This document shows, piece by piece, positions 1 through 38,042 of a stretch of DNA of 38,042 nt. This stretch comes from Streptomyces thermovulgaris (lineage in GTDB: Bacteria; Actinomycetota; Actinomycetes; Streptomycetales; Streptomycetaceae). The DNA lies in the NCBI RefSeq assembly GCF_002155915.1, contig NZ_MUME01000157.1:1-38042 (forward strand), in the 5' to 3' direction. A program made the position numbers and the translations under genes. Position 1 is the first letter of the stretch; each line of letters starts with the position of its first letter. Below the pieces are notes generated by a model. The model was not told where the DNA came from, did no database searches, and saw nothing but the letters and a program-made list of their open reading frames with translations.

Positions 1-45
1 ACGCCAGGCGTGAGCCGCGGGGAACCCGCGGCTCACGCCTGGCGT
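1..45. terminator. Strong hairpin, terminator of a gene left of the window
   Basis: Positions 1-21 and 25-45 are perfect reverse complements (21 bp) around a GAA loop. The structure is symmetrical and could stop transcription from either side. The gene it serves lies outside the window. There is no long T-run, as is usual for Streptomyces terminators. Confidence 0.75.
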
Positions 46-147
46 TGACCCGTACGTAAGGATCCACTGGAGGCGACACCACGCCACCGGTGGCGTGGAG
101 CAACAGCAAGCGAAGGTTCCCCTGCCGCACCGCTTGGAGGGCGTACC

Positions 148-1011
148 GTGCACCGCCGGCACAACGGGCTCAGGACCGCAGTCCTCCTCGGGGGACTGTC
201 CGCGCTCATCATCGTCATCGGCAGCTTCTTCGGCCGTACCGGGCTGATCATCGCGGTCCTCGTCGCCGTCGGCACCAACGCGTACGCGTACTGGAACAGC
301 GACAAGCTGGCCCTGCGCGCCATGCGCGCCCGCCCGGTCAGCGAGTTCGAGGCCCCGGCGCTCTACCACATGGTCCGCGAGCTCTCCAACCAGGCCCGCC
401 AGCCGATGCCCCGCCTGTACATCTCCCCGACGGAGGCACCCAACGCCTTCGCGACCGGCCGCAACCCGCGCAACGCGGCCGTGTGCTGCACGGAAGGCAT
501 CCTGCGCATCCTGGACCAGCGTGAGCTGCGCGGCGTCATCGGCCACGAGCTCAGCCACGTCTACAACCGCGACATCCTCATCTCCTCCGTCGCCGGTGCG
601 CTCGCCTCCGTGATCATGTTCCTGGTCAACTTCGCCTGGCTGATCCCGGTCGGCCGCTCCCACGACGACGAGGGGCCCGGCCCGCTCGGCATGCTCCTGA
701 TCATGATCCTCGGCCCGCTCGCGGCCACCGTCATCCAGCTGGCCGTCAGCCGCTCCAGGGAGTACGAGGCCGACGCCTCCGGCGCCCGGCTCACCGGCGA
801 CCCCCTCGCCCTGGCCAGCGCCCTGCGCAAGCTGGAGGCGGGCACCCGGCAGCTTCCGCTGCCCCCCGAGCCGCGGATCGAGACCGCGAGCCACATGATG
901 ATCGCCAACCCCTTCCGTCCGGGACAGGGGCTGTCGAAGCTGTTCTCCACACACCCGCCGATGGCGGAACGCATCGCCCGGCTCGAGCAGATGGCAGGTC
1001 ACTACCGGTGA
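148..1011 (+). CDS. htpX: HtpX-type M48 membrane metalloprotease
   Basis: The 287-residue product is a zinc-dependent membrane endopeptidase of the M48B (HtpX) family, which degrades damaged membrane proteins. Two hydrophobic segments lie near the N-terminus (about residues 10-50) and two more follow the catalytic motif (about 148-170 and 180-200). The zinc motif HELSH is at residues 133-137, and the downstream SREYEAD (Glu at about 205/207) supplies the third ligand. The length is normal for the family. The GTG start follows GGAGG by several bases. The stop overlaps the next gene (GTGA), so the two are probably co-translated. In Streptomyces this gene is chromosomal housekeeping. The exact in vivo substrates are unknown. 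Confidence 0.9.
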
Positions 1012-1400
1012 AGACACTCCTCAACGTCATCTGGCTGATCCTCAGCGGCCTCTGGCTCTTCCTCGGCTACCTGCTCGCGGGCGTGCTGCTGTGCATCACC
1101 GTGATCGGCATCCCGTTCGGCATCGCGGCGTTCCGCATCGGCGTCTACGCCCTGTGGCCCTTCGGGTACACCACGGTCGAGCGCCGCGACGCGGGCGCCC
1201 CCTCCTGCGTCGGCAATGTGCTGTGGCTGATCCTCGCGGGCTGGTGGCTGGCCCTCGCCCACATCACCACCGGCATCGCGCTGTGCGTCACGATCATCGG
1301 CATCCCGTTCGGCATCGCCAACTTCAAGCTGATCCCGGTCTCCCTGTTCCCGCTGGGCCGCGAGATCGTCCCCACGGACCGGCCGTTCGCGGCACGCTGA
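1008..1400 (+). CDS. YccF domain inner-membrane protein
   Basis: The 130-residue protein contains two similar halves. Each has a hydrophobic segment followed by the sequence [11 protein letters not shown] or [11 protein letters not shown], the hallmark of the YccF domain. Four membrane helices are predicted by eye. The GTG start overlaps the stop of the htpX-type gene by four bases, suggesting translational coupling and a shared membrane-quality role, although YccF proteins have no established biochemical function. Downstream it converges on a permease gene on the other strand with only about 25 bp between them. Confidence 0.85.
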
Positions 1401-1425
1401 CGGACGGGGCCGGCTCCTTGAAGCC

Positions 1426-2682
1426 CTACCGTGCCGCCGTCCGCCGCCGCACGCCGTACACGGCCGTGCCCGCGGCCAGCACACCGGCACCCGCGGCCAC
1501 CGAGACCCAGGGCAGCGCGAACGCCAGCGCCGCGCACCCGACGAGCCCCGCCGCCGGGACCACGCGCCGGGCGGGAGAGGCGTCCAGGGTCCAGGCGGAG
1601 GCATTGGCGACGGCGTAGTACACCAGGACGCCGAAGGAGGAGAACCCGATCGCGCTCCGGACGTCCACCGTGGCGGCCAGGACCGCGACCACCGCACCCA
1701 CGGCGAGCTCCGCCCGGTGCGGCACCCGGAAACGGGGGTGCACGGCGGCCAGCACACCGGGCAGATGCCGGTCCCGCGCCATGGCCAGCACGGTCCGCGA
1801 GACCCCCAGGAGCAGGGCGAGCAGCGACCCCAGCGCGGCCACGGCGGCCCCGGCCCGCACCACCGGCACCAGTGCGGGCACACCGGCCGCCCGCACCGCG
1901 TCGGCCAGCGGCGCCCCCGCCTGCCCGAGCCCCACCGGCCCCAGCACGGAGAGAACGGCCACCGCCACGCACGCGTACACGGCCAGCACGATGCCCAGGG
2001 CGAGCATGATCGCCCGGGGGATGGTGCGCGCCGGGTCCCGCACCTCCTCCCCGAGGGTCGCGATCCGTGCGTACCCGGCGAACGCGAAGAACAGCAGCCC
2101 GGCCGCCTGGAGCACACCGCCGGCGCCCGCCGGGCCGCCGCCGGCGGCCCGTTCCACGGCGGACGCACCGGACCCCAGACACACGACGACCACAGAGGCG
2201 AGGACGGCCGTCACCACCGCCACGATCACCCGCGTCAGCAGGGCCGACTTCCGGATGCCGCCGTAGTTCACCGCGGTCAGCGCCACCACGGCCGCCACCG
2301 CCACCGCATGCGCCTGCGCCGGCCAGAGGTACGCGCCCACGGTGAGCGCCATCGCCGCACAGGAGGCCGTCTTGCCGACGACGAACGCCCAGCCCGCCAG
2401 GTGTCCCCAGAACATGCCGAGCCGCTCGCGCCCGTACACATACGTGCCGCCCGACGCCGGATACCGGGCGGCCAGGCGCGCCGACGAAAGGGCGTTGCAG
2501 CAGGCCACCACGGCGGCGACCGCGAGCCCGGCAAGCAGCCCGGAACCGGCCGCGCGTGCCGCCGGCCCCGGGGCGGCGAAGATCCCGGCCCCGATCATCG
2601 AGCCGAGCCCCACCACCACGGAGTCCCGCACCCCCAGGGTGCGCCGCAGCCCGGACGCGGAGGCGGCGGGTGAGCGGTTCAT
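1426..2682 (-). CDS. APC-superfamily amino acid permease
   Basis: The 418-residue polytopic membrane protein has about 12 hydrophobic segments. The N-terminal motif VGLGSMIGAGIFAAPGPAA and the downstream YPASGGTYVYGRERLG are typical of the amino acid-polyamine-organocation (APC) superfamily, where the GxG(I)F-type unwound helix binds the amino group of the substrate. It most likely imports an amino acid or polyamine by proton symport; the substrate cannot be read from the sequence. It is divergently transcribed from the small membrane protein at 2822 across a 139-bp promoter region. No strong SD is seen before the ATG, so the start is the best but not the only choice. Confidence 0.85.
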   Translation of the reverse strand: MNRSPAASASGLRRTLGVRDSVVVGLGSMIGAGIFAAPGPAARAAGSGLLAGLAVAAVVACCNALSSARLAARYPASGGTYVYGRERLGMFWGHLAGWAFVVGKTASCAAMALTVGAYLWPAQAHAVAVAAVVALTAVNYGGIRKSALLTRVIVAVVTAVLASVVVVCLGSGASAVERAAGGGPAGAGGVLQAAGLLFFAFAGYARIATLGEEVRDPARTIPRAIMLALGIVLAVYACVAVAVLSVLGPVGLGQAGAPLADAVRAAGVPALVPVVRAGAAVAALGSLLALLLGVSRTVLAMARDRHLPGVLAAVHPRFRVPHRAELAVGAVVAVLAATVDVRSAIGFSSFGVLVYYAVANASAWTLDASPARRVVPAAGLVGCAALAFALPWVSVAAGAGVLAAGTAVYGVRRRTAAR

Positions 2683-2821
2683 GGTCCGACTCTACGGAGC
2701 CGCGCAACCGCAGGACGCCGCCCGGGCGTCTTCCTCTCCACCACGGTCGGAACGCCGGGTGAACACACATGTGGTAAGCACGATCGCAAGACGTGACGAG
2801 TACGACGGGCAGGTTCGGAGC

Positions 2822-3088
2822 ATGAGCATCATCAGCTGGATCGTCCTGGGGCTGCTGGCCGGGGCCATCGCGAAGTTCCTGCTGCCGGGCCGCGACCCGG
2901 GCGGCCTCATCGGTACGACCCTCATCGGCATCGCCGGTGCGTTCATCGGCGGCTGGATCTCCGCCCGCTGGCTGGACCGCCCGATCACCAAGGACTTCTA
3001 CGACGGCGCCACCTGGGCCGCGGCGATCGGCGGCTCGCTCGTCCTGCTGATCGCCTACCGCATCCTGTTCGGCAACTCCCGCGACTGA
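2822..3088 (+). CDS. GlsB/YeaQ/YmgE family small membrane protein
   Basis: The 88-residue protein begins with ISWIVLGLLAGAIAKFLLPG and continues with GGLIGTTLIGIAGAFIGGW, the glycine-rich pattern of the GlsB/YeaQ/YmgE ('transglycosylase-associated') family. Three membrane helices are visible. In other bacteria members are stress-induced, but no enzymatic activity has been shown. An upstream in-frame extension exists but lies antisense to the permease gene; the ATG at 2822 gives the family's normal length. A strong terminator follows at 3130-3160. Confidence 0.88.
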   Translation: MSIISWIVLGLLAGAIAKFLLPGRDPGGLIGTTLIGIAGAFIGGWISARWLDRPITKDFYDGATWAAAIGGSLVLLIAYRILFGNSRD

Positions 3089-3129
3089 GCGCCCCGCCGG
3101 GCGCGGCCCGGACGGAGAACAGACGCAGG

Positions 3130-3160
3130 AAGGGGTGGCACCGGTGCGGTGCCACCCCTT
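3130..3160. terminator. Terminator between the GlsB-like gene and yajQ
   Basis: A 13-bp perfect stem (AAGGGGTGGCACC with its complement) surrounds a short loop, followed by TCT. It lies between two convergent genes, so it can act in both directions. Confidence 0.8.
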
Positions 3161-3225
3161 CTCATGCCGTTCCCGTGATGCCCGCGCTGCCGTGTGCGGC
3201 GTGCCGTCCCGCCGGTGGTGCGTTC

Positions 3226-3714
3226 CTACCGGTAGTTCACGAACTGCAGCGCGAAGTCGAAGTCCTGCTTCTTGAGCAGGGCGATCACGGCCTGCAGGTC
3301 GTCACGGCTCTTGGAGCTGACCCGCAGCTCGTCGCCCTGGATCTGGGTCTTCACACCCTTGGGGCCCTGGTCGCGGATGAGCTTGGCCACCTTCTTCGCG
3401 TTCTCCGGGGAGATGCCCTGCTTGATCGACGCGAAGATCTTGTACTCCTTGCCGGACAGCTGAGGCTCGCCCGCGTCCAGAGCCTTCAGTGAGACACCGC
3501 GCTTGATCAGCTTGGACTGGAAGACATCGAGGACTGCCTTCACCCGGTCCTCGGAGTTCGCCTGCATGAGGATCTTGTCACCGGACCACGAGATCGAGGC
3601 ACCCACGCCCTTGAAGTCGTAGCGCTGCGAGATCTCCTTGGCGGCCTGGTTGAGGGCGTTGTCGACCTCCTGCCGCTCGACCTTCGAGACGATGTCGAAA
3701 CTGGAGTCGGCCAT
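3226..3714 (-). CDS. YajQ family nucleotide-binding protein
   Basis: The 162-residue protein starts [20 protein letters not shown] and carries the YajQ (UPF0234) signature [11 protein letters not shown] and a second ferredoxin-like half ending [10 protein letters not shown]. YajQ proteins bind nucleotides; some Xanthomonas members bind cyclic di-GMP and act as transcription co-regulators, but this has not been shown generally. Length is standard. GGAG lies at a good distance before the ATG. It is a chromosomal single-gene unit just left of the tRNA-Tyr/AICE junction; the same neighbour lies beside SLP1 in S. coelicolor as far as I recall. Confidence 0.93.
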
Positions 3715-3940
3715 GTCCTGTGGCTCCTTGTATCAGGGTGCGTGTCGGATGCGTGTCGGCGGGCGCGGGGAGGCCGCCGGGCCCGCCTCCAGACCGCGGG
3801 CCGCATCCGGACCAGCCTAGTCATCCCCCCATCCCACGGCGTTGATCAATGGGGTGGCGAAGCACCCCTCTGCATCGGGTATTGTTTACGTCGTCGCCAG
3901 GGAGCACCGCCGAAAGGCGGTTCGACCCGGCACGCTACTT

Positions 3941-4025
<85 letters not shown>

Positions 4026-4035
4026 GAGCGACCGG

Positions 4036-4072
4036 GGCCCGGTGACCTGCGAGAGCAGCAGGTCACCGGGCC
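4036..4072. terminator. Element-borne terminator behind tRNA-Tyr and int
   Basis: A 15-bp perfect stem (GGCCCGGTGACCTGC with its complement) with a 7-nt loop. It lies inside the element, between the reconstituted tRNA-Tyr and the convergent integrase gene, so it can terminate both. It replaces the chromosomal tRNA terminator now found at 18914-18963. Confidence 0.75.
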
Positions 4073-4176
4073 TTAGTCGTGTAGCTGAGAGAGCAGCGCA
4101 CTGTCTCGCTGCATCTCGTCCTGGAACGCTCCGTCTCGGGCTGTGTGGACGGGCTGTGGACGGCCGTCCACAGCGC

Positions 4177-5541
4177 TCAGCCGTACCCGTTCAGGCGTGC
4201 CGAGATCTTCGCGTTCGCCGCTTCGTCTCCGTCGCTCAGGAACTTTGCGTAGACGCGGAACAGTACGGCGACACTGTGGCCGGCACGCTTCGCCACAAGC
4301 TGAGGCTCCACACCAGAGCTGAGCCACGTGGACACGGCGGCGTGACGAAGATCATAGGGACGCTTGGCCAGCGAAGACGCGTACTGCGAAGGAGTGAGAG
4401 CCCGCGCCCGGGCCTCAGCCCAGACTTCGCCATAACCGGTGTCCTGGATCAGCCCGCCGCGCTGGGTACGAAACAGCCGACCGTCCGGGGCGACGCCGTA
4501 CGCCATGACGTGCCAGCGCAGCAGGGACACGAGTTCCGGCGGTATGGGAACTTGCCGGACCGCTTTCCGCGGCCGGTGCTTGAGTCCTCGCCTGTCGTGG
4601 GCGTCGCCGCTGTCCGTCCATGCGGTGCCGGAGCGCGGTCGTGTCTCTCGGAGCCGCAGCATGCCCCATCCGCGTCGCGGCAGGTCGCAGTCCTGGAGGC
4701 GCAGGCCGATGACCTCCGCCGGCCGTGCTCCGGCGTAGTACATACAGCCGAAGAAGGCGACCAGACGACGTCCCCGGGCGCTTTGATCCCGTACGGCCGC
4801 TAACAGTTTCGCCGCTTGGGCAGGATCAGGTACGCAAGCCGGGTCCACCTCCTCTTCAACCTGCTCAGGTGCCTTCCACTGGATCTTGTGAAGAGGGTTC
4901 TCCGCCAGCAGTTCGGCATCCACCGCGTACGCGAGCGCATTGTGAAAAATGGCCCGCTTACGGCGAATGGTGGACGCTGCGGCCGTCGTACCGTCCAACT
5001 TCCTGGTGAGGAGGTCCAAGGCGGCCCGGACGCGCATCCGGTCGGCCAGCGCGGATGCGGGCACCGAGTTGCGTTCGAACCAGCGGAGAATCTTCCCGAC
5101 CTCCGGGGGCGGTTCCTCGTCCCACCGGTTCTTGTTGAACGCCCAGCCGTAGAGGGCCGCGCGCGCGTTTCTCGGGTCCGGCATTCCCTTGGTGTCCTTC
5201 ACGAGCGCCGGCATGACGGTCGCCATGGCCTCAGCGAGAGTCCTGCGGGTGGAGGCCGGGGAGTGCGGCCACTTCATCTCGATGTACCGGCGGGCGTGCT
5301 CGTACCAGGTGGTGTTCCGTTTCTCGGTGAGCAGGGACTTCGGTAGTCCGCTGTCGACATCGAACGGTTCACCCTGACGCGCCGCAGTGATGAGCTGGGC
5401 CCGGCGGCTCTCCGCCAGGCCCAGCGTCAGGAAAGACTCCGAATGGGGGCGGTTCCCCACCTTCCACCGGAGCTGGTAGGGCTTCCGGTAGTCACGCTTG
5501 CGGATAGCCCAGATGCGTACGGTGTAGCTCCACTCAGTCAC
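4177..5541 (-). CDS. int: AICE tyrosine recombinase / integrase
   Basis: The 454-residue site-specific recombinase catalyses insertion into and excision from tRNA-Tyr. The C-terminal catalytic domain shows Arg-I in YYAGARPAEVIGL (R273), a beta-hairpin Lys region (KAVRQVPIP), the box II block YDLRH (Y396, R399, H400), AGHS (H422) and the nucleophile Tyr431 in RVYAKF. The first His of the usual HxxR is Tyr here, a variant I know from actinomycete integrases. The N-terminal half contains an SAM-like core-binding domain (about 70-210). The GTG start overlaps the xis stop by four bases (GTGA), so int is coupled to xis. It faces the tRNA gene at the element's left end, as usual for AICEs. Confidence 0.95.
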   Translation of the reverse strand: MTEWSYTVRIWAIRKRDYRKPYQLRWKVGNRPHSESFLTLGLAESRRAQLITAARQGEPFDVDSGLPKSLLTEKRNTTWYEHARRYIEMKWPHSPASTRRTLAEAMATVMPALVKDTKGMPDPRNARAALYGWAFNKNRWDEEPPPEVGKILRWFERNSVPASALADRMRVRAALDLLTRKLDGTTAAASTIRRKRAIFHNALAYAVDAELLAENPLHKIQWKAPEQVEEEVDPACVPDPAQAAKLLAAVRDQSARGRRLVAFFGCMYYAGARPAEVIGLRLQDCDLPRRGWGMLRLRETRPRSGTAWTDSGDAHDRRGLKHRPRKAVRQVPIPPELVSLLRWHVMAYGVAPDGRLFRTQRGGLIQDTGYGEVWAEARARALTPSQYASSLAKRPYDLRHAAVSTWLSSGVEPQLVAKRAGHSVAVLFRVYAKFLSDGDEAANAKISARLNGYG

Positions 5542-5747
5542 GCGGCTTCCAGTTCGTCGATGAAGGCGTCCAGGTCACTTCGGCGCACACAGATGCGGCC
5601 GGTCGGCGTGCGCCGCGCCTCCGGCCCGTAGCCGCGGTTACGCCAGCGATACCACGTGGCGCGGCTGATGCCGATCTCTTCCAGGGCATCGCTCAGGGGC
5701 ACCAGCGGGTCCTTGGGGGTGCGCCGTCGACGAGAAGGGGTTGCCAT
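5538..5747 (-). CDS. xis: Excisionase-type HTH protein (Xis)
   Basis: The 69-residue basic protein carries a MerR/AlpA-like helix-turn-helix (PLSDALEEIGISRATWYRWRN) followed by the wing GPEARRTPTGRICVRRSDLDAFI. This is the standard small excisionase (recombination directionality factor) found immediately upstream of AICE integrases. A good SD (AAGGAG) precedes the ATG by about 9 bases. The stop overlaps the integrase start. The ratio of Xis to Int would set the direction of recombination. Confidence 0.88.
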   Translation of the reverse strand: MATPSRRRRTPKDPLVPLSDALEEIGISRATWYRWRNRGYGPEARRTPTGRICVRRSDLDAFIDELEAA

Positions 5748-5789
5748 GCCTGGGTCTCCTTTTGAGCAGGAGGAGGGACAGAGCGAAAG

Positions 5790-5819
5790 GGGGCCAGGGG
5801 TGTTTGGGCCCCTGGCCCC
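5790..5819. terminator. Hairpin between the DUF3631 gene and xis
   Basis: Perfect 11-bp stem (GGGGCCAGGGG with its complement) with an 8-nt loop TGTTTGGG. On the minus strand it lies after the replication operon and about 40 bp before xis, and is followed by a pyrimidine-rich tract. It probably separates replication and recombination transcripts. Confidence 0.55.
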
Positions 5820-5829
5820 TCCCAGGAAT

Positions 5830-6042
5830 CCGCTACATCCGCTACGTCCGCTACAGCCCAGGTCAGGGGCATGTTTTCTGTAGCGGATGCGTGGCGTGTA
5901 GCGGCTCGGTGCCGCTACGCCGGGCCGCCGCCGGTGGCGGACGTAGCGGTTTCGGCGGGCGTGTAGCGGATGCCGGGGAGGCCATCCGCTACGGATTCGC
6001 CCCTAGTGACCTGCGGTGTAGCGGCTGTAGCGGATGTAGTGG
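5830..6042. repeat. Iteron-like array of CCGCTAC/GTAGCGG, candidate origin
   Basis: Eleven exact copies of the 7-mer CCGCTAC (or its complement) occur in 213 bp: at 5830, 5839, 5848, 5880, 5898, 5912, 5943, 5963, 5986, 6018 and 6027. A one-mismatch copy is at 6036. The outer copies form two triplets with exactly 9-bp spacing (5830/5839/5848 and 6018/6027/6036) in opposite orientation. The array spans the 3' end of the DUF3631 gene and the gap before xis. Such helical-phase repeats next to a replication gene resemble iterons of a replication origin. That role is inference; Xis or repressor binding sites are alternatives. Confidence 0.65.
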
Positions 6043-7171
6043 ATCTGACGGGGGGCGGGGGGCAGTACCGGGCCCACGCGTCGGCCAGGTCCTCCGCGTA
6101 GTAGCCGCGCGGGACCGCGCCGCCCGGGGTGCGGATGGGGCGCGGTTTGATGGGCTTGTTGGCCGCGGTGACGTACTGGCTCAGCAGCCGGGCCAGGCCG
6201 CGGGAGGTGAGCGGCTTGCCGCCGATGTCGACCCAGGGGGCGTCGTCCATGGCGAGCAGGCATTCCAGGATGGCGGCGGTGGGCATCCGGTCGGCGCCGC
6301 AGAACACGGTGTCGCGCAGGTCGGTGAGCAGGCGCACGCCCAGCGACGCCTCATCGTCCTGTGCGGCGGCGGCCACCAGCTCCACGCAGGCGGCCCGGGC
6401 GCGCTCCGGCCAGGCGCCGCCGGCCGCGTCGGCAACAGCGAGCAGGGGTTCCCACACGTCGGCGGGCCGGTCGGTGACGCCTTCGGGCATCGCCGGCCAG
6501 GCGCCCTCCACGGCGTCGCGGACGGTATCGGCCCACTTCGCGAGCCGGTCGCGCAGCGCGCGGCCCTCCTTCTCGTGGACGCGCTGCCGGTAGGGCTCCA
6601 CCTTCTCGTTCCGGGCGCGGCGGCGCATGCGGATGATGACCGAGCGGGTCAGGATCGTGTCCGGCAGGGAACCGAGCCCGGCCATGGCGACCGCGCAGTA
6701 GGAGGGGAACGCCTGCACGCTCTGGCTGGAGCCGTCGCCCACGCACCGGTAGGTGACGCCAGAGCGCCGGTGTCCGGCGTTCAGGAAGCCTCTCAGCTCC
6801 TCGTTGTCGCCGGCCTTGGGGCCGAAGACGGTGTCGATCTCGTCGAACAGGATGGTGGGGCGTCCCTCGGTGCCGGAGACGGCCCGGAACAGGGCGGCGG
6901 CGGACGCGTTGACGGCGACCATCGGCTGCGGCACCAAGGTTTCCACGATCTCCAGGGCGCGGGACTTTCCGGACCCGGGCTCGGGGGAGAGGAAGGCGAG
7001 CCGGGGGGTGGAGTCGAAAGCGTCGAGCAGGTGAGCGTGGGCGTCCCACAGGGTGACGGCCACATAGGCGGCCTCGGTGGGGAAGACGTTGAAACGGCGG
7101 TGGAACGCTTCCACCTCGTCCAGCAGCGCGGCGCCGTCGATGGACGGCGCGGGCACCTGAGTGGGCGTCAT
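5915..7171 (-). CDS. DUF3631 P-loop ATPase, AICE replication protein
   Basis: The 418-residue protein has a Walker A motif SPEPGSGKS (about residues 62-70), Walker B TILFDEIDTVF (about 106-116) and then the DUF3631 region, a helicase-like domain found with primases on actinomycete elements. It probably works with the primase encoded two genes upstream to start element replication. The ATG is preceded by AAGGGAGGA and overlaps the stop of the preceding small gene (ATGA). An in-frame extension upstream is out of keeping with this SD and is rejected. The last about 45 residues (STTSATAAT and following) are encoded within the CCGCTAC iteron array, so this tail is probably not under strong protein-level constraint. 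Confidence 0.85.
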   Translation of the reverse strand: MTPTQVPAPSIDGAALLDEVEAFHRRFNVFPTEAAYVAVTLWDAHAHLLDAFDSTPRLAFLSPEPGSGKSRALEIVETLVPQPMVAVNASAAALFRAVSGTEGRPTILFDEIDTVFGPKAGDNEELRGFLNAGHRRSGVTYRCVGDGSSQSVQAFPSYCAVAMAGLGSLPDTILTRSVIIRMRRRARNEKVEPYRQRVHEKEGRALRDRLAKWADTVRDAVEGAWPAMPEGVTDRPADVWEPLLAVADAAGGAWPERARAACVELVAAAAQDDEASLGVRLLTDLRDTVFCGADRMPTAAILECLLAMDDAPWVDIGGKPLTSRGLARLLSQYVTAANKPIKPRPIRTPGGAVPRGYYAEDLADAWARYCPPPPVRSTTSATAATPQVTRGESVADGLPGIRYTPAETATSATGGGPA

Positions 7172-7542
7172 GCGGCGTTCCTCCCTTCTTGAGTGGTGCG
7201 CAGTGGGCAGAGGTCGCGGTGGGCTTCGTGATCTTTGATCAGGGCGAGCACCCGATGCCGACCGACGGCGCTTTTGTCCCGGCCGCACATGCACTTCGAG
7301 GTGGCGGTGGGGGTGGAGCCGCGCGGTGCGCAGACGTGGAGCCACGCCATGGGGAAGCGGTCGTCACCGGCCAGCGGGCGACTCGGGTTCCGGTCGGTGA
7401 GAGGGGATGAAAGGACGCCCTGACGGGCGGCCTCTTCTCGGCCGCGCTCGGGAGCCGGGGCCGCCGCGGCGACGGCGGGGCCGGGATGCGGCGGGGCGTC
7501 AGGAGGGCTTTTCAGGTTGCAGCGGGCGGGGGAGGTGGTCAT
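7168..7542 (-). CDS. Small Cys/His protein of the replication operon
   Basis: The 124-residue protein is of unknown function. Its first half is Pro/Ala-rich and low in complexity. The second half is conserved-looking: WLHVCAPRG, KCMCGRDKSAVGRHRVL and DHEAHRDLCPL, giving a C-x(n)-CxC-x(n)-H-x(2)-H-x(3)-C pattern that could bind zinc. The ATG overlaps the primase stop (ATGA) and the stop overlaps the DUF3631 start (ATGA), so it is coupled on both sides. I recall similar small proteins beside Prim-Pol/DUF3631 pairs on other Streptomyces elements but know no assigned function. A DNA-binding or primase-helicase bridging role is a guess. Confidence 0.8.
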   Translation of the reverse strand: MTTSPARCNLKSPPDAPPHPGPAVAAAAPAPERGREEAARQGVLSSPLTDRNPSRPLAGDDRFPMAWLHVCAPRGSTPTATSKCMCGRDKSAVGRHRVLALIKDHEAHRDLCPLRTTQEGRNAA

Positions 7543-8459
7543 GCCGCCTCCTCGCGTGGGCGGGCGGTGCGGATTGACCAGTTCAGGGCGCTGCGGATGG
7601 TGGCCCGGCACTCGCCCGGCGGGAGTCCGGCCGCCTCTCCGGCCGCCTGAAAAGCCTCCTCCACCACGTCGCGCGGGATCTCGCCCCAGGCGACGAACCG
7701 GCCCAGGGCACGGGCGCCAGCCAGCAGCCGGTTGTTCCGGCCGCCCTCCCGCGTGGCGGCGACGGCGGCCGTCTCCCGCTCCAGGGCCACCTGGGCGCGG
7801 CGGGTGATCGGCCCGGAGACGATAACCGGCGCCAGCGCCGTACGGGCCGTGGGTGCCGGTCGGAGCCGCTCCAGGAGCCAGACAGGCAGCGGCGCCGCCG
7901 GGCTGGTGTTCACGGCCTCGTAGGCGCCGTGCGGGGTGATGCTGCCAGCGGCCACGATGTTGCCGCCCCACGCGCGGGTGTCGACGTTCGGGGCGACGGT
8001 GCGCGCGGTGCAGTGCAGTTCCACCCCGGGCGGGGCAGTGAAGTACAGGTGCATGCCGCCGGAGGGCGTCCGCACCGTGTAAGTGGTCGGCCACGGCTCG
8101 CCGGCGCGCTCGCAGAGCGCCAAGAAGACGGCCGCGCCGCAAGGCGCGTCCGAACTACTGCCTTTGTCCTTGGGCATGTCCAGGTCGACGACGACCAGGC
8201 CGGATGGACCGGTGGCGATGCCGACGTTGAACGCGCCCGCGCTCCATGCGGCCCGGATGCGGTCGGGGTCGGTGGTGGCCCGCTGCTCCCACTTGCGGTG
8301 TCCGTTGGCGCAGTCGCCGGTGCCGGGACAGGTGCGTTCGCCGTGCAGGGCGGACGCCTTGCCGCCGGGGCGCAGCGGGTGGACGTGCCAGCCGCGAGCC
8401 GCCGCATCCAGGGCGGCGGCGAGCAGGCGTGCTCGCCGGGCGGCGGGGTGATGGGTCAT
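7539..8459 (-). CDS. Bifunctional DNA primase/polymerase (Prim-Pol)
   Basis: The 306-residue protein carries an archaeo-eukaryotic-type primase/polymerase domain as in ORF904-like plasmid enzymes. The metal-binding DLD is in GPSGLVVVDLDMP (D92, D94), followed by the GGMHLYF His (about 137) and a distal DTRAWGGNIVAAGS block (about 160-173). The N-terminus (RGWHVHPLRPGGK) is typical of the family. The C-terminal about 90 residues (NNRLLAGARALGRFVAWGE to the end) form a helical region of the kind following Prim-Pol domains. It would synthesise primers and short DNA for element replication. GGAGG lies about 9 bases before the ATG. The longer in-frame reading upstream runs through the SSB gene and is rejected. 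Confidence 0.9.
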   Translation of the reverse strand: MTHHPAARRARLLAAALDAAARGWHVHPLRPGGKASALHGERTCPGTGDCANGHRKWEQRATTDPDRIRAAWSAGAFNVGIATGPSGLVVVDLDMPKDKGSSSDAPCGAAVFLALCERAGEPWPTTYTVRTPSGGMHLYFTAPPGVELHCTARTVAPNVDTRAWGGNIVAAGSITPHGAYEAVNTSPAAPLPVWLLERLRPAPTARTALAPVIVSGPITRRAQVALERETAAVAATREGGRNNRLLAGARALGRFVAWGEIPRDVVEEAFQAAGEAAGLPPGECRATIRSALNWSIRTARPREEAA

Positions 8460-8500
8460 GCTGGATGCCTCCAACAGGTCTGTTGCGGACTGGTTGGGCT

Positions 8501-8540
8501 GGGGCGACCGCGGATCTTTGGCGAGATGGGCGGTCGCCCC
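8501..8540. terminator. Hairpin between ssb and the primase gene
   Basis: Perfect 11-bp stem GGGGCGACCGC/GCGGTCGCCCC with an 18-nt loop. It could weaken read-through from ssb into the primase or act as an RNA-processing site. No T-run. Confidence 0.4.
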
Positions 8541-8548
8541 AGGCGTGG

Positions 8549-8995
8549 TTAGAACGGCGGCTCGTTGCCCGGCTCTGCGGAGCTGTCGGCGGTGCTCCAC
8601 ATGTCGTCGCGGACCGGAGCGGCGTTGGTGCGCTTGCCGTTGATCGTCACGGTGGTGAAGCGCAGGGAGGCACCGATCTCGTCGGCCTCGACGGCGAGCA
8701 TCGAGCGGTTTTCGCCCTCCGGGGTCTGCCAGTCGTGCTGGCGGATGCGGCCGAAGACGACGACGCGCGAGCCCTTCACCAGGGAGTCGGCGACGTGTTC
8801 GGCGAGGGTGCGCCAGGCGGCGCAGCGGAAGAACGTGGAGGTGCCGTCCTTCCACTGGTTCGCCTCGCGGTCGAACACGCGCGGTGTGGAGGCGACTGTG
8901 AAGCGCGCGAGGGCCTGGCCGGAGGCGGTGAATTTCAGCTCCGGGTCGGCGGTGAGGTTGCCGATGATGGTGACCGGGGTTTCTCCGAGCGACAT
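8549..8995 (-). CDS. ssb: Single-stranded DNA-binding protein (element copy)
   Basis: The 148-residue OB-fold SSB contains ETPVTIIGNLTADPELKFTASGQALARFTVA and the core FFRCAAWRTLAEHVADSLVKGSRVVVFGRI. The C-terminus ends EPPF, which matches the acidic/aromatic SSB tail that recruits replication partners, though the usual DDDIPF form is shortened. It is an element-encoded paralogue placed upstream of the Prim-Pol gene and presumably coats single strands during element replication. The SD GAGGAG precedes the ATG by about 8 bases. Confidence 0.93.
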   Translation of the reverse strand: MSLGETPVTIIGNLTADPELKFTASGQALARFTVASTPRVFDREANQWKDGTSTFFRCAAWRTLAEHVADSLVKGSRVVVFGRIRQHDWQTPEGENRSMLAVEADEIGASLRFTTVTINGKRTNAAPVRDDMWSTADSSAEPGNEPPF

Positions 8996-9018
8996 GCTGT
9001 ATCTCCTCTTTGCTGGTG

Positions 9019-9693
9019 TTAGGCCCGGGTGTGGGTGTGCTGGGCCTTGGCATTGAGCAGCACGAAGTGCAGGGCGGATTCGGCAAGGACGCCGTAGGCG
9101 TAGGCGGCGTCCGCGTGCCCGGCCACGATGTCCAGGGCGGCGTGCAGGTCGGTGGCGTCGCGATCGCTGAGATATGGCTGCTGGTCCAGGTACTCAGCAA
9201 CGTTGCCGGCGTCCTCAATGTCGAGCAGGCGGGCGCGGGCCTGCTCGAACTTGCGGTAGCCGCTCCACTGTTCCAGCGCGGGCATGGCCGGCGGGACCGG
9301 GCACAGGTCAGCGGGCAGCTTGTAGTGGCCGTCGCCAGTGCGGCCCAGCTTGACCGTCTGGGGCTGCTGGCCGTCGAGTACCTGTCCGATTGCCCATGCA
9401 GTGCCGTAGCCGTAGGCCAGAGCGGTGTTCAGGTACAGCTCACGCAGTACCCGGACCGTCTTGCTGAGCGTGTCGCCGATGGTGAACACGGCGGCGTCGT
9501 GGGGGCGGAACGGCACGGAGCTGGGGGCGTTGTCGATGTGGACGGCAGCGTCGAGCAGGCGGATGCGGTCGGGGTCGTAGGCGGCGTGCTCCAGCTCGGC
9601 GGTACGGGCCGCGCGCTGCGTCTCACGGGCTGCGGCCCCGAGCGCGAACACGCTGTCGGTGAGCGATTCGAACCACATGCGGACGGTCGTCAT
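9019..9693 (-). CDS. Hypothetical AICE protein (224 aa)
   Basis: I do not recognise this 224-residue protein. It is soluble, mostly helical by composition, without a signal peptide, membrane segment or clear nucleotide motif. The middle region (YLNTALAYGYGTAWAIGQVLDGQ) and the C-terminal TDLHAALDIVAGHADAAYAYGVLAESALHFVL are alanine-rich and amphipathic, suggesting a helical bundle. The start ATG has AAGGAGA about 9 bases upstream. It lies 15 bp behind the DUF6251-like membrane gene and 23 bp before ssb, clearly in the same operon. The position between transfer and replication blocks does not settle its role. Confidence 0.75.
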   Translation of the reverse strand: MTTVRMWFESLTDSVFALGAAARETQRAARTAELEHAAYDPDRIRLLDAAVHIDNAPSSVPFRPHDAAVFTIGDTLSKTVRVLRELYLNTALAYGYGTAWAIGQVLDGQQPQTVKLGRTGDGHYKLPADLCPVPPAMPALEQWSGYRKFEQARARLLDIEDAGNVAEYLDQQPYLSDRDATDLHAALDIVAGHADAAYAYGVLAESALHFVLLNAKAQHTHTRA

Positions 9694-9708
9694 AAGGGGT
9701 CTCCTTTC

Positions 9709-10152
9709 TCAGCTGTGGAAGTGGCTGCGTTTGATGACGGCTTTGCGGATGTGGACCGTGGTCCCGCCCTTGTGGCCGCTGGCGGTGAACACCTGTGCGG
9801 CAATCCAGCCGCCGAAGATGACGGCGGCGAGGATGATGAGCTGGGTGATCAGTGCGGTGAGGGCGGTGATGAATGCCGTCAGCAGGAACAGCCCGCCGCA
9901 CACGGCGAGGAAGCCGACGCCGCCGAGGGCGATGTTCACCGCCGTGCGGGAGACGGGCGGCTTGACGGCGGCCGGGTCGGGCTTGGCGGGTTCGATGGCG
10001 TAGCCGGTGACGACCCTGCCATCGGGCAGGACGACGCTCGCCACCGTCGGGACGCTGCCCGGCTGGACGGGCACGAGCGGTGCCACTGTGTGGGGGGTGA
10101 GCGGCTGGGGGCGGTGCACCGGGAGTGGTGTGGTCTGCTCGGGGTGGGTCAC
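9709..10152 (-). CDS. Two-helix membrane protein, possibly DUF6251 family
   Basis: The 147-residue protein has a proline-rich, probably cytoplasmic N-terminus (about 1-65) followed by two hydrophobic segments, NIALGGVGFLAVCGGLFLL and FITALTALITQLIILAAVIFGGWIAA. It ends in a basic tail (KGGTTVHIRKAVIKRSHFHS). The architecture resembles small Streptomyces element proteins that I think are grouped as DUF6251; the family name is from memory. It may take part in spreading of the element between hyphal compartments. The GTG start has GGAGA upstream. It is the first gene after the TGTCAG repeat region. Confidence 0.75.
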   Translation of the reverse strand: MTHPEQTTPLPVHRPQPLTPHTVAPLVPVQPGSVPTVASVVLPDGRVVTGYAIEPAKPDPAAVKPPVSRTAVNIALGGVGFLAVCGGLFLLTAFITALTALITQLIILAAVIFGGWIAAQVFTASGHKGGTTVHIRKAVIKRSHFHS

Positions 10153-10177
10153 GATCGGTCTCCGATCACGGATCGTG
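10150..10177. repeat. Inverted repeats over the start of the 147-aa gene
   Basis: CACGATC at 10150-10156 pairs with GATCGTG at 10171-10177, and GATCGG at 10153-10158 pairs with CCGATC at 10162-10167. Both alternatives involve the start codon region of the gene ending at 9709, and could be an operator or a structure masking its SD. Confidence 0.45.
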
Positions 10178-10330
10178 ACTGTCAGAGGGTGCGGCTCTGA
10201 CAGTCAGACGAGGTGTCAGGGGCTTTGTCAGGCCGGAAATCCCTGACTTTCCTATAGGCCGGGCCGCGCCCTGACTGTCAGAGTCAGAGCGCGGCCCTGA
10301 CAGTCAGGGCGTCACGGTGGGTAGTGTCAG
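10176..10330. repeat. TGTCAG repeat cluster with two hairpins behind traB
   Basis: The hexamer TGTCAG or its complement occurs seven times in 155 bp: at 10180, 10197, 10214, 10226, 10276, 10297 and 10325. The copies build a 12-bp perfect inverted repeat (10176-10187 with 10195-10206) and a 13-bp one (10269-10281 with 10297-10309). The latter competes with a 9-bp stem GGGCCGCGC/GCGCGGCCC at 10261-10297. The last copy overlaps the stop codon of the TraB-type gene. Clustered short repeats next to traB recall the clt/TRS sites to which TraB of Streptomyces plasmids binds. An operator for the downstream genes is the alternative. Confidence 0.65.
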
Positions 10331-12477
10331 GCGGCGATGGAGGCCGGGCGGACGATGGTGTACTCGCCCTGTCCGTCGCGGCTGAGCACGCCCTGTTCGG
10401 TGAGCTTTTTCAGCTCGCCCTGGAGCCAGGGGCGGGAGCGGCCGGCCTTCACGGCGGCGGGGATCAGGTCGCCCGGTTCGAAGGTGAGCCGGTCCTGTGC
10501 GGCCCAGGCGTCGATCTGGCCGTAGAGGATGGCGCGGGCCTCTTCGGTGGACGGCTTGGCCGTCTGCTCGAAGGTGAGGTCCGTGTCCGGGTCGGTGTCG
10601 GGTACGTCGTCCTCCAGGCGGAGGCGGGCGTAGGGGGCGTCCGGCTCCGGGTCCGCCGGGATCTGCGCCATGACCTCCTCGTAGGCGTCCTGCAGTTCCA
10701 TGGTTGCGGCCTCCTCTGCCGCCGGGTCTACGGCGTCCGTCTCGTCCGTCTCCTCGCCGTCCGGGACGTCCCAGGCGGGTGCGGGGCCGTGCACGGCGCG
10801 CAGGGCGGTGATGGGTGCCTGTTCCAGTTCCTGGCCGGGGTCGAGGCGGTTGGTGCCGCGGTGGGTGCGCCGCTCGTAGGCCAGGCCAGCGGCCCGTGCG
10901 GAGATGTCGTCCAGCGGGTCGCGGACCGCGGTGGCGGCCAGCACCATCTCCCGGATCTGCTCCTTGACCGTCTTGGTCAGGCAGCCGCGCACTTCGGTGG
11001 TCCACCGCTTGGCCGGAATGCCCATGCCGGTGGCGTAGGCGTAGCCAGGCCGGTCCGCGCCCCAGTCCGGGACGGCACCGGATTCGGTGACCCGATCGGG
11101 CAGGCAGAACGCCGCGTCGGAGGCTTCGTCCACGCCGAAGCAGACGGCGGCTTGGAGGTTGGCGCGCACGTCGGTGTCGAGGTTCTTCCACGTGGCGCGC
11201 TGGAGACTGATCACCAGCCAGATGCCCACGGAGCGGGCCTTGCGGGCGATCTCGTCCAGGACCGAGAAGTCGGCGACGTCGGCGGCCTCTTCGATCCACA
11301 CCACCATGGCGTTGAGCTTCGACTGGGGCGTCCACTGGTCCAGGCCCTCCGCAGCCAGGGCGGTGCCCCGTTCGGCGATCACGGCCGGCAGGCAGCGCAG
11401 CATGGCCTTGGCCTCGCGGGTGCCGCCGCGCTTGCGGTCGACGAACCAGTCGATGCCCTCTTTCATGTGCCCGACCGTCTGCTCGCCCTTGGCCAGGTCG
11501 ATCAGCCAGATCGACAGCTTGCGGCGGGTCATCAGGTGGGCCAGCACGGTGCGGGCGAACTCCGACTTGCCGGAGCCGGTGACGCCCATGACCAGCAGGT
11601 GCTGGAGGATCTCGGCCTTGAACGGGTTGATCCACCAGGTCTCGCCGTCGGCGTACTGGCCGGCCGGGATCGGTTCGGTGGGCAGCAGCCCCAGCTCCTT
11701 CGGCGGCAAGAAGGGGACGCCGTCTTTGAGCAGGTCGGCGACGCGGGCGGAGAGCGTGCCGCGGGCGGCGTTGTCGGAGTCCTTGCCGATGGTGACCGCG
11801 GACGGCGGCACGTGCAGCGCAGCCGCGAGCTTGGGGGCGGCCGTCTGCACGTCGTCCATGGTCTTGCTGGGCGGGACGACCACCTCAGCGGTGACCATGC
11901 CCTTGCCGTTGCCGCGCACGTTCTTGACCTGCACCTTCTCCAGGCCGACTGCTTCGGCGAGCTTGGCCAGGCCGGTGGAGTCGGTCTCCTCGGTCTCGTC
12001 GTGGGCGTTGCGCATGATCTGCCGCACGTTCCACGACGCGGCGAACAGCCCGCCCCCGAGCAGCCACAGATCCGTCATCGGATGCCCGAAGGGACCTGCG
12101 GAGACGGCGCAGGTCAGCCAGCCCATGCCAGCGGCCACGCTGGCGGTGGCCTGGGCGCGCCGGTAGCGGCGGAACTTGTTGCTGCCCCCGGAGACGGCCC
12201 AGGTCACGGCGGACAGCAGGACGCCGCCCACGCCCAGGCCGGCGGAGGCGAGCCCGGCGGACAGAGCAGAGCCGCCCCACATCTCGTGCACTCCCCATCC
12301 GGCGACCGGGGGGAGGACGGCGGCGCCGATCCACGGGGGCAGGTACGGCGCGGCCTTGGCCGCCAGGTGGTTGCCGATGGTGGACAGGATGCCGCCCCGC
12401 CCGGCGGGCAGGGCAGCCAGGGCATAGCCGTCGTGGCTGTGCAGTGCGGGGAAGTGGTCGCGGTCGCGGCGGGCCAT
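10327..12477 (-). CDS. TraB-like FtsK/SpoIIIE DNA translocase (transfer protein)
   Basis: The 716-residue protein is the conjugation motor: in Streptomyces elements one TraB-type hexameric ATPase moves double-stranded DNA between hyphae. An N-terminal region (about 45-150) has several hydrophobic segments that would anchor it in the membrane. The motor domain has Walker A GVTGSGKS (298-305) and Walker B MVVWIEE (391-397). The C-terminal 70 residues (ARAILYGQID to LSRDGQGEYTIV) look like a winged helix, comparable to the FtsK gamma domain that reads DNA repeats. The ATG directly follows the stop of the 186-aa gene (TGA-ATG), so translation is coupled. Divergence from pSAM2 TraSA cannot be judged here. 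Confidence 0.92.
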   Translation of the reverse strand: MARRDRDHFPALHSHDGYALAALPAGRGGILSTIGNHLAAKAAPYLPPWIGAAVLPPVAGWGVHEMWGGSALSAGLASAGLGVGGVLLSAVTWAVSGGSNKFRRYRRAQATASVAAGMGWLTCAVSAGPFGHPMTDLWLLGGGLFAASWNVRQIMRNAHDETEETDSTGLAKLAEAVGLEKVQVKNVRGNGKGMVTAEVVVPPSKTMDDVQTAAPKLAAALHVPPSAVTIGKDSDNAARGTLSARVADLLKDGVPFLPPKELGLLPTEPIPAGQYADGETWWINPFKAEILQHLLVMGVTGSGKSEFARTVLAHLMTRRKLSIWLIDLAKGEQTVGHMKEGIDWFVDRKRGGTREAKAMLRCLPAVIAERGTALAAEGLDQWTPQSKLNAMVVWIEEAADVADFSVLDEIARKARSVGIWLVISLQRATWKNLDTDVRANLQAAVCFGVDEASDAAFCLPDRVTESGAVPDWGADRPGYAYATGMGIPAKRWTTEVRGCLTKTVKEQIREMVLAATAVRDPLDDISARAAGLAYERRTHRGTNRLDPGQELEQAPITALRAVHGPAPAWDVPDGEETDETDAVDPAAEEAATMELQDAYEEVMAQIPADPEPDAPYARLRLEDDVPDTDPDTDLTFEQTAKPSTEEARAILYGQIDAWAAQDRLTFEPGDLIPAAVKAGRSRPWLQGELKKLTEQGVLSRDGQGEYTIVRPASIAA

Positions 12478-13038
12478 TCAGTCCTCCCCGATCGTGAACG
12501 TCGGGCGCGCGTGCTTCCCACCGCGCTGCTGCCTGGCCTCGCGCTCCGGCTTGACGAAGTGCCGGTCGAAGGCATGCGCCATCTTCAGCGCTCCCACGCC
12601 CAGTGCCTTGGCCGCCTCCGCGGACACCTTGAGGTGAGCGGAGACCAGGCGGGCCTTGATGCGGGACTGGGCGCCGAAGGTGTACCACCGGCCCTTGTAC
12701 TGCGACAGGACGCCGTTCAGCTCCTCGGCGCGCATGCCGAGGATCAGGTACAGCTCACGTCCCAGGTGGTTGACGGCCTTGGCCAGCGCCAGGATGTCCT
12801 TGTCCGAGCGGAACTCGATCCGCTCGATTGCGTGGATCAGCCGGTCGCCCTGGTGCCGGTCCGCCGCCCCGCCGTCACCGGCTGCGCCGTTGAAGCCGGC
12901 GCCTCCGCCGGGGCCGCCGTTGGCGGTGGTGAAGTTGACGTTCCAGGTGCGTTCCTTGTGCGTGTGCCGGGTCCGGCCGCCGGACGGGCCACCGCCCATG
13001 GAACCGCCGACGGGAGCGCCGTTGGGGGGAGTGCTCAC
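12478..13038 (-). CDS. Hypothetical transfer-operon protein (186 aa)
   Basis: I do not recognise a named family. The first about 70 residues are Gly/Pro/Asn-rich and probably disordered. Residues from about 65 to 165 are predicted helical and well formed (DRLIHAIERIEFRSDKDILALAKAVNHLGRELYLIL, VSAHLKVSAEAAKALGVGALKMAHAF). The C-terminus is basic. The GTG start overlaps the upstream stop (GTGA) with GAGGAGG before it. The stop touches the TraB ATG. This tight coupling suggests a stoichiometric partner of the TraB-type translocase, such as an adaptor or plasmid-spread protein, but this is inference. A longer in-frame start at 13107 lies inside the upstream gene and is rejected. Confidence 0.75.
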   Translation of the reverse strand: MSTPPNGAPVGGSMGGGPSGGRTRHTHKERTWNVNFTTANGGPGGGAGFNGAAGDGGAADRHQGDRLIHAIERIEFRSDKDILALAKAVNHLGRELYLILGMRAEELNGVLSQYKGRWYTFGAQSRIKARLVSAHLKVSAEAAKALGVGALKMAHAFDRHFVKPEREARQQRGGKHARPTFTIGED

Positions 13039-13310
13039 GAGTCGTCCTCCTCGAAGACGATGACGGACCCGAGCAGCGGCGACGTGACGATGCGGTCGAC
13101 GGTCCAACCGTCGTCGACGGCGTCGGCCGCCTGCTCGATGAGCCGATGGGAAGCCGCGAACCGTGCCACCACGGCCGCGGCGTACAGGTCAGTGGGACGC
13201 CACCGAAACTGGCCGGCGGCAGCGTGGATGAGGGCGCCCGCCCACTGGGCCGCCCGCTGCCCGAAGGCGAACGAGCGGTCCAGCAAGGCGGCGCGGCGCG
13301 CGCCGAACAC
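13035..13310 (-). CDS. Small hypothetical transfer-operon protein (91 aa)
   Basis: A 91-residue protein of unknown function. It is alanine-rich and helical (RRAALLDRSFAFGQRAAQWAGALIHAAAG, DLYAAAVVARFAASHRLIEQAADAV) with an acidic end (VIVFEEDDS). No clear membrane helix. The GTG start lies 10 bases after the upstream stop, with GGGACGA as a weak SD. Its stop overlaps the GTG of the next gene. It belongs to a four-gene coupled block ending in the TraB-type gene. Confidence 0.7.
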   Translation of the reverse strand: MFGARRAALLDRSFAFGQRAAQWAGALIHAAAGQFRWRPTDLYAAAVVARFAASHRLIEQAADAVDDGWTVDRIVTSPLLGSVIVFEEDDS

Positions 13311-13320
13311 GAGTCGTCCC

Positions 13321-13821
13321 TCAGCCGCGGCGGCGGACGACGAGCCACCCGACCTGAGCGGCCAGGGTGACGAGCAGCCACAGCACCGGCAGCGGCCCGG
13401 CCAGCGGACCGAACGCCGCGGCCAGCGCCAGCCACACCAGGCCGACGGTGCCCAGCACCGTCAGGCCGATCCGCCACCAGATGACCGAGCGGCCGACCGG
13501 ACGACGACGCTGCACGATGAGCAGCCACACCAGCGGCGCCACAGCGGCCGGAGCGAGGATCAGCCCGGACCACCACGCCCACCAGTGCAGAACCGCCGTG
13601 ACGGCCAGCGCCGTCACGGCCAGGGCGAACGGCGCCAGACGGCCGCGGTGCTCCCACAGCAACCGAACGAGGTAACCGAATAACTCCCATGCCAGCGACG
13701 GGCGCTCGGGCACCACGACCACGAACGGCTGCATGCCGCGGCGTCCACGCTGACGCGGAATATGGACGGTGTGGACACCGGCGGCCGTTTTCACGCCGCG
13801 AGTGCGGATACGGCTGGACAC
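13321..13821 (-). CDS. Spread-type membrane protein
   Basis: The 166-residue protein starts with a basic cytoplasmic part (about 1-45) and has about four hydrophobic helices: APFALAVTALAVTAVLHWW, WSGLILAPAAVAPLVWLLIV, IGLTVLGTVGLVWLALAAAF and LPVLWLLVTLAAQVGWLVV. Such small multi-helix proteins directly upstream of traB are typical Spd (spread) proteins, needed for movement of the element along the recipient mycelium. Assignment to a specific Spd family is not possible by eye. The GTG at 13821 with AAGGAG 7 bases upstream is preferred over a longer ATG reading. An internal ATG at 13735 is possible. Confidence 0.72.
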   Translation of the reverse strand: MSSRIRTRGVKTAAGVHTVHIPRQRGRRGMQPFVVVVPERPSLAWELFGYLVRLLWEHRGRLAPFALAVTALAVTAVLHWWAWWSGLILAPAAVAPLVWLLIVQRRRPVGRSVIWWRIGLTVLGTVGLVWLALAAAFGPLAGPLPVLWLLVTLAAQVGWLVVRRRG

Positions 13822-13899
13822 AGCGAACTCCTTGGACGAAGGGGTGATTAAGGCGGTGTGCTGCTTCCCGGCACGTCCGCTTCGCGGGTGCCGAGGCAA

Positions 13900-13961
13900 G
13901 CTCACCGGGTCTGCACGCCGGGTCTGCGTGAGTACCGCTCACCGGGGCTCACCGGGTCTGC
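13900..13961. repeat. Direct repeats of GCTCACCGGGTCTGC upstream of the transfer operon
   Basis: The 15-mer GCTCACCGGGTCTGC is found at 13900-13914 and 13947-13961. A partial copy GCTCACCGGG is at 13937-13946 and CGGGTCTGCG at about 13919-13928. On the minus strand these contain GACCCGG three times. They lie 80-140 bp upstream of the spread gene start, so they may be operators; similarity of GACCCGG to the TraB recognition sequence GACCCGGA known from pSVH1 is noted. Confidence 0.5.
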
Positions 13962-13998
13962 TTCACTGGTGCGGTCGACTGCTTCCGGCAGTCGCAAC

Positions 13999-14031
13999 GA
14001 GGGCCAGCCCACTACCCCTGGGCTGGCCCTC
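13999..14031. terminator. Terminator between the two leftward transfer operons
   Basis: Perfect 13-bp stem GAGGGCCAGCCCA with its complement and a 7-nt loop. It follows the 372-aa membrane protein gene on the minus strand and precedes the repeats and the spread/TraB operon, so it splits the leftward genes into two units. Confidence 0.75.
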
Positions 14032-14052
14032 ACTGGTGGTGCCGGACGCTGC

Positions 14053-15171
14053 TTACGCGCCGGATTCCTCGTGGGACATCAGCGCGCCCCACGCGCGGCG
14101 CACCCGCTGCTCACCGCCGACGAAGCCCGCCTCGCGGAAGGCGGCCACCGCCTGCCGGTAGGACAGCGGCGGATCCTCGGCGTAGCGCAGGTGGCGCAGG
14201 ACCACGAGAAGCTGGGCGTCGCTCAGTGGCTCGCCCGTCACGGGCGTCGGCACACCTGCCACGGCCGCGATCTCCTCCAGCGTCACGCCCCCGTCACGCC
14301 CGGACGGTTCGTCTTCCACCAGCACGCCGCCGTCGGCGGCAGGCGTCACGGCGGGTTCTGGCTCGGGCGTGACGGCCGTGACGCGCTCCGACGCAGCCTT
14401 GTCAATGCTGCCCTTGACCTGCGTGTCTTCCGCCGTCACGGGGGGTGTGACGCCTGCCTCGGCACCGCTGCCGACGGCAGGCTGTGCGATGGTGGCCACC
14501 GCCTCGGCGACCGGGGGTGTGACGGGCAGGGCGAACATGCTCGCCAGAGCGGCATCCGCGCCGGCCGTCATCCGCTCGCGCTGGACGTCGACCAGGTGCG
14601 CCCCGAGCAGCGCATCCCCCGTGCCGACCTTCCTCGCCAGCTTCCACGACGCCAGCTCGGACGCCTTGCGGGCGCCCGCGTCGGGGTGGTTCGCGGCGCG
14701 GGCTCGGTGGTAGGCGAGCCGCTGCATGACGGTCGCATTGCGACGCTGTGCCTCGGCGTCCACACCGGTGCGGTAGACCACGATGCGGCGCGCCAGCAGG
14801 CCCATGCCCTCTGCGGACACGCACATGGCCATGGGTGTCACGGCGAACACCACCGCCTCGGTGAGGTTCTTGGCAACCGTCGCGCCGGTCAGGGACGCCA
14901 CCGCCGGCAGCGTCCACAGCCCGACCCGCACGGGCGCCGGGGCGGACTGTCCCAGCATGGTCAGTCCGACCAGGACCAGGGCCAGCACCAGCGTGGCGCC
15001 CTCCCCTGCGGCCACCACGCCCAGTGCGGTGGCCGACCGGTGGAAGACGGAGGTGATGTTGCTGTAGGTGCCCCACGCGCCCAGGCCGCCGAAGGCAACC
15101 ATGGGCACCGCGGCGGCCCCCAGTACGGCTGCCTGGCCCCTGCTCAGGGACCTCTCAGGGATGTTGTTCAT
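14053..15171 (-). CDS. Four-helix membrane protein with C-terminal HTH, transfer-associated
   Basis: The 372-residue protein has four N-terminal membrane helices (about 10-150; e.g. GATLVLALVLVGLTML, LTEAVVFAVTPMAMCVSAEGM). A charged helical segment (AQRRNATVMQRLAYHRARAA) follows, then a long Pro/Val/Thr-rich linker (about 220-320). It ends in a helical domain resembling a winged helix (LSDAQLLVVLRHLRYAEDPPLSYRQAVAAFREAGF). DUF2637/SpdB-like proteins with this layout are usual in Streptomyces elements and are annotated as conjugal transfer or spread proteins. The ATG has AGGAGA about 7 bases upstream and overlaps the previous gene by 17 bp. Terminator at 13999-14031 follows. The function is inferred from position and topology. 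Confidence 0.75.
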   Translation of the reverse strand: MNNIPERSLSRGQAAVLGAAAVPMVAFGGLGAWGTYSNITSVFHRSATALGVVAAGEGATLVLALVLVGLTMLGQSAPAPVRVGLWTLPAVASLTGATVAKNLTEAVVFAVTPMAMCVSAEGMGLLARRIVVYRTGVDAEAQRRNATVMQRLAYHRARAANHPDAGARKASELASWKLARKVGTGDALLGAHLVDVQRERMTAGADAALASMFALPVTPPVAEAVATIAQPAVGSGAEAGVTPPVTAEDTQVKGSIDKAASERVTAVTPEPEPAVTPAADGGVLVEDEPSGRDGGVTLEEIAAVAGVPTPVTGEPLSDAQLLVVLRHLRYAEDPPLSYRQAVAAFREAGFVGGEQRVRRAWGALMSHEESGA

Positions 15172-15577
15172 CGAATCTCCTGTCCTCGAAGGGTTCAGGC
15201 GCCTGCTGCGCGCCGCCGTGGGCGCACAGCAGGCACATGCCGAGTGAGGTCGGCAGGCAGTAGCTGTAGGTGATCCCGCACTCGGGGCACGTGCGGCGGG
15301 CCAGCATCGCCAACGCCAGCGCACCCCACTTCCGCGACGTCATCGGCCGTACCGGCTTCGCCCGGTCGATCCGGTACAGGTAACTGACCTGCACTCCGCC
15401 GGTGCGCCGGTTGACCCGCATGACTTGTGCCGCGACCGGTTGTCCACCGGGCCGTAACCCGCGGGCGCGAAGCTGACGCCGAGTGGCCAGCCCCTCGGGG
15501 GCGTAACGCCACGGGTACGTCGGGACGCCGTAACGGGCGCCGGTCGGATCGAAGCACTTGCCGAACGCTCCCGACAT
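15155..15577 (-). CDS. RRQRL-type zinc-binding protein
   Basis: The 140-residue protein contains YPWRYAPEGLATRRQLRARGLRPGGQ, matching the N-terminal motif of proteins that I recall as 'RRQRL motif-containing zinc-binding' (here RRQL). A C-terminal Cys set CPEC...YC...MCLLC follows and could bind zinc. Such proteins are frequent on AICEs next to spread genes, and no biochemical role is known to me. GGAGGT precedes the ATG. The stop of a 23-codon reading frame overlaps this ATG (TGATG). Its 3' end overlaps the next gene by 17 bp. Confidence 0.75.
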   Translation of the reverse strand: MSGAFGKCFDPTGARYGVPTYPWRYAPEGLATRRQLRARGLRPGGQPVAAQVMRVNRRTGGVQVSYLYRIDRAKPVRPMTSRKWGALALAMLARRTCPECGITYSYCLPTSLGMCLLCAHGGAQQAPEPFEDRRFDEQHP

Positions 15578-15648
15578 CAGACCTCCACCCCTGCCTTTGT
15601 CGGGGCGGGGATGTCGGCGTTGGCCGCCGGCTCCAGCCTCGCGCTCAT
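15577..15648 (-). CDS. Possible 23-aa peptide bridging two coupled genes
   Basis: A 23-residue reading frame MSARLEPAANADIPAPTKAGVEV begins in an ATGA overlap with the end of the 87-aa gene and ends in a TGATG overlap with the next ATG. The exact fit at both ends suggests real translation, at least for passing ribosomes on through the gap. The peptide may have no function of its own. Its SD lies inside the upstream gene and is weak. Confidence 0.4.
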   Translation of the reverse strand: MSARLEPAANADIPAPTKAGVEV

Positions 15649-15908
15649 GCGCCGATACCCGTCGTCGTGGGCCTCTCGTTGGTCAGCTCACGCCGTGCGG
15701 CCAGCACCCTGCGGTGAGCCCGCCGCAGCCGGCGCTCGTCCAGCTCCGACAGAGGCCGGTCCAAAAGGGCGATTTGGACGTCCAGCAACTCGACTTCCGC
15801 CGTGATGAGCGGCGTCTCGCGTGCGATGGCGTCCAGCTCGGCATCCGTCGGTTCGCGGTCGTTCCCGTCGACGACAGCAACGGCTTGAAGTGCACGGATG
15901 GACCTCAT
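15645..15908 (-). CDS. Small helical AICE protein, DUF6284-like
   Basis: The 87-residue protein contains EPTDAELDAIARETPLITAEVELLDVQIALLDRPLSELDERRLRRAHRRVL, a charged helical hairpin or coiled-coil. I recall this pattern as DUF6284 on Streptomyces elements; no function is known. The ATG at 15908 with GAGAGGAA upstream is chosen; a longer reading has no SD. It is the first sizeable gene of the leftward operon whose promoter region carries the palindromic operators. Confidence 0.7.
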   Translation of the reverse strand: MRSIRALQAVAVVDGNDREPTDAELDAIARETPLITAEVELLDVQIALLDRPLSELDERRLRRAHRRVLAARRELTNERPTTTGIGA

Positions 15909-15938
15909 CGATCGTGTTCCTCTCAGACGGAAACGGCG

Positions 15939-15968
15939 GCGGCCCCGGTGGACTGACACCGGGGCCGC
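15939..15968. terminator. Hairpin upstream of the 87-aa gene
   Basis: Stem GCGGCCCCGGTG with its complement (12 bp) and loop GACTGA, about 30 bp before the ATG on the minus strand. It could be an attenuator in the leader of the transfer operon. Confidence 0.45.
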
Positions 15969-16098
15969 GCGGTTGTTGAAGTCGGTAGATCCGGCTCCCC
16001 ACACTCCGCCCGTACGGGCGCCGCGCAGTACGCGGACCGGACGGGCGGAGGAGGCAACCGGCCGCGGCAGAGAGCCGCGGGAGAGGTTGGAGAGTGAC

Positions 16099-16161
16099 TC
16101 AATGGGCGTAGTCGCCGTGCCGGTCCAGCACGGACGACGCCTTGAGATGTCGACGGATCAC
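16099..16161 (-). CDS. Possible 20-aa leader peptide
   Basis: GTG start at 16161 is preceded by GGAG at 5 bases. The frame gives MIRRHLKASSVLDRHGDYAH and stops at 16099. The good SD and the position between the operator region and the first operon gene suggest a small basic peptide. No homologue is known to me and coding use cannot be tested at this length. Confidence 0.3.
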   Translation of the reverse strand: MIRRHLKASSVLDRHGDYAH

Positions 16162-16206
16162 AGTCACTCCTTCGAGTCGCTGAGCGACCGGTTCAGGTGT
16201 CTCCTT

Positions 16207-16226
16207 CGGGAGCGTGCTCCCGTTTT
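16207..16226 (+). terminator. Short hairpin with T-run
   Basis: CGGGAG/CTCCCG encloses CGTG and is followed by TTTT on the plus strand. It would stop rightward transcription entering the regulatory region. Confidence 0.4.
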
Positions 16227-16381
16227 AGGCGTATGGAGACGTGACCTTTCGGTCTAAGCCCTCCCGAATGACCAGGGTCGGGTGCGCCCTCGGCCCGCTC
16301 TGTCCCGGGCCCCTTGAAGCCATGTCCTGGGGACACGACTCCCGTTCGTGACGCGCACAGCTGGCCGACCATCGGCTCAAT

Positions 16382-16419
16382 CTGGTGCGCACCAGTAGAG
16401 TGCATCTGGTGCGCACCAG
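16382..16419. promoter_or_regulatory. Two perfect 14-bp operators, probable GntR-Nudix binding sites
   Basis: CTGGTGCGCACCAG is present at 16382-16395 and 16406-16419, each an exact palindrome with the GT-N4-AC core of GntR-family operators. The centres are 24 bp apart. On the minus strand a TTGACT box (16425-16420) directly precedes the second copy, so that copy would sit in the spacer of a leftward promoter, with a weak -10 near 16397-16402. The other copy would lie at the start of transcription. This is a classical repression layout for the leftward operon. Confidence 0.7.
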
Positions 16420-16607
16420 AGTCAAGGCTGGTTCGCCGGTTCGGATGGGCTGTCGCCCGCTGCGGCGCACTTCCAGGACACCGTTCGAGACAGGGGCGTC
16501 GGTAGCCAACAGTCCTTAACTTCCGGCCTGTTAACCCCTGTTGACCTGCGGCAATGTCGTGCATGCTGGGCAGGTCAGTGGAGGGAACGAACGCCGGACG
16601 GTGGCCT

Positions 16608-17738
16608 GTGAACGCAGGACTTCGGAACGCGCGTACGGCGCGCGGGTGGTCCCAGGAACGACTGGTTCGCGAAATCGAGCAGTACGCCCGACGGAACCTC
16701 GTCGACGTGGCGTCGAAGGCCAGCCTGCGCGTGTACGTGTCCGAGTGGGAGAACGGCAAGCGGGTCATCTCGGATCGCTACGCGGCCATCCTGCGGCGGC
16801 TCCTGGGCGTTACGGACGCAGAGTTGAGGGACACCGGCCCTGCTCAGGCCGTACCGATGGCAGACGGCTACGGCGAACTGCTCAGCAGGATCGACTCCGC
16901 CAGCAGTGTCAGCGCGTCCATGGTGAAGGCGTTCAACGACCAGACCGAACTCCTGCGCACCATGGATCGCCAGATGGGCGCCGCGGGCCTCGTCGACCAG
17001 ATGACCGGCCACCTTGCGGCGCTGGAGGAGGCGTTGAACTTCGCCGTCCTGCCTTCCGCTCGCCGGCCGGTTGCCCTCGCGCTGGCTGGCGCGTCGACCC
17101 TCGCAGCGTGGCAGGCGATCGACTCAGGGGCGGTCGAACGGGCATGGCGGCACTACGAGCTTGCGAAGCGGGCCGCGCGTGATGCTGAGGCACCGATGTA
17201 CTTGGCGCACGCGATGGGTGAGCAGGCGTACGTCCTGTGCGAGGCCGGACGACCGGCGCTCGGTGTCGAGCTGGTGCGCGACGCTCAGCGCACCTTGGGG
17301 CAGGCCGGCTCGCCTCGGCTTCGAGCGTGGCTCCATGCAGCAGAGGCAGAGCTATGCGCTCACGCTGGCATGCCGGATGATTGCCGCCGTGCCCTCGATG
17401 CGGCCATGAACGAGATTCCTCCGGGGGCTGAGGACCGAGACCCGGACATGGTGAGCATCTTCCTGAACGGTGCTCACCTCACCCGGTGGCGGGGCAATGT
17501 GCTCGCTCTGCTCGGTGACGAAGAAGCGGTGACCAGCCTCTACAACGCACTGGAAGTGATGGACCCGACGTTCGTCCGGGCTCGGGCCGGTCTGCATGCC
17601 GACCTGACCCAGGCACACCTGATCCGGGCCGAGTACGACGATGCGCGGACCCACCTGCAGCAGGCTCGATTGCTGGCGAGCCGCACCGGATCGGTGCGGC
17701 AGCGGCGGCGCATCGACATGCTCAGCTCGAAGCTGTGA
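16608..17738 (+). CDS. XRE-family regulator with helical repeat domain
   Basis: The 376-residue protein has an N-terminal Cro/C1-type helix-turn-helix (LRNARTARGWSQERLVREIEQYAR with VSEWENGKRVISDRYAAILRRLLG, about 4-70). A long alanine-rich helical region resembling TPR repeats follows (about 140-370; e.g. HYELAKRAARDAEAPMYLAHAMGEQAYVLCEAGRPALG). This architecture is common among Streptomyces regulators. On this element it may play the activator role of Pra in pSAM2, but that is inference. The start is uncertain: GTG 16608 begins the HTH, while in-frame ATG 16554 or 16563 and GTG 16578 lack good SDs; GGAGGG lies at 16579. It is the only rightward gene of the element, and its last 17 bp overlap the convergent GntR-Nudix gene. 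Confidence 0.85.
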   Translation: MNAGLRNARTARGWSQERLVREIEQYARRNLVDVASKASLRVYVSEWENGKRVISDRYAAILRRLLGVTDAELRDTGPAQAVPMADGYGELLSRIDSASSVSASMVKAFNDQTELLRTMDRQMGAAGLVDQMTGHLAALEEALNFAVLPSARRPVALALAGASTLAAWQAIDSGAVERAWRHYELAKRAARDAEAPMYLAHAMGEQAYVLCEAGRPALGVELVRDAQRTLGQAGSPRLRAWLHAAEAELCAHAGMPDDCRRALDAAMNEIPPGAEDRDPDMVSIFLNGAHLTRWRGNVLALLGDEEAVTSLYNALEVMDPTFVRARAGLHADLTQAHLIRAEYDDARTHLQQARLLASRTGSVRQRRRIDMLSSKL

Positions 17739-18510
17739 CGCCCTGCTTCCCGCGGCTCGCCAGGATGTGCAGCAGGGCCACGAGCGTGCCGGACCCCATG
17801 AGCTGCCCGCGAGCCATCAGACCGGGAACATCGGCCAGCGGTACCCACTCGATATGGCCGGCCTCCTCCAGGTCGGTCGGCTTGCCAACCTGCTCGGCGC
17901 CGTAGCCCACGAAGATCTCGTGCGGCGAGTCGACCATGCCGACCATGGGCTGATAGGTGACCACGTGTTCCAGCGACTTCGGCCGCCAGCCCGTCTCCTC
18001 GACGACTTCGCGCAGCGCGGTTTCGGCAGGATCCTCGCCCTCGTCGACGATGCCGCCGGGCAGCTCCCACCCGAATTGCTGTGGGACGAACCGGTACCGC
18101 CACATCATCAGCACGCGGTCCCGGTCGTCGACCACAGCCGTAATGGCGACGTGGTGGAGCTTCACCACGTGATGCTCGAACCGCTCGACGCCCGGGGGCT
18201 CGACGTCCCAGAGCTGGAGCTTGACCCAGCGGTTGTCGTACAGATCCCGCTCACCGTGGATCGTCCACGGCTTCAGCCCCTCGGGCGTCTTCACGCTCAC
18301 AGCACCCGGAACCCGATACGAGCTGCGCCCGCGCACTTCCAGTGCCCCCTCGGCCACGAGCCGGGCAAGCACCTGCCGCAGCGCCGTCCGCCCGATGCCC
18401 AGCTCCTCGACGAGCGTGCGCTCCGAGGGGAACTTGTCCCCGGGCGCGTACTCGCCGGCAGCGAGCCGTGCACGCAGCGTCTCGTAGACCTTGCTCGTCT
18501 TGGGTCCCAT
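17722..18510 (-). CDS. GntR-Nudix fusion regulator (KorSA/Pif-like)
   Basis: The 262-residue protein joins a GntR winged helix (about 5-68; KFPSERTLVEELGIGRTALRQVLARLVAEGALEV) to a Nudix hydrolase domain (about 85-250). The Nudix box is complete: GGIVDEGEDPAETALREVVEETGW (G153, E159, R167, E168, E171, E172, G174). In pSAM2 the GntR repressor KorSA and the Nudix immunity factor Pif are separate proteins; here they look fused. Expected roles are repression of the transfer/replication genes and perhaps exclusion of an incoming copy of the same element. The ATG at 18510 is chosen because GGGGAG lies upstream and the HTH begins at once. An operator-like sequence lies at 18535-18548. The Nudix substrate is unknown. 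Confidence 0.9.
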   Translation of the reverse strand: MGPKTSKVYETLRARLAAGEYAPGDKFPSERTLVEELGIGRTALRQVLARLVAEGALEVRGRSSYRVPGAVSVKTPEGLKPWTIHGERDLYDNRWVKLQLWDVEPPGVERFEHHVVKLHHVAITAVVDDRDRVLMMWRYRFVPQQFGWELPGGIVDEGEDPAETALREVVEETGWRPKSLEHVVTYQPMVGMVDSPHEIFVGYGAEQVGKPTDLEEAGHIEWVPLADVPGLMARGQLMGSGTLVALLHILASRGKQGVTASS

Positions 18511-18853
18511 CCGCGGAGCACTCCCCGTTCTGACGTGGTGCGTACCAGCGTAGCGGGCCGCACACACAGCGCTGCGTGGCTACAACGATGCGTATGCGCA
18601 TGAGATCACCAAAGACGATCCTGGTCCCCAGGAAGAGTGCTGGGAATTTCCTGATGGGCTGAGTCTTCCAAAAGGATGGAGCGAATCGGCTATATAGGGT
18701 GAAGTCTGGCATCTAGCGCCATATCCCGAGGTGCCCCGTTTCGGCCTCTCGGAGAGCCGTGTGTGAGGACGAGGCGTGGACGGAAAGCAGTTGCTCCTGC
18801 ATGCAGCCGTGTAAAGCAGCAGGTCAAAGGTGATCTGCTGATGTGGCGACGAA
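18511..18853. other. Gene-free right end of the AICE
   Basis: About 340 bp between the GntR-Nudix start and attR with no supportable gene. The part from about 18580 to 18850 is richer in A+T than the neighbourhood. It contains the GntR-Nudix promoter with its operator and, near attR, an imperfect inverted repeat (CAGCAG and CTGCTG around 18808-18840). Integrase arm-type sites would be expected here, but none is proven. Confidence 0.5.
18535..18548. promoter_or_regulatory. Operator-like palindrome before the GntR-Nudix gene
   Basis: GTGGTGCGTACCAG differs from the perfect operator CTGGTGCGCACCAG at two of 14 positions and keeps the GT-N4-AC core. It lies 25 bp upstream of the ATG and beside a TACGCT -10-like box on the minus strand, consistent with autorepression. 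Confidence 0.6.
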
Positions 18854-18910
18854 CAGACTGTAAATCTGCCGGCTCAGCCTTCCTAGGTTCGAATCCTAGC
18901 GCCGCCACAC
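18854..18910. repeat. attR: attR, 57-bp attachment core
   Basis: Perfect copy of 3969-4025. It contains only the anticodon-to-acceptor part of tRNA-Tyr and so is a non-functional tRNA fragment. It marks the right boundary of the element. Confidence 0.95.
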
Positions 18911-18913
18911 CGA

Positions 18914-18963
18914 GGGAAACCCCCTCCGGCCAGCCTCCATGGCTGGTCGGAGGGGGTTTCCCC
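18914..18963. terminator. Original tRNA-Tyr terminator, displaced by the AICE
   Basis: A stem of about 22 bp (GGGAAACCCCCTCCG with its complement, continued by GCCAGCC/GGCTGGT with one G-T pair) and a TCCAT loop. It begins 4 bp beyond attR and would follow tRNA-Tyr directly in the empty chromosome. Confidence 0.8.
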
Positions 18964-19130
18964 GTTTCTCGGCCGCTGCTCGTACCGGTGCCGGTTCCGA
19001 GCGGTCCGTCCCGCCCGTGCCGTCCGAACCCCGCACGCCGAATTTCGTACGTGCGTTCGGGTCGATCCGGACGCGGGGTGTCCGACGGGGCGGCACGGTC
19101 TTCCGCGGCTCTCCCGGCCGCATCACGCGG

Positions 19131-19163
19131 GGGCGCCCCGCAGCGCGTGGCTGCGGGGCGCCC
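19131..19163. terminator. Terminator of the small secreted protein gene
   Basis: Perfect 14-bp stem GGGCGCCCCGCAGC with its complement and a short loop, 20 bp behind the stop of the 68-aa gene. Confidence 0.75.
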
Positions 19164-19182
19164 AGGGCGTTCAGGGGGGTGC

Positions 19183-19389
19183 TCAGTCGATCTCCCGCCC
19201 GTCGAGCGAACCACCCCTGCAGGTGGGCAAGGGGCTGGTCGACCAGTCGATCGTTCCGCCGGCCTCCGTGCACTCACCCGGGGTGAGAGAGGCGCCGTCG
19301 CCATTGGTGGCGGTGGCGACGCCCGTGAGGCCGAGCCCGGTGAAGGCTGCCGTGGCGACGACGGCGGTGAGGAGGCGTCGAATGCGCAT
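19183..19389 (-). CDS. Small secreted protein (68 aa)
   Basis: The precursor starts MRIRRLLTAVVATAAFTGLG and has a classical Sec signal peptide with basic n-region, hydrophobic h-region and probable cleavage after VATA (about residue 27). The mature part is only about 40 residues and has two cysteines (GECTEAGG, PTCRGG) that may form a disulfide. GGGGA lies before the ATG. I recognise no family. It is a single-gene unit between two strong terminators, on the chromosomal side of attR. Confidence 0.7.
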   Translation of the reverse strand: MRIRRLLTAVVATAAFTGLGLTGVATATNGDGASLTPGECTEAGGTIDWSTSPLPTCRGGSLDGREID

Positions 19390-19574
19390 GTGGTTCCCCT
19401 TTCACGGATTGCCTCGTTCGGGGCACTACTCACCCTGGCGTTCACCCGTGTGGGTGGCATGCCGCAGTGAGCTGTTCGGGTGACATGGCTGTCGGGCACG
19501 GGCGGTGACCAGGCCGGAAGCGGAAGGGCGCGACATCGGGCGGAGAGCGCGATTCCTGGTGCCGCCGCTCTGCG

Positions 19575-19618
19575 AACACCCTTCTCTGTCCGCGGAGACG
19601 CGGACAGAGAAGGGTGTT
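19575..19618. terminator. 19-bp bidirectional terminator
   Basis: AACACCCTTCTCTGTCCGC and its exact complement with a GGAGAC loop, followed by TTTGTG on the plus strand. It lies downstream of the NAD(P)-binding protein gene (minus strand). Confidence 0.85.
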
Positions 19619-19660
19619 TTGTGCGGGAGGTCTCCCGCGGGGGAGGGGGGAGCGCCCCCC

Positions 19661-20317
19661 TCAGTTGCCCGCCACCGCTTTCACCGCGACCGACACCGGG
19701 GCCGAGCCGCTGATGAGCTCCAGGGTCAGGCCGGCGGTGGCGGGGGTGTCGATCAGTTCGGCCAGGACGGCGGCCACGTCGTCGCGGGGGATCGTGCCAC
19801 GGCCGGTGTGGGCCTCCAGCCGCACCAGACCGGTGCCCGCGTCGTTCGTCAGCGCGCCGGGGCGCAGGATCGTCCAGTCCAGCTCCTTCCGGCTGCGGAC
19901 GTAGTCGTCGGCCGCGCCCTTGGCGCGCAGATAGACGTCAAAGACCTCGTCGCCCTGGTGGTTCACGTCCGCGCCCATCGACGACACGACCAGGTGCCGG
20001 CGCACGCCCGCGCGTACCGCCGCGTCCGCGAACAGGATCGCCGCGCCCTTGTCCACCGTCTCCTTGCGCGCCGCGCCGCTGCCCGGGCCCGCACCGGCCG
20101 CGAACACCGCCGCGTCGGCCCCCCGCAGCCGCTCCGCGACCTCCTCGACCGACGCCGACTCCAGGTCGAGCACGATCGGTTCGGCACCGGCCGCCCGCAG
20201 GTCCTCGCTCTGCTCGGCACGGCGGATGATGCCCGCCACCTCGTCCCCGCGCGCGGCGAGCAGCCGCTCCAGCCGCAGCGCGATCTGACCATGACCACCA
20301 GCGATGACAATCCGCAT
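19661..20317 (-). CDS. NAD(P)-binding SDR-like protein
   Basis: The 218-residue protein begins MRIVIAGGHGQIALRLERLL, an atypical-SDR/NmrA-like Rossmann motif (GGxGQIA), and continues with VVSSMGADVN and the ELDWTILRPGALTND block. These are the features of the YwnB/BlrB-like NAD(P)H-binding family. It is probably an oxidoreductase or redox-sensing protein; the YxxxK catalytic pair is not clear (YLRAKGAADDYV may provide Y and K). The ATG at 20317 gives normal length; the longer in-frame reading has no family match. Confidence 0.85.
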   Translation of the reverse strand: MRIVIAGGHGQIALRLERLLAARGDEVAGIIRRAEQSEDLRAAGAEPIVLDLESASVEEVAERLRGADAAVFAAGAGPGSGAARKETVDKGAAILFADAAVRAGVRRHLVVSSMGADVNHQGDEVFDVYLRAKGAADDYVRSRKELDWTILRPGALTNDAGTGLVRLEAHTGRGTIPRDDVAAVLAELIDTPATAGLTLELISGSAPVSVAVKAVAGN

Positions 20318-20435
20318 GTCTCCGACCGTACGCCCGAACGGGCGCGTTCGCCGCACGCCCCCGGACGTGTCCGAAGGGGCACGACCGCACCCTGCGCCTC
20401 CGGGCCTCCGTGCCTCCGCGCTCCCGCGCGCCGCG

Positions 20436-21701
20436 TCACGAGAGCTCGCCCCGTCCCTGCCGCGGCAGCCCCAGCTCCGCCGCGGCGGGCGAGTCGCAGA
20501 ACTCCCGCACCGCGCTCGTCCGTGCCACCACACGCCCTCGGTGCACCACGATCCGGCTGTACCCGAGCGACAGCACCCCCGCGAGCCGGTCGCCGCGCAC
20601 CGCGAGCAGCTCGGCGGGAAAGCCCGCCTCCACCCGCACCTCGGGCAGGCCGAGGACCGCGCGGGCCGACGCGCTCACCGCGTCGTAGGCGTCCTCGGGG
20701 CGCAGCCCGTGACGGGAGGCCAGCAGATACGCCGCCTCCAGCGGATCGCCGCGCCCCACCGGGTTCGACACGTCCCGCAGGGCGCCGCTGCCCGCGGCCA
20801 CCCGCACCCCGGCCGCCCGCAGCAGCCGTACCGGAGCCGTGTCCCGCCGCTCGGTGCCTCCGCAGCCGCCCTGGGGCAGGCACACCACCGCCACCCCGGC
20901 CGCGGCCAGCTGGTCCGCGGCCCGCGCGGCCACCGCGGCCGGCAGCCGGGACAGGCCGCCGCAGGGGCCCAGCGCGACTCCGGGGCGCAGCCCGCCCGCC
21001 ATCGCCGCGATCCGCGCCAGACGGGCCGGGTCGGAGCCGTCGGTGTGCAGGTCGACGGGGCAGCCGTGCTCGGAGGCGACCTCGAGGACCGCCTCGACAT
21101 GGCCCGTGGGGTCGGGATCCAGGTCCGGGCAGCCGCCGACCACGCACGCGCCCGCCTTCACCGCGTCCCGCAGCATCGCCAGGCCCTCCGCGCCGGCCAC
21201 GCCGGTGAGCACGCGCGGCACCGCCACCGCCGTCAGCTCGGTGAGGCCGCGCAGCGTCCGCCGTGCCCGCAGGACCGCCGTCAGGGCGCCGAGCCCCTGG
21301 ACGTCGTCCACGCGCACATGGGCGCGCACGGCCGTCGTCCCGTGCCCCAGGTGCAGCAGTGCGGCCTCGGTCGTCCGGCGCTGGACGTCCCGGGGGTCGT
21401 ACGGCACCGGGCCGTCGCCGTCGGCGGTCAGGGCGGTGTCCGGGTGGGCGTGGGGCTCGGCCGGGGCCGGCAGGAGCAGATACCCCTCGAGATCCACGTA
21501 CGCGCCCCGGTCCCGCGGTCCGCCGGCGCGGAGGCTGCCGGCGGTGCCGACCGCCTCGATGCGCCCGCCGGACAGCCGTACGTCCACGGTCCGCCCGTCG
21601 GCCAGCCGGGCCCCGCACAGCAGAAGGCCGTCCGGGTCCGTCCGTCCGGACGGACCCGGCGGGAAGGACGAGTGGGGCGGCTGCGGCTGACCAGGGGGCA
21701 T
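20436..21701 (-). CDS. Amidohydrolase-family protein with degenerate active site
   Basis: The 421-residue protein has the cytosine-deaminase-like amidohydrolase layout. A small beta-sandwich (VDVRLSGGRIEAVG) precedes the first metal pair EPHAHPDTAL, then a TIM barrel with GHGTTAVRAHVRVD and VDLHTDGSD, and a C-terminal return (VEAGFPAELLAVRG, RIVVHRGRVVA). Several residues needed in CodA-type enzymes seem lost: the Glu of HxxE is Gly (HTDG), the His in the next strand is absent (GPCGGLSRL), and the late Asp of SDN/HDD is Gly (GSGALRD). It may therefore be inactive as a deaminase or have a changed function. Start choice: ATG at 21701 at normal family length, without a clear SD. Confidence 0.8.
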   Translation of the reverse strand: MPPGQPQPPHSSFPPGPSGRTDPDGLLLCGARLADGRTVDVRLSGGRIEAVGTAGSLRAGGPRDRGAYVDLEGYLLLPAPAEPHAHPDTALTADGDGPVPYDPRDVQRRTTEAALLHLGHGTTAVRAHVRVDDVQGLGALTAVLRARRTLRGLTELTAVAVPRVLTGVAGAEGLAMLRDAVKAGACVVGGCPDLDPDPTGHVEAVLEVASEHGCPVDLHTDGSDPARLARIAAMAGGLRPGVALGPCGGLSRLPAAVAARAADQLAAAGVAVVCLPQGGCGGTERRDTAPVRLLRAAGVRVAAGSGALRDVSNPVGRGDPLEAAYLLASRHGLRPEDAYDAVSASARAVLGLPEVRVEAGFPAELLAVRGDRLAGVLSLGYSRIVVHRGRVVARTSAVREFCDSPAAAELGLPRQGRGELS

Positions 21702-21920
21702 CGCACTCCACAGGACTCCAGAGGGGGGACACGGGCCACGGGGCCGCGCGCGGAACGCAAGATCACGCAGGGTGGCTCGAGCCTAGGGCGGTCCGTGGGA
21801 CCGATGAGGGAGGAGGGCAATAGTCGTACCGGTGTGGCCGCCCGACGGGAGGGCTCGGCGCATTCGACGGGTATTGGATTTGGGTGTAGGGCGCCGGACC
21901 GTGTAATGTCTTCCTCGCTC

Positions 21921-21993
21921 GCCCCAATAGCTCAGTCGGCAGAGCGTCTCCATGGTAAGGAGAAGGTCAACGGTTCGATTCCGTTTTGGGGCT
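21921..21993 (+). tRNA. tRNA-Thr (anticodon GGT)
   Basis: 73 nt. Acceptor GCCCCAA pairs with TTGGGGC. Anticodon stem TCTCC/GGAGA encloses ATGGTAA, giving GGT. No CCA is encoded. It precedes tRNA-Met and rpmG in the conserved Streptomyces order. Confidence 0.97.
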
Positions 21994-22037
21994 CTGATGC
22001 GGGGGTTCCCGCCGCCGTGCGGGACCGAACGCATCGA

Positions 22038-22110
22038 AGCGGTGTAGCTCAGTCGGTAGAGCAAGCGGCTCATAATCGCTGTGTCACCGGTTCAAGTCCG
22101 GTCACCGCTA
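22038..22110 (+). tRNA. tRNA-Met (anticodon CAT, elongator type)
   Basis: 73 nt. Acceptor AGCGGTG pairs with CACCGCT and the first pair is A-T, so it is not the initiator. Anticodon loop CTCATAA gives CAT. It lies 44 bp behind tRNA-Thr. Confidence 0.95.
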
Positions 22111-22115
22111 CTCCC

Positions 22116-22155
22116 AGTAGCCGATTGCGGGGTCGGTCCGTCGATCGGCTACTCT
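22116..22155 (+). promoter_or_regulatory. rpmG promoter region with inverted repeat
   Basis: A perfect 10-bp inverted repeat AGTAGCCGAT/ATCGGCTACT (22116-22125, 22144-22153) overlaps a possible promoter, TTGCGG at 22125 and TACTCT at 22150 (19-bp spacer). The structure may end tRNA-Met transcription or regulate rpmG. Confidence 0.4.
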
Positions 22156-22200
22156 TCTTGTGCGTCAAACCAGTCAACCCGTTCGTCAAGGAGCACTCAC

Positions 22201-22365
22201 GTGGCTGCCACCGACGTCCGCCCGAAGATCACGCTGGCCTGCGTGGAGTGCAAGGAGCGGAACTACATCACCAAGAAGAACCGGCGCAACAACCCGGACC
22301 GTCTTGAGCTGAAGAAGCACTGCCCGCGCTGCAACGCACACACCGCGCACCGCGAGACGCGATAA
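22201..22365 (+). CDS. rpmG: 50S ribosomal protein L33
   Basis: The 54-residue protein [21 protein letters not shown]... has the CVEC and CPRC pairs, so it is the zinc-binding (C+) form of L33. The GTG start follows AAGGAG. Streptomyces genomes usually also carry a cysteine-free copy elsewhere that replaces it in zinc starvation; this one is the copy beside tRNA-Thr/Met. A terminator follows at 22391-22422. Confidence 0.95.
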
Positions 22366-22390
22366 CGGGATAGAACACACCTGCACGCAC

Positions 22391-22422
22391 GAGGTCGTCC
22401 CCTGCACCAGGGGGGCGGCCTC
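22391..22422 (+). terminator. rpmG terminator
   Basis: A 12-bp stem with two G-U pairs (GAGGTCGTCCCC against GGGGGCGGCCTC) and a 7-nt loop, followed by ATGTTGTTTC. Confidence 0.6.
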
Positions 22423-22472
22423 ATGTTGTTTCATGTGGGAAAACCCCAGCTGACACCAGGAGGTGCCGAGCC

Positions 22473-22925
22473 ATGGCGCTCGACCAGTCCTTCGTGGGGC
22501 GGTCCTACCCGCCCACCGCCCCCTACGAGGTGGGGCGGGAGAAGATCCGTGAGTTCGCGGAGGCCGTGGGAGACGCCAACCCGGTCTACACGGATCCGGA
22601 AGCCGCCAAGGAGCTCGGCCACCCCGATGTGATCGCCCCGCCGACCTTTGTGTTCACGATCACTTTCAAGGCCGCCGGACAGGTGATCGAGGACCCGCAG
22701 CTCGGCCTCGACTACAGCCGCGTGGTGCACGGCGACCAGAAGTTCGCCTACACCCGGCCGGTGCGCGCCGGTGACCGGCTCAGCGTCACCTCCACCATCG
22801 AGTCGATCAAGTCCCTGGCCGGCAACGACGTGCTGGAGATCCGCGGCGAGGTGCACGACGAGTCCGGCGAGCACGTCGTGACCGCCTGGACCAAGCTGGT
22901 GGCCCGCGCGGCCGAGGAGGGATGA
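22473..22925 (+). CDS. HadA-like MaoC dehydratase subunit (FAS1-type N domain)
   Basis: The 150-residue hot-dog-fold protein (MALDQSFVGRSYPPTAPYEVGREKIREFAEAVGDANP...) belongs to the UPF0336/HadA-HadC group. In mycobacteria HadA pairs with HadB to form the 3-hydroxyacyl-ACP dehydratase; HadA-type subunits contribute structure and substrate binding, HadB the catalytic Asp/His. The next gene supplies the HadB-like partner. AGGAGG precedes the ATG. In Streptomyces the pair probably works in fatty-acid or related acyl metabolism, but its substrate is not established. Confidence 0.88.
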   Translation: MALDQSFVGRSYPPTAPYEVGREKIREFAEAVGDANPVYTDPEAAKELGHPDVIAPPTFVFTITFKAAGQVIEDPQLGLDYSRVVHGDQKFAYTRPVRAGDRLSVTSTIESIKSLAGNDVLEIRGEVHDESGEHVVTAWTKLVARAAEEG

Positions 22926-22933
22926 GGAACCCG

Positions 22934-23362
22934 ATGACAGCGAAGATCGCCTACGACGACGTCGAGGTCGGCACCGAGCTTCCGGCCCGGACCTTCCCCG
23001 TGACGCGCGCCACCCTCGTCCGGTACGCGGGCGCCTCCGGGGACTTCAACCCCATCCACTGGAACGAGCGGTTCGCCAAGGAGGTCGGACTGCCGGACGT
23101 GATCGCGCACGGCATGTTCACCATGGCCGAGGCGATCCGCGTCGTCACCGACTGGGTCGGCGACCCCGGCGCGGTCGTCGAGTACGGCGTCCGCTTCACC
23201 AAGCCCGTCGTCGTCCCGGACGACGACAAGGGAGCCGTGATCGAGGTCTCCGGCAAGGTGGGGGCCAAGCTCGACGACAACACCGTGCGGGTCGACCTGA
23301 CCGCCGTCAGCGGCGGACAGAAGGTCCTCGGAATGTCCCGGGCGCTCGTCCGCCTGGCCTGA
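22934..23362 (+). CDS. HadB-like MaoC dehydratase, catalytic subunit
   Basis: The 142-residue protein carries the hydratase-2 motif GDFNPIHWNERFAKEVGLPDVIAHGMF, with the catalytic Asp and His. With the preceding HadA-like subunit it would dehydrate (R)-3-hydroxyacyl-thioesters. Start: the ATG at 22934 has GAGG six bases upstream; an earlier ATG at 22922 overlaps the upstream stop (ATGA) but its SD is too close. The two genes are certainly co-translated. Confidence 0.88.
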   Translation: MTAKIAYDDVEVGTELPARTFPVTRATLVRYAGASGDFNPIHWNERFAKEVGLPDVIAHGMFTMAEAIRVVTDWVGDPGAVVEYGVRFTKPVVVPDDDKGAVIEVSGKVGAKLDDNTVRVDLTAVSGGQKVLGMSRALVRLA

Positions 23363-23560
23363 CCCCATCGCCCGGCCGAACTCCACCGCCCGCCCGGCCC
23401 CACCGCGGGCGAGCCGCCGGCGCGCGGTGCGTCGCACCGCCGTACGAAGCCGTGCGCACCGGCGGGAAACAGCCGGAAGCGGCAGGAAGCAGCAGGAAGC
23501 GGTGCGGGTGGTGCGGGGCGGTACGGGGCCGCTCCGAAGGGGTCTCGTAGTCTTGGGCGC
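23363..23560. other. Intergenic region before murB with GGAAGCGG repeats
   Basis: About 200 bp. Contains short repeated units CCGGAAGCGGCA, AGGAAGCAGC and AGGAAGCGGT around 23471-23510 and a TAGTCT box at 23548-23553, only 7 bp before the murB GTG. Confidence 0.45.
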
Positions 23561-24616
23561 GTGCAGGAACTCCATGACGCGCCCCTCGCTCCGCTGACCA
23601 CCTTCCGGCTGGGCGGCCCCGCGACCCGGCTGATCACCGCGACCACCGACGACGAGGTGATCGAGACCGTCCGCCGGGCCGACGCCGACGGCACGCCGCT
23701 GCTGCTCATCGGCGGCGGCTCCAACCTGGTCATCGGGGACAAGGGCTTCGACGGCACCGCCCTGCGCATCGCCACCCGCGGGTTCGACCTCGACGGGACG
23801 ACGCTGGAGCTGGCCGCCGGCGAGGTCTGGACCGACGCGGTGGCCCGCACCGTCGAGGCCGGCCTCGCGGGCATCGAGTGCCTGTCCGGCATTCCCGGTT
23901 CCGCCGGCGCGACCCCGATCCAGAACGTCGGGGCGTACGGCCAGGAGGTCTCCTCCACCCTCACCGAGGTCGTCGCCTACGACCGCCGGGAGGGCAGGAC
24001 GGTGACCCTGACGAACGAGGAGTGCGCCTTCTCCTACCGTCACAGCCGCTTCAAGGCCGACCCCGAACGGTACGTCGTCCTGCGTGTCCGCTTCGCCCTC
24101 GAGGACGCGGACGGGCTGTCGGCGCCCCTCCGGTACGCCGAGACCGCCCGTGTCCTCGGCGTCGAGGTGGGCGACCGGGTGCCGCTCGCCACCGCCCGTG
24201 ACGCGGTGCTGAAGCTGCGCGCCGGCAAGGGCATGGTGCTGGACCCCGAGGACCACGACACCTGGTCGGCCGGCTCCTTCTTCACCAACCCGATCCTCAC
24301 CGACGCCGACTTCGCCGCCCTGCGCGCACGCGTGAGAAAGCGGCTGGGCGAGGGCGTCGAGCCGCCCGCCTACCCGGCGGGGGAGGGCTTCACCAAGACC
24401 TCCGCGGCCTGGCTGATCGACAAGGCCGGCTTCACCAAGGGCTACGGCACCGGCCCGGCCCGCATCTCCACCAAGCACACCCTCGCCCTCACCAACCGCG
24501 GCGGTGCGACCACCGAGGACCTGCTGGCCCTGGCCCGCGAGGTCGTGGCCGGCGTCCGCGAGGCCTTCGGCGTCACCCTGGTCAACGAGCCGGTGATGGT
24601 GGGCGTGAGCCTGTAG
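23561..24616 (+). CDS. murB: UDP-N-acetylenolpyruvoylglucosamine reductase
   Basis: The 351-residue FAD enzyme reduces UDP-GlcNAc-enolpyruvate to UDP-MurNAc with NADPH in the cytoplasm, an essential peptidoglycan step. The FAD-binding region has LTTFRLGGPA, LLIGGGSNLVI (GGGSNL) and GIPGSAGATPIQNVGAYGQEV. The catalytic Ser lies in SAGSFFTNP and the C-terminal Glu in NEPVMVG. Length and order are normal (type I MurB). No SD is visible before the GTG and a TAGTCT -10-like box ends 7 bp upstream, so the transcript may be leaderless. It is followed by a hairpin at 24622-24641. Confidence 0.95.
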   Translation: MQELHDAPLAPLTTFRLGGPATRLITATTDDEVIETVRRADADGTPLLLIGGGSNLVIGDKGFDGTALRIATRGFDLDGTTLELAAGEVWTDAVARTVEAGLAGIECLSGIPGSAGATPIQNVGAYGQEVSSTLTEVVAYDRREGRTVTLTNEECAFSYRHSRFKADPERYVVLRVRFALEDADGLSAPLRYAETARVLGVEVGDRVPLATARDAVLKLRAGKGMVLDPEDHDTWSAGSFFTNPILTDADFAALRARVRKRLGEGVEPPAYPAGEGFTKTSAAWLIDKAGFTKGYGTGPARISTKHTLALTNRGGATTEDLLALAREVVAGVREAFGVTLVNEPVMVGVSL

Positions 24617-24621
24617 GCGCC

Positions 24622-24641
24622 GCGACCGCCCGCGCGGTCGC
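24622..24641. terminator. Hairpin between murB and add
   Basis: GCGACCGC/GCGGTCGC 8-bp stem with a 4-nt loop between two convergent genes. Confidence 0.55.
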
Positions 24642-24689
24642 CCAGCGCACGCGGCCCGCCGCCGCGCCCCGGCCACGGCGCCCCCTGCG

Positions 24690-25754
24690 TCAGCTCGCCA
24701 GCCAGTCGTCCACCCCCGCCAGCAGCCGCTTCCTCACGTCCTCCGGGGCCGCCGAGGCGCGGATCGACTGGCGGGCCAGCTCCGCCAGTTCGGCGTCCGT
24801 GAAACCGTGGTGGCGGCGGGCGATCTCGTACTGGGCGGCCAGACGGGAGCCGAACAGCAGGGGGTCGTCGGCGCCCAGGGCCACCGGGACGCCGGCCTCG
24901 AAGAACGTGCGCAGGGGGACCTCCTCCGGCTTGTCGTACACCCCCAGCGCCACATTCGACGCCGGACACACCTCGCAGGTCACGCCCCGGTCGGCCAGGC
25001 GCCGCAGCAGCTGCGGGTCCTCCGCCGCGCGCACCCCGTGGCCCACCCGGTGGGCCTGGAGGTCGTCCAGGCAGTCGCGGACCGAGGCCGGGCCGGCCAG
25101 CTCGCCGCCGTGCGGCGCCGCGAACAGGCCGCCGGCCCGCGCGATCGCGAACGCCCGGTCGAAGTCCCGTGCCATGCCCCGGCGTTCGTCGTTCGACAGC
25201 CCGAAGCCGACCACACCGCGGTCCCGGTAGCGCACGGCCAGCCGGGCCAGCGTGCGCGCGTCCAGGGGATGTCTCATCCGGTTCGCGGCGACCAGCACCC
25301 GCATGCCCAGGCCGGTCTCGCGCGACGTCGTCTCCACCGCGTCCAGGATGATCTCCAGCGCCGGGATCAGCCCGCCCAGACGCGGGGCGTACGAGGTCGG
25401 GTCGACCTGGATCTCCAGCCAGCCCGAGCCGTCCTTGATGTCCTCCTCGGCGGCCTCCCGCACCAGCCGCTGGATGTCCTCCGGCCTGCGCAGACAGGAG
25501 CGCGCCGCGTCGTACAGCCGCTGGAAGCGGAACCAGCCCCGCTCGTCCGTCGCCCGCAGCTTCGGCGGCTCCCCGCTGACCAGGGCCTCCGTCAGGGTCT
25601 CGGGCAGCCGTACGCCGTACTTGTCGGCCAGCTCCAGCAGGGTGGAGGGCCGCATCGACCCGGTGAAGTGCAGGTGCAGATGGGCTTTCGGCAGCTCGGA
25701 GACATCACGTGCACGCGGGGGGTTCGGGGAGAGTCCCTCTGATGAGCGCAACAT
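24690..25754 (-). CDS. add: Adenosine deaminase
   Basis: The 354-residue zinc enzyme deaminates adenosine and deoxyadenosine to inosine forms (purine salvage). The metal/active-site motifs are ELPKAHLHLHFTGSM (HxH), FAAPHGGELAGP (His-Gly-Gly-Glu), HRVGHGVRA and ALGADDPLLFG (Asp-Asp). The ATG at 25754 gives the usual length; SD is weak there, and a longer GTG reading from 25829 adds an unconserved, charged tail and is less likely. It is convergent with murB and lies downstream of aspC on the same strand, separated by a hairpin at 25841-25874. Confidence 0.92.
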   Translation of the reverse strand: MLRSSEGLSPNPPRARDVSELPKAHLHLHFTGSMRPSTLLELADKYGVRLPETLTEALVSGEPPKLRATDERGWFRFQRLYDAARSCLRRPEDIQRLVREAAEEDIKDGSGWLEIQVDPTSYAPRLGGLIPALEIILDAVETTSRETGLGMRVLVAANRMRHPLDARTLARLAVRYRDRGVVGFGLSNDERRGMARDFDRAFAIARAGGLFAAPHGGELAGPASVRDCLDDLQAHRVGHGVRAAEDPQLLRRLADRGVTCEVCPASNVALGVYDKPEEVPLRTFFEAGVPVALGADDPLLFGSRLAAQYEIARRHHGFTDAELAELARQSIRASAAPEDVRKRLLAGVDDWLAS

Positions 25755-25840
25755 TCCAGGATCGTGCCGCACCTCCCGCGCGTCCCGGTAGCGGTTTCCC
25801 CTTTCGTGGTCTTGCTCGCACACCTGCACATACGAAGGAG

Positions 25841-25874
25841 CCCACCGCCCGCACTCAGGCGAACGGGCGGCGGG
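25841..25874 (-). terminator. aspC terminator
   Basis: CCCACCGCCCG and CGGGCGGCGGG form an 11-bp stem with one mismatch, about 37 bp beyond the aspC stop. Confidence 0.5.
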
Positions 25875-25910
25875 CCCGCGGAGGGAGGGAAGGCCCCGGA
25901 GGGGCGGACC

Positions 25911-27137
<1,227 letters not shown>

Positions 27138-27465
27138 GCCGTCCATCGTTTCAGACCGGAAACGGCGGCGGCACCTCGGTTCGCCCACCGGACGCCCGCC
27201 GGCCTCTGCCCCGGGGCCGCTCCGTCTCCGCTCTGCTTCGGCTCCGTCCTCGCTCTGTCCTCCGCGTTGTCCCCGCCCGCGGGACCGCTCGGTTTCCGCC
27301 TCCGGGACCGTCCGGTTTCCGCCCGCGGGGCACTGTCGGGGGCTTTCCGTTCGACGACCGGCGCCGGACCACGTACACTCTCACCTCGTTGGCCTTCAGC
27401 AGCCGTCGACCAGCCTGGTGCACATCGAGCATCCGGTCGGATGCGGTACGTTGGGGGGCACACAA
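27138..27465. other. Intergenic region aspC/tRNA-Trp
   Basis: About 330 bp. It holds a 20-bp imperfect direct repeat (27281-27300 and 27304-27323; GGGACCG...CGGTTTCCGCC) of unknown meaning, the aspC promoter area and a candidate promoter for tRNA-Trp at 27350-27379. Confidence 0.5.
27350..27379 (+). promoter_or_regulatory. Candidate promoter for tRNA-Trp/secE
   Basis: TTCGAC (27350-27355) and TACACT (27374-27379) with an 18-bp spacer, about 80 bp before tRNA-Trp. Confidence 0.45.
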
Positions 27466-27538
27466 AGGGTCGTAGCTCAATTGGTAGAGCACTGGTCTCC
27501 AAAACCAGCGGTTGGGGGTTCGAGTCCCTCCGGCCCTG
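27466..27538 (+). tRNA. tRNA-Trp (anticodon CCA)
   Basis: 73 nt. Acceptor AGGGTCG pairs with CGGCCCT (one T-G pair). Anticodon stem CTGGT/ACCAG encloses CTCCAAA, giving CCA. It precedes secE as in other Streptomyces and many other bacteria. Confidence 0.97.
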
Positions 27539-27645
27539 CTCCACACACCACCGCCAGGGTGTGTGCGTATGTACGTACATCGATGCACCGCCGTGCGGCT
27601 CGACCGGGCGCGGCACGGCCACGACCCGGAATCAGGTGAGGACGA

Positions 27646-27933
27646 ATGACGGACGCCGTGGGCTCCATCGACACGCCTGATGCCCAGGACGAGGTGCCGG
27701 AGTCCAAGAAGAAGCCGCGCAGGGGCGGCAAGCGCGCCAAGAAGGGGCCGCTGAAGCGCCTTGCCCTCTTCTACCGCCAGATCATCGCGGAACTCCGCAA
27801 GGTTGTCTGGCCCACTCGCAACCAGCTGACGACGTACGCCACCGTGGTGATTGTCTTCGTCGTCATCATGATCGCCATGGTGACCGTGATTGACTATGGG
27901 CTTGACCAGGCGGCCAAGTACGTCTTCGGCTGA
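27646..27933 (+). CDS. secE: Preprotein translocase subunit SecE
   Basis: The 95-residue protein has a basic N-terminal extension ([16 protein letters not shown]), the conserved [24 protein letters not shown] amphipathic region and one C-terminal membrane helix ([25 protein letters not shown]). It clamps SecY in the SecYEG channel. The single-helix form is standard for Gram-positive bacteria. GAGGA precedes the ATG. It is the first protein gene of the secE-nusG unit. Confidence 0.97.
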
Positions 27934-27945
27934 GCCAAGAGCGAA

Positions 27946-27968
27946 GGGCGCCGTGGTACCCGGCGCCC
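27946..27968 (+). terminator. Hairpin between secE and nusG
   Basis: GGGCGCCG/CGGCGCCC with a 7-nt loop followed by CTTT. Probably an attenuating or processing site, since nusG follows closely. Confidence 0.45.
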
Positions 27969-28013
27969 CTTTGGCATGTTCCACCCCCATGTATCCAGGA
28001 AGAAGCAGCCACC

Positions 28014-28787
28014 GTGTCTGACCCGAACCTGAACGACGCCATCGAGCCGACCGAGTCCGTGGATGACGAGCTCGACACCGTCGAGGGTGCGGACGAGGTC
28101 GACGAGACCAAGGCTGCCGAGGGCGGGACGCCCGAGGGAGAGGCCGCCGAGGAGGAGGCGAAGGCCGAGTCGGACCCGGTCGCCAAACTCCGCGAGGAAC
28201 TGAGCGCGCTGCCCGGCGAGTGGTACGTCATCCACACCTACGCCGGCTACGAGAAGCGGGTGAAGGCCAACCTGGAGCAGCGTGCCGTCTCGCTGAACGT
28301 CGAGGACCTCATCTACCAGGCCGAGGTCCCCGAGGAGGAGATCGTCCAGATCAAGAACGGCGAGCGCAAGACCGTCCGGCAGAACAAGCTGCCCGGCTAC
28401 GTGCTCGTCCGGATGGAGCTGACGGACCAGTCCTGGGGCGCCGTCCGCCACACCCCGGGTGTCACCGGCTTCGTGGGGGACGCCTTCAACCCGTACCCGC
28501 TGACGCTCGACGAGGTCGTGAAGATGCTCGCCCCGGAGGCCGAGGAGCGGGCCGCCCGCGAGGCCGCCGAGGCCGAGGGCAAGCCGCTTCCGCCGCGCAA
28601 GGTCGAGGTCCAGGTGCTGGACTTCGAGGTCGGCGACTCGGTCACCGTCACCGACGGCCCGTTCGCCACGCTGCAGGCGACGATCAACGAGATCAACCCC
28701 GACGCGAAGAAGGTCAAGGGCCTGGTGGAGATCTTCGGCCGCGAGACGCCGGTCGAGCTCTCCTTCGACCAGATCCAGAAGAACTAG
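28014..28787 (+). CDS. nusG: Transcription termination/antitermination factor NusG
   Basis: The 257-residue factor binds RNA polymerase and links it to Rho or the ribosome. An acidic N-terminal extension (about 1-62), typical of high-G+C actinomycetes, precedes the NGN domain ([51 protein letters not shown]). The C-terminal KOW domain follows ([24 protein letters not shown] to [12 protein letters not shown]). GTG start with AGGAAGA upstream. Normally rplK follows closely; here 1.4 kb and an opposite gene intervene. Confidence 0.96.
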
Positions 28788-28832
28788 TCCGGCCGGGTCC
28801 GGAAAGGACCGGTCGCACGCCCGCCCGCCTCC

Positions 28833-28863
28833 GCCCCTGCCGGCGTCTCCCGCCGGCAGGGGC
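28833..28863. terminator. Bidirectional terminator behind nusG
   Basis: Perfect 13-bp stem GCCCCTGCCGGCG with its complement and TCTCC loop, between nusG and the convergent beta-helix gene. Confidence 0.8.
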
Positions 28864-28916
28864 GTTGTGCGTACGGGTCGTGTGCTCCGAGGGGGCTCCC
28901 GCGGGCCGCGGCCGGA

Positions 28917-29822
28917 TCAGCCCGCGCAGCCGGGCACCGGGCTCGGGCTGGTGCTGCAGTTGTTCGGGGTGTTGCCGGCGACCACGGTGGACTGCAGGGT
29001 CACGATGCCGTTGTTGTTGTAGATGCCGCCGGGGTTGTTGTTGGCGGCCTGGTTCTGGCTGACGTTGCTGAAGGACACCGTGGTGGTGCCGCCGGGGACG
29101 GTGGGGACACCGGTGGCGATGCCGCCGCCGGTCTGCGCGGTGTTGTCCACGAGGTTGCTGGTGGTGATGGTCAGCGTTCCGATGCTGGCGATGCCGCCGC
29201 CCGCGCCGCCCGCCGTATTCCTGCTGATCTGCGAGGACCTGACGGTCAGTGTGCCGTTGTTCACCAGGCCGCCGCCGTTCTGGGTCGAGGAGTTGTCCCT
29301 GACGACGCTCTCGCTCACATGCGCCTGGGAACCGCTGGCCACCCCGATGCCGCCGCCGAAGGCGGCGGTGTTGTCCCGGATCACACTGCAGTCGACGGTC
29401 AGGGTGCCGTTGCCGGTGACGAGGATGCCGCCGCCGTCGCTGCTCAGGACGGCGCTCCCGGCGGCGTCGCCGTTGGCGATGGTGGTCGTGCGCAGCGTCA
29501 GATTGCCGCCGTCGACGGTGAGGATGCGGAAGGAACCCGCGGTGCGGGTGATGGTCGCGTGGTTGCCGTTGATGACGATCGGCGAGGTGATGCTGGGCAG
29601 TTCGGAGGTCAGGGCATAGGTGCAGCGGGCCGTCAGCTTGAGCGTGTCGGTCCCCGGGGTGCTGTTGGCCGTGGTGATGGCCGTGCGCAGGGCGGTCTGG
29701 CTGCATGCCACGGTGTGCGTCTTGGCCGAGGCGGAGGGGGCCAGTGCGAGGGGCGCCAGCGTGGCGGTCATGCCTATGCAGAGCACGTGAGCGGTGCGAA
29801 CGGAAAACGCACGGGTGAACAT
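28917..29822 (-). CDS. Secreted right-handed parallel beta-helix protein
   Basis: The 301-residue precursor begins MFTRAFSVRTAHVLCIGMTATLAPLALAPSASA with a Sec signal peptide cleaved after ASA. The mature part has tandem coils typical of a right-handed beta-helix: NGGGLVNNGTLTVRSSQIS, AGGGIASIGTLTITTSNLV and GGGIATGVPT, with an N/G/T-rich composition. Such surface or secreted proteins may act on or bind polysaccharide (some relatives are pectate-lyase-like), but no catalytic residues can be assigned. AAGGAG precedes the ATG. The gene lies in antisense orientation between nusG and rplK, which are usually adjacent. Confidence 0.8.
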   Translation of the reverse strand: MFTRAFSVRTAHVLCIGMTATLAPLALAPSASAKTHTVACSQTALRTAITTANSTPGTDTLKLTARCTYALTSELPSITSPIVINGNHATITRTAGSFRILTVDGGNLTLRTTTIANGDAAGSAVLSSDGGGILVTGNGTLTVDCSVIRDNTAAFGGGIGVASGSQAHVSESVVRDNSSTQNGGGLVNNGTLTVRSSQISRNTAGGAGGGIASIGTLTITTSNLVDNTAQTGGGIATGVPTVPGGTTTVSFSNVSQNQAANNNPGGIYNNNGIVTLQSTVVAGNTPNNCSTSPSPVPGCAG

Positions 29823-29999
29823 GTCACTCCTTCTGAAGTCGCGCCCGCCGCGGGCGTGACGGTTCACAAGGCCGTGGGCGCCGCGGACAGGGGGGCTGTC
29901 AGCGAAGGAGGTCCCCTGGGACACGCCGGTTCTCTCTGAATTCCTCCTGATTTACACCTGATGGTCCTTTGCGATGCGTCCGATGGGCGGATCACGGAC

Positions 30000-30045
30000 G
30001 GACCGGTGCACCGGCCGGCGGAAGGGCCGGCCGGTGCGCTGGTCC
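30000..30045. terminator. Strong hairpin upstream of rplK
   Basis: GCACCGGCCGGC/GCCGGCCGGTGC (12 bp exact), extended by GGACC/GGTCC with wobble pairs between, loop about 6 nt. It insulates rplK from the beta-helix gene side, or is a relic of the old nusG-rplK spacer. Confidence 0.5.
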
Positions 30046-30094
30046 GCCCGCCGCCCGCCGCTGCGAGGGCCGCTTGCCGCGCTGACCTCGTGAT

Positions 30095-30124
30095 TTCAGG
30101 TCCTGAGGGAGCAGGGGCTATCGT
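30095..30124 (+). promoter_or_regulatory. Candidate rplK promoter
   Basis: TTCAGG (30095) and TATCGT (30119) with an 18-bp spacer, about 95 bp upstream of the rplK ATG. The match to the housekeeping consensus is moderate. Confidence 0.35.
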
Positions 30125-30220
30125 GGTGCGGTATGCCGTCTGCGGGATCATGCACCGAGCGGGAGCAGGTCGAAGGCGCGGATGGCACTCAACCTCTCAG
30201 CAAGGACCCGGAGAGAGAGC

Positions 30221-30655
30221 ATGCCTCCCAAGAAGAAGAAGGTCACGGGGCTCATCAAGCTCCAGATCCAGGCCGGTGCCGCCAACCCGGCCCCGCCGGT
30301 CGGCCCCGCGCTGGGTCAGCACGGCGTCAACATCATGGAGTTCTGCAAGGCCTACAACGCCGCGACCGAGTCGCAGCGTGGCTGGGTGATCCCGGTGGAG
30401 ATCACGGTCTACGAGGACCGTTCCTTCACCTTCGTCACCAAGACTCCGCCGGCCGCCAAGATGATCCTCAGGGCCGCGGGCGTGGAGAAGGGCTCCGGCG
30501 AGCCGCACAAGACCAAGGTCGCCAAGATCACCCGGGCGCAGGTCCGCGAGATCGCTCAGACCAAGATGCCCGACCTCAACGCCAACGACCTGGACGCCGC
30601 CGAGAAGATCATCGCTGGTACCGCCCGCTCCATGGGCGTCACCATCGAGGGCTGA
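30221..30655 (+). CDS. rplK: 50S ribosomal protein L11
   Basis: The 144-residue L11 binds 23S rRNA at the GTPase centre; it is the target region of thiostrepton and is needed for RelA activation in Streptomyces. The N-terminal [41 protein letters not shown] and C-terminal [12 protein letters not shown] are standard. ATG 30221 is preceded by GGAGAGAGA. It forms an operon with rplA. Confidence 0.97.
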
Positions 30656-30684
30656 GCCCCGGCACCCCAACCCCGTAGCACCCA

Positions 30685-30704
30685 TGCGGCCGCAGGAGGC
30701 CGCA
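30685..30704 (+). promoter_or_regulatory. Hairpin in the rplK-rplA spacer
   Basis: TGCGGCC/GGCCGCA 7-bp stem with a 6-nt loop in the 107-nt spacer. L1 autoregulation sites lie in such spacers or leaders in other bacteria; an identity as L1 site is not shown. Confidence 0.35.
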
Positions 30705-30762
30705 CGTGGCAGGGCCTGCTCGGCCCGGACCACGACTCCTTTCGGACCACACAGGAGCAGTT

Positions 30763-31488
30763 GTGAGCAAGCGCAGCAAGGCTCTCCGCGCTGCGGACGC
30801 CAAGGTCGACCGGAACAGGCTGTACGCCCCGCTCGAGGCCGTCCGTCTCGCCAAGGAGACCTCCACGACCAAGTTCGACGCCACCGTCGAGGTCGCCCTC
30901 CGTCTGGGTGTCGACCCGCGCAAGGCCGACCAGATGGTCCGTGGCACCGTGAACCTTCCGCACGGCACCGGCAAGACCGCCCGGGTCCTGGTCTTCGCGA
31001 CCGGTGAGCGTGCCGAGGCCGCGCGTGCCGCGGGCGCCGACATCGTCGGTGCCGACGAGCTGATCGAGGAGGTGGCGAACGGCCGCCTGGACTTCGACGC
31101 CGTCGTCGCCACCCCGGACCTCATGGGCAAGGTCGGCCGCCTCGGCCGCGTCCTGGGTCCGCGTGGTCTGATGCCGAACCCGAAGACCGGCACGGTCACC
31201 CCGGACACCGCCAAGGCCGTGTCCGACATCAAGGGCGGCAAGATCGAGTTCCGTGTGGACAAGCACGCGAACCTGCACTTCATCATCGGCAAGACGTCCT
31301 TCGAGGACACCCAGCTGGTGGAGAACTACGGCGCCGCGCTGGAGGAGATCCTCCGTCTGAAGCCGTCCGCCGCCAAGGGCCGCTACATCAAGAAGGCCTC
31401 CATCACCACCACGATGGGCCCCGGCATCCCGGTCGACCCGAACCGCACCCGCAACCTTCTCGTCGAGGAGGACCCGGCCGCGGTCTGA
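30763..31488 (+). CDS. rplA: 50S ribosomal protein L1
   Basis: The 241-residue L1 forms the ribosomal L1 stalk that guides E-site tRNA and represses its own operon by binding mRNA. It shows [47 protein letters not shown] and [19 protein letters not shown] start with AGGAGCA upstream. A strong terminator with T-run follows. Confidence 0.97.
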
Positions 31489-31512
31489 GCCTCCGGCTCA
31501 CCCCGTCGACGA

Positions 31513-31551
31513 CGAGCCCCGCGACCTTCCGGCGCGGGGCTCGCCCCTTTT
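31513..31551 (+). terminator. rplKA operon terminator
   Basis: CGAGCCCCGCG/CGCGGGGCTCG 11-bp stem followed by CCCCTTTT. Confidence 0.85.
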
Positions 31552-31644
31552 CCGGGCCCGCTTTTGCGGGTACGGCTTTCTCGCACGGCCGTCGGCGGCC
31601 TGCGCTAGCGTGAGGGCCACAGCCATGGCACAGGGGTGGGACGA

Positions 31645-32559
31645 ATGAAGAGCACGACCGCGCGCCGTACGACACTGCCGGTCGCGGTGGCGGCCGCGCT
31701 GACGGGAGTGACCGCGTGCGGCTTCGGCGGCCCTTCCCGGGGCCCGGACGGGGCCGGCGGGGCGGCGGAGCGGGACGCGGCGCGCATGAGCTCCATCGCG
31801 GCCCTGCGGTCCGCCGACGCCTCCACCGCCGAGGCCGACTCCGCCCGGGTGTCGATGACGACCAGCATCGGCACGCTGATGTCCATGAAGGGCAGCGGCA
31901 CCGTCGCCTGGGGCCGCGGTCTGACCGGCCGGCTCACGCTCACCTACACCGGCGGCACGGCCCTGGAGACGATGCGCCGGGTCGGGACCACCTCGATGGA
32001 GGCGCGGTACCTGCCCGACGCCTACTACGCGCGCATGGGCGACGTCTTCGCCGAGCAGGCGGGGGGCGGCAGGCACTGGATCCGGTACCGCTACGAGGAC
32101 CTCGGGCGGCTCGCGGGCGGCTCCGGCGCGTATCTGCGGGAGCAGCTGCGGAACTCCACCCCGAACCAGACGGTGAAGCTGCTGCTCGCCTCCGGCGACG
32201 TCAGGAGAGTGGGCGAGGCGACGATACGGGGCGAGCGCACCACCCACTACCGGGGCACGGTGAACATCGCCGACTTCGCCGGCAGGAGCTCGAACCTTCC
32301 CCGAAGCGAGCTGGAGGCCCTGCGCAGACAGCTCAGCCAGGCCGGTGTCACCACCGAGTCCATCGACCTGTGGATCAACGACCGGAGCCTTCTGGTCAAG
32401 AAGGTCGAGAGGGCCGACACGGCGGCCGGCACGATGACCAACACGGCGTACTACAGCGACTACGGCATCAAGGTCGCCGTCCAGGAGCCCCCGGCCGACG
32501 ACACGAGGGACTTCAAGGACCTGATGAGGACCCAGGGCTCCGCGGGCGGCGGCTCCTGA
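31645..32559 (+). CDS. LppX/LprG-like lipoprotein
   Basis: The 304-residue precursor has a basic n-region (MKSTTARRTTLP), a hydrophobic segment and lipobox VTAC (Cys about 25), so it is anchored to the outer face of the membrane. The mature part shows the LolA-like fold pattern with GTVAWGRGLTGRLTLTYTGG, YLPDAYYARMG and VDLWIND...-type strands. Actinobacterial LppX_LprAFG relatives carry lipids. Such lipoproteins occur between rplA and rplJ also in other Streptomyces. Start: ATG 31645 is favoured over GTG 31636. The function in Streptomyces is unknown. Confidence 0.8.
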   Translation: MKSTTARRTTLPVAVAAALTGVTACGFGGPSRGPDGAGGAAERDAARMSSIAALRSADASTAEADSARVSMTTSIGTLMSMKGSGTVAWGRGLTGRLTLTYTGGTALETMRRVGTTSMEARYLPDAYYARMGDVFAEQAGGGRHWIRYRYEDLGRLAGGSGAYLREQLRNSTPNQTVKLLLASGDVRRVGEATIRGERTTHYRGTVNIADFAGRSSNLPRSELEALRRQLSQAGVTTESIDLWINDRSLLVKKVERADTAAGTMTNTAYYSDYGIKVAVQEPPADDTRDFKDLMRTQGSAGGGS

Positions 32560-32603
32560 CCCCTGCTGCGCGACGGCCCCGCAGGGACGCCGCGGGAGCG
32601 GAT

Positions 32604-32633
32604 TTGCTCGGGGGCGCCCCGGTCTCGTACTCT
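32604..32633 (+). promoter_or_regulatory. rplJL promoter
   Basis: TTGCTC (32604-32609) and TACTCT (32628-32633), spacer 18 bp, lying just before the structured rplJ leader. Confidence 0.6.
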
Positions 32634-32640
32634 TCTGCGG

Positions 32641-32822
32641 AAGCCAGAGACCGCTGGTCGTTACCGCACGCTCGGACGAGGGTGCGGTGGCCGAAGGATC
32701 CGCTGAACTGCGGACGGCCCGCGCAGGTGACAGTGGAAGCACTCCCGGAGTGCACGCGATCGTGCCGCGTGCACGACCGGTCGAGCCCGCCCCGTGCGCC
32801 TGCGCCGGGGCGTTTCGTTTTC
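32641..32822 (+). ncRNA. L10 leader RNA with attenuator hairpin
   Basis: A structured leader of about 180 nt between the promoter and rplJ. It contains several pairing segments (CCAGAGACCGCTGG near 32644; GCACGC/GTGCACG-like arms) and ends in CGCCCCG (32788-32794)/CGGGGCG (32806-32812) followed by TTTCGTTTT. This is the layout of the L10 autoregulatory leader, where L10-L7/L12 binding controls read-through. The precise L10-binding motif was not modelled. Confidence 0.65.
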
Positions 32823-32877
32823 CCCAGTCCTCCTTCGGGTCCGCGCGGTCCGAATCACCCGGAAGGAGGCCGAGGCT

Positions 32878-33408
32878 ATGGCGAGGCCCGACAAGGCGGC
32901 CGCGGTTGCCGAGCTGACGGACAAGTTCCGCAACTCGAACGCCGCCGTGCTGACCGAGTACCGCGGTCTCACCGTGGCGCAGCTCAAGACGCTGCGTCGT
33001 TCTCTCGGTGAGAACGCCCAGTACACCGTGGTGAAGAACACGCTGACCAAGATCGCGGCCAGCGAGGCCGGGATCACGCTGGACGACCAGCTCTTCGCTG
33101 GTCCGACGGCGGTCGCCTTCGTCACCGGTGACCCGGTGGAGTCGGCGAAGGGTCTTCGTGACTTCGCCAAGGAGAATCCGAACCTCATCATCAAGGGCGG
33201 TGTCCTTGACGGCAAGGCGCTGTCCGCCGATGAGATCAAGAAGCTTGCGGACCTGGAGTCCCGCGAGGTTCTGCTCAGCAAGCTGGCCGGTGCCTTCAAG
33301 GCGAAGCAGTCCCAGGCTGCCTCCGTCTTCCAGGCGCTGCCGTCGAAGCTCGTCCGCACCGTGGACGCGCTGCGCGCCAAGCAGGCCGAGCAGGGCGGTG
33401 CCGAGTAA
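32878..33408 (+). CDS. rplJ: 50S ribosomal protein L10
   Basis: The 176-residue L10 anchors the L7/L12 stalk and autoregulates its operon. It shows [58 protein letters not shown] and the helical tail that binds L12 dimers ([19 protein letters not shown]). GGAAGGAGG precedes the ATG. Longer in-frame starts run into the leader and are rejected. Confidence 0.97.
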
Positions 33409-33525
33409 TTCGGCTCGCTTTGCGATCCTCACCCGTCCGTGGGTGGGGGTCGACGCGGGCCCGACGTACGCCCGCCTGACCCAGTACATCCGGCACCTGC
33501 CGACTTGAACGGAAGGACCGCCATC

Positions 33526-33918
33526 ATGGCGAAGCTGACCCAGGAAGAGCTGCTCGCGCAGTTCGAGGAGATGACCCTCATCGAGCTCTCCGAGTTCGTG
33601 AAGGCGTTCGAGGAGAAGTTCGACGTCACCGCCGCCGCGGCCGCCCCGGTCGTCGTCGCCGGTGGTGGCGCTGCCGCCGCCGGTGGCGCCGAGGCCGAGC
33701 CGGAGAAGGACGAGTTCGACGTCATCCTCGCCGCCGCCGGCGACAAGAAGATCCAGGTCATCAAGGTCGTGCGCGAGCTGACCTCCCTCGGCCTGAAGGA
33801 GGCCAAGGACCTGGTCGACGGCGCCCCGAAGCCCGTCCTCGAGAAGGTCAACAAGGAGGCCGCGGACAAGGCCAAGGAGGCCCTCGAGGGCGCCGGCGCC
33901 ACCGTCGAGGTCAAGTAA
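33526..33918 (+). CDS. rplL: 50S ribosomal protein L7/L12
   Basis: The 130-residue stalk protein has the dimerising N-terminal part ([33 protein letters not shown]), an Ala/Gly hinge and the factor-binding domain ([44 protein letters not shown]). It recruits translational GTPases. GGAAGGA precedes the ATG. Codon use is strongly optimised. Confidence 0.97.
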
Positions 33919-33984
33919 GACCTTCACGGGTCCGTCCGGGACTCCTGCGCACTGACAGCCGTTCGAGGCTGTAACGCGGACGCA

Positions 33985-34022
33985 CCGAGGGGCGATCATC
34001 CATCCGGGTGGTCGCTCCTCGG
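33985..34022 (+). terminator. Terminator/attenuator behind rplL
   Basis: CCGAGGGGCGATCA and TGGTCGCTCCTCGG form a 14-bp stem with two wobble pairs, followed by CGTTT. Confidence 0.65.
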
Positions 34023-34313
34023 CGTTTCCCGAGGGCGGCGCAGGCTGCCTTGCACCCACGGCCGGGAGAGGTAAGGTGATCTTCGTCGTGCCTCGAGCGG
34101 TCCCGGAGGCAGGCTGCGTGTGACGACGGCGGCATCCGATTTCGGCCTGGGGGGCCTTGACGAACTGCACGCAGCGCGCAATTCTCAGGACGCGTCGTCA
34201 CAAGGATCCGAATCCGAGGCATGGATCGACGACAAAGAGGGCAGTATCAGAGTGCGTTGAGGGCAGACATGCCGCAGACGTCGACAACTGTGAGGGTCCC
34301 GAAAAACCCGTAC

Positions 34314-34342
34314 TGGACATCAGTGAGCTAAGTGGCTACACT
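34314..34342 (+). promoter_or_regulatory. rpoB promoter
   Basis: TGGACA (34314-34319) and TACACT (34337-34342) with a 17-bp spacer; 5 of 6 and 4 of 6 matches to the housekeeping consensus. Confidence 0.55.
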
Positions 34343-34526
34343 GACCCTTTGCGCTGCCTGTTAACTGCCTCCTGCCCGTCACCAGGGGCATGCCCTCGCC
34401 TCAGCAACGACGAGCGGACCACCGCTGACCTGGCTTTTCCGGCTCGCAGCGGAGGATCTGTCGTCGTAGCGGCGGCGGGGGACCGGTACGCGCGTAGTGA
34501 GTCCGAGCCCTCGGAAGGACCCCCTC

Positions 34527-37500
34527 TTGGCCGCCTCGCGCACTGCCTCGACCGCGAATACGAACAACGGCGCCAGCACTGCTCCGCTGCGCATCTCCTT
34601 TGCAAAGATCAAGGAGCCCCTCGAGGTTCCGAACCTTCTCGCGCTGCAAACCGAGAGCTTCGACTGGCTGCTCGGGAACGACGCGTGGAAGGCTCGCGTA
34701 GAGGAGGCTCTCGAGAACGGTCAGGACGTCCCCACCAAGTCCGGTCTCGAGGAGATCTTCGAGGAGATCTCCCCGATCGAGGACTTCTCCGGGTCCATGT
34801 CGCTGACCTTCCGCGACCATCGCTTCGAGCCGCCGAAGAACTCGATCGAAGAGTGCAAGGAGCGCGACTTCACCTACGCCGCCCCGCTCTTCGTCACGGC
34901 CGAGTTCACCAACAACGAGACCGGCGAGATCAAGTCCCAGACCGTCTTCATGGGCGACTTCCCGCTCATGACGAACAAGGGCACCTTCATCATCAACGGC
35001 ACCGAGCGTGTCGTGGTGTCGCAGCTGGTCCGTTCGCCCGGCGTCTACTTCGACTCCACCATCGACAAGACGTCCGACAAGGACGTCTTCACCGCCAAGA
35101 TCATCCCCTCCCGGGGTGCCTGGCTGGAGATGGAGATCGACAAGCGCGACATGGTCGGTGTCCGCATCGACCGCAAGCGCAAGCAGTCCGTCACCGTGCT
35201 CCTCAAGGCGCTCGGCTGGACCAACGAGCAGATCCTCGAGGAGTTCGGCGAGTACGAATCGATGCGCGCCACCCTGGAGAAGGACCACACCCAGGGCCAG
35301 GACGACGCACTCCTGGACATCTACCGCAAGCTGCGCCCGGGCGAGCCCCCCACGCGTGAGGCCGCCCAGACGCTGCTGGAGAACCTCTACTTCAACCCCA
35401 AGCGCTACGACCTCGCCAAGGTCGGCCGCTACAAGCTCAACAAGAAGCTGGGTACGAGCACCCCGCTGGACGAGGGTGTCCTGACCATCGGGGACATCAT
35501 CGCCACGATCAAGTACCTGGTGAAGCTGCACGCCGGCGAGACCGAGACCGTCGGTGACAACGGCGAGACCGTCGTCGTCGAGACCGACGACATCGACCAC
35601 TTCGGCAACCGCCGTCTGCGCAGCGTCGGCGAGCTCATCCAGAACCAGGTCCGCACCGGTCTGGCCCGGATGGAGCGCGTCGTCCGCGAGCGCATGACCA
35701 CCCAGGACGTCGAGGCGATCACGCCGCAGACCCTGATCAACATCCGGCCGGTCGTCGCCTCCATCAAGGAGTTCTTCGGCACCAGCCAGCTGTCCCAGTT
35801 CATGGACCAGAACAACCCGCTGTCCGGGCTGACGCACAAGCGTCGTCTGTCCGCGCTCGGTCCGGGTGGTCTCTCCCGTGAACGGGCCGGCTTCGAGGTC
35901 CGTGACGTGCACCCCTCGCACTACGGCCGCATGTGTCCGATCGAGACGCCGGAAGGCCCGAACATCGGTCTGATCGGCTCGCTGGCCACCTACGCCCGGG
36001 TCAACGCGTTCGGCTTCGTCGAGACCCCGTACCGCAAGGTCGTCGACGGCCAGGTCACCGACCAGGTGGACTACCTCACGGCCGACGAGGAGGACCGCTA
36101 CGTCATCGCGCAGGCCAACGCCGTCCTGACGGACGACCTGCGCTTCGCCGAGAGCCGCGTCCTGGTCCGCCGCCGCGGCGGCGAGGTCGACTACGTCGAC
36201 CCCGAGGACGTGGACTACATGGACGTCTCGCCGCGCCAGATGGTGTCGGTCGCGACCGCCATGATCCCCTTCCTCGAGCACGACGACGCCAACCGTGCCC
36301 TCATGGGCGCGAACATGATGCGCCAGGCCGTGCCGCTGATCCAGGCGGAGGCCCCGCTCGTCGGCACCGGCATGGAGTACCGCTCCGCCGTCGACGCCGG
36401 CGACGTCATCAAGGCCGAGAAGTCCGGTGTGGTCCAGGAGGTCTCCGCGGACTACATCACCACGGCCAACGACGACGGCACCTACATCACCTACCGCCTG
36501 GCCAAGTTCGCCCGCTCCAACCAGGGCACCTCGGTCAACCAGAAGGTCATCGTCAACGAGGGCGACCGTGTCGTCGAGGGCCAGGTCCTCGCCGACGGCC
36601 CGGCCACCCAGAACGGCGAGATGGCGCTCGGCAAGAACCTGCTGGTCGCCTTCATGCCGTGGGAGGGCCACAACTACGAGGACGCGATCATCCTGTCGCA
36701 GCGCCTCGTGCAGGACGACATCCTCTCCTCGATCCACATCGAGGAGCACGAGGTCGACGCCCGTGACACCAAGCTCGGCCCCGAGGAGATCACCCGGGAC
36801 ATCCCGAACGTCTCCGAGGAGGTCCTCGCCGACCTCGACGAGCGCGGCATCATCCGCATCGGTGCCGAGGTCGTCGCCGGCGACATCCTGGTCGGCAAGG
36901 TCACCCCGAAGGGTGAGACCGAGCTGACCCCGGAGGAGCGCCTGCTGCGCGCGATCTTCGGTGAGAAGGCCCGTGAGGTCCGCGACACCTCGCTGAAGGT
37001 GCCGCACGGCGAGACCGGCAAGGTCATCGGCGTGCGCGTCTTCGACCGCGAGGAGGGCGACGAGCTGCCGCCGGGCGTGAACCAGCTGGTCCGCGTCTAC
37101 GTGGCGCAGAAGCGCAAGATCACCGACGGTGACAAGCTCGCCGGCCGCCACGGCAACAAGGGTGTCATCGCCAAGATCCTGCCGATCGAGGACATGCCGT
37201 TCCTGGAGGACGGCACCCCGGTCGACGTCATCCTCAACCCGCTGGGCGTGCCGTCCCGCATGAACCCGGGACAGGTCATGGAGATCCACCTCGGCTGGCT
37301 CGCCAGCCAGGGCTGGGACGTCTCCGGCGTCCAGGAGGAGTGGGCCGAGCGTCTGAAGGCCATCGGCGCCGACCGGGTCGGGCCGCGCACCAACGTGGCC
37401 ACCCCGGTCTTCGACGGCGCCCGGGAGGACGAGATCGCGGGTCTGCTGGAGCACACCCTGCCCGACCGCAACGGCGACCGCCTGGTCCTGCCGTCCGGCA

Positions 37501-38012
37501 AGGCCCGGCTCTTCGACGGCCGCTCCGGCGAGCCGTTCCCGGACCCGATCTCGGTCGGCTACATGTACATCCTGAAGCTGCACCACCTGGTCGACGACAA
37601 GCTGCACGCCCGCTCGACCGGTCCGTACTCGATGATCACGCAGCAGCCGCTGGGCGGTAAGGCCCAGTTCGGTGGCCAGCGGTTCGGCGAGATGGAGGTG
37701 TGGGCACTCGAGGCGTACGGCGCCGCCTACGCCCTTCAGGAGCTGCTGACCATCAAGTCCGACGACGTCACCGGCCGCGTGAAGGTCTACGAGGCCATCG
37801 TCAAGGGCGAGAACATCCCCGAGCCCGGCATCCCCGAGTCCTTCAAGGTGCTCATCAAGGAGATGCAGTCCCTCTGCCTGAACGTGGAGGTGCTGTCCAG
37901 CGACGGTATGTCCATCGAGATGCGTGACACCGACGAGGACGTCTTCCGCGCCGCGGAGGAGCTCGGCATCGACCTGTCCCGGCGCGAGCCGAGCAGCGTC
38001 GAAGAGGTCTGA
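34527..38012 (+). CDS. rpoB: DNA-directed RNA polymerase beta subunit
   Basis: The 1161-residue beta subunit is complete. The start is a TTG (coding the N-terminus [14 protein letters not shown]) preceded by GGAAGGA; an in-frame GTG ten codons earlier has no SD and is rejected. The rifampicin region reads [31 protein letters not shown], with Asp, His and Ser at the positions most often mutated to resistance, so it looks rifampicin-sensitive. Further marks are [21 protein letters not shown], the switch/active-site region [15 protein letters not shown] and the C-terminal clamp [38 protein letters not shown]. rpoC should follow directly outside the window. Confidence 0.98.
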
Positions 38013-38042
38013 CGGGAGTCCGGCGGGCCTTCCCGGCCGGGA

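Follow-up and report, generated by a model that had tools for sequence, protein, structure and literature searches.

A candidate iteron origin in a Streptomyces AICE and the coupling of its repeats to two residues of the DUF3631 protein RepAM

Described systems and the host element

SaPI Rep and the SCCmec protein Cch2 recognize, through a C-terminal domain, iterons that lie directly downstream of their own genes (PMC7581432). In Streptomyces, pWTY27 replicates bidirectionally in a theta-type mode, and the footprint of its RepA falls on a long inverted repeat (PMC3583192). The winged helix of TcpK, from pCW3, binds 9-nt oriT repeats with its beta-wing in the major groove (PMC6137059). The RepAM-bearing AICEs of the pMEA300 type have a tRNA-integrated int-xis-rep-tra plan and sometimes a Prim-Pol (PMC3218068); the word iteron has no occurrence in the main text of that paper, which is also the only one to name DUF3631 among the matches listed for the RepAM/pMEA300/DUF3631 literature. 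Among the matches listed in the open-access literature on AICEs, RepAM/pMEA, Prim-Pol, SaPI Rep and iteron-binding winged helices, we found no report of the repeat array or the residue-base coupling described here.

We analyzed a 38,042-nucleotide stretch of Streptomyces thermovulgaris DNA (contig NZ_MUME01000157.1; hereafter the window), which contains an AICE of about 14.9 kb integrated at a tRNA-Tyr gene (positions 3941-4023). An identical 57-bp repeat stands at both ends of the element, at the 3' end of the tRNA gene (3969-4025) and at the far end (18854-18910), both on the plus strand. Besides this integration at a tRNA 3' end with a duplicated attachment core, the element has the gene content of an AICE, all on the minus strand: Pfam identifies a tyrosine integrase (Phage_integrase; 4177-5541), an Xis-like HTH_17 protein (5538-5747), a replication module, and an FtsK/SpoIIIE transfer protein (10327-12477) that is TraB-like and falls below the NCBIfam TraB cut-off. 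The replication module comprises RepAM, a 418-aa DUF3631 protein with a P-loop (PF12307, E = 2e-64; 5915-7171) that we propose to be the iteron-binding initiator ATPase; a 124-aa protein without a Pfam family (7168-7542); a Prim-Pol, the presumed primase of the module (PF09250, E = 1.2e-45; 7539-8459); and a single-strand binding protein, SSB (PF00436, E = 3e-27; 8549-8995). The element also encloses an NsdA-family regulator near its far end (16554-17738).

This locus shares with those of SaPI Rep and Cch2 an ATPase initiator, iterons at the gene end, a nearby primase and an integrated mobile element. As described in PMC7581432, SaPI Rep and Cch2 contain Primase_Cterm/D5 or DUF927 domains and have their iterons directly downstream, whereas RepAM matches DUF3631 only (Pfam, E ≤ 0.001) and its array overlaps the gene end; moreover, binding has been demonstrated for Cch2, whereas the recognition residues of RepAM are proposed from natural variation. 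Our best reading is that RepAM would work like SaPI Rep and Cch2, and we do not file it as a member of their group. Streptomyces pWTY27 likewise has a Prim-Pol, a second Rep and adjacent direct and inverted repeats, but its repeats are GTGGGAAC and TTCCCAC and its RepA has 522 aa (PMC3583192). The pMEA300-type elements share the DUF3631 family and the overall plan; rolling-circle replication was predicted for pMEA300 RepAM (PMC3218068), whereas an iteron-reading winged helix is proposed here.

The array at the RepAM gene end and in relatives

A 213-bp segment (5830-6042) holds eleven exact copies of CCGCTAC/GTAGCGG, with CCGCTAC on the plus strand at 5830, 5839, 5848, 5912 and 5986 and GTAGCGG, the minus-strand orientation, at 5880, 5898, 5943, 5963, 6018 and 6027. 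A first-pass annotation of this DNA had counted eleven exact copies and one near copy; the exact count stands, while the near count was one short, since GTGGCGG at 5934-5940, 9 bp from the copy at 5943, had been overlooked and only GTAGTGG at 6036-6042 counted. The latter is the third member of a right-hand triplet (6018-6042, minus strand) that lies inside the RepAM coding sequence and faces a left-hand triplet (5830-5854, plus strand) outside the gene, downstream of its stop. The outer triplets do run in exact 9-bp steps toward each other, as had been claimed, and they belong to a larger structure: both are contained in an imperfect 38-nt inverted repeat (33 of 38 positions matching, 87%), whose left arm (5828-5865, plus strand) ends in a CAGGTCA box (5859-5865) and whose right arm (6007-6044, minus strand) starts with a TGACCTG box (6007-6013). 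The array was also said to adjoin the DUF3631 gene and cover its 3' end, and the RepAM TAG stop codon (5915-5917) indeed falls within the copy at 5912-5918.

Such a density is very unlikely by chance, as the first pass had held. The window contains 20 exact copies, compared with a mean of 4.03 in shuffled windows (maximum 9; none of 100 shuffles reached 20), and 11 of the 20 lie within 0.2 kb while the other nine are scattered. In 840 Markov shuffles of the homologous regions of relatives, CCGCNAC sites averaged 0.47 with a maximum of 4, against observed medians of 11-13. Across the 6.0-Mb assembly, the spaced triplet pattern (up to three mismatches) matches only the two triplets of the array, a test that is weak on its own because a backward control pattern matched four times.

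Around the array we found no clear AT-rich unwinding stretch (30-bp windows reach at most 47% A+T), and a scan of 5700-6150 for sigma-70 promoters, the promoter type that it covers, and for intrinsic terminators returned nothing. Between the array and xis lies a perfect 11-bp inverted repeat, GGGGCCAGGGG / CCCCTGGCCCC, with an 8-nt loop (5790-5819), for which the terminator scan gave no call.

RepAM relatives occur in 154 of 295 sampled genomes of the same genus, counting a second family that is about 45% identical. Together with further loci from a contig search (the best 80 of 278), these gave a first set of 97 non-identical RepAM proteins. In the first set, 42 gene ends carry CCGCTAC arrays and 55 carry CCGCCAC or CCGCAAC arrays, the latter having at first been taken as array-less. 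Arrays of some 7-15 iterons thus fall into three classes, CCGCTAC, CCGCCAC or CCGC(A/C)AC, and nearly all copies of an array switch together. Of the 172 non-redundant RepAM loci of about 70% identity or more, 168 have a CCGCNAC array at the gene end that could be scored, so the array survives protein divergence in relatives, the check that the first-pass annotation had proposed. Of the four unscored loci, L109 ends at a contig edge, and L175, L188 and L189 carry a variant TCGGTTACA array, with Val or Ile at residue 353 and T at the matching base. The gene ends at differing points within the array, which argues that the array is kept for its DNA. Many short repeats that adjoin a rep gene and are kept in relatives are what an iteron-type origin looks like.

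Absence of the array from related elements, which the first pass had named as telling against an origin, was not borne out, since the nearer family keeps the array. The more distant second Streptomyces DUF3631 family (L193-L211, about 43% identity) counts against, as its gene ends lack a CCGCNAC array. The most frequent 3'-end 7-mers of this second family are mostly not above shuffles, and the family was left out of the residue-base rule described below. In nine of its loci (L194-L197, L200-L202, L205 and L206), dense CCGGACC / CGGTCCC / GGGGACC arrays with 10-19 copies per 300 bp are found at the opposite side of the gene, some 1.3-1.6 kb ahead of the point where the DUF3631 match ends.

A CAGGTCA / TGACCTG box beside each triplet recurs in the nearer family. 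The left pattern (one variant allowed) is found in 142 of 168 loci and the right pattern (two variants allowed) in 160, with both in 135; a gap of 4 bp separates the left box from the iteron before it in 138 loci and the right box from the iteron after it in 108. These boxes raise the question of a second recognition element. Some individual loci are irregular in other ways: in L128 and L138 (genomes G113 and G175), two DUF3631 matches, one of them partial, adjoin on one contig; the RepAM frames of L127 and L175 are broken by stop codons, with the T array and the TCGGTTACA array, respectively, still present; and L082, L092 and L104 have overlapping iterons such as CCGCTACCGCTAC or CCGCTACCGCAAC, the second copy sometimes being off-class.

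Coupling between RepAM residues and iteron bases

Among the 97 proteins of the first set, residue 353 is the best predictor of array class: Val or Ile accompanies T at base 5 of the iteron (CCGC-N-AC), Phe accompanies C, and Thr accompanies A or C. Counted by site, T stands at 421 of 431 positions with Val and at 19 of 20 with Ile, C at 277 of 283 with Phe (and A at none), and A or C at 380 of 393 with Thr. All 168 scorable non-redundant loci fit this rule (104 with Val or Ile and T, 22 with Phe and C, 42 with Thr and A or C), with class limits that were fixed after the data had been seen. Eighty more loci were fetched after the rule was framed; dropping six copies of earlier sequences left 74, of which three have no CCGCNAC array and all 71 array-bearing loci obey the rule, although this set is not fully independent because many of its loci are close relatives of the first. 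Residue 353 in these 74 loci is Val in 59, Ile in 6 and Thr in 9, and Phe occurs in the first set only. The concerted switch of base and its protein determinant go beyond what the first-pass annotation saw.

This predictive power is specific to one column. When RepAM columns 1-411 were scored singly, residue 353 misassigned none of the 168 loci and the next-best column 19; in separating C from A/C, the next-best column misassigned 7 of 64. No column of Int, Xis, the 124-aa protein, Prim-Pol or SSB predicts the class as residue 353 does in the loci where these proteins could be aligned: their best shares of class entropy are 0.42 for Int (44 loci), 0.30 for Xis (55), 0.28 for the 124-aa protein (88), 0.31 for Prim-Pol (151) and 0.67 for SSB (18), versus 1.00 for residue 353 of RepAM. 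Array class carries no signal of incompatibility between co-resident elements, since 11 of 18 same-genome pairs differ in class and the shuffle mean is 10.6.

The rule holds on both sides of the stop codon. Iterons wholly outside the gene have T at 735 of 759 sites with Val or Ile, C at 136 of 137 with Phe, and A or C at 249 of 250 with Thr; the 14 apparent T sites of the Thr class that lie inside genes are all conserved Arg-Tyr-Cys codons of RepAM. These counts bear on the idea that the repeats are a coding or compositional artefact, a protein repeat of Ser-Ala-Thr tripeptides seen in DNA. The 9-bp spacing of the right triplet does equal three codons, and of the 705 coding copies, 474 have base 5 in the third position of a codon. 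Against these stand the 1146 iterons that the 168 loci hold outside the gene, which follow the same rule as the 705 within, the occurrence of copies on both strands, and the shifting of the coding end within the array. Where base 5 is the first base of a codon, the DNA sets the amino acid: residue 403 is Tyr, His or Asn according to the iteron base, the reverse of a protein constraint, and selection therefore acts on the DNA. We reject the protein-repeat explanation, which the first-pass annotation had named as the finding that would undo its proposal and to which we give practically no chance, because iterons past the stop obey the same base rule and the gene end varies within the array.

Class and residue have changed together repeatedly. 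On a tree built from residues 10-300, and so without the C-terminal domain, array class changes at least 17 times; residue 353 with Val and Ile pooled changes 17 times, as does the joint label of class and residue. Independent pairs on supported branches agree in 5 of 5 cases for T versus not-T and 5 of 5 for C versus A/C, which taken alone is no more than suggestive because there are at most five pairs each (p = 0.0625). A tree of residues 301-372 without 353 has 14 changes and gives agreement in 2 of 2 and 2 of 2 pairs. Two kinds of switch can be seen. In some, the gene end is exchanged together with the array, as between L026 (T) and L094 (A/C), whose identity drops from 96% over residues 1-300 to 83% over residues 301-372; others are near-point-wise, as between L021 and L023, which differ by four changes in residues 301-372, including T353F. 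In the L021/L023 pair, 3 of 105 iteron columns differ, compared with 37 of 186 other columns, and two of these three differences replace A by C at base 5, one in the first iteron and one in the last.

Because the array adjoins the codons concerned, part of the correlation stems from linked inheritance, and in the extreme the gene end and array would be inherited as a block, with residue 353 tracking ancestry and another protein binding the array. Neighboring C-terminal columns do correlate with class, and block exchange is visible in L026/L094. We nonetheless judge this account very improbable: residue 353 is the only scored column without error despite its 21 residue changes on the tree, independent pairs from supported branches show class and residue changing in concert, Val occurs with T again in proteins about 50% identical, and columns of the other module proteins, where these could be aligned, fail to predict class.

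A second residue is coupled to the base that follows the 7-mer; this base is predominantly C in 54 loci, and in the other 114 it is A or G. Lys occupies position 347 in 53 of the 54 C loci, and Arg does so in all 114 A/G loci (167 of 168 fit), a count taken on the same loci in which the residue was found by scanning all columns; the one exception is L075, with Arg and C. On the tree of residues 10-300, the base changes 7 times and residue 347 changes 8 times, and 5 of 5 supported independent pairs agree; on a tree of residues 10-335, a mean of 4.7 of 5 pairs agree for residue 347 and none disagree.

DUF3631 matches extend well beyond the nearer family: sampling the class gave 43 of 394 genomes with a match, sampling the phylum 14 of 296, and sampling four families 33 of 200, 2 of 17, 1 of 12 and 16 of 251; viral contigs have matches as well. 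Many of these distant proteins (about 40-68% identical) have 3'-end repeats, often of another sequence, and the distant set comprises 128 rows, 25 of them without a parsable wing. With Val at the equivalent of residue 353 and less than 60% identity, the base is T in 6 of 9 loci (L245, L247, L249, L251, L256 and L312), the top 7-mer passing p = 0.05 against shuffles in L251 and L256 only, and the other three have no motif of this form. With Thr, the base is A or C in 10 of 20 loci (p ≤ 0.05 in L221, L225, L254, L255 and L314); two are ambiguous (L230 and L243), seven lack such a motif, and in L306 the base is G, contrary to the rule (p = 0.04). Gln often occurs with CCGT(A/C)CC in one distant family, and Pro accompanies CCGTAAC in two loci (L265 and L280); of the other Pro loci, L267 is mixed and L287 has no clear reading. 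Judged from these sequences, the residue 353 rule holds in distant proteins wherever the motif is distinct, apart from a single exception; many loci could not be read.

Three records in a plasmid search match RepAM. Two of them, of 13,544 and 14,273 bp, are complete circular plasmids whose shared genes stand in the same order. Both have Val353, and near the gene end T occupies all 13 sites in the first and 12 of 13 in the second; the third record, from Nonomuraea, is 46.5% identical. The two circular records agree with a circular autonomous form of the element, deposits of this kind being no proof of replication. A phage search with RepAM gave one distant record.

Predicted wing, proposed initiation and meaning

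In RepAM, G66-S67-G68-K69-S70 and D110-E111 are invariant in 35 sequences; we take these to be Walker motifs. At E ≤ 0.001, Pfam matches DUF3631 (PF12307) only, and no rolling-circle Rep family. AlphaFold2 predicts a winged helix for residues 261-372 (6056-6391, minus strand) with a mean pLDDT of 87.3 and a pTM of 0.79; in the whole-protein model (mean pLDDT 49.7), the C-terminal part alone is usable. Residues 347 (CGC, Arg; 6131-6133, minus strand) and 353 (GTC, Val; 6113-6115, minus strand) are both placed in the predicted wing loop, residues 346-354, before the last strand. A Foldseek search with the C-terminal model gave no PDB or viral match at E ≤ 0.001; by sequence, whole RepAM matched nothing in the PDB at E up to 1, and the best hit of the C-terminal domain was an unrelated chain at E = 0.039. 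VIA fold matches of the C-terminal model reach Z 7.1 (the Cdt1 winged helix), within the common-fold range. The match to TcpK (5vfx_A; Z 5.8, 3.2 Å over 82 residues) is weak and may be just the common wHTH fold. Like RepAM, with its predicted winged helix, TcpK pairs this fold with short tandem repeats and provides a precedent for reading by a beta-wing, but it is a transfer accessory protein (PMC6137059).

The prediction of rolling-circle replication for pMEA300 RepAM, drawn from putative nick sites like those of the pC194 family (PMC3218068), would give RepAM the role of a rolling-circle initiator, with the array as its binding region in a double-strand origin. This is a shade less probable still than block inheritance, given the lone DUF3631 match in Pfam (E ≤ 0.001), the invariant P-loop and the neighboring Prim-Pol. 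An array with so many iterons in both orientations and with triplets that face each other also does not resemble a double-strand origin.

We favor a reading, with a probability of roughly 78%, in which the array is the element's iteron origin and RepAM a P-loop ATPase initiator that reads the iterons by its C-terminal wing. That the array is an origin is suggested by its place beside the initiator gene, the predicted recognition and the two circular plasmid records. RepAM would dock on the iterons through the wing of its C-terminal winged helix, with residue 353 reading base 5 (Val or Ile for T, Phe for C, Thr for A or C) and residue 347 reading the base after the repeat (Lys for C, Arg for A or G). 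Chemically, the major-groove amino groups shared by A and C would suit the Thr hydroxyl, and the thymine methyl would suit Val or Ile. The facing triplets may seat two RepAM assemblies, after which RepAM would load on or open the duplex, the element's own Prim-Pol would prime, and SSB would protect the opened DNA. We infer physical binding by RepAM, the two assemblies, helicase loading and origin activity. Somewhat less firmly, we think it probable that the DUF3631 wing constitutes a natural amino-acid-to-base code, in which residues 353 and 347 set single bases across whole arrays. The tolerant Thr state may act as an evolutionary stepping stone from origins strict for T to those strict for C, or the reverse.

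Iterons also regulate in other replicons. RepAM might accordingly bind the array as an operator or copy-control (handcuffing) site for xis-int or rep, and on the same strand the array closely precedes xis; the residue-base coupling supports recognition and does not speak to its consequence. We regard such a role in place of an origin as unlikely, since a simple operator would need less than the facing triplets, the CAGGTCA boxes and the median of 11-13 sites per locus, the sigma-70 scan at the array, which covered that promoter type, was empty, and the origins of SaPI Rep and Cch2 occupy this very place (PMC7581432).

Pfam lists DUF3631 as a domain of unknown function, and the coupling points to an iteron-reading initiator ATPase. 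It also tells the probable place of the origin in many actinomycete elements, and suggests how such elements recognize their own. How an initiator can shift its specificity in step with that of a dozen DNA sites, a long-standing problem of incompatibility and replicon specificity, becomes testable here. If the proposed reading is true, the specificity of a whole array would be readable, and perhaps rewritable, from two codons; orthogonal origins would exist across actinomycetes, and these may serve Streptomyces vectors.
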